Below, one piece after another: positions 1 through 41,695 of a stretch of 41,695 nt of DNA. The notes under the pieces were generated by a model that had not been told where the DNA came from, searched no databases, and saw nothing but the letters and a program-made list of their open reading frames with translations. Positions within the stretch are counted from its first letter, which is position 1. Each line of letters begins with the position of its first letter. Source of the stretch: an uncultured Pelagibacteraceae bacterium (lineage in GTDB: Bacteria > Pseudomonadota > Alphaproteobacteria > Pelagibacterales > Pelagibacteraceae); assembly GCA_902607215.1 (NCBI GenBank), contig CACLJJ010000005.1:1-41695 (forward strand), in the 5' to 3' direction. Both the position numbers and the translations under genes were made by a program.

Positions 1-780
1 ATAAAATTTAAAATCTGATCTTGTAATACCTCTGCATCCTATAAGATTATGAGCTTTAAATGCAATATTTAAAACTTTATTCATATTTTTTAAACTTAAA
101 TTAACTGGAATTATATGTTCGGTCTTTGCACTAGAATTATATTTTGCTTTGTAGTCATAAAATTTTCTTTTTGGTTTTAATTCTATTGCTCCTAATTTTT
201 TTTTACCTAACATTGCAACTTGAATTTCTCTACCCCCAATATATTTTTCTATTAATATTTCTTTATATTTTTTGAGTTTTTTTAAATTTTTAATTAAATT
301 TTTTTCGGAACAAATGTATACATCTACACTCGAGCCTTCATTTATTGGTTTAATTATTATGGGAAATTTAAACTTTGATTTTATTTTCTTTGTTATTTTA
401 TTTTTTTTTAAAATATTGCTATCAAAATTAAATTTTAAATATTTTGGTGTTAAAATTTTATTTTTTATAAATATCTCTTTAGATATAATTTTATCCATTG
501 CAATTGATGAGGGTAAAACCCCTGAATGAGTATATTTAATTTTTAGATCTTCAAGGACTGACTGAATATAACCATCTTCCCCAAATCTACCATGCAAAGC
601 ATTAAAGATAATGTTGGGCTTAAATTTATTAACATTTCTAATTAAATTATCATTTGGTTCGCTCAATAAGGTCAAATATTTTTTTTTTAACGTATTATTC
701 ACTTGTTTAGCAGTCTCAAGACTTATTTCCCGTTCTTTTGATATTCCTCCGCTCAAAATTAATATTTTTTTTTTTTTCAT
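1..780 (-). CDS. ddl: D-alanine--D-alanine ligase, 3' end cut by window edge
   Basis: ATP-grasp enzyme that joins two D-alanines in the cytoplasm to make the dipeptide added by MurF. It is missing from the ORF track because it runs off the left edge; I translated 260 codons from the ATG at 780 with no stop. The N-terminal LSGGISKEREISLET matches the family's GG-S-ERE-SL signature, followed by ALHGRFGEDG and HSGVLPSSIAMDK (the usual H-G-GEDG and SG----S--A-DK motifs), and the ATP-grasp strand IIIKPINEGSSVDV. The catalytic C-terminal metal-binding part lies outside the window. The start codon directly abuts the murB stop, so it is the last visible gene of the dcw operon. The codons after ATG form a run of 13 A. 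Confidence 0.95.
   Translation of the reverse strand, partial: MKKKKILILSGGISKEREISLETAKQVNNTLKKKYLTLLSEPNDNLIRNVNKFKPNIIFNALHGRFGEDGYIQSVLEDLKIKYTHSGVLPSSIAMDKIISKEIFIKNKILTPKYLKFNFDSNILKKNKITKKIKSKFKFPIIIKPINEGSSVDVYICSEKNLIKNLKKLKKYKEILIEKYIGGREIQVAMLGKKKLGAIELKPKRKFYDYKAKYNSSAKTEHIIPVNLSLKNMNKVLNIAFKAHNLIGCRGITRSDFKFY
765..777 (-). repeat. A13 homopolymer right after the ddl start codon
   Basis: Thirteen consecutive A on the coding strand (T on the given strand) follow the ddl ATG and encode four lysines plus the first base of the next codon. Runs this long are prone to polymerase slippage, and any one-base change would put ddl out of frame almost immediately. The frame is intact as given. 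Confidence 0.9.
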
Positions 781-1689
781 TTATTCAATTATTTCAATTT
801 CGGTTTCTAACTTTATACCAGTTTTTAATTTTACATTTTCTCTAACAAATTCGATCAATTTTTTCATATCGCTGAATGTTGCATCTTTAGAATTAACTAA
901 AAAATTACAATGTTTATTTGAAATCTTGGCATCACCAAAATTTTTTCCTAATGGTATAGATTTTTTTATTAATTCCCAAACTTTAATATCTGTTTGTTCT
1001 ATTGGATTTTTAAATGTACTACCTCCTGTTTTAATTTTTGTAGGTTGTGATTCATCTTTTTGATTTTTAAGTCTTTTAATAGTTTTTTCTATTTCATTTT
1101 TTTTTTTGTTTTCTCCTTTAAATGAAGCACTTAAAAAAATAAAATCTCTATCTAGAGGACTTTGCCTGTATCCAAATTTTATGCTTGATGATGGGATTGT
1201 TTTAATACTGCCACTCTTATCTACTACTTGAACAGAAACTAAAATATCTTTAAATTCTTTGCCAAAACATCCGGAATTTATTCTTAATCCACCCCCAACC
1301 GTTCCTGGTATACATGATAAAAACTCGAAACCTCCAATATTATTATCCATTGCAAACTCAGAAAGATTTTTATCTGTTGCTGCACTACCTGCCACAATAA
1401 GATTGTTAGGAAGTAATGATAAATTAGAAAAATTTTTTCCTAATTTTACTACTACTCCATCAAATTTTTTATCAGTCAGTAAAATATTGGAGCCTGCACC
1501 CAAAACAAATACTTTTTCTTTTTCTCCAAATTTTTTTAAAAACAAAACTAAATCTTTTAATGTATCTGGCTTAAAATAAGCTTTAGTTTTTCCTCCAATA
1601 TTAAACCAATTTGACTTTTTTAAATCATAATCAAATAAAAATTTGCTATTAATTTTATTCGAAAAGTTTTCTAACATATCTTCTTGCAT
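781..1689 (-). CDS. murB: UDP-N-acetylenolpyruvoylglucosamine reductase MurB
   Basis: FAD enzyme that reduces UDP-GlcNAc-enolpyruvate to UDP-MurNAc with NADPH. Visible family features are the SNWFNIGGKTKAYFKP segment, the FAD-binding GAGSNILLTD, GSAATDKNLSEFA, the FEFLSCIPGTVGGGLRINSG block, and late GGSTFKNP carrying the usual catalytic serine region. The ORF track starts at 1719, giving 10 extra residues that overlap murC by 31 bases. I prefer the second methionine (1689) because its ATG shares one base with the murC stop (TAATG), the coupling style of this operon, and gives about 302 residues, normal for the short type II-like MurB of alphaproteobacteria. The start choice is inference; the identity is firm. 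Confidence 0.95.
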   Translation of the reverse strand: MQEDMLENFSNKINSKFLFDYDLKKSNWFNIGGKTKAYFKPDTLKDLVLFLKKFGEKEKVFVLGAGSNILLTDKKFDGVVVKLGKNFSNLSLLPNNLIVAGSAATDKNLSEFAMDNNIGGFEFLSCIPGTVGGGLRINSGCFGKEFKDILVSVQVVDKSGSIKTIPSSSIKFGYRQSPLDRDFIFLSASFKGENKKKNEIEKTIKRLKNQKDESQPTKIKTGGSTFKNPIEQTDIKVWELIKKSIPLGKNFGDAKISNKHCNFLVNSKDATFSDMKKLIEFVRENVKLKTGIKLETEIEIIE

Positions 1690-3083
1690 TATATTAAATT
1701 TGGCAATTCTTTCATCCAATTAGAGATCGATCCCGCACCCATTCCTATTACAATTTTTTTTCCATAAATATTCTGATTAATAAATTTTGCCAAACCAAAC
1801 TGATCCTCAACTAGATATGTTTTGACTTTTGAATTATTGGTAATACTTTTCGCGAAATTGTAATAATTAAACCCTAATTTAATCTTTTCTCCTGCTGAAT
1901 AAATAGGACATAAAATTACTTCATCAGCTTTTTTAAATGAAAAAGTAAATTCTTTTTTAAGATCTTTTAACCTAGAAATTCTATGAGGCTGAAATACACA
2001 GATTATACTTTCTTTTTTATAAACCTCTTTTACACCATTCAATACTTCTTTTATTTCACTGGGATGATGTGCATAGTCATCAAAAAACTCAACTCCCCTA
2101 AATTTAAATATTTTGTTAAATCTTCTTTGAACTCCTTTAAATTCATTTAAACCTTTTTTTATAACATCTCTTGAAATTCCAATAATAAAGGAAACTGCGG
2201 TAGCAGCAGTAGCATTTCTTATATTGTGCAATCCTATTAGTGGAATTTTTATATTTTTAATTAAACTATTTTTTTTACCTTGTAATCGAATATTTAAATC
2301 AAATTTAGAATAATTTTTTGACTGAAAAATATTTTTTATTTGAAATTGAGATTTTGTATTTGTCCCATAAGTATAAAAATTTTTTACCTTAATCTTATTT
2401 ACAAGTTTCTTGTTATTTTTATCATCTAAACAGATAAATGACTTTCCAAATGACGGCACCTTACCAATAAATTCTTCAAATAATCCCAACAAATTATCCA
2501 TAGACTTATAATAATCCATATGTTCCCTATCTATATTTGTAATAATCGAATATGTGGGTAGAACTTTTATAAAGCTACCATCTGACTCATCTAATTCTAA
2601 TATGCTCCATTTGCTTTTGCCTAATCTTGCTGAATTATCAAAAGAGTTAAGAACGCCACCATTTATTATTGTAGGGTCTAATTTTGTTTTAGAAAAAATT
2701 CCAGCGATAAGAGATGTGGTTGTGGTTTTTCCGTGTGACCCTACAACTACAATGTTTTTTGTTAAGGATGCAATGTGTCCTAGCATGTCGCCTCTTTTAT
2801 AAATCGGTAATTGTTTTTTTTTAGCAAATAAAACTTCAGGATTATTATTTTTGATTGCTGATGAAATTACTATGATAGTTGCTTTGCTAATATTTTTTTT
2901 GTTATGCCCTATAATAACTTTAATATTATTTTTTTTTAATCTTTCAATATTTTTATTTGACAAAATATCACTACCTTGAATTTTAAAACCCATTCCTTTC
3001 ATTATTAGAGCAAGGCCGCTCATACCAATGCCACCAATTCCTATAAAATGAATAATTTCAGATTTAGCTAATTCAATTTTCAT
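1689..3083 (-). CDS. murC: UDP-N-acetylmuramate--L-alanine ligase MurC
   Basis: First Mur amino-acid ligase; it adds L-alanine to UDP-MurNAc using ATP in the cytoplasm. The protein of 464 residues is of normal length. It has the N-terminal Rossmann motif HFIGIGGIGMSGLA (about residues 12-25), the ATP-binding P-loop GSHGKTTTT near 115-123, the central LELDESDGSF, and the C-terminal FDDYAHHPSEI segment, all typical of MurC rather than MurD/E/F. The start overlaps the end of murG by 11 bases and its stop overlaps the chosen murB start by one base, so the three are probably translationally coupled. Confidence 0.97.
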   Translation of the reverse strand: MKIELAKSEIIHFIGIGGIGMSGLALIMKGMGFKIQGSDILSNKNIERLKKNNIKVIIGHNKKNISKATIIVISSAIKNNNPEVLFAKKKQLPIYKRGDMLGHIASLTKNIVVVGSHGKTTTTSLIAGIFSKTKLDPTIINGGVLNSFDNSARLGKSKWSILELDESDGSFIKVLPTYSIITNIDREHMDYYKSMDNLLGLFEEFIGKVPSFGKSFICLDDKNNKKLVNKIKVKNFYTYGTNTKSQFQIKNIFQSKNYSKFDLNIRLQGKKNSLIKNIKIPLIGLHNIRNATAATAVSFIIGISRDVIKKGLNEFKGVQRRFNKIFKFRGVEFFDDYAHHPSEIKEVLNGVKEVYKKESIICVFQPHRISRLKDLKKEFTFSFKKADEVILCPIYSAGEKIKLGFNYYNFAKSITNNSKVKTYLVEDQFGLAKFINQNIYGKKIVIGMGAGSISNWMKELPNLI

Positions 3084-4149
3084 TTATTGTGCTCAATATT
3101 TTTTGGTTTATATTATTCCAAGTGTTTTGATAACTAATTTTTTGCATTTCAATTATTTTTGACTTAACATCTTTATGATCAGTAATTATACGTATAATTA
3201 GGTCAAAAAGTTCATTATTTTTAATATTCTTTTGTTCTAGCAACCAACAACAATTTTTGTTTTTATAAAAAATTCCATTATGAAACTGATGGTTATCCTT
3301 GGCATAAGGAAATGGTATGGTAATAAAAGGAATATTTAAATGAACTAATTCAGCTAAACTAGATGCTCCTGATCTAGTGATACACAGATCAGATTTGGTT
3401 ATTAATTTATTTATAGACTCATCAAAATCAAATAAATTAAATTTTATGTCATTTTTTTTATAGAAAATCTCTAGGTCTTTATAATTTTGTTTATTAGTTT
3501 GGTGATTAACAAATATTTCAAAGTTTTTTGAAAGTTCAACCATACACTTTTTAAGATTATTTTGTAAAAAGTCTGCCCCTTGACTTCCTCCAAATATTAA
3601 AATAATAATTTTTTTTTCAAATTTGGAATTTAAATTTTTTTTCTCATTATAAACTTCTTTTCTTAATAAGGGATAAATTAATTCTAACTTTTCATTATAT
3701 TTTTCTGGAAAATTATTTATTTTATTTGCATAGCAGAAAATTTTAGAGCATTGTTTTAGAAAAAATAAATTTGATCTTCCAATAGTCATATTTGGTTCAA
3801 ATAAAAAAACTTTACAATTTAAAATTTTAGCAGCTATACAAATAGGTAAGGACATGTAGCCACCTGTGGAAATAACTATTCTAATTTCATTTTTTTTTAT
3901 AAAAAAAATTGACTTTAAAATTGATAATAAAAAAAAAATTAAATTAAAGGGTATTTTAAAAAAATTTTTTGTTAGTTGTGGTACATTTATTATATTAAAA
4001 ATATATTTATTTTGATTAATAAATCTTACGCCTCTTTTATCTGTAGTTAAAAAAATTTCGAAGTTTTCTTTTAGATGATCATAAAAAATAATTGCGGGAA
4101 TTACATGGCCCCCTGAACCACCTGTGCTTATTAAAATCTTTTTTTTCAT
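3073..4149 (-). CDS. murG: UDP-GlcNAc transferase MurG (lipid II synthase)
   Basis: Peripheral membrane GT-B glycosyltransferase that adds GlcNAc to lipid I to make lipid II. The N-terminal STGGSGGHVIPA is the family's glycine-rich acceptor loop, followed by VISTGGYMSLPICIAA, the FEPNMTIGRSN stretch, the nucleotide-binding ILIFGGSQGADFLQ, and the C-terminal CITRSGASSLAELVHLNIPFITIPFPYA that contacts UDP-GlcNAc. At 358 residues it is full length. The start overlaps the ftsW stop by 4 bases (ATGA). Confidence 0.97.
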   Translation of the reverse strand: MKKKILISTGGSGGHVIPAIIFYDHLKENFEIFLTTDKRGVRFINQNKYIFNIINVPQLTKNFFKIPFNLIFFLLSILKSIFFIKKNEIRIVISTGGYMSLPICIAAKILNCKVFLFEPNMTIGRSNLFFLKQCSKIFCYANKINNFPEKYNEKLELIYPLLRKEVYNEKKNLNSKFEKKIIILIFGGSQGADFLQNNLKKCMVELSKNFEIFVNHQTNKQNYKDLEIFYKKNDIKFNLFDFDESINKLITKSDLCITRSGASSLAELVHLNIPFITIPFPYAKDNHQFHNGIFYKNKNCCWLLEQKNIKNNELFDLIIRIITDHKDVKSKIIEMQKISYQNTWNNINQKILSTINEN

Positions 4150-5270
4150 TTCAAAATATTTTTCTTTGTAAGATTAAGGATTATACCAGAAAGTATAGAG
4201 GTACCAATTATTGATGAGCCCCCATAACTTAAAAATGGTAAAGTCATTCCAGTCGTTGGAAACATTCTAATATTTACACCAAGATGAATTAAAAATTGAA
4301 GAAGAATTATTACACTTGATCCAACAATAATAAGTTTTACTTTGTTGTCGTTTATTAAATATAATTTCTTAAAAATATGATAAATAAAAAATAAAAATAA
4401 TACTAGCAATACAAAAATCATTACTACCCCAAATTCTTCAGAAATAACTGATACAATATAATCAGTATGTGCTTCTGGTACTTTATTTTTTAAAACGCCT
4501 TCACCAATTCCTTTGCCAAAAAAACCACCATTTATTATTGCTTCAGATGCTTTTTCTGATTGATAGTTGTTCCCTAAAGAGGGATCAAAAAATGATGTAA
4601 TTCTAATAAGAATATATTCAAATTTTGGAACAAAAAATATTAAATATAAAATTATTGAGATCATTAATCCAAAAAATGCAAAAAATAAAAATAAATTAAT
4701 TCCCGATACAAATATTAAAGCAAGCCATGTTAAAAAAATCAGAATAGTTTGACCAATATCAGGTTGTGATATTAACAAGATTATTATTGGAAATATCAAT
4801 AAAAAACTTAAAAAGTATTTTAAATATAAGTTGCTTTTATTTTCAGAACTTAGAATTGAAGCAATCATTACAATTATAAAAGGTTTTAAAATCTCAATTG
4901 GTTGAAATTTTGGCAAAAAAGAGAAGTCAAGCCATCTTGTCGAACCTTTAACTTCAACTCCTATAATTGGAACTAAAATTAAAGACATAAGACAAACTAA
5001 AAATAATAATTTTGATAATGTATATAATTTTTCTACATTCAAATATGAAAGAAAAAATACTGTTACAAGGCCAAGTGAAATAAATATTAAATGTTTAAAA
5101 AAAAATAGATAATTATTAGTGTTAAGTCTATCTGAGGCTACTAGTGAGGTAGAAACTAAAGAAAAAAAAAGTCCTAATACAAACAGCAATAAAATTACAG
5201 ATAATAATGTTTTATCTATGTTTCTCCACCAATCAAAGTAAAGTTTTTGAAATAAATTATCTTTTATCAT
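4146..5270 (-). CDS. ftsW: Septal peptidoglycan polymerase FtsW (SEDS family)
   Basis: Polytopic inner-membrane glycosyltransferase that polymerises lipid II at the septum together with FtsI. About ten hydrophobic segments are visible. Family signatures include VEVKGSTRWLDF (the GA-RWI-type motif), FQPIEILKPF (Q-SE-K-type motif), LLISQPDIGQTIL (the Q-DLG segment), PEAHTDYIVSVISEEFGV, and C-terminal FPTTGMTLPFLSYGGSS. The 374-residue length is normal. Position within the mur cluster next to murG and downstream of ftsI favours FtsW over the elongation paralogue RodA. It overlaps murD by 4 bases. Confidence 0.95.
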   Translation of the reverse strand: MIKDNLFQKLYFDWWRNIDKTLLSVILLLFVLGLFFSLVSTSLVASDRLNTNNYLFFFKHLIFISLGLVTVFFLSYLNVEKLYTLSKLLFLVCLMSLILVPIIGVEVKGSTRWLDFSFLPKFQPIEILKPFIIVMIASILSSENKSNLYLKYFLSFLLIFPIIILLISQPDIGQTILIFLTWLALIFVSGINLFLFFAFFGLMISIILYLIFFVPKFEYILIRITSFFDPSLGNNYQSEKASEAIINGGFFGKGIGEGVLKNKVPEAHTDYIVSVISEEFGVVMIFVLLVLFLFFIYHIFKKLYLINDNKVKLIIVGSSVIILLQFLIHLGVNIRMFPTTGMTLPFLSYGGSSIIGTSILSGIILNLTKKNILK

Positions 5271-6574
5271 ATTCTTATTTTTTGACTTCTCACAAGTTCA
5301 TTAAAATACTCTCCTCTTTCTTCAAAATTCTTAAAACTATCGAAAGATGCTGAGCATGGACTAAATAAAATAATTGTCTTTTTTTGATGTCTATTATTTT
5401 TTATTTCCAAAACTACTTTTTTAAATGCATCTTTTAAGTTTTTAAAAGTTTCAAATGGAACTTTATTTTTTAAATTTTTAATAAAAAAATTTTTTTTCTT
5501 TCCATAAATAAATGCTCTAAGAATTAATTTTTTATTTTTAATTAGTTTAAATTTATCTCCTTTTTTGGGTAATCCACCTAATATCCAAAAAATATTATTT
5601 AATGAATTAATTAAATTTATAGATGATGAGAAACTAGTGGCTTTTGAATCATTGATTATGGTTAATTTTTTAGAATTATATATTATTTGTTGTCTAAATT
5701 TTAACCCCTTAAAACTATTAGTTATTTTTATAATATTTTTTTTATCAATTTTTAACTTTTTACAAATAGCAAAAATATAAGATAAATTTTGCTGATTATT
5801 TTTGTTATTGAAATATTCGTTTTTTATTAATTTTCTATAACTTGAATTTAATTTATCTTCTACATTGATAATTTTAGATTTGATATTTTTATTTTTTAAT
5901 TTTTTTTTAATTAAAAAACTTTTCTTATTAAAAAAAGCAAAATCACCTTTTTTTTGATTATAAAATAATTTAAACTTTGCATTTAAATAATTTTTAAAAG
6001 TTTTATGCCTTTCTAAATGATCTGGATTAATATTAAGTAATAAAGCATATTTTGCTTTAAAAATCTTACTATATTCTATTTGGTAAGAAGAAGTCTCTAC
6101 TACAAATATAGTCTTTTTTGAAATTTTTTTTTCATTTAATATTGATTTACCAATGTTGCCAACTAACCTTACATCTTTTTTGGTACTTTTTATTATATCA
6201 CTCAATAATTTTACAGTTGTGGATTTTCCGTTAGTCCCTGTAACTGCAATGATAAGATTTCTAAAATTATTGCTGTAAAATATATCTAAATCAGTAAAAA
6301 TTTTCTTTTTATTTTTTTTTAAAAAATTTTTTAAGTTGCACTTTTCTAAATTTATACCTGGGCTAACAATTATATAATCAAAATTATATTTATAAATTTT
6401 TTTTGAAGATATGAAAAATTTTTTTAAATTTTTATTTTTAAATTTTTGGTAATCATCATCAAAAAATTTAACATAGTTGTTTTTTTTTAAAAAATTTAAA
6501 CTTGAATATCCACTTATCCCAAGGCCATAAATTAAAATTTTTTTTTTAAAAAAAATTTTATTAAGTTGATACAT
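5267..6574 (-). CDS. murD: UDP-N-acetylmuramoyl-L-alanine--D-glutamate ligase MurD
   Basis: Second Mur ligase, adding D-glutamate. Visible parts are the N-terminal nucleotide-binding fold with IYGLGISGYSSLNFL, the D-FDDD turn, the YIIVSPGI motif, the ATP P-loop AVTGTNGKSTTVKLL (about residues 110-124), LLNINPDHLERH, the ligase motif INDSKATSF, and the terminal LFSPCSASFDSFKNFEERG characteristic of MurD. At 435 residues it is normal. It is exceptionally lysine/asparagine-rich with many A-tracts, a consequence of the AT bias. It overlaps mraY by one base and ftsW by four. Confidence 0.96.
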   Translation of the reverse strand: MYQLNKIFFKKKILIYGLGISGYSSLNFLKKNNYVKFFDDDYQKFKNKNLKKFFISSKKIYKYNFDYIIVSPGINLEKCNLKNFLKKNKKKIFTDLDIFYSNNFRNLIIAVTGTNGKSTTVKLLSDIIKSTKKDVRLVGNIGKSILNEKKISKKTIFVVETSSYQIEYSKIFKAKYALLLNINPDHLERHKTFKNYLNAKFKLFYNQKKGDFAFFNKKSFLIKKKLKNKNIKSKIINVEDKLNSSYRKLIKNEYFNNKNNQQNLSYIFAICKKLKIDKKNIIKITNSFKGLKFRQQIIYNSKKLTIINDSKATSFSSSINLINSLNNIFWILGGLPKKGDKFKLIKNKKLILRAFIYGKKKNFFIKNLKNKVPFETFKNLKDAFKKVVLEIKNNRHQKKTIILFSPCSASFDSFKNFEERGEYFNELVRSQKIRI

Positions 6575-7659
6575 TATCTAAATTTCAATGTTGCCAATCC
6601 AACCATGGCTAAAATTATAGCCACTATCCAAAACCTGATCACAACTGTAGATTCGGGCCAACCCTTTTTTTCGTAGTGATGGTGAATAGGGGCCATCTTA
6701 AAAATTCTTTTACCTGTCAACTTAAATGAAAATACTTGAACAATTACCGATATAGCTTCCAGAACAAACAATCCTCCTATAATTGCTAAAACTATTTCAT
6801 GCTTAGTTATTATTCCTACCGCACCCAAAGATCCACCTAAAGATAATGAACCTGTATCTCCCATAAATATTTTTGCTGGTGGTGCATTAAACCATAAAAA
6901 GCCAAGACAAGAACCTATAACTGCTCCTAAAAATACCGATACTTCTCCAACTCCTGAAATATACGGTATATGAAGATATTCGGAAAAAACTATGTTTCCT
7001 GTTACATAGCTTATAAATGCAAAACATCCTGCAACCAGTATGACTGGAACAGTGGCTAAACCATCAAGACCATCAGTTAGATTAACTGCATTTGATGAAC
7101 CAACAATTATAAAAACAGAAAAGGGAATAAAAAACCAACCTAAATTAATAATTAAGTTTTTAAAAAAAGGAAAATATAAATTTTCTAAATCAGTATTTTC
7201 TGAAAAATAGCTCAAAAATAATATTCCAATCGTAGCAATTAAAACTTGAGAAATAATTTTTAATTTAAATGAAATACCAGATGAATTTCTAAATTTAATT
7301 TTTTTATAGTCATCATAGGCACCAAGAAGACCATAACTGGCAACAATATAAATTAAAAACCATATATAAATGTTTTTTAAATCTCCCCATAAAAAAATAC
7401 CTGAAAATACCCCTATTAGAATTAAAACTCCCCCCATTGTTGGCGTACCAATTTTTTTTATAGTGTGTTCATCAGGGCCATCTTCTCTAATTGGATCTAA
7501 AATTTTTTTAGTTGAAAAAAAATTTATAAATGGTGTTCCTATAATAAATACAACAAACAAAGAGGTAAATACTGCTAGGCCAGTTCTTACTGTCAAATAT
7601 TTAAAAACATTAAGAAATGAATAAGTATCAATTAATTCTAATGATAGACTATATAGCAT
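6574..7659 (-). CDS. mraY: Phospho-N-acetylmuramoyl-pentapeptide transferase MraY
   Basis: Integral membrane enzyme that transfers phospho-MurNAc-pentapeptide from UDP to undecaprenyl phosphate, giving lipid I. It has about ten membrane segments; the cytoplasmic loops carry the family motifs IKKIGTPTMGGVLI, the adjacent aspartates in YDDYKK, NLTDGLDGLA, the FNAPPAKIFMGDTGSLSLG block, and the late MAPIHHHYEKKGWPES with its three histidines. The 361-residue length equals that of the E. coli type. It lies between murF and murD and overlaps murF by 11 bases. Confidence 0.98.
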   Translation of the reverse strand: MLYSLSLELIDTYSFLNVFKYLTVRTGLAVFTSLFVVFIIGTPFINFFSTKKILDPIREDGPDEHTIKKIGTPTMGGVLILIGVFSGIFLWGDLKNIYIWFLIYIVASYGLLGAYDDYKKIKFRNSSGISFKLKIISQVLIATIGILFLSYFSENTDLENLYFPFFKNLIINLGWFFIPFSVFIIVGSSNAVNLTDGLDGLATVPVILVAGCFAFISYVTGNIVFSEYLHIPYISGVGEVSVFLGAVIGSCLGFLWFNAPPAKIFMGDTGSLSLGGSLGAVGIITKHEIVLAIIGGLFVLEAISVIVQVFSFKLTGKRIFKMAPIHHHYEKKGWPESTVVIRFWIVAIILAMVGLATLKFR

Positions 7660-8788
7660 TAACTTTTTTCCTTTTTAAAATTTTAACAAATTTATTCAGT
7701 CCAGTTAAGTTTGAACCTTTGATCATTAAATAATCATTATTATTTAAATTGTTAACAATCAAATCAAATATTTTTGAAGTTTCTCTTAATATAACGCCTC
7801 TTTTTTCAGCTGTAATTTTTTTGAAGGTCTCCTTTATGGCTTTGCCAAAAACATTCACTTTACCAATTGAAGACGAATTTATAACTTTACTAACTTGTTT
7901 ATGTAGTTTTCTAGTATGATTGCCTAACTCTAGCATATCACCTATTACCAAGTGTTTTTTGCTACTTTTAACTTTAATTGAATTAAAATTTTTAATTGCA
8001 GATGTAAGAGATAGTGGATTAGAATTATAACTCTCATCAATTAAGAATATATTTTTATTTCTAAATTTTATTTTTGAAATATCACCTCTTCCTTCAAGAA
8101 TCTTGTTTTTATAAAATGAAAAATGATTTAAAGAATTTATATCATCTAAAATATATAATATTGTAATACAAGCTAATAAATTTCTTAAATAATTTTCGTA
8201 TATTGAATTTACAAAAAAATATTTGTTTTGATTATTAATTTTTATACATACTTTATATTTTTTTAATTCTTTTTTAATATAATATAAATACACATCGCCT
8301 TTTTTTTTCATACTAAAGGAATAAATTTTTAAATTTTTTTTAAGTCCTATTTTTTTATGAAAATTATAAAATTTATCATCAGCATTTAAAACTAATGACC
8401 CATCTTTCTTAATATTATTAATAATTTCACTTTTTGCTGTTGCAATTTGTTTTATATTTTTAAAATTTTTAGCATGTGCATAAGAGATATTTGTTATTAC
8501 TCCAATATCTGGATTAATAATTTTGCTCAAAAAATCTATCTCTCCTTTTTTATCCATTCCTACCTCGAACACTCCATTTTTATGATTTAGATTTAGATTA
8601 AATAAACTTAAAGGAACTCCATATTTATTGTTAAAAGATTTTGGTGAAAAAGTTGCAGTACTATATTTGTTAATAGTATTGCCTAATAATTCTTTTAAAG
8701 AGGTTTTGCCACAACTTCCTGTAATTGCAACAATTTTGCCATTAAAGTTCTGTCTAACAACTTTCGATGATTTGGTCAAAAATTCCAA
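7649..8788 (-). CDS. murF: UDP-MurNAc-tripeptide--D-Ala-D-Ala ligase MurF (5' part separated by a frame break; probably fused to MurE)
   Basis: Last cytoplasmic Mur ligase, adding D-Ala-D-Ala. The central domain carries the P-loop AITGSCGKTSLKELLG, FNNKYGVPLSLF, the FEVGMDKKGEI region, and ITNISYAHAKNF; the C-terminal domain has LIDESYNSNPLSL and HLVIGDMLELG. The listed start is a TTG inside the protein and is not a real start. Reading the same frame upstream, the MurF N-terminal domain continues as FAIKGKKKDGNFF and GEAFKKGASIAIVNK until about 8930, where it switches to the frame of the murE ORF. So the gene is either broken by one base or expressed by recoding. See the frame-break entry and finding. 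Confidence 0.93.
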   Translation of the reverse strand: MEFLTKSSKVVRQNFNGKIVAITGSCGKTSLKELLGNTINKYSTATFSPKSFNNKYGVPLSLFNLNLNHKNGVFEVGMDKKGEIDFLSKIINPDIGVITNISYAHAKNFKNIKQIATAKSEIINNIKKDGSLVLNADDKFYNFHKKIGLKKNLKIYSFSMKKKGDVYLYYIKKELKKYKVCIKINNQNKYFFVNSIYENYLRNLLACITILYILDDINSLNHFSFYKNKILEGRGDISKIKFRNKNIFLIDESYNSNPLSLTSAIKNFNSIKVKSSKKHLVIGDMLELGNHTRKLHKQVSKVINSSSIGKVNVFGKAIKETFKKITAEKRGVILRETSKIFDLIVNNLNNNDYLMIKGSNLTGLNKFVKILKRKKVNAI

Positions 8789-8841
8789 TGTATTTGAAAC
8801 TTTAATTTGTTTATTTTTTTTAATTGAATTTTTAATTTTAT

Positions 8842-10500
8842 TTACAATTGCAATAGAAGCTCCTTTTTTAAAAGCTTCACCGACAAAAAAATTTCCATCT
8901 TTTTTTTTTCCTTTAATTGCAAAAAAATATCATTTTTTTTTATTTCCTTTGAGTTAATTGATGCTTTTTTTATTTTTGAAGATATTAAAAAATTATTTAA
9001 ATTACTTTCTTCATTTAAAATATTTAATTTTATGCTTTTTGATAATTTTTTATTTTTTTGTTTTATAGATTTAAGAATGATATCTCTGTCAGAAAAAAAT
9101 CTTTTTGACTTTCCATAATCTTGGATATTTTCATGTCCCTTGCCAGCAACAATTAAAATTTCACCTGAATTTAAATTTTTTATTGCTCTATCAATTGCTT
9201 TTTCTCGCTTTGGTATTTCTAAAACTTTAGATTTGCTGATTTTTCTTTTTATCTGACTCCTGATTTTTTTTGGGTCTTCTGTTCTGGGATTATCATCACT
9301 TAGATAAATTTTGTTGCAGTATTGGTTGGCGATTTTACCCATATTTGGTCTTTTAAATTTATCTCTGTCTCCCCCACATCCAAATACAATAGCTATTCTT
9401 CTATCTGCAAATTGCTCTTTTAAATTTTCTAGACATGTATTTAAAGCATCAGGTGTATGAGCATAATCTAAAATAACTATAGAGTTATTTTTAATTTTTC
9501 CAATTTTTTCCAATCTTCCATTTACAGACTTAATTTCATTAATTTTATTAACAATTTTTTTGAATTTTAAACTATTGCTTTCTGCAGCCAACATAGCCAT
9601 TAAAATGTTTTTAATCTGTATTTTTCCAATTAATTTTAGAGAAAAAGAATAAATTAAATTCTTATATTTTATTTTTATAAGCTGTTTTTCACCTAAATAT
9701 CTATGAGAAATTAAACTTATAGTACTTTTATTATTTAAAATTGTTTTTAAATTTAACTTTCTTTTTTTTGATATTTTTTTTATTTTTTTAAATTCTGGTA
9801 TACTTATATCGGTAATTACTTTTGATTTTTTTTTAAGTAATTTATTAAATAAATATAATTTTGAATTAAGATAATCGGAAAAATTTTTATGATAATCTAA
9901 ATGATCATGTGATAAATTGGTAAATATACCTGTTTTAAAATCTAAACCATCAAGTCTATTTTGTTTAAGTCCATGGCTAGAGGCTTCTAAAATAACATTG
10001 TCTATATTTTTTTCTTTTAGTTTTTTTAATTTTAGTCCTAATTGAACTGGATCCAAAGTAGTATTAGATCCAGCAATATTTTTAGTATTTGTTTGAATTC
10101 CTAGTGTTCCTATAGAGGCAACTTTTTTTTTGTTTAGTTTCAAAATTTGAAAATAAAAGTTAGCTATAGAAGATTTGCCATTGGTACCTGTAACTGCAGT
10201 TAAATTTTTTGGTTTTTTAGAAAAAACTCTGTATGCTGTTTCAGCAAGTAGTTTTCGAACATTTTGATACCTTAAATAAAGTACTTCTTTTTTAAACCCT
10301 TGAAATTTCTTATCAGATACAATGGTTCTGGCACCTCTCTTTACTGCTTCATTTATAAATTTGTTACCGTTTTGATTTGTTCCTCTTACAGCAAAAAAAA
10401 TACTATTTTTTTTGCATAGTTTGCTGTTAAAAGTTAAACCTGAAAAATAATGATTCTTAAATTTTGGATTTAAATTTTTAAAATATCGACCTATTAACAT
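8842..10500 (-). CDS. murE: UDP-MurNAc-L-Ala-D-Glu--2,6-diaminopimelate ligase MurE, with start of MurF on its C-terminus
   Basis: Third Mur ligase. It has the N-terminal domain with FTFNSKL-type S/T turn and IFFAVRGTNQNGNKFI, the P-loop AVTGTNGKSSIANF, EASSHGLKQNRLDGL, the ligase segment ILDYAHTPDALNTCL, VFGCGGDRDKFKRP, and SDDNPRTEDP. DNPR is the known determinant for meso-diaminopimelate rather than lysine. MurE homology ends near DRDIILKSI; the remaining roughly 70 residues include ASINSKEIKKNDIF, which is the opening of a MurF N-terminal domain. There is no stop and no methionine between them, so the ancestral product was probably a MurE-MurF fusion of about 950 residues. After the frame break the ORF reads about 20 meaningless residues and stops. 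Confidence 0.94.
   Translation of the reverse strand: MLIGRYFKNLNPKFKNHYFSGLTFNSKLCKKNSIFFAVRGTNQNGNKFINEAVKRGARTIVSDKKFQGFKKEVLYLRYQNVRKLLAETAYRVFSKKPKNLTAVTGTNGKSSIANFYFQILKLNKKKVASIGTLGIQTNTKNIAGSNTTLDPVQLGLKLKKLKEKNIDNVILEASSHGLKQNRLDGLDFKTGIFTNLSHDHLDYHKNFSDYLNSKLYLFNKLLKKKSKVITDISIPEFKKIKKISKKRKLNLKTILNNKSTISLISHRYLGEKQLIKIKYKNLIYSFSLKLIGKIQIKNILMAMLAAESNSLKFKKIVNKINEIKSVNGRLEKIGKIKNNSIVILDYAHTPDALNTCLENLKEQFADRRIAIVFGCGGDRDKFKRPNMGKIANQYCNKIYLSDDNPRTEDPKKIRSQIKRKISKSKVLEIPKREKAIDRAIKNLNSGEILIVAGKGHENIQDYGKSKRFFSDRDIILKSIKQKNKKLSKSIKLNILNEESNLNNFLISSKIKKASINSKEIKKNDIFLQLKEKKKMEIFLSVKLLKKELLLQL
8900..8927 (-). other. Frame break between MurE and MurF at homopolymers (T7 and A10 on the coding strand)
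   Basis: On the coding strand a T7 run (8921-8927) is followed 11 bases later by an A10 run (8900-8909). One extra T would give DIFFAIKGKKKDGNFF, an excellent MurF N-terminal match, and join both ORFs. One extra A in the A10, or a ribosome slipping back one base at A-AAA-AAG (in frame here, identical to the known dnaX -1 slippery heptamer), would give DIFLQLKEKKKDGNFF and also join them. The FAIKG match in the shifted frame upstream of the A10 favours a lost T, that is a mutation or a sequence error. Confidence 0.85.
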
Positions 10501-10504
10501 TATA

Positions 10505-12193
10505 TTAATAAAACTCTACATATTTTGTGGCTAAAATAGGCCCAATTCTTTCTATAATTTTGCCTGCAATTTCAACTGAAGTCCAACCAGCTGTATTTCT
10601 CCAATTTCCTTTGTAGGGAAGTCTTCCATCTCTGTAGTGATAAACGTATTCTTTATTCGGCTTTGGCTCATCAAGCAAAACTATTAAAACATATTTTGGT
10701 TTTGATGTTGGAAAAATTGCTGCAAAAGTATTAACTTTTTTCTTGGAATAAACCCCATTAATTGATTTTTGGGCAGTTCCTGTTTTTCCACCCACCTCAT
10801 ATCCAGCTACGTTAGCAAAACCTGCGGTTCCTTCTTCTGTCGATACAATTTTTCTTAAAACTAAATTTACTTTTTTTGAAATTCCTTTTTTTAATAATCT
10901 TTTTCTTTTTTCTGTAATAGTTTTTATATCTTTTTTAATTAATGTTGGCTTAATATCATAACCACCATTTGCAATTATTGAATATCCTTTTGCTAGTTGC
11001 AACGGAGTAGTTGTTATTCCGTGCCCAAAAGAAGCTGTAGCAAGCTTACATTTTCCCCATTTAAAGGGAATTGGTTGACCAACCTCTTCAATATCAAATT
11101 CAATTTTGTTTAAAACATCGATGTTTTGTAAAAATTTTTTAAATTTTTCTTCTCCTACTTTTTGTCCAATTCTGACTGAACCAATATTGCCTGATCTTAT
11201 TAAAATTTGTTCAGCCGTTAAATCTGTTGGTATTTTATCGTCATATTCGCCGATAGGTCTTCCTGCACAATAAATTTTTTTTTCTAAACCTATAAATGAT
11301 GTTTTAGGTTCAATCTTTCCTTCGTTTAAACCGGCAGCAAATGTGAAAGTTTTAAAAACAGAGCCAAGTTCGTAAACTCCTTTTGTGGCTCTATTAATAT
11401 AGTTTACATTTTTAATTTCCTCTCTTTTATTTAAATCAAAATCGGGTAATGAGATCATAGAAAGAATTTCTCCGGTATTTACGTTCATTAAAATTGATGC
11501 GGCCCCAATGTTTTTAAAAACTTCTTGTGCTTTAATTAATTCTTCTCTTATTAAAAATTGAATATTTGAGTCTAATGTTAATTCAATAGGTTTTTCATTT
11601 GATTTTAATTTTTTATCAAAAGATTTTTCTAATCCAGATATACCATTATTATCATCGTCAATTTGCCCCACTATGTGACTAAATAAATTTTTCTGTGGAT
11701 AAATTCTTGATATTTTTTGTTCTGCTATTATAGACTTCTCGCCAAGAAGTCTTACTTTATCAAAGTTTTCAGGTGACATTTTTTTTTCAATATAAAAAAA
11801 TTTATTTTTTGATAATTTTTTTGCTACCTCGTCATAATTCTTATTTGGAAAAATTATTTGTAATTTAAGTAAGAGTTTTTTTTTGTCTTTTACAAATTTT
11901 GGATCAATTCCAACATTGCTAGTAATAACTGATTTAGCTATAATATTTCCATTTACATCTATTATATCGGATCTAAAATTTTTTTTTATTGCTGATAATT
12001 TAATAATTTTTTTATTAGATACTGAACCAAAATAAAAAATTTTTATTGAAAAAAGTAAAGAAATAATAAAAAAAATAAAAAAAATAAAAGCAATTCTATT
12101 AAAAGAAATATTTAAATTAGATATATTTTTTTTAAATAAAAATTCATTATTATAATCTGTTAGCGATAGTTTTTCGTTTGTTTCTTTACTCAT
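10505..12193 (-). CDS. ftsI: Septal peptidoglycan transpeptidase FtsI (PBP3)
   Basis: Membrane-anchored class B penicillin-binding protein that cross-links septal peptidoglycan, working with FtsW. A cytoplasmic tail is followed by one membrane segment (about residues 33-55), the pedestal domain with the FRSDIIDVNGNIIAKS motif, and the transpeptidase domain. The three active-site motifs are visible: SVFK (serine about 278), SGN (about 334-336) and KTG (about 470-472). At 562 residues it is normal. It overlaps ftsL by 8 bases and is separated from murE by 4 bases, the usual dcw order. Confidence 0.97.
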   Translation of the reverse strand: MSKETNEKLSLTDYNNEFLFKKNISNLNISFNRIAFIFFIFFIISLLFSIKIFYFGSVSNKKIIKLSAIKKNFRSDIIDVNGNIIAKSVITSNVGIDPKFVKDKKKLLLKLQIIFPNKNYDEVAKKLSKNKFFYIEKKMSPENFDKVRLLGEKSIIAEQKISRIYPQKNLFSHIVGQIDDDNNGISGLEKSFDKKLKSNEKPIELTLDSNIQFLIREELIKAQEVFKNIGAASILMNVNTGEILSMISLPDFDLNKREEIKNVNYINRATKGVYELGSVFKTFTFAAGLNEGKIEPKTSFIGLEKKIYCAGRPIGEYDDKIPTDLTAEQILIRSGNIGSVRIGQKVGEEKFKKFLQNIDVLNKIEFDIEEVGQPIPFKWGKCKLATASFGHGITTTPLQLAKGYSIIANGGYDIKPTLIKKDIKTITEKRKRLLKKGISKKVNLVLRKIVSTEEGTAGFANVAGYEVGGKTGTAQKSINGVYSKKKVNTFAAIFPTSKPKYVLIVLLDEPKPNKEYVYHYRDGRLPYKGNWRNTAGWTSVEIAGKIIERIGPILATKYVEFY

Positions 12194-12488
12194 TTTTATT
12201 AAGATTTTTAATTACAATTAATCCATCATGTTCTTTTAAAATTTTAACATTTAAAATATTTAATGGAACATACTCATCTTCAAAAATAGAATTTTTATGT
12301 TCAATTAATTTTTGAGGTGAACTGAGATAATTGTTTTCTAAAAAAATATAATCATATTTTTCACTTAAAATACTTAAATTTTCACGAACATCATATATTT
12401 GATTTTCTAGTTTTTTTGAAGAATTTTTAATTAAAGCAGTTGATAAAATAAGAAAAAGAATAGAAGAAATTAAAAAAAAAAATTTCAT
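12186..12488 (-). CDS. ftsL: FtsL-like cell division protein
   Basis: Small bitopic protein of 100 residues with an N-terminal membrane segment (about residues 3-20) and a heptad-like stretch after it (KKLENQIYDVRENLSILSEKY), then a tail with LSSPQKLIEHKN. FtsL proteins are poorly conserved; the identification rests on size, topology and position between rsmH and ftsI, where ftsL lies in most dcw clusters. It probably forms the FtsQLB-type complex that activates FtsWI. Both ends overlap the neighbours. Confidence 0.8.
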   Translation of the reverse strand: MKFFFLISSILFLILSTALIKNSSKKLENQIYDVRENLSILSEKYDYIFLENNYLSSPQKLIEHKNSIFEDEYVPLNILNVKILKEHDGLIVIKNLNKNE

Positions 12489-13498
12489 AATTTTTTTGAC
12501 AAACTTTCTATTTCTAATAATTTTTCAAATTCTTTTAAAAACTCTTTTTCAAAATTTTTTTCATTACTAATTTTAATTGCATATCGAAGTTTTGCTGATC
12601 TGGATGGTTTATTTATTCTTATTTCTTGTTTGCTCGGTAAAATTGGTTTCTTTGTTCCTAGTTTTAGTACTTTTTTTTCTTTTGAAGGTTCTGGATAATA
12701 TCTTGAGATTTTTTTTTGTTCGGAAAGATTTTTAAAAAAAAATTTTATTATCTTATCTTCTAAAGAATGAAATGAGATAAGCAATATTAATCCTTTTTTA
12801 TCTATAATTTTAACCGTTTTAATTAACCCATAGATTAACTCGCTAATTTCTTTATTTACAAAAATTCTTAGTGCTTGAAAAACTTTTGTAGCATTGTGAA
12901 TACTTTTATATTTTTTTTTTTTTTTTACAGAATTAATTATTTTTACAAGCTTTTGAGTATCAATTTCACCTTTGGCTCTCTCTAGTATAATTTTTTTAGA
13001 AATTATCTTGCTTTTTTCTTCATCTCCAAAAAATTTGAAAATTAACTCTAAATCTTTTTGTTCAAGTTTATTTACTACATCTGAAGCTGAGAATTCATTA
13101 ATACCCATTCTCATATTAAGTAAACCAGTACTTTCAAATGATAATCCTTTTTTTGGATCTTTAATTTGAGTGTATGAGTACCCTAAATCAAAAATAACAC
13201 CTCTAATTGTGGAATTTTTATAATCTATTTCATCTATATCGCTAAATTTTTTATTATAAAAAATAAAACGATTTTTATTTTTTTTCTCTAGAGTTTCGGC
13301 AACTTTTTTGCAATCAATATCTCGATCTAATGCAATTACTTCTGTTTTTGGAAATTTTAAAATTGACTCTGAATAGCCACCTTGTCCAAATGTACAATCG
13401 ATAAATGTGCCACCATTTTGAGGGGAAATAATGCTAAGAATTTCGTTTAGCAGTACCGGATAATGTTCTTCATTATTCGATAAAATGGTGGCATTCAT
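12485..13498 (-). CDS. rsmH: 16S rRNA m4C1402 methyltransferase RsmH (MraW)
   Basis: SAM-dependent N4-methyltransferase acting on C1402 of 16S rRNA. Typical features are the opening EEHYPVLLNEIL, the SAM loop FIDCTFGQGGYSESIL, ALDRDIDC, GVIFDLGYSYTQIKDPKKGLSF with GLLNMRMG, HNATKVFQALRIFVNKE, LISFHSLEDKIIKFFF, and the basic C-terminal RSAKLRYAIK. Length 337 is slightly above the E. coli protein. It contains an unusually long A16 coding run (five lysines). In mraZ-first clusters rsmH normally follows mraZ directly; here ftsZ intervenes. Confidence 0.97.
   Translation of the reverse strand: MNATILSNNEEHYPVLLNEILSIISPQNGGTFIDCTFGQGGYSESILKFPKTEVIALDRDIDCKKVAETLEKKNKNRFIFYNKKFSDIDEIDYKNSTIRGVIFDLGYSYTQIKDPKKGLSFESTGLLNMRMGINEFSASDVVNKLEQKDLELIFKFFGDEEKSKIISKKIILERAKGEIDTQKLVKIINSVKKKKKYKSIHNATKVFQALRIFVNKEISELIYGLIKTVKIIDKKGLILLISFHSLEDKIIKFFFKNLSEQKKISRYYPEPSKEKKVLKLGTKKPILPSKQEIRINKPSRSAKLRYAIKISNEKNFEKEFLKEFEKLLEIESLSKKL
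12911..12926 (-). repeat. A16 homopolymer inside rsmH
   Basis: Sixteen consecutive A on the coding strand encode the SVKKKKKYK stretch of RsmH. The frame is intact in the given sequence. It is the longest homopolymer I noticed in the window and a likely hot spot for replication, transcription or sequencing slippage. Confidence 0.9.
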
Positions 13499-13516
13499 CT
13501 ATTTTTTTGAAGACTA

Positions 13517-14953
13517 TTAATTTTTTTGTCTTCTTAAAAATGCCGGAATTTCAAACTCATCTTCTTCATCTGTATTATTAGATTCTTCAATCAACTCTGG
13601 AACTTCATTATTTGCATCAAATAAATCAGGTGTTTCTTCTTCTATTCCAAAATTTTCTAATCCATTAGACTCTTTATTGTTCTCAACGGCTTCATCCTTA
13701 AGTATCAAGCTATCATCATCATTACTATTCATCATGAACTCTGCCGCACCTACATCACTATTAATATTTATACTTTCATCCAAAATTTCATCTTGGCTTA
13801 AATTGCTGTCACTGTTTAAAACAGTTTCAGTTTCAACTTTTAAAGCATTTGCACCACTAGTAATTGGATTGGCTGATGCTGAAAAATTAAATGCCTGAGA
13901 ATTATTCAATGTAGAAAAATCTGAATAACCTGGGTTTCTATTTTGAATTCTATGAACCATATTTATTACAGATTTTGACTCTGGCTGTTGTCCATCAAGA
14001 GCTGTCGCCACTAATGAAACTCTAACTTTACCATCTAAAGATGGGTCAGTTATAGATCCAATAATTATCTCTGCTCCATTGTCTACTTCTGATCTGATTT
14101 TGTTAACAATTTCATCTACTTCAAAAAGTGTTAAATCTTCTCCGCCCGTAATATTTATTAAAAGACCTTTTGCACCTCTTAAAGAATAATCATCAATCAA
14201 TGGATTATTAAGTGCCATATCAGTTGCTTTTTGAGCTCTTCCTTCTCCTTCTGCTTCTCCAGTTCCCATCATTGCCTTGCCCATAGAACTCATTACTGTT
14301 TCTACGTCAGCAAAGTCCAAATTTACCAATCCTTCTTTAACCATTAAATCAGTAATACTTTGAACTCCATGTCTCAATATATCATTTGATAATCTAAAAG
14401 ATTCTCTAAATGTCGTTTTTTCATTTGCAATTTTAAATAGGTTTTGATTGGGAATTACTATGATTGTATCAACATGTTTTCTTAATTCTTCTAAGCCTTG
14501 TTGACCCCTTCTCATCCTTGATGGAGCTTCATACAAAAATGGCAAAGTTACAACACCAACTGTTAAAATATTCAATTCTTTGGCAGCTCTAGCAATTACA
14601 TGTGCTGCGCCAGTTCCTGTTCCACCACCCATGCCCGCGGTAATGAAAACCATGTTTGCTCCTTTTAATAAATCTATGATGTCGTTTAAAGATTCATCTG
14701 CTGCAGCTTGACCAATTTCAATTTTGGCTCCTGCACCCAATCCTTTTGTTAAATTTAATCCTATTTGAACTTTTTGTTTTGCCTTACTTGCTTTTAAATC
14801 CTGTGCATCAGTATTTACCGCAACAAATTCAACTCCTTCCACGCCCGAGTCTATCATTTCATTTATTGCATTTCCTCCTGCGCCACCCACACCTAATACT
14901 AGAATTCTAGGTTTTAGTTCTTTTATATCTGGTGTTCTAAAGTTTATTGTCAT
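13517..14953 (-). CDS. ftsZ: Cell division GTPase FtsZ
   Basis: Tubulin-like GTPase forming the Z-ring. It has [23 protein letters not shown], the tubulin signature [11 protein letters not shown] (about residues 107-117), the T7-loop region [15 protein letters not shown], and [17 protein letters not shown] long acidic, poorly conserved linker (about 330-460) leads to the conserved terminal peptide [11 protein letters not shown] that binds partners such as FtsA. Length 478 is within the alphaproteobacterial range. A good ribosome-binding site, AGAGGGGG, lies just before the ATG. It sits between mraZ and rsmH, whereas in most bacteria ftsZ follows ftsQ-ftsA at the far end of the cluster. Confidence 0.98.
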
Positions 14954-14963
14954 TTTCCCCCTC

Positions 14964-15419
14964 TTAATTGTTTAGTTGTTTTTCCCATTTAAGGCTTGCT
15001 CTATGAAGGTTGGATTTTCTTTTTGCATTTACCCTAAATTTTTCAAAGATTGTTGGTTCCCATATTTGAAACGTTTTTCCTTGACCAACAAATAACATGT
15101 TGTTTTTTATTTTTGCATGTTTTAATAATTTTAATGTTAATGAAATTCTACCTTCACTATCAAATTGTAAATTAATACTTTCCGAAAGTATTGAAGTTGC
15201 AAAATAATCCTTTTTTTCCTCAAAAGGATTTAGCGCATCAATTGTGTTTGAAATTTTTTCTATCCTGTCCTGTGGCCATGCTTCAATCGACAGATTGTTA
15301 AATGATGGATAACAAACAACTCCGTTATAACCTAAGTTTGAAAGGTATGATCTAAAGGACGCTGGCACGGACACCCTCCCTTTTTTGTCTAATCTGTTTT
15401 CGTATGTAGATAAAAACAT
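14964..15419 (-). CDS. mraZ: Transcriptional regulator MraZ
   Basis: DNA-binding protein of the SpoVT-AbrB fold and known autorepressor of dcw clusters in E. coli. Two tandem half-domains are visible: [22 protein letters not shown] at the N-terminus and [19 protein letters not shown] in the middle. The 151 residues match the usual length of about 150. It is the first gene of the cluster, 10 bases ahead of ftsZ, and just downstream of a repeat array resembling its own operator. Confidence 0.97.
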
Positions 15420-15430
15420 AATACATATAA

Positions 15431-15474
15431 TCCCTTTAAATCCCTTATTTGGGAATATATGGGATAATATGGGT
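15431..15474 (-). promoter_or_regulatory. 10-bp-phased TCCC/GGGA repeat array, probable MraZ operator
   Basis: On the given strand TCCC occurs at 15431 and 15441, and GGGA, GGGA, GGGT at 15451, 15461 and 15471, all exactly 10 bases apart. In E. coli MraZ binds three GTGG(G/T) direct repeats with a 10-base period. This array keeps that period and the GGG core (TGGGA, TGGGA, TGGGT) but has five units with the orientation switching after the second. It spans the -10 box and the likely start site and ends 12 bases before the mraZ ATG, a position suited to repression. Binding by MraZ is inferred. Confidence 0.72.
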
Positions 15475-15492
15475 TTTCAACCTATACGTCAA
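15464..15492 (-). promoter_or_regulatory. Sigma-70 type promoter of the dcw cluster
   Basis: On the minus strand TTGACG (15492-15487) is followed by a 17-base spacer and TATTAT (15469-15464), close to consensus with ideal spacing. Transcription would start near 15457, roughly 40 bases before the mraZ ATG, within the TCCC/GGGA repeat array. Confidence 0.75.
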
Positions 15493-15598
15493 TAAATTAT
15501 TTGGGGTGATTTGTGGTCATATTTTTGATAAACACAAAGTATAGTTTTTTCTTATAATTTAAAATAATGTAGTGAAATAAATATCAAATTCTTGATGC

Positions 15599-15958
15599 TG
15601 CCAGACAAACTATAAGCCGGGTTCTGTCTTTCAAACTTATCATTTGTCTAGGCTTAAAATCACTTTTAAGCTCAAGCAACCAACCCTGATGACTAGCCAA
15701 AGACTGCTTTTAGTTTTTCAACATTGTCATCTCTACTTGGTCTTGCTCTCGGTGGGGTTTTCCATGCGCTAATTGTTGCCAATATAGCCGGTGTGCTCTT
15801 ACCACACCTTTTCACCCTTGCCTTGTTAAGGCGGTTTATTTTCTGTGGCACTATCCCTAGGGTCGCCCCCGCCAGGTATTACCTGGCACCGTGTCTCTGT
15901 AGAGCCCGGACTTTCCTCTTCAACAATAAAGTCAAAGCGACAAGTCATTTGTCTGGCA
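15599..15958 (-). ncRNA. rnpB: RNase P RNA (type A)
   Basis: Catalytic RNA that matures tRNA 5' ends with the RnpA protein. On the minus strand the conserved blocks appear in order: GAGGAAAGTCCGGGCTC (P4/J3-4 region), GGCGGGGGCGACCCTAGGG, AGTGCCACAGAAAATAAACC, GGGTGAAAAGGTGTGGTAAGAGC, and the 3' ACAGAACCCGGCTTATAG. The ends pair perfectly: TGCCAGACAAA at the 5' end with TTTGTCTGGCA at the 3' end (helix P1), which fixes the limits to within a few bases and gives about 360 nt. The 92-residue plus-strand ORF over it is spurious. The 106 bases between this gene and the dcw -35 box show no clear terminator hairpin. Confidence 0.96.
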
Positions 15959-15963
15959 GAATC

Positions 15964-15991
15964 AACTTATTAATAATTCGTAATTTTTCAA
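15964..15991 (-). promoter_or_regulatory. Possible rnpB promoter
   Basis: On the minus strand TTGAAA (15991-15986), a 16-base spacer and TAAGTT (15969-15964) end about six bases before the predicted first nucleotide of RNase P RNA. The -35 is good and the -10 weak; the position is the main support. Confidence 0.35.
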
Positions 15992-16005
15992 GAAAAATAT
16001 GAGCA

Positions 16006-16710
16006 CTAAATTAGATTTTTGCTTATTTTCAAGCATTCTTGATCAATTTTTCCATCAACTAAATGAGGTCTAAATCTCCTTTGAAAGGCTTTAATAGTTT
16101 TAATTAGGTCTTTGCTTAGATATCCAATTTTAATAAGATTTTTTAAAAATTCATCTTTTCCTATTTTGTCACACTTTTTTTTTCTTAAACTTTTAATTTT
16201 TTTTTTTTTAATATTATGCCAGATTGATAACTTTTTCTTTGCCAAATATTCCCATGGAAATTTTTCTCCTGGGTCTTTTTTCCTATCTGGAGCAATATCT
16301 GAGTGACCTAAAATATTTTCTTTACTAATTTTATATTTTTTTACTAGATGTTTTATTAAAATAACCGTTGACTTTATTTGTTTATTGGTAAAATTTTTAT
16401 ACCCAAAAGTATGTCCGGGATTAGTTATTTCAATTCCTATAGATTTGCTGTTTAGAGAGCTTTCAGTTTTCCACATTGATTTGCCCGCATGCCATGCAAT
16501 ATATAAATCTGGTACCATTAAAATAATTTGCCCCCTTTGAGTTATTAAATAATGACTGCTTACCTTTGATTGTGTTTTAGTTAATCTTTTTAAAGCCGCT
16601 TTTTCACTTTTCATTCCAGTGTAGTGAATAATTATAAATTTTATTCGTTTTTTTGATCGTTTTTTCTTATTAAAATTAGGAGAGTAATTTTTTAACGTAT
16701 TTATTGACAT
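16006..16710 (-). CDS. N-acetylmuramoyl-L-alanine amidase, AmpD/AmiD-like, with C-terminal peptidoglycan-binding domain
   Basis: Zinc amidase of the Amidase_2 family that cuts the bond between MurNAc and the stem peptide. Likely zinc ligands are H29 (IIIHYTG), H136 (GHSDIAPDRKKDPG) and D146 in the same motif; WHAGKSMW and GIEITNPGH are also typical. Residues of about 185-230 resemble a PG_binding_1 domain (KIGYLSK...IKAFQRRFRPHLVDGKID), joined by a very basic linker. No signal peptide is evident, which fits cytoplasmic recycling (AmpD), whereas the binding domain recalls AmiD; I cannot separate the two. It lies alone between rnpB and the divergent mlaA. Confidence 0.88.
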   Translation of the reverse strand: MSINTLKNYSPNFNKKKRSKKRIKFIIIHYTGMKSEKAALKRLTKTQSKVSSHYLITQRGQIILMVPDLYIAWHAGKSMWKTESSLNSKSIGIEITNPGHTFGYKNFTNKQIKSTVILIKHLVKKYKISKENILGHSDIAPDRKKDPGEKFPWEYLAKKKLSIWHNIKKKKIKSLRKKKCDKIGKDEFLKNLIKIGYLSKDLIKTIKAFQRRFRPHLVDGKIDQECLKISKNLI

Positions 16711-16724
16711 TTTTTGACTTTTTT

Positions 16725-16754
16725 TTGTCTATTTTTATATATTTACATTATATA
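16725..16754 (+). promoter_or_regulatory. Possible mlaA promoter
   Basis: TTGTCT (16725-16730) precedes TTATAT/TATATA (16748-16754) by 17-18 bases, about 28 bases ahead of the mlaA ATG. It lies in the 71-base divergent gap shared with the amidase gene. Confidence 0.45.
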
Positions 16755-16781
16755 TAAATCCCATATAGAAACTCTTAAATT

Positions 16782-17543
16782 ATGAAAAAAATATTAGTAA
16801 TTATTTTAATGAATTTAATGATTGGTGGCATTGCAATAGCAGGAACCGAAACAAAAGAAGTTAAAGATTGTTTTGAAGGCGTAAACAGAGCAACTTTTGC
16901 ATTTAATCAAGGTCTAGATAAAACAATTTTTGAACCTATTGCTAAAGGGTATAGAAAATTACCATCACCTATAAGAACTGGAACTGGAAATGTCGTAAGT
17001 AATCTATCAAACTTAGTCACTATACCAAATAATATACTTCAAGGTGATTTGAAAACTGCAGGAATAAATACTGCAAGATTAGCAGTAAATACTACTCTTG
17101 GTATTTTGGGAATATTTGATATTGCTCAACAGATGGGCTTTGTAAAAGATTATAAAAAAGAAGACTATGGACAAACATTGGGCACTTGGGGAGTTGGCGA
17201 AGGTTGTTATTTGGTACTTCCAATTTTAGGCCCCTCAACAGTTAGAGATACGGTAGGCTCTGTAACAAGTTTGCTGGGTGGTGATCCATGGTACAATGTT
17301 ACAGTTAAAAATGACACACAATATTTCAAAGATTCAGACTACTACATTTCTAGAGGAACTAATGGAATAGATTTTAGAGCAAAAAATATTGAGTCATTTG
17401 ATAACCTAGAAGAAAATTCATTAGATTTTTATGCATCTGTTAGAAGTTTGTTTTTGCAGGACAGAAGACAAAAAATCTTAAATTCAAATAAGATTATTGA
17501 TACCCAAGACGATAGCGATTGGGATGAAATACAATCTAACTAA
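16782..17543 (+). CDS. mlaA: MlaA (VacJ) family outer-membrane lipid-asymmetry protein
   Basis: In E. coli MlaA is an outer-membrane lipoprotein that removes surface phospholipids and hands them to MlaC. Family features here are FEGVNRATFAFNQGLDKTIFEPIAKGYR, the VSNLSNLVTIPNNILQGD segment, ARLAVNTTLGILGIFDIA, the GQTLGTWGVGEGCYLVLPILGPSTVRDTVG block and DPWYNV. The signal segment (residues 1-20) ends ...GIAIAGTE with no lipobox cysteine; the only nearby cysteine is C30 in VKDCFEG, so this copy appears not to be lipid-anchored by the classical route. mlaC follows after 15 bases, which supports the role. Confidence 0.93.
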   Translation: MKKILVIILMNLMIGGIAIAGTETKEVKDCFEGVNRATFAFNQGLDKTIFEPIAKGYRKLPSPIRTGTGNVVSNLSNLVTIPNNILQGDLKTAGINTARLAVNTTLGILGIFDIAQQMGFVKDYKKEDYGQTLGTWGVGEGCYLVLPILGPSTVRDTVGSVTSLLGGDPWYNVTVKNDTQYFKDSDYYISRGTNGIDFRAKNIESFDNLEENSLDFYASVRSLFLQDRRQKILNSNKIIDTQDDSDWDEIQSN

Positions 17544-17558
17544 ATTTTAACTAATTAA

Positions 17559-18155
17559 ATGCTGAAAAAAAAATTTAAATTATCTTTAATTTTAATCATT
17601 TTAGTAAGTTTTATTCAAAATGCTTTTTCATTAGAACCTAATATTTTTGTACAATCTACAGTAAATAGAGCTTCACAAGTATTGAGTGATTCTATCTCTA
17701 AAGAACAAAAAGTGGAAAAACTTAAAATAATTGCAAAAGATACTGTAGATATTAGAGGAGTGGGTTTTTATAGTCTTGGTAAATATAGAAAAACACTAAA
17801 TGATAACCAAAAAAAGAAGTATATAGATCTTTTCGAAAAATATTTTTTAAAGAGTTTCTCTAGCAGATTATCAGAATACTCTAATCCTAAAATTAATGTT
17901 AATTCCCAAGAAAAAATAAATGAAAATTATACAATTGTATCAAGTACATTGGTTGCAACAAAAAAAAGACCAGAGGTTAAAATTGATTGGAGAGTTTATA
18001 CAAAGAATCCTGAAAAGCCATTAATTAGAGATCTAATCATTGAAGGTTTAAGTTTAGCAAGAACTCAAAAAGAAGAGTTTGCCTCAATATTAAATAGCAA
18101 TGACGGAAACATAAACGCTTTATTTGCCAGTCTAGAAAAATTTATAAATAACTAA
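17559..18155 (+). CDS. mlaC: MlaC-like periplasmic phospholipid-binding protein
   Basis: Soluble periplasmic shuttle (Tol-Tol-Ttg2 / MlaC family) between MlaA and the inner-membrane MlaFEDB transporter. It has a clear signal peptide (MLKKKFKLSLILIILVSF, cleavage after about residue 25) followed by family-like segments IAKDTVDIRGVGFYSLGKYRKTL, FEKYFLKSFSSRLSEYSNPK, and VKIDWRVY...IRDLIIEGLSLARTQKEEF. At 198 residues it is of usual size. It forms a two-gene unit with mlaA; mlaDEFB are not in the window. Its stop is 7 bases from the 3' end of the opposing tRNA gene. Confidence 0.9.
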   Translation: MLKKKFKLSLILIILVSFIQNAFSLEPNIFVQSTVNRASQVLSDSISKEQKVEKLKIIAKDTVDIRGVGFYSLGKYRKTLNDNQKKKYIDLFEKYFLKSFSSRLSEYSNPKINVNSQEKINENYTIVSSTLVATKKRPEVKIDWRVYTKNPEKPLIRDLIIEGLSLARTQKEEFASILNSNDGNINALFASLEKFINN

Positions 18156-18162
18156 AAACTTT

Positions 18163-18239
18163 TGGTGGGCCCGCCAGGACTCGAACCTGGGACCAATACA
18201 TTATGAGTGTACTGCTCTAACCAACTGAGCTACAGGCCC
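18163..18239 (-). tRNA. tRNA with CAT anticodon, probably tRNA-Ile2 (lysidine type)
   Basis: Read on the minus strand it folds as a full cloverleaf: acceptor GGGCCTG with CGGGCCC, D arm GCTC-AGTTGGTTA-GAGC, anticodon loop CTCATAA (anticodon CAT), T arm CCAGG-TTCGAGT-CCTGG, discriminator A73 and encoded CCA. CAT can be initiator Met, elongator Met or Ile2. The first base pair G1-C72 argues against an initiator. C4-G69 and C5-G68 are known TilS recognition pairs of E. coli tRNA-Ile2 that elongator tRNA-Met lacks, so Ile2 is preferred. Upstream, TTGATT and TAAAAA with a 17-base spacer could be its promoter. Confidence 0.93.
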
Positions 18240-18334
18240 TTGTAATTTTTTAGTTTTTACTTTGTTTTTTGTTTTCAATCAAGAACAGAAAACAATGTAA
18301 TATTTGTTATGTTGTATCGCTCTTATATATAGGC

Positions 18335-19570
18335 TTATTTTTTTTCAAAAATATTTGTTTTAGAATTGCAAGCATACATAATTGATAGATTTAGCCAAAA
18401 AAATGTAGAATTAAAATCACCAAAAAAAGATCCACTTGGTAAAAACGGTAAAAAATTAATAATCAAATATATTAAACATCCTAATTGTATCGAATTTCTA
18501 GATAAAATAATAATTTTTAGATTTTTAAACATCATTGTGAATATAAGTGACAGAAGTATTATCGTTCCTACGGCTCCATGTTCAGACAGAAATTCAAAAT
18601 AAATTTGATGGGGGTGCGTACTATATTCATAATCATCTTTAATATTTTCATCTCTGCTAGTCACAACTCTATAATTTTTGTTTCCAACGCCAAAAAATGG
18701 ATAATCCTTAAATATTGCAATCCCAGATCCATATAATTCAAAGTAATGCTGATTTTTTACAAAGCTCAATAATTTTTCACTATCAGAAAAATGATATATA
18801 AACATATTATAATATCTATTTTTCAAATAACTTGAATTTACTATTGCAAATGAAAAAATAATAATGACACTTAATAATGTAAGTATTTTAAACTTAAAGT
18901 TTAATCTTTTATTTAAAATAAAAAAAAGGATTAGTCCTAGTGCCACTTTAATTCCATTTGATCTTTCTCCAGTTATTAAAACAGCCAAAAATAAAACAAA
19001 TATTATAAAAACTAACAAAAGTTTAAATCTTAAATCCTTTTCAATAAACTTATCAAAAAAATAACCTATAATTATAAATATAAAGGCATTTAAATATCCA
19101 CCAACAATTGGTTCATCTTTAAAAAAACTAACAATTCTATCTCCATAAAGTTTGCCATAACCTAAAATATTCTCTCCAAAGTAAAACTCTATAAAAGAGT
19201 CAATTGCAACTATAATTATTACTAAAGACCAAAAGCTAAAAATATTATTTGTTTTATTAGATAACTTAAAAAAGTAATTAACTACAATAAATAGTAAAAT
19301 ATACCTAATAAATCCAAAATTTCTACTAGCACTCATTTCAAAATCAATCGCAATAAAAGAATTAAATATTAAATAAAAATAAATAAATATTAAAAAAATA
19401 AGTGTTAAATTATTAAAAATTTCTTTTTTGATATTTCTTATAGAAAATATTAAAAAAACAATTAAAATAATTAAAATATTTATTAAAGAAGCAGATGATC
19501 CAATTATGACTGAGATTGGAATTAAGGAAAATAAAAATAAATATACTCTCTCAATATTGTTATTTATCAT
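18335..19570 (-). CDS. O-antigen ligase / polymerase-like polytopic membrane protein (Wzy/WaaL family)
   Basis: About eleven hydrophobic segments and one larger periplasmic loop in the second half, the topology of WaaL and Wzy enzymes that transfer or polymerise lipid-linked surface glycans. The loop contains FFGVGNKNYR and STHPHQIYFEFLSEHGAVG, the H-N/Q-Y-LE-L-E-G pattern of the Wzy_C family, and earlier ITGERSNG carries the usual arginine. Ligase and polymerase cannot be told apart from sequence. The ORF track begins at a TTG (19597); I use the ATG at 19570, giving about 411 residues. It follows rpoD on the same strand after a gap of about 60 bases. No other glycan genes are adjacent, though the ELM1-family gene lies 10 kb away. 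Confidence 0.85.
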   Translation of the reverse strand: MINNNIERVYLFLFSLIPISVIIGSSASLINILIILIVFLIFSIRNIKKEIFNNLTLIFLIFIYFYLIFNSFIAIDFEMSASRNFGFIRYILLFIVVNYFFKLSNKTNNIFSFWSLVIIIVAIDSFIEFYFGENILGYGKLYGDRIVSFFKDEPIVGGYLNAFIFIIIGYFFDKFIEKDLRFKLLLVFIIFVLFLAVLITGERSNGIKVALGLILFFILNKRLNFKFKILTLLSVIIIFSFAIVNSSYLKNRYYNMFIYHFSDSEKLLSFVKNQHYFELYGSGIAIFKDYPFFGVGNKNYRVVTSRDENIKDDYEYSTHPHQIYFEFLSEHGAVGTIILLSLIFTMMFKNLKIIILSRNSIQLGCLIYLIINFLPFLPSGSFFGDFNSTFFWLNLSIMYACNSKTNIFEKK

Positions 19571-19629
19571 AAATTTTAGTTTATAAAGTATCCACAAGCT
19601 ATCCTTAAATATTTAAACAATATTGTAGA

Positions 19630-21474
19630 TTAGCTTTCTAGAAAACTTTTTAATTGTTTCGATCTACTAGGATGTTTTAATTTTCTTAAAGCTTTAGCTT
19701 CTATTTGTCTAATTCTTTCTCTTGTAACTGAAAATTGTAAACCAACTTCTTCTAATGTGTGATCTGTGTTCATTCCCACACCGAATCTCATCCTTAAAAC
19801 TCTTTCCTCTCTTGGGGTTAAAGTTGATAAAATTTTTGTCGTAGCCTCGCTTAAATTAGATTTAATTGCTTGTTCTAAAGGTGCAAGCGCTTTTGTATCT
19901 TCTATAAAATCTCCTAAACTGCTATCCTCCTCATCTCCAACTGGTTTTTCTAATGAAACTGGCTCTTTTGAAATTTTTAAAACTTTTCTAACTTTTTCAA
20001 GTGGCATTCTCAATTTTTTTGCTAGTTCCTCTGGTGTTGCTTCTCTTCCAAACTCACTTAGTATTAACCTTTGAGTCCTTACGATTTTGTTTATAGTTTC
20101 AATCATATGTACCGGTATTCTAATTGTTCTGGCTTGATCAGCAATTGATCTTGTTATTGCCTGCCTAATCCACCAAGTTGCATAAGTAGAAAATTTATAA
20201 CCTCTTCTATATTCAAATTTATCAACAGCCTTCATAAGGCCTATATTCCCTTCTTGGATCAAATCTAAAAATTGAAGTCCTCTATTTGTATATTTTTTTG
20301 CAATTGAAATTACTAGTCTTAAATTGGCCTCAACCATTTCTTTTTTTGCTATTCTAGATTCTTTCTCACCTTTTTGAATTCTACTTAACAATTTTTTAAA
20401 TTCAGTTACTGAAATTCCCAATTTATTGCTTATTAATACCAATCTTTCTCTTATGTTTTTAAATTCATTTTTATTTTTTTGAAAAAATTGTTTCCAAGTA
20501 GAATTGGTATCTAAAAAAGATTTTAATTTTGGATTAATTTCATTTCCTACATAAAATTTAACAAATTCGTTTCGAGATATTTTATGGTTTATGGCTAGTC
20601 TTAATAAGTTTCCTTCTAAAGAAATAATTTTTTTATTTTCTGAGTAGTGTTTTTGAACTAAATCTTCTAGCACAGATGGTGATAGCTGAAGCGATTTTAT
20701 ACTCTCAAGAATAACTTGGACAATTTTTTTATAATTTTTTTCTTTTGATGGTGAAAAAATACTTGAATTTAAAACACAATTCAGTCTCTCTTTTTGATAT
20801 TTTATTAGTTTATTATATTCTTTTGTAAGATTGTTAATTGTTTTTAAAACTTTCGGTCTAATTTCACTTTCCATAGCGGCCAGAGTTGGATTAAATTCAT
20901 CTTCATCCACACTTCTACTGTCATCTTGTTCAGCACTATCTTTATCTTTAATTTCTTCAGTACTTGCTTTTTGTTTTGAGGAAATTCCAGTGTTTTCATC
21001 TTCCATATAGTTTGTATCAATATCAATTATTTCTCTAACCAATATTTGATCATTTTGAAGTTTTTCATCCCACTCAAAAAATTGTTGTGCTGTAATTGGA
21101 CTTTGGGACAATGCATTTAACATAACATCTTTTCCTGCTTCAATTCTTTTTGCTATTGCAATTTCTCCCTCTCTAGATAAGAGCTCCACTCCTCCCATCT
21201 CACGCAAATACATTCTTATGGGGTCATCGCTTTTTTCGATTGACTTACCTTCTTCCTTTGATTGACTGTCTCTTTTTTTAAGAACTTTAAAATCTGATTT
21301 TTTTTCAACAAGAGCTATCTTATCATTCAAAATGTGAATAAATGCCTGGGCTAAATTTTCACCAGACAGGTTTCTTTTTCCCAAGGATTTGTTTAGTTCT
21401 TCGTGAGTTATGAAGCCTCTATGGATCCCACGACCCATTAATCTAGCAAATGATTTTGTAATTATTCTTTCCAC
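19630..21474 (-). CDS. rpoD: Primary sigma factor RpoD (sigma-70)
   Basis: Housekeeping sigma factor. Region 1.1 is short ([19 protein letters not shown]...), region 1.2 has [22 protein letters not shown], an acidic spacer with [15 protein letters not shown] follows, then region 2 [52 protein letters not shown] (given in pieces: [38 protein letters not shown]), region 3 [13 protein letters not shown], and region 4 [13 protein letters not shown] with the helix-turn-helix [19 protein letters not shown]. It uses a GTG start. The 66-base gap to dnaG contains TTGATATTATATAAGG, which could hold an internal promoter. Confidence 0.98.
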
Positions 21475-21540
21475 AATAAAATAGTTAGGAAGCCTTATAT
21501 AATATCAATTTTAAAAAAATCCACGTTTAAATTTCTAAAT

Positions 21541-23316
21541 TTAGTTGATATTTTGCAACTTTTTTAATTCTTTTATCTTGTTAAAAGTACTTTCATTTAA
21601 ATCTTCTGAAAACTTCGACTCAAGGTCACTAATTTTGATCTCAATTGATAAATTTGCAAGATCCTTCTTCATTTCATCAAAAATTTCTAGTAGTTTTTGA
21701 TGGTCTTTTTTTATCTTATTTGAAATATGCTTAATTGAAGCAAACTTATTAATTTTTTCAATTAAGCTTTTATCTGTTGGAAGATCCTCAATATTAATTT
21801 CATTATTTCTTTGAATATAATCTTTTATTTCAAAAAAAATTTTTTTTCCTTGATCAGTTATAAATTCCACATTTTCAAACAAATCCATATTTTCTTTAAA
21901 TAAGAACAAATTATTTATTATTAAATATAACAAAGAATACTCTTGAAGTTCAGCTTTACTTAATGATTTTGTTTCATTAAATATTTTTTTTGTGGAACTA
22001 AGTGAATATACATGTTTAATTGCAAATTTCTTACCCTTACTTAAATTAGGAGTTAATTGAGAAATTTTTCCAAGGAAAAAATCCAAAATATATTTTTTTA
22101 TAAATTCGTCCTTAATAGTATTCGTGATACTTCTCAATTTTTTTTCAAGAGTTGCAAGTGAAGATGGTGAATTTGTTGTTTGTTTTTTAAAATGAGTAAA
22201 CAAAAAATTATGTATTAATATTTTATTTTCTTTAAAATAATCTAAAAATAAATTTTTTCCATTTTTACTAACATAACTATCTGGATCCTCACCACCTGGT
22301 AAGAATAAAAAAGAAATTTGTTTCTCTGGTTGTATTTCTTTAATTGAATTTTCAGCTGCTCTTACAGCAGCTTTATAGCCACTCTCGTCACTATCAAAAC
22401 AAATAATTATTTCATCAAAAAACTGATTTAAAATAGATGTTTGCCTATCAGTAAGCGCTGTTCCAAGATTTGCAACACAATTTTCAATTCCACTTCTGCT
22501 TAAACCAATAACATCCATATAACCTTCAACTAGAAAAACTTCATTAGATGAATTTGAAAATTTTCTAGCCTTGTCAAGGTTATATAAATTGTTTCCTTTT
22601 TTAAAAAATTGTGTTTCTGGCGAGTTAATATACTTTGCTAAATAAGATTTTTTTTGAGTTATCCTTCCACCAATAGCTATTGGTTGTCCTGTGATAGAAT
22701 TTATTGGAAAAATAATTCTATCTCTAAATCTCTCTGCATAAATATTCTTTTTTTCATCAAAATAAAAAAGACCACATTCTTTTAAAATTTTTTCATCAAA
22801 TTTTTTTATTAATGTTTCATAGAAATTTGGATTTTTTTTTACATAACCAATATTAAATTTTTTAACCACTTCAGCTGTTAAATTTCTTTCTTTTAAATAA
22901 TCTTTAGCTAATTTTGAATCTGGATTTTTTAAAAGCTCTTCATGATAAAAATTAATATAAGTTGAATAAATTGAAATATATTTTTGCCAATTTTTTTCTC
23001 TTTCCTCGTCTGATTTTGAGAAAGTATAAGGTTTTATTCCCGCAAGATTAGCCAAGGTTTTTACAGCTTCACCAAATTTTAAATTTTGAGTTTTCATTAT
23101 AAAATCAAAAATATTTCCATGCTCAGAAGTGCTAAAACAGTGATAAAATCCTTTTTCATCATTTACTGTAAATGAGGGAGTTTTTTCATTTTTAAAAGGA
23201 GAAAGTCCCACAAATTCTTTTCCTCTTTTTTTTAGATTTACATATTTTGAAACGACCGTTGAGACTTTGAGTCTTGTTTTTATCTCATCCAAATATTCTT
23301 TAGGATACTTCATCAT
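21541..23316 (-). CDS. dnaG: DNA primase DnaG with degenerate zinc-binding motif
   Basis: Makes RNA primers at the replication fork. The N-terminal domain corresponds to the CHC2 zinc finger, but three of four ligands are changed: S39 and K42 stand where E. coli has C40 and H43 (GLSPFKNEKTPSF), C60 is kept (FYHCFSTSEHGN) and T63 replaces C64. The catalytic TOPRIM core is intact, with FLVEGYMDVIGLSRSG and IICFDSDESGYKAA. The C-terminal helicase-binding part is divergent, as usual. Length 591 is normal. It overlaps yqeY by 4 bases and precedes rpoD, the alphaproteobacterial form of the macromolecular-synthesis operon. Confidence 0.97.
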   Translation of the reverse strand: MMKYPKEYLDEIKTRLKVSTVVSKYVNLKKRGKEFVGLSPFKNEKTPSFTVNDEKGFYHCFSTSEHGNIFDFIMKTQNLKFGEAVKTLANLAGIKPYTFSKSDEEREKNWQKYISIYSTYINFYHEELLKNPDSKLAKDYLKERNLTAEVVKKFNIGYVKKNPNFYETLIKKFDEKILKECGLFYFDEKKNIYAERFRDRIIFPINSITGQPIAIGGRITQKKSYLAKYINSPETQFFKKGNNLYNLDKARKFSNSSNEVFLVEGYMDVIGLSRSGIENCVANLGTALTDRQTSILNQFFDEIIICFDSDESGYKAAVRAAENSIKEIQPEKQISFLFLPGGEDPDSYVSKNGKNLFLDYFKENKILIHNFLFTHFKKQTTNSPSSLATLEKKLRSITNTIKDEFIKKYILDFFLGKISQLTPNLSKGKKFAIKHVYSLSSTKKIFNETKSLSKAELQEYSLLYLIINNLFLFKENMDLFENVEFITDQGKKIFFEIKDYIQRNNEINIEDLPTDKSLIEKINKFASIKHISNKIKKDHQKLLEIFDEMKKDLANLSIEIKISDLESKFSEDLNESTFNKIKELKKLQNIN

Positions 23317-23774
23317 TTATTTAAAACTTCCTTTAAAATTGTTCCAGCTTTTGAAAAATCTAGATTGTCAGAATAATTTTTTTTTAGCTCCCCCATAACT
23401 TTGCCCATATCCCTTATACTTTGAGCGTTTATTTTTTTAACAATTTCTAAACATATATTTTTTGTTTCTTCATCACTCAGTTGCTTAGGTAAATAATTTA
23501 ACAAAATGCTGACTTCATTTTCCTCTATCTTTGATAAATCTTCTCTATTATTTTTTTTATATATTTCAATTGATTCTGATCTTTGTTTAATCATCCTTTT
23601 TAAAAGCTGCTTGATATCATTTTCATCGGTTTCTTTTTTTTGGGGACCCGATCTGTTAGCAATATCAAGATCTTTGATTGATGATAAAATTAACCTGTAA
23701 GTTGATATTTTTCCCTTATCTTTTGATTTTAAGGAATTTTGATAATCGTTTTCTATTTTGCTTTTGAGAGACAT
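23313..23774 (-). CDS. yqeY: GatB/YqeY-domain protein
   Basis: Small helical protein of 153 residues related to the tail domain of the GatB subunit of tRNA amidotransferase. Features are the opening LKSKIENDYQNSLKSKD, LRLILSSIKDLDIA, IKQLLKRMIKQRSESIEIYKKNNREDL, EVSILLNYLPKQLSDEE and the C-terminal DMGKVMGELKK. Its molecular role is not settled; a tRNA-linked function is suggested by homology only. It is the first gene of yqeY-dnaG-rpoD and is divergent from carA across 121 bases. Confidence 0.92.
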   Translation of the reverse strand: MSLKSKIENDYQNSLKSKDKGKISTYRLILSSIKDLDIANRSGPQKKETDENDIKQLLKRMIKQRSESIEIYKKNNREDLSKIEENEVSILLNYLPKQLSDEETKNICLEIVKKINAQSIRDMGKVMGELKKNYSDNLDFSKAGTILKEVLNK

Positions 23775-23845
23775 TATTTTTTTACACTTTATACAAAATT
23801 ACTCAAAAGAAAAAATTGTATTTTAAAAATTTTTCATTACATCTG

Positions 23846-23874
23846 TTGCGAAAATTTAGCTTTTATTGTATTAA
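23846..23874 (+). promoter_or_regulatory. Probable carA promoter
   Basis: TTGCGA (23846-23851), a 17-base spacer and TATTAA (23869-23874) would start transcription near 23881, only about 15 bases before the TTG start of carA. Confidence 0.5.
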
Positions 23875-23879
23875 CCTTT

Positions 23880-23891
23880 AACTCATGAGTT
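23880..23891 (+). promoter_or_regulatory. Perfect 12-bp palindrome at the carA transcription start region
   Basis: AACTCATGAGTT is identical to its reverse complement and sits at the predicted start site of carA. It could be a repressor half-site pair or chance; no protein is implied. It contains an ATG that opens a four-codon frame (MSCN) whose TGA overlaps the carA TTG start. Confidence 0.3.
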
Positions 23892-23895
23892 GTAA

Positions 23896-25095
23896 TTGAA
23901 CAAAAAACGAAAAGTAAACTCAACAAAAAAATCAAAATTTTCCCCAGGTGTTTTAGTTCTTGAAAATAGACAGGTTTTTAGGGGAATTGGTATTGGTTAT
24001 GAGGGAACGACCACTGGTGAAGTTTGCTTTAATACATCAATAACTGGTTATCAGGAAATTATATCTGATCCTTCTTACTCGGGACAAATCATAAATTTCA
24101 CTTTTCCACACATTGGAAATGTTGGGACAAATAATGAAGATCATGAGTCAGATAAAGTTTGGACAAAAGGTGTAATTTTTAATTCAGAGATAACTAATCC
24201 TTCAAATTACAGGTCACTTAAAAATTTAGATCAGTGGTTAAAAAAAAATAAAATTGTAGGATTAACTGGTTTAGATACTAGAAGTTTAACTAATTTTATT
24301 AGAGACAAAGGTGCTCCAAAAGGAACCATTTCAAACAACAAAAAGGGTAAATTTAATTTAAAAAAACTAATAAATGCCTCTACGAAGTGGCCTGGCCTAA
24401 ATGGTCTGGACCTTGCAAAAACTGTAACCACCCAAAAAAAATATACTTGGAAGGGATTTAAAACTTGGAATAAGCAAAAAGGTTTTCTAAAAAATAAAAA
24501 GAAAAAGAAAAATTTAAAAATTGTAGCAATAGATTATGGAATTAAAAAAAATATTTTAAGATATTTTTCAAATTTTAAATGTGATGTGTCTGTAGTTCCA
24601 TGTAAAATGAGTGCAGAACAAATATTAAAATTAAAACCGGATGGAGTTTTTTTATCCAATGGTCCTGGTGATCCAGCTGCAACAGGAAAGTATGCAATAA
24701 AAATTATTCAAAATTTAATAAAAGCTAATATTCCTATATTTGGAATATGTCTTGGTCACCAATTATTAGCTTTGGCATTAAAAGCAAGAACAAAAAAAAT
24801 GAAATTAGGACATAGGGGGGCAAATCATCCTGTAAAAAATTTAATAAATAATAGAGTTGAGATAACCAGTCAAAATCATGGCTTTGAAATAATTAAACAA
24901 AGTTTACCAAAAAATGTTGAGGTAACACATAGATCTTTATTTGATAATTGTGTTGAGGGAATAAAATTAAAAAATAAACCAGTTTTTTCAGTTCAGTATC
25001 ATCCTGAATCAAGCCCAGGACCACAGGATAGCTATTATTTATTTGATCAATTTATTAAAGAAATAAAAAAAAATGCCAAAAAGAAAAGATATTAA
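23896..25095 (+). CDS. carA: Carbamoyl-phosphate synthase small subunit (glutamine amidotransferase)
   Basis: Supplies ammonia from glutamine to CarB for pyrimidine and arginine synthesis. The N-terminal half has [48 protein letters not shown] and [14 protein letters not shown]; the class I amidotransferase half has [11 protein letters not shown], the nucleophile loop [12 protein letters not shown], and [12 protein letters not shown] with the catalytic His-Glu pair. No ATG is available before the conserved start, so TTG at 23896 is used; it adds a basic leader of about 20 residues. It overlaps carB by 23 bases. Confidence 0.96.
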
Positions 25096-28000
25096 AAAAA
25101 TTTTAGTTGTTGGTGCGGGCCCTATTATAATCGGACAAGCTTGTGAATTTGATTATTCTGGAACGCAAGCTTGCAAAGCTCTAAAAGATGAAGGATATAA
25201 AGTTATTTTAATTAATTCTAACCCGGCAACAATTATGACCGATCCAAATGTTGCAGATAAAACTTATATAGAGCCAATTACTTTAAAGATTTTAGAAAAA
25301 ATTATTCAAAAAGAAAAACCTGATGCAATACTTCCAACAATGGGAGGTCAAACTGCTCTAAACCTAGCAATAGAGGCCGAGAAAAAAGGTGTTTTAAAAA
25401 AATATAAAATTGAACTTATCGGAGCAAGCTCAAAAGCTATTTCGAATGCTGAGGATAGAAAAAAATTTAGAAAAAATATGCTTGATATAGATTTAGATTT
25501 ACCAAAATCAAAAGTCGTTAATCGTTATAAAGATGCTTTTGAAGCTTTAAAAAAAATTGGTTTACCAGCGATTATCAGACCTGCATTTACTTTAGGTGGA
25601 CTGGGTGGTGGTATTGCAAAAAATAAAAAAGATTTTCTTAGAATAGTTAAAAATGGGTTACATGAATCTCCTGTAGGCCAAGTTTTAATAGAAGAATGCC
25701 TCGAGGGCTGGAAAGAATTTGAAATGGAAGTTGTCAGAGATAAACAAGACAATTGTATAATAGTTTGTTCAATAGAAAATGTTGATCCAATGGGCATTCA
25801 CACTGGGGACTCTATTACCGTCGCCCCAGCCTTAACGCTTACAGATAAAGAGTACCAGGTCATGAGAAATGCATCTATTGCATGTTTAAGAAAAATTGGT
25901 GTTGAAACTGGAGGATCGAATGTTCAGTTTGCTATCAATCCTAAAAATGGAAGAATGGTTGTCATTGAAATGAATCCAAGAGTTTCAAGATCTTCCGCTT
26001 TGGCATCAAAAGCAACGGGATTTCCAATCGCAAAAATTGCTGCAAAATTAGCAGTTGGATATACACTTGATGAATTAAAAAATGAAATAACAAAAACAAC
26101 TCCTGCTTCATTTGAGCCAACCATTGATTATATTGTAACTAAAGTACCAAGATTTACTTTCGAAAAATTTTCTCAATCACCAGCTATTTTAGGAACATCC
26201 ATGAAATCAGTTGGTGAAGCGATGGCAATTGGTAGAAATTTTAAAGAATCTTTTCAAAAAGCACTGTTGTCTTTAGAAATTGGTTTGTCTGGATTAGATA
26301 GAATTTTTAATTTAAATAAAAAAGAAATTGAAAAAAAACTAAAAATAAATATTCCAAATAAATTGCTTTTAGTTGCTGAGGCTATAAGAAAAAAAATAAA
26401 TTTAAAAAAAATACAAAAATTATCTGGAATTGATCCATGGTTTTTAGAACAGATTAAAGAAATTATAGAAACAGAAGATCAAATAAAGAAAGGAGGAATA
26501 CCAAAAAAATTCAACGAATTTAATAAGTTAAAATCTATGGGCTTTTCAGACAAAAAAATTGCTCAACTTTCTAGAACTAATGAAAAACTTGTTAGATCAA
26601 GAAGAACTGCCCTGAATCTATTTCCTGTTTATAAAAAAGTAGATACTTGTGCAGCTGAATTTAAATCATTCACTCCTTATATGTATTCTACATATCAAAG
26701 AAATTTTTCAATCAAAACTGAATGCGAAGCTAATCCTTCTTCAAAAAAGAAAATTATTATTTTGGGAGGAGGGCCAAATAGAATAGGCCAAGGAATTGAA
26801 TTTGATTACTGTTGTTGCCAAGCAAGTTACGCTTTGAAAGAAGTCGGCTTTGAAACGATAATGATAAACTGCAATCCCGAAACTGTCTCAACTGATTATG
26901 ATACAAGCGATAGATTGTACTTTGAGCCTTTGATAGAAGAATATGTACACAACATAATATTGAAAGAAAAATCAAACGGAAATTTGCTAGGAATAATTGC
27001 ACAATTTGGGGGTCAAACTCCCATTAAATTAGCAAAATTTCTTCATGAAAATTCATTACCAATAATAGGAACCCAGTATTCTTCGATTGATCTAGCTGAA
27101 GATAGAGACAGATTTAGAAAACTTCTAATTAAATTAAAATTAAAGCAAGCAGAAAGCGGAATTGCAAAAACATATAATGAAGCAATTAAAATTGCTTCAA
27201 AAATTGGATTGCCTTTGGTGGTTAGACCGTCATATGTGTTAGGCGGAAGAGCAATGGAAATAGTTTATGAAAAAAGTCAGCTAAAAGATTTTGTTGAGGA
27301 AGCATTCAATGCTAGTGAAAATAATCCTATCTTAATTGATAAATTTATAAATAACGCAATGGAAGTTGATGTAGATGCTATTTCAGATGGTAAAGAAGTT
27401 TTTGTTGCAGGTATCATGCAACACATTGAAGAAGCAGGCATACATTCTGGTGATTCAGCTTGCTGCCTCCCACCTGTTTCTATTAAAAAAGAATTGCTTG
27501 AAGAAATTAACCATCAAACAAAAAAATTAGCCTTATCATTAAAAGTTAAAGGTTTCATGAACGTACAATATGCAATTAAAAATGATGAAATTTTTATTAT
27601 TGAAGTTAATCCAAGAGCTAGCAGAACAGTCCCTTTTGTATCAAAAGCTAAGGGAATTCCTTTGGCTAAAATTGCTTCAAGAATAATGGCAGGTGAAGAA
27701 TTGTATAAATTTAATTTAAAAAACAAAAATAAAAATATGTATGCGGTCAAGGAAGCTGTTTTTCCATTTAATAAATTTCCAAATGTAGATGTTTTGCTGG
27801 GACCCGAAATGAAATCTACAGGAGAAGTGATGGGATTAGATAAAGATTTTGGTTTAGCTTATGCTAAAAGTCAAATAGCTTCAGCAAATTCACTACCTAC
27901 AAAAGGATTGGCATTTATTTCTTTGAAAAACAGCCATAAAGAAGAAGGTATAGATTTGGCTAAACAATTATTAAAATTAAATTTTACACTATCTGCCACA

Positions 28001-28297
28001 GAAGGAACGGCAAATTTCATTCGCAAGCACGGTATGAAATGTAAAAAAATAAATAAAGTTAGCGGAGGTTCTCCACATATTGTTGATATATTAAATTCAA
28101 AAAAAATTGCTTTAGTAATTAATACCGGAGGTGGAAAAAGTGAACACCGTCTTAACGACGCAATTGCTTTAAGAAGAGCAACTCTAATAAACAAAGTGCC
28201 TTATTGTACAAACATGTCAACTGCTCAAGCTTGCTTAAAAGGGATTAAATCTCTCAAAACAAAAGCAATTACAGTAACTTCTCTTCAGGATATTTAA
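25073..28297 (+). CDS. carB: Carbamoyl-phosphate synthase large subunit
   Basis: Makes carbamoyl phosphate from bicarbonate, ammonia and two ATP. The two homologous synthetase halves are both visible. The first has [32 protein letters not shown], and the ATP-grasp [13 protein letters not shown], with [20 protein letters not shown]. The second has [44 protein letters not shown] and [19 protein letters not shown]-terminal MGS-like regulatory domain (from about residue 940) has [11 protein letters not shown]. At 1074 residues it is full length. Its stop directly abuts the stop of the convergent oxygenase gene. Confidence 0.98.
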
Positions 28298-28960
28298 TTA
28301 TTCTACTTTCCAATCCGTTGGAAAAGTAACATAATTTACTTGCAAACAGCGTCTCTCTTTAACTATTTCTTTTTTTTCCATACCGTGCCAAGTGTTTGGT
28401 CCGCTAGTAAAAAAATATCCACAATTATCTTTATAGGGAACAGTCTTTACTTTTTCTAGTTTTTCGTTATATAAATCTGTACCCAGATCTTCAGACTCAT
28501 TTAATTTATTAACAAATATTAAGCCTGATACTAATTTTTCTTTAATGTCACAATGAGGTTTAAGCCAAAAACCTTTTCTATCACAAATAATTTCAATTCT
28601 TATATATGAATTGGATAAATCTTTATTAACTAATTTGGAAAGTGTTTCATAAGCTTCCTTTGATTGCAGTTCTTTAATAAATTTTACCAAGTTAGGAAAA
28701 TTATTAGCATTTTCTTTTGTTACAAAGCATCTAAATTTTATAGCCTTACCACCTGATACTATTCCTTCTCGAAATTCTGCGGCACCTCCATCAATTGCTC
28801 TTGTTCCATCATGTGTTAAATTATGATCACTAACATTAGGTATATCTGCATTTATAATTTCTTGCATTGCTTCTTCTGATAATGAGTCATTATAAACCCA
28901 ATGTTCAAAGGGGGTATCAAACTTTTTACATTTATTTAATATTGAACTAAGAAAAGTCAT
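28298..28960 (-). CDS. 2-oxoglutarate/Fe(II)-dependent oxygenase family protein
   Basis: A protein of 220 residues with the iron- and 2OG-binding pattern: H136 and D138 in LKPHCDIKEKLVSGLIFVN, distal H192 in FFTSGPNTWHGME, and an arginine (203/204) in KERRCLQVNYV to bind 2-oxoglutarate. The core resembles prolyl-4-hydroxylase-like folds. The N-terminal part (GTRAIDGGAAEFREG, KFRCFV) is not one I recognise. The substrate is unknown. It overlaps the ELM1-family gene upstream by 14 bases and is surely co-transcribed with it, so it may act in surface glycan or lipid modification; that is inference from context only. Confidence 0.8.
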   Translation of the reverse strand: MTFLSSILNKCKKFDTPFEHWVYNDSLSEEAMQEIINADIPNVSDHNLTHDGTRAIDGGAAEFREGIVSGGKAIKFRCFVTKENANNFPNLVKFIKELQSKEAYETLSKLVNKDLSNSYIRIEIICDRKGFWLKPHCDIKEKLVSGLIFVNKLNESEDLGTDLYNEKLEKVKTVPYKDNCGYFFTSGPNTWHGMEKKEIVKERRCLQVNYVTFPTDWKVE

Positions 28961-29900
28961 AATTATTTATTTTTTCTTTTATATAGCTTGATATCTTATT
29001 TGTTTCATCAAGTATTTCATATTCCCAATACTCAATTGAGTCTTGAAGGTTTTTTGTGATATTTAAAGTTTCAAATAAATTAAAAAAGTGTTTAAATCTC
29101 TTATTGTTTTTTATTGCTGGCATTTGAGCAACATAAATAGGTTTTCCTGTAATAGCAGCTTCTGAAATCATAGAAGTTGAGTCGCATGTTACAACGATAT
29201 AATCGGCTAACTTTAGTGAGGAAAGATAAGCTTTTTTATTAACATCCTGAATTATAATTTGGTTTTTATCAAAAAAATCTTCTGCCTTTTTAATTATACT
29301 TTCAGGAGTTCTCATTGAGGGAATAAAAATTAATTGGTAACCATTTTGGATAAAATTTTTTTCAATTTTTAAAAATATTTTTTCAATGTTTATATCATTA
29401 AAATCATAATATTTATTTGGTCCACCCACAATTAAAGTAACAATTTTTTTTTCTTTGCTCATTTTGGATGTTAAATAATTCTCATTTAGATCTAACTCTT
29501 CACTTCTTAAGTAATGAATTGCTCCTTTACTCGTTAAAACATTTTTTCCCATTAATCCATCGTGCTCAGGCGCAACTACAAAATCAAAATTATTCAAAGA
29601 CACTTTTGGGTCTTGAATATGAATATTCATTATCTTATTTTTAAATTTTTTTTTAAGATAAATGGATGGAATAACGCTCTTTCTTCCACATGAAATCACA
29701 ATATTAAAGTCACGATCTATTTTATTTTTAAAAACAAAATTTTTTACTGGTGTTATTTTTGGAGGTAAAAATTCCCAAAAATTATTAAGTTCAATTTTCT
29801 CGTGTATAAAATCTAAGTTTAAAGCTTTAGCAAGACCTTCAACTTGACTTATCATTCCGTGCATACCTTCTGTTAATAATAAACCTTTAAATTTAGTCAT
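28947..29900 (-). CDS. ELM1/GtrOC1-family protein (putative glycosyltransferase)
   Basis: Matches by eye the family called mitochondrial fission ELM1 (Mito_fiss_Elm1, formerly DUF1022), common in alphaproteobacteria, with GT-B-like architecture. Recognisable parts are TEGMHGMISQVEGLAKAL, NIVISCGRKSVIPSIYL, HIQDPKVSLNNFDFVVAPEHDGL, the glycine-rich LIVGGPNKYY, and the late ADYIVVTCDSTSMISEAAITGKPIYV, which resembles nucleotide-sugar binding sites. Bacterial function is not established. The gene starts only 21 bases from divergent trxB, so the two promoters must overlap the coding sequences. Confidence 0.85.
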   Translation of the reverse strand: MTKFKGLLLTEGMHGMISQVEGLAKALNLDFIHEKIELNNFWEFLPPKITPVKNFVFKNKIDRDFNIVISCGRKSVIPSIYLKKKFKNKIMNIHIQDPKVSLNNFDFVVAPEHDGLMGKNVLTSKGAIHYLRSEELDLNENYLTSKMSKEKKIVTLIVGGPNKYYDFNDINIEKIFLKIEKNFIQNGYQLIFIPSMRTPESIIKKAEDFFDKNQIIIQDVNKKAYLSSLKLADYIVVTCDSTSMISEAAITGKPIYVAQMPAIKNNKRFKHFFNLFETLNITKNLQDSIEYWEYEILDETNKISSYIKEKINNYDFS

Positions 29901-29921
29901 GAATTACTATATAGCTTTGAT

Positions 29922-32068
<2,147 letters not shown>

Positions 32069-32091
32069 TTATTCTACTAGTTTTATAGATA

Positions 32092-34263
32092 ATGCAAAAT
32101 ACTTATCAAGATTTAATTACAGAGATACAGAATAAAAACCCTGGAATTTCTCCTAAGCTTGAGGGTGGTAAAAAGTTTGAGATAAAAACTGACTTTAAAC
32201 CAGCAGGTGATCAACCAGAAGCCATCAAACAATTGATTAATGGTGCAAATAAAGAACAATTAAGCCAGGTCCTGCTTGGAGTAACTGGTTCTGGAAAAAC
32301 TTTTACAATGGCCAAAGTTATCGAAAAAACTAATAGACCAGCTTTAATTCTTGCACCAAACAAAACTCTTGCTGCTCAACTTTATGGTGAGATGAAATCT
32401 TTTTTTCCAAATAACGCTGTTGAATACTTTGTATCTTATTACGATTATTATACGCCAGAAGCTTACGTACCAAGATCTGATACATATATTGAAAAGGAAG
32501 CTTCAATTAATGAACAAATAGATCGAATGCGTCACTCGGCAACTAGATCATTATTAGAAAGAGATGATGTTATTATTGTTGCAAGTGTTTCTTGTATCTA
32601 TGGTTTAGGCTCTGTTGAAGCTTATAGCAAAATGACACTAAGCTTAAAAAAAGATTATGAATATAATCGAGAGCAATTAATAAAATCTTTAGTAGCTTTA
32701 CAATATAAAAGAAATGATCAAAATTTTTATAGAGGTACTTTTAGAGCAAGAGGAGAATATCTTGAAATATTCCCATCACATCTTGAAGACAGAGCATGGA
32801 GATTAAGTTTATTTGGTGACAAATTAGACAAGATTGAAGAGTTTGATCCATTAACAGGTAATTTAGTTAATGAGCTAGAGATAATAAAAGTTTATGCAAA
32901 TAGTCATTACATAACTCCTAAACCAACAATTGAACAAGCAATATTAAAAATTAAAAAAGAATTAGAGATAACTTTAAAAAAATTTAAAGAACAAAATAAA
33001 TTACTTGAGGCACAAAGATTAGAAGAAAGAACTAAGTTTGATTTAGAAATGATAGAGGCTACAGGCTCTTGTGCTGGTATTGAAAATTATTCCAGATTTT
33101 TATCAGGCAGAAAACCTGGGGAACCACCGCCTACTCTTTTTGAATATTTTCCAGATAACACTCTTATTTTTGTTGATGAGTGTCACGTAACCGTCCCTCA
33201 ATTAAATGGGATGTATAAAGGTGACAGATCAAGAAAAAGTAACCTTGCAGAATATGGTTTTAGACTACCTTCTTGTATGGATAATAGACCTTTAAAGTTT
33301 GAAGAATGGGATGCTATGAGAACTCAAACAGTTTTTGTATCAGCAACACCAGGTCCTTGGGAATTAAAACAAGTTAAAAACAAATTTGTGGAACAAGTGA
33401 TTAGACCCACTGGATTAATTGATCCTCCAGTTAAAATAAGACCAGCTAAAAATCAAGTTGACGATTTAATGCATGAATGTAAAAGAGTTGTAGAAAAAAA
33501 CTACAGAGTATTAGTCACTACCTTAACAAAAAAAATGGCTGAAGATTTAACTGAATATCTTCACGAAAATGGAATTAAAGTAAGATATATGCATTCAGAT
33601 ATTGATACCCTTGAAAGAATAGAAATAATGAGAGATCTAAGGCTTGGTGTTTTTGATGTCTTGGTAGGTATAAACCTTTTAAGAGAGGGGCTTGATATTC
33701 CAGAATGTGCATTAGTTGGTATTTTGGATGCTGACAAAGAAGGTTTTTTAAGATCAGAAACTTCTTTAATTCAAACAATAGGAAGAGCTGCTAGAAATCT
33801 TGATGGTAAAGTTATTCTTTACGCAGATAAAAAAACTAAAAGTATAAAAAATGCCATAAAAGAGACTGATAGAAGAAGATCTATTCAAGAAGCTTATAAT
33901 AAAAAACATAAAATTGATGCTACGAGTATAAAAAAAGAAATTGGAGATGTTTTAGAAAGTGTTTATGAAAAAGACTATGTTAAAGTCGGTACTGAGGATA
34001 ATGTTGGGGGAAATCTTAAAAAACACTTAAAAGCACTTAACAAAAGAATGAAGCAGGCAGCAACAAATCTTGAGTTTGAAGAAGCAGCAAAAATCAGGGA
34101 TGAAATAAGAAAGCTTGAAGCATCAGAATTAGAAATTGTATTAAATCCTAAAGTAAAACAATATAGTGCAAATAATAAAATTTATCCTAAAGGTAGATCA
34201 ACAATGGGTTTGCCAGGAACAAGAGCTCAAAAAGGTAAAAAGAAATGGAAGCAAATAAAATAA
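32092..34263 (+). CDS. uvrB: Excinuclease ABC subunit B
   Basis: DNA damage verification helicase of nucleotide excision repair. After an extension of about 30 residues come [11 protein letters not shown], the Walker A GVTGSGKT (63-70), [14 protein letters not shown], the beta-hairpin region [58 protein letters not shown] (motif V region, given as [10 protein letters not shown]), QTIGRAARN, and a C-terminal UVR motif [18 protein letters not shown] that contacts UvrC. At 723 residues it is longer than E. coli (673) at both ends, as is common in alphaproteobacteria. The operon continues with folM-like, folB, uvrC and pgsA. Confidence 0.98.
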
Positions 34264-34997
34264 TTATTACAGGTGGAGCAACCAGAATTGGTGCTGCTAT
34301 TGCAAAAAAATTATCTGGGCCTAATAAAGAAATATTAATCCATTACAATAAGTCAAAAGCAAAAGCTGAAAGCCTAAAAAAAGAATTAGAAAAAAATCAT
34401 ACTAAGGTCTACTTGGTTAAAGGAGATTTAAGTAAAGAAACAGATGTAAATAAAATAGTTAAATTCGCAAAATCAAAATTAAAATATTTTGACTGTTTAA
34501 TTAATAATGCATCACTATTTGAAAATGATAAATTAGGTAATTTTACGACAGATAGTTGGGGCAAACATTTAAGAACTAATTTAAGAACACCCGCTTTGTT
34601 ATCTAAAGAGTTTTCTAAAAATATTAGAGGTAAAAATAACAATATCATTAATATAATTGATCAAAGAGTATTTAAACTTAACCCTTTTTTCTTTTCTTAT
34701 ACAATAAGTAAAACTGGTCTTTATACGTTAACTAAAACTACTGCTATGAGTTTGGCTCCTAATATCAGAGTAAACGGTATAGCGCCTGGTCCAACAATAA
34801 AAAATAAAAGACAAACTGATAAACACTTTAAAAAACAGTATTTAGCAACACCTTTGAGAAAACAGGTAGATGTAAATGAAATTTGTAATGCAGTTGACTT
34901 TTTTATCAAAAACAGTTCAATTACAGGACAAGTTTTAGCTATTGATAGTGGTCAAAATTTAAACTGGCAAACACTAGACGTAATAGGAAAAGAATAA
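34245..34997 (+). CDS. Short-chain dehydrogenase of the pteridine reductase / FolM type
   Basis: Classical SDR of 250 residues: cofactor loop [12 protein letters not shown] (about 9-20), LINNASLF (about 85-92), catalytic Y152 and K156 in [13 protein letters not shown], and NGIAPGPT. The arginine in the cofactor loop and overall look fit pteridine reductases and FolM (dihydromonapterin/dihydrofolate reductase). folB directly downstream supports a pterin role; SAR11 genomes could use it in place of a classical dihydrofolate reductase, which I infer and cannot prove here. The usual NNAG is NNAS, as in FolM/PTR1 relatives. It overlaps uvrB by 19 bases. Confidence 0.82.
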
Positions 34998-35015
34998 ACA
35001 AAGTATATAAACTAT

Positions 35016-35441
35016 ATGAAAAAAAATGAATTCAAAGTTGTAAAAATAGATAAAAATAAAAGTTTATTTAATTACGAAAAAAAAATTCTTATAAAAGAAT
35101 TAACTTTAGATCTTAGGCTTGGATATTATGATTTCGAAAAAAACAAACCTCAAAAAGTTAAATTTAGTCTAGAAATTGATTATGAAGATAAAAAACCAAC
35201 TAATGATAAAGATATAAAATCAATTGTTAATTATGGAAAAGTAGTAAAATTAATAACAAAATTAGTAAAAAATAAACACTACAATTTTTTAGAGACTCTT
35301 GCTGAAGATGTCTTTGATGAATTATTTAAAGATAAAAGAATTGCCAAAATAACACTTCAGATAGAAAAATTAGAAATTTTAAAAGAATGTACTTCAGTCG
35401 GCATTCAAATTACTAAAAAAAGAAGCTATGAAAAGCTCTAA
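35016..35441 (+). CDS. folB: Dihydroneopterin aldolase
   Basis: Converts dihydroneopterin to hydroxymethyl-dihydropterin in folate synthesis. The central sequence has the family's [28 protein letters not shown] (in pieces: [20 protein letters not shown]), [11 protein letters not shown], the [12 protein letters not shown] region with the catalytic-face glutamate, and [12 protein letters not shown]. The N-terminal 25 residues are a lysine-rich extension. It follows the FolM-like gene by 18 bases and overlaps uvrC by 14. Confidence 0.9.
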
Positions 35442-36981
35442 ACTTGGAAAAGAAGTAATTAAAAAAGAACTTTCTTTAATCCCTAAAAGTCCTGGTGTTT
35501 ATAGGATGATAAACCATAAGGGAGATATCTTGTATGTTGGTAAGGCAAAAAACTTACCAAATAGACTTAAAAACTATGTTTCTGAAAAAAATCATATTAT
35601 CAGAACAGAAAGAATGCTTTCTCAAACTTTTAAACTTGAAGTTACAACTACAGCAAACGAAAGTGAGGCATTGCTTTTAGAAGCTAATTTAATAAAAAAA
35701 TTTAAACCAAAATTTAATATTTTACTTAAAGATGATAAATCTTTTCCATTTATTTTTATTGGCCACAAAGATCAATGGCCTCAAGTTATAAAACATAGGG
35801 GAAAAAAAGATAAAGATGGATTTTACTTTGGTCCTTTTGCTTCTGCTGGATCTGCTAACTGGACTATAAAAATGCTTCAGAAAATTTTCCTACTAAGAGT
35901 ATGTGATGAGACTACTTTTAAAAATAGAAAGAGACCCTGTATTTTGTATCAGATAAAAAGATGCTCAGCCCCATGTGTTGGTTATATAGAAAAAAATGAT
36001 TATAAAAACTCAGTTGAAGATGCAATAAAATTTGTTTCTGGAAAATCAAGAGATATTCAAAAAAATTTATCTAAACAAATGGAAGATGCTAGTGAGAAAT
36101 TAAATTTTGAAAAGGCTTCTATAATTAGAGATAGAATTAAATCTTTAAATATCATTCAATCTTCTCAAAGAATTAATGAAGCTAACTTGATTGACGCCGA
36201 TGTGATTGCTGCTTACAAAGAATCAGGCAAAACTTGCATACAAGTATTTTTTTATAGAGGAAAACAAAATTGGGGTAATCAAGCTTACTTCCCTAAACAT
36301 GACCCAGACCAAAATATTTCTGAAATAATGTCTTCTTTTTTGATGCAGTTTTATGAAAACAAGAATGTTCCTAAATTAATAATTTTAAATTTAGATATTG
36401 AGAATAAAATTTTGATCGAAAAAACGTTAAGCATAAAAGAAAATAGTTCTATTTCAATTGATGTAGCTAAAAAAGGAACAAAAGCAAAAGTAGTTGCTCT
36501 TGCTGAAAAAAATGCAAAAGAATCTTTAAATAGAAAACTTTATGAGACAAATAATAATAAAAATTTATTTGAAGGCGTATCAAAAAAATTTGATTTAAAA
36601 AATAACATCAACTTAGTTGAGATATATGATAATAGCCACATCCAAGGAACTAATAGCGTAGGAGCTATGGTTACTTATAGTGACGAAGGTTTTATTAAAA
36701 AAAGATATAGAAAATTTGACATTAAAACAAAGGGTGCAGAACAAGATGATTTTGCTATGTTAAAAGAAGTTCTGACAAGGAGATTTAAAAGAGCAATACT
36801 CGAAAAAGGAAATTACTTAACTCTACCCGATTTAATTTTAATTGATGGTGGTAAAGGTCAATATTCTTCAGCTAAAGAAGTTCTAAATGAATTTGGATTA
36901 TATGACCTTCCAATGATTGCTATTGCGAAAGGGAAGAAAAGAAATAGTGGTGATGAAACATTTTTCTATAACAATAAATAA
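35428..36981 (+). CDS. uvrC: Excinuclease ABC subunit C, truncated by in-frame TAA
   Basis: Dual nuclease of nucleotide excision repair. The GIY-YIG domain is clear ([22 protein letters not shown]), then cysteines of the kind seen in C-x-C-x-C clusters ([17 protein letters not shown]), the UVR motif [13 protein letters not shown] that binds UvrB, and the RNase H-like domain with [18 protein letters not shown] and [10 protein letters not shown]. The ORF ends at TAA 36979-36981 after 517 residues, but the same frame continues without another stop to 37263, giving about 611 residues, as in E. coli (610). The missing part is the (HhH)2 domain needed for 5' incision. A one-base change (GAA or AAA to TAA) explains it. 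Confidence 0.92.
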
Positions 36982-37263
36982 TTTAAATTTGATAAAAATG
37001 ACCCAACTCTATTTTTTTTACAAAGACTAAGGGATGAAGCTCATAGATTTGCTATAAACGCTCATAGAGCAAAAAGAGCAAAGGGAATAAAAAAATCTCT
37101 ATTAGATCAAATTGAAGGAATAGGTTCGGTGAGAAAAAGAGCATTATTAAATCATTTTGGATCAGCAAGAGCTGTTGAATCTGCTAGTTTTGATGAAATT
37201 AAATCTGTTGAAGGAGTTGAGGAAAAAGTAGCAAAAAAAATATATAATTTTTTTCACGAATGA
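36982..37263 (+). pseudogene. uvrC: Detached C-terminal part of uvrC ((HhH)2 domain)
   Basis: In-frame continuation after the [26 protein letters not shown] matches the conserved UvrC stretch before the hairpins, then [21 protein letters not shown] and [17 protein letters not shown] are the two helix-hairpin-helix motifs. It ends with TGA overlapping the pgsA ATG (ATGA), the usual coupling of this operon. There is no start codon of its own. The sequence is undecayed, so the stop is recent, recoded, or an error. Confidence 0.9.
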
Positions 37264-37844
37264 AAATTAAAATTCCAAACTATCTAACAATAGGCAGAAT
37301 TATTATTGTGCCAGTTTTTGTTTTTGCTTTTTACTTACCGGGATTCTATGGTGATATAATTCCTTTAGCTTTATTTTTAATTGCTTCATTTACAGATTTT
37401 TTAGATGGCTTATTGGCAAGAATGTACAAAGAAGAATCACAATTAGGAGAATTATTAGATCCAATAGCCGATAAAATAATTGTAGCTACGGCATTAATAT
37501 TACTGGTAATGAATGAAACAATTAAAAATTATGAAGTAATTGCTGCTATAATTATTTTAACAAGAGAAATTCTTGTTTCTGGATTAAGAGAGTTTCTAGC
37601 AAAAGGAAAAATAAAACTACCTGTTTCAAGTCTTGCAAAATTAAAAACATTTTTACAAATGTTTTCAATCTCTATTTTATTAACAGGAGAAACGGGTAAT
37701 AAAATTATTAACTTTCAAGATTATAATGCTCAGACTATTGGTATAATTTTATTATGGTTATCAGCATTTTTAACACTTTACACTGGATATAAATACCTAA
37801 AAAAAGGTATCGATCATGCTATCTCTGAAGATAGCAAAAATTAA
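37260..37844 (+). CDS. pgsA: CDP-diacylglycerol--glycerol-3-phosphate 3-phosphatidyltransferase
   Basis: Integral membrane enzyme making phosphatidylglycerol phosphate. It has the CDP-alcohol phosphotransferase signature DG-x2-AR-x8-G-x3-D-x3-D in [26 protein letters not shown], an opening [29 protein letters not shown], and five to six hydrophobic segments. Length 194 is normal. The start overlaps the natural uvrC end; uvrC-pgsA adjacency is widespread in proteobacteria. Its stop shares the palindrome TTAA with the convergent ilvE stop. Confidence 0.96.
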
Positions 37845-38722
37845 GCTGCTATTTTTTTTCGTACCAATTCCTGATAGCTATCTGATAGTTCAATTATTGT
37901 ACTGCAGACTTTAAATTTATATTTATCAATAGAAGCTACTGGAGTTACTTCGGCAGCTGTACCTGTAAGAAAACATCCTACAAAATTTCCTAACTCATCA
38001 AGGTTGATCTTTCTTTCAACGATCTTAATATTTTTTGATTTAGCTATATCGATAACAGTTCTTCTTGTTATGCCATCTAAAAAAGAATCTGGAATTGGAG
38101 TATGTAGAGATCCGTCTTTATCTTTAAAAAAAATGTTAGCTCCAGTTGCTTCTGCAACTTTTCCTTCATGGTCCAACATCAAAGAATCTGCATATCCTTG
38201 ACTTTCAGCATCATGCTTTGACAAAGTACAAATCATATAAAGTCCTGCGGCTTTGGTATCCCATGGAATTGATTCGGGAGAAGGTCTTTTCCACTTAGAT
38301 ATATTTAATTTTATTCCTTCAGTTTTTAATTTTGGATCAAAATATGAACCCCATTCCCATGTCGCGATTGCAACGTGAATTTTTGTTTGTTGAGCAGAAA
38401 TTGCCATCATTTCGCTTCCACGCCAAGCAACTGGTCTTACGTAGCCATTTTTAACTTTTTGAATTGAAACAATTTTTTTACAAGCTTCATTTATTTCTTC
38501 TTTGCTGTAAGAAATTTTAAAACCCATTCTATTTGCGGAATGAAAAAATCTATCTGTATGTTCTTCTAATTTAAAAATCATCCCATCGTATACTCTCTCG
38601 CCCTCAAAAACACAGCTTGCATAATGCAAACCATGACTAAGAACATGCAATTTGACATCACTCCAATCAACAAGATTATTGTTATACCAAATCTTTCCTG
38701 AACGTTTATCGTAAGGTATCAT
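37841..38722 (-). CDS. ilvE: Branched-chain amino acid aminotransferase
   Basis: Fold type IV PLP transaminase for leucine, isoleucine and valine. It shows SHGLHYASCVFEGERVYDG, LEEHTDRFFHSANRMGF, YVRPVAWRG, the PLP-binding lysine K157 in WDTKAAGLYM, the signature EATGANIFF, PIPDSFLDGITRRTVIDIA, and FLTGTAAEVTPV. At 293 residues it is full length. D-amino-acid transaminase is the main alternative in this fold, but YVRPVAWRG and GTAAEVTPV favour IlvE. It is divergent from the marR-like gene across 64 bases. Confidence 0.94.
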   Translation of the reverse strand: MIPYDKRSGKIWYNNNLVDWSDVKLHVLSHGLHYASCVFEGERVYDGMIFKLEEHTDRFFHSANRMGFKISYSKEEINEACKKIVSIQKVKNGYVRPVAWRGSEMMAISAQQTKIHVAIATWEWGSYFDPKLKTEGIKLNISKWKRPSPESIPWDTKAAGLYMICTLSKHDAESQGYADSLMLDHEGKVAEATGANIFFKDKDGSLHTPIPDSFLDGITRRTVIDIAKSKNIKIVERKINLDELGNFVGCFLTGTAAEVTPVASIDKYKFKVCSTIIELSDSYQELVRKKIAA

Positions 38723-38786
38723 AAGAAATTTAATTTTTTTAAAAAAATATCTTCCTAAATATAATATGTCAATATAACTTACCCAT

Positions 38787-39224
38787 ATGAAAGATCTTTT
38801 ATATTTAAAAGACGATTATTTGAAAGAATTCATCGAAAAGCTGTTCATTGGCTATAGGGAATCTTTTAATGATCCAAAAAAAATATTAAATAAGTATTCT
38901 TTGGGTATTGCACATCATAAAGTTATTCACTTGGTTTCGCTTCACGAGGGCATAACAATTTCTCAACTTCTTAGAAAACTAAAAGTTACTAAACAAAGTT
39001 TAAACAGAGTTTTAAAAGATTTAATTAGTTTGGGTGTAATACAATTCAAAAAAGATGAAAAAGATACTAGATTAAAACACGTTTCTTTGACAAAAAAAGG
39101 AAAACAAATATTTAATGAAATTTTTTCCTCACAAAAACAAAGAATCTACAAAGCTTTGATTAACTCTAGCTCTATAGAAGTAAACAATTTTAATAATGTG
39201 TTAAAGAAAATAATTAATGAATAA
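38787..39224 (+). CDS. MarR-family transcriptional regulator
   Basis: A winged-helix protein of 145 residues: HHKVIHLVSLHEGITISQLLRKLKVTKQSLNRVLKDLISLGVIQF is the MarR DNA-binding domain (recognition helix around KVTKQSLNRVLKDL) and KDEKDTRLKHVSLTKKGKQIF the wing with the typical D-R-----LT--G pattern. The last 8 bases overlap the response regulator gene, so the three regulatory genes form one unit. Upstream, TATAAT at 38760-38765 is a good -10 with only a weak -35. The ligand is unknown. Confidence 0.9.
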   Translation: MKDLLYLKDDYLKEFIEKLFIGYRESFNDPKKILNKYSLGIAHHKVIHLVSLHEGITISQLLRKLKVTKQSLNRVLKDLISLGVIQFKKDEKDTRLKHVSLTKKGKQIFNEIFSSQKQRIYKALINSSSIEVNNFNNVLKKIINE

Positions 39225-39894
39225 ATTTGAAGCACATATACTGGTAGTTGATGATGATGATGGAATCAGAAATTTAGTTAAAAAATATCTGAATGAAAAC
39301 AATTTTTTAGTTACAACAGCTAAAAGTGCTGAAGATGCAGAGGAAAAAGTTAAAGTTATAAAATTTGATTTGATTGTTTTGGATATTATGATGCCTGGAC
39401 AAAGTGGATTGGAATTTATTTCAAAAAATAAAAATAAATATAATACTCCTATTATTTTACTTACAGCCAAAGGTGAGGCTAGTGAAAGAGTTGAAGGACT
39501 TGAAATTGGAGCAGATGACTATTTACCAAAACCTTTTGAGCCTAAAGAATTAACTCTAAGAATAAGAAATATTTTAAATAAAACAAAATTAAAAAATATT
39601 AAAAGAGTTATTGAATTTGATAATATTAAAATAGATTTAAAAAAATTGATAATACATAAAGATGATAAAGAGTTTAAGATAAACAATACTGAAAAGACAA
39701 TTTTAGAAAAAATGATAAACTCACCTGGTGAAACTTTTTCAAGAAATTATATTGGAAACTTAATAAATATAGATAAAGAAAGATCTATAGATGTAATAAT
39801 TACAAGACTCAGAAAAAAAATAGAATTAGATCCCAAAAATCCTAAATATCTTCAAACAATAAGAGGAACTGGTTATGTTTTATGGATTGAATAA
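39217..39894 (+). CDS. ompR: OmpR-family response regulator
   Basis: The receiver domain has the acidic cluster VVDDDDG, phospho-acceptor D56 in VLDIMMPGQSG, the switch threonine in ILLTAKGEA and lysine in LPKPFEPKEL. The C-terminal winged helix has RSIDVIITRLRKKIELDPKNPKYLQTIRGTGYVL (shown in part: VDVIITRLRKKIE-type recognition helix, IRGTGYVL). At 225 residues it is typical. It overlaps the kinase gene by 20 bases. The name OmpR rests on the pairing with an EnvZ-like kinase; the target genes cannot be read here. Confidence 0.9.
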   Translation: MNKFEAHILVVDDDDGIRNLVKKYLNENNFLVTTAKSAEDAEEKVKVIKFDLIVLDIMMPGQSGLEFISKNKNKYNTPIILLTAKGEASERVEGLEIGADDYLPKPFEPKELTLRIRNILNKTKLKNIKRVIEFDNIKIDLKKLIIHKDDKEFKINNTEKTILEKMINSPGETFSRNYIGNLINIDKERSIDVIITRLRKKIELDPKNPKYLQTIRGTGYVLWIE

Positions 39895-41188
39895 ATTAAT
39901 AAAAAAATTATTACCAAAACAATTATTTTACAGAGCATTATTAATTGTTGCTGCACCTATAATAATTTTACAAATAACTATTTCAGTAGTTTTTTTTGAC
40001 AGTCTTTGGATAAAAACAAATAAAGGGATGACTAGAGCTCTAGTTAATGAGATTAAATTTTTTATAAATGCGTATGATAATGAAAAATATAATAAAGATT
40101 CACTAACCAAACTTTTTTCGGAAACACATGCTGTTAAAGTTGAATATATAAATTCTAAAATTTTGCCAAAAGATGATCAGGAAAGATGGTTTAGTCCAAT
40201 GGATAGAACATTAAGAAGAGAACTAAAATCTCAATTTACAAATTATTGGTTCGATACAACATCTTTTCAGGACTCTATTGATTTAAAAATAAAATATTTA
40301 AACGGTTATTTCCAATTTATCGTTCCTAAAGAAAGAGTAACAAATTCTTCAGCAAGAATTTTTGCATTATGGATCACTCTTCCAGCGTTTTTGTTAATAA
40401 TGATTGCTTTAATATTTTTAAAAAATCAAACAAGACCAATAATTAATTTAGCAAAAGCTTCAGAAAAATTTGGTAGAGGTGAAGATATTGGTGAATATAG
40501 ACCTTCTGGTGCATTAGAAATAAGACAAGCAGGGTATGAGTTCGACAGAATGAGAAAAAGAATTATTCGTCATTTAAATCAAAGATCTGAAATGCTATCT
40601 GGTATTAGCCATGATTTAAGAACGCCGTTAACTAGAATAAAGCTACAACTAACTTTCATAAAAGATAAAGAAATATCTAATAAATTATCTCAAGATGTAT
40701 CTGAAATGGAAAAAATGCTTAATGAGTATTTGCAATTTGCCAGTAATCGATCTAGTGAAACAAGTGAAACATTTGATATTTCGGAACTTATTTTAAATAC
40801 AATAAATAAATATGAAAATAAAAATATTGTTTTTAATACAAATTCAAAAATAATTTTTAGTGGTAGAAAAAATTTAATTCGCAGATGTTTAAATAATTTT
40901 ATAGATAATTCAATTAAGTATGGAAAAAACGTAGTTGTGGATCTTAAAAAAAGTTCAAATAATCTTATAATAACAATCGATGATGATGGACCAGGTATAC
41001 AAGAAAAAGAATATGAGAGTGTATTTAAACCTTTTTATAAAATTGACAAAAGTCGTGGGGACTCGAAATCAAGTGTAGGACTAGGGATGTCTATTGCATC
41101 AGATATTGTTCAATCTCATGGTGGAAATATAAAATTAGAAAAATCCCTATTAAATGGATTGAGAGTTAAAATTTCTTTGCCTTTTTAG
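39875..41188 (+). CDS. envZ: EnvZ-like sensor histidine kinase
   Basis: Inner-membrane kinase: TM1 about residues 18-42, a periplasmic domain of about 115 residues containing RWFSPMDRTLRRELKSQF, TM2 about 162-183, a HAMP domain (RPIINLAKASEKFGRGEDIG), the dimerisation/phospho-acceptor helix with H246 in GISHDLRTPLTRIKLQL, and the ATPase with N-box NFIDNSIKYG, G1 IDDDGPGI and G2 GLGMSIASDIVQSHGG. Length 437 fits EnvZ (450). SHDLRTPLTRI is the EnvZ-type H-box. Its 3' end overlaps the convergent ubiK-like gene by 23 bases. Confidence 0.92.
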   Translation: MFYGLNKLIKKLLPKQLFYRALLIVAAPIIILQITISVVFFDSLWIKTNKGMTRALVNEIKFFINAYDNEKYNKDSLTKLFSETHAVKVEYINSKILPKDDQERWFSPMDRTLRRELKSQFTNYWFDTTSFQDSIDLKIKYLNGYFQFIVPKERVTNSSARIFALWITLPAFLLIMIALIFLKNQTRPIINLAKASEKFGRGEDIGEYRPSGALEIRQAGYEFDRMRKRIIRHLNQRSEMLSGISHDLRTPLTRIKLQLTFIKDKEISNKLSQDVSEMEKMLNEYLQFASNRSSETSETFDISELILNTINKYENKNIVFNTNSKIIFSGRKNLIRRCLNNFIDNSIKYGKNVVVDLKKSSNNLIITIDDDGPGIQEKEYESVFKPFYKIDKSRGDSKSSVGLGMSIASDIVQSHGGNIKLEKSLLNGLRVKISLPF

Positions 41189-41420
41189 ATTTTTTTTTTG
41201 TTTTATTTTTATTTAATCTTTCAAATTTTTTTTCCAGAATCTCTATTCTTTTTTTTAAAATCTCAAGCTCCTCTTTTGTTGGTAAATCAAGTTTAAATAT
41301 AATTTCGTCTTTTTTTGATCTTAGAATGTTTAGAATCTCACTGTTCAAATCCTTATATGAAATAAGGCCTTGCTCAAATAATTTAGCAAGTCTATCAATT
41401 ACAAATTTTGATTTTGACAT
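41166..41420 (-). CDS. ubiK: UbiK/YqiC-like small coiled-coil protein (accessory factor, BMFP family)
   Basis: A protein of 84 residues with an N-terminal helical region (FVIDRLAKLFEQGL) and a C-terminal coiled coil (LPTKEELEILKKRIEILEKKFERLN) ending in a basic tail of lysines. This matches the YqiC/BMFP family; E. coli UbiK assists ubiquinone synthesis through UbiJ. The signature of the family, D-F---R-R-E-LE--R--LE, is approximated. Divergent from lgt across 45 bases, an arrangement I believe is common in alphaproteobacteria. Confidence 0.8.
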   Translation of the reverse strand: MSKSKFVIDRLAKLFEQGLISYKDLNSEILNILRSKKDEIIFKLDLPTKEELEILKKRIEILEKKFERLNKNKTKKKSKKAKKF

Positions 41421-41465
41421 ATAAAGCCTATAAAAAATACTATATCTTAATATTATTTTTTAAAA

Positions 41466-41695
41466 ATGTTTACTAATAATTTTGACCCAGTTGCTTTTTA
41501 TTTTTTTTCGTTAGAAATAAGGTGGTATTCATTAGCATATATATTTGGGATAATAATTGGCTGGTTGTATAGCAAAAAATATTTAATAAAAGATAGGTCA
41601 ATTTTAAATATTTTTGACGATCTTATAGCCTATTTGATTATTGGAATAATATTAGGTGGACGACTTGGTTATATTCTTTTTTATAATTTTGATTA
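41466..41695 (+). CDS. lgt: Prolipoprotein diacylglyceryl transferase Lgt, 5' part only
   Basis: Membrane enzyme that attaches diacylglycerol to the lipobox cysteine of prolipoproteins. It is not in the ORF track because it runs off the right edge; 76 codons are open from the ATG at 41466. The translation shows [18 protein letters not shown], the first conserved Lgt membrane segment (I-WY-L-Y--G), and [17 protein letters not shown], matching the G-R-GY-LFY motif. Its presence means lipoprotein processing exists in this organism, relevant to the MlaA protein without a lipobox. Confidence 0.93.

Follow-up and report, generated by a model that had tools for sequence, protein, structure and literature searches.

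The window, the whole 41,695-nucleotide stretch of DNA that we analysed, belongs to a draft SAR11 genome (52 contigs, 751 kb, 60% completeness, 27% GC) and carries on its minus strand a murE-murF gene in which the murE and murF portions stand in different reading frames. The features at the junction are the following:

8842..10500, minus strand: murE portion of the murE-murF gene plus an out-of-frame tail; a 552-aa ORF with Pfam Mur ligase domains, matching positions 29-549 of NF008896
7649..8929, minus strand: murF portion of the fused gene; the -1 frame, open to the stop at 7649 and matching positions 591-957 of NF008896 (TTG-initiated ORF)
8921..8927, minus strand: T7 run, the site of the frame break; T8 in relatives sharing the flanks
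8899..8909, minus strand: A10G tract with an in-frame A-AAA-AAG (8905-8899); also found in relatives with an unbroken frame
8920..8926, minus strand: T-TTT-TTG heptamer in the MurE frame, an alternative slip site; frame counted from position 10500, where the ORF starts

An earlier, sequence-only reading of this DNA had described the MurE ORF as entering MurF with neither a stop nor a start codon in between, and the ORFs themselves (10500-8842, then on to 7649) agree with that description. The 552-aa MurE ORF terminates in ...INSKEIKKNDIFLQLKEKKKMEIFLSVKLLKKELLLQL*, having departed from the MurF N-terminal motif (INSKEIKKNDIF) after approximately residue 526 and run out of frame from there, while the MurF frame opens directly after the TGA at 8932-8930 and continues to 7649. 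MurF was also said to have no genuine start, and this was found to be the case: the first ATG, GTG, or TTG of its frame is an internal TTG at 8788, positioned inside the MurF N-terminal domain and after its N-terminal motifs. Since no possible start precedes it, reinitiation of MurF from a start of its own was rejected. The one-base difference between the frames was likewise placed correctly, with an offset of -1 and the differing base at the T7 run (8921-8927), near the A10 tract (8900-8909, then G). The overlap of the two frames (8929-8845) contains both tracts, and any -1 realignment or one added A restores MurF.

The two pieces match consecutive stretches of a single protein family model for bifunctional MurE/MurF, NCBIfam NF008896 (PRK11929). 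Both domains are present in order in one gene, broken in the window copy by one base. The strict curated cut-off of this model is 1023 bits; the window pieces stay below it at 558 and 322 bits, and the intact fusions of the genus score approximately 840-1197 bits, with a score above the cut-off in 1 of 117 genomes. Scores below the cut-off indicate the same architecture and not formal membership of the equivalog model, and by this comparison the SAR11 fusions are a diverged group sharing the NF008896 architecture. The MurE-MurF fusion of Bordetella pertussis, which is 945 residues long, has been studied biochemically (PMC6420597); the window gene is like it in domain order and size and differs from it in being split by the frame break. 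The fusion architecture itself is thus already known, from both the NCBIfam family and Bordetella.

Across this SAR11 genus, MurE and MurF are normally fused into one protein of about 950 residues. A protein search found murE in 143 of 201 genus genomes, with an open frame of approximately 940-965 aa wherever the contig is long enough, and among the fetched loci other than the window that span the junction, the frame is continuous in 101 of 101 (76 distinct junction sequences; 67 of 67 in an earlier subset). It is also continuous in the single-contig complete genomes G012, G082, G298, G385, G402, G408, and G411. In an order-level search, MurE and MurF were fused in other genera of the family as well (g5 and g6) and separate in g2, g7, and further genera; several genera of the wider order, e.g., g7 in family f2, have separate murE and murF genes of approximately 480 and 460 aa. 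With the two states distributed in this way, fusion or fission must have occurred within the order, and the fusion is a lineage trait near this genus. In the relatives, one ribosome would cross both domains with no change of frame and yield a bifunctional ligase, of which the MurE part, judging from family membership, would add the third residue to the peptidoglycan precursor and the MurF part would then add D-Ala-D-Ala.

The frame break of the window has no counterpart among these genomes. A degenerate pattern for the motif one T short matched in 1 of 399 genus genomes, the sole match being the window itself (8910-8931), and the T7 frame break was found in 0 of the 398 others. Near relatives with the same flanks carry T8, and relatives with T6 have a preceding ATA or ATC and are also in frame, so that the comparison with close SAR11 genomes called for in the sequence-only reading ended in a continuous frame of about 950 residues. 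G084, a close relative, has the same flanks, T8, the same A10G, and a continuous frame. The A10G tract also occurs in G247, L039, L041, and L079, all with continuous frames, and in unbroken relatives it is accompanied by T8 or T9; a T7 string in L078 is located away from the junction. Conservation of the broken frame together with A10G, which would have spoken for recoding, was therefore not what the relatives displayed. Of the two readings offered earlier for the missing T, the one that treats it as a mutation or sequence error agrees with the continuous T8 relatives, and the alternative of recoding does not.

MurF beyond the break shows no decay. Its frame runs for 422 residues with no stop, and its mean identity to distant relatives is 0.566 vs. 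0.587 for MurE, a drop of 0.021 that falls within the range of 0.003-0.037 seen in intact relatives. Differences from G084 by codon position (114/80/196 in MurE and 100/81/177 in MurF) have a similar third-position excess in both halves. A search of the assembly, which is 60% complete, for a second MurF found none; its four Mur_ligase_M domains belong to murC, murD, murE, and murF, which all lie inside the window. The undecayed state of MurF implies that the break is very recent, is not real, or is bypassed.

The E. coli dnaX gene undergoes a programmed -1 frameshift at A_AAA_AAG. The window has the identical heptamer in frame, and as the sequence-only reading stated, a slip there (8905-8899, offset -1) gives the MurF frame. 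A heptamer of the form X-XXY-YYZ in the upstream frame is however found twice at the junction, as A-AAA-AAG and, unmentioned in the sequence-only reading, as T-TTT-TTG (8926-8920). A -1 slip at the latter retains most of DIFFAIKG (DIF-L-AIKG), and a slip at the former would turn the conserved FAIKG motif into LQLKE; as such, T-TTT-TTG would be the better slip site, were there one. The slip sites at the junction are not beyond chance: the 35 window genes (13,007 codons) contain 13 in-frame A-AAA-AAG, 6 T-TTT-TTG, and 194 homopolymer heptamers in total, with at least one in-frame homopolymer slippery heptamer in 33 of 35 genes. RNA folding, covering pseudoknot-free structures, was used to look for a stable stimulator a few bases past the slip site and returned only a weak hairpin, GAAGCUUUU..GGAGCUUC, approximately 20 nt downstream of A-AAA-AAG (z of -1.4 to -1.6, with folding as good in up to 18 of 200 shuffles). 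Relatives in which A10G stands beside T8 or T9 keep their frame continuous, which indicates that A-AAA-AAG merely follows from the use of Lys codons at 27% GC; the tract encodes Lys-Lys-Lys-Asp and gives no sign of recoding.

Taken at its strongest, the case for programmed -1 ribosomal frameshifting, by which MurE with a short tail and a MurE-MurF fusion would be made in a set proportion, consists of a dnaX-like heptamer that is correctly framed, a shift that leads into the MurF frame, and a hairpin downstream. The heptamer is however common by chance and stands in relatives that have no break, the hairpin is weak and far from the site, and the slip would sacrifice a conserved motif. Unlike in dnaX, the stimulatory structure is unconvincing, Lys codons in a gene this rich in AT account for the heptamer, and break and slip site are not conserved together in relatives, 0 of 398 genomes sharing the break and all 101 loci being continuous. 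Programmed frameshifting is thus extremely improbable, and on the terms that the sequence-only reading itself had set, the sequences of the relatives refute it. Slightly less improbable, but still very unlikely, is that T8 truly mutated to T7 in a living lineage and that slippage partly makes good the loss. The rescue could come from RNA polymerase slippage at A10 (+1 A) or from ribosomes leaking into the -1 frame at either heptamer, T-TTT-TTG or A-AAA-AAG, and both homopolymer tracts do lie within the frame overlap, upstream of a MurF that is undecayed in a draft with no second copy. Transcriptional slippage is documented as rescuing homopolymer frameshifts in Blochmannia and Buchnera (PMC3017870; reviewed in PMC5009743), and repeats of 3-8 bases were bypassed in laboratory drift (PMC3812077). 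The window resembles these endosymbionts in its AT-rich reduced genome and in having a homopolymer indel in a housekeeping gene that is otherwise intact; it differs in that the break is unconserved and known here from the sequence of one draft genome alone, and MurF would look just as undecayed were the break not real. Rescue by lengthening the upstream A9 run (ATAAAAAAAAATGA) by one A was rejected, since the sequence shows that the insertion would introduce an in-frame TGA.

If the break were real, MurE would carry a 26-residue wrong tail and MurF would arise through slippage only, with T-TTT-TTG as the better ribosomal site and an extra A copied into A10 as the other route. We consider it very unlikely that a recent T7 lineage of SAR11 makes its essential MurF half solely in this manner, by polymerase or ribosome slippage at T7/A10. 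Leaky slippage through these tracts could occur, and nothing points to a programmed system. Were the break both real and tolerated, rescue by slippage would extend beyond insect endosymbionts to an essential cell-wall gene of a free-living AT-rich ocean bacterium.

With high confidence, then, we regard the locus as an ordinary murE-murF gene of the genus with a one-base poly-T contraction (T8 to T7) that is either an error or a recent private mutation. Between these two, an error of sequencing, amplification, or assembly in an incomplete draft is probably the better explanation than a recent mutation private to the cell or strain. A scan of the window with the proteins of four related genomes revealed one other interrupted gene, uvrC (35428-37262, plus strand), with an in-frame TAA at 36979-36981 after codon 517 and the same frame intact to approximately 37260; relatives at 79-85% identity have Ser or Glu in place of the TAA. 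Finding two housekeeping genes broken within 41.7 kb of a draft that is itself incomplete tips the balance somewhat toward an artefact and away from a biological cause, short of proof. However, real mutations could also produce a rate as low as one frameshift plus one nonsense codon per 41.7 kb, uvrC is broken by a substituted base and not by a homopolymer error, so that the two lesions may differ in cause, and the nearest relative compared is at 75% nucleotide identity, a distance at which error and true mutation are inseparable. A literature search for SAR11 single-cell genomes with homopolymer frameshifts found no paper. Caution is warranted: with slippery heptamers in almost all genes, a homopolymer break of a single base in an AT-rich draft genome can pass for a programmed frameshift.

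Elsewhere in the window, the longest frame of murB (781-1719, minus strand) begins with TTG and overlaps the end of murC by 31 bases; translation may instead begin at an ATG further downstream. An RNase P RNA class A gene (Rfam RF00010) lies at 15597-15956 on the minus strand, directly upstream of mraZ, the head of the cell-division cluster.
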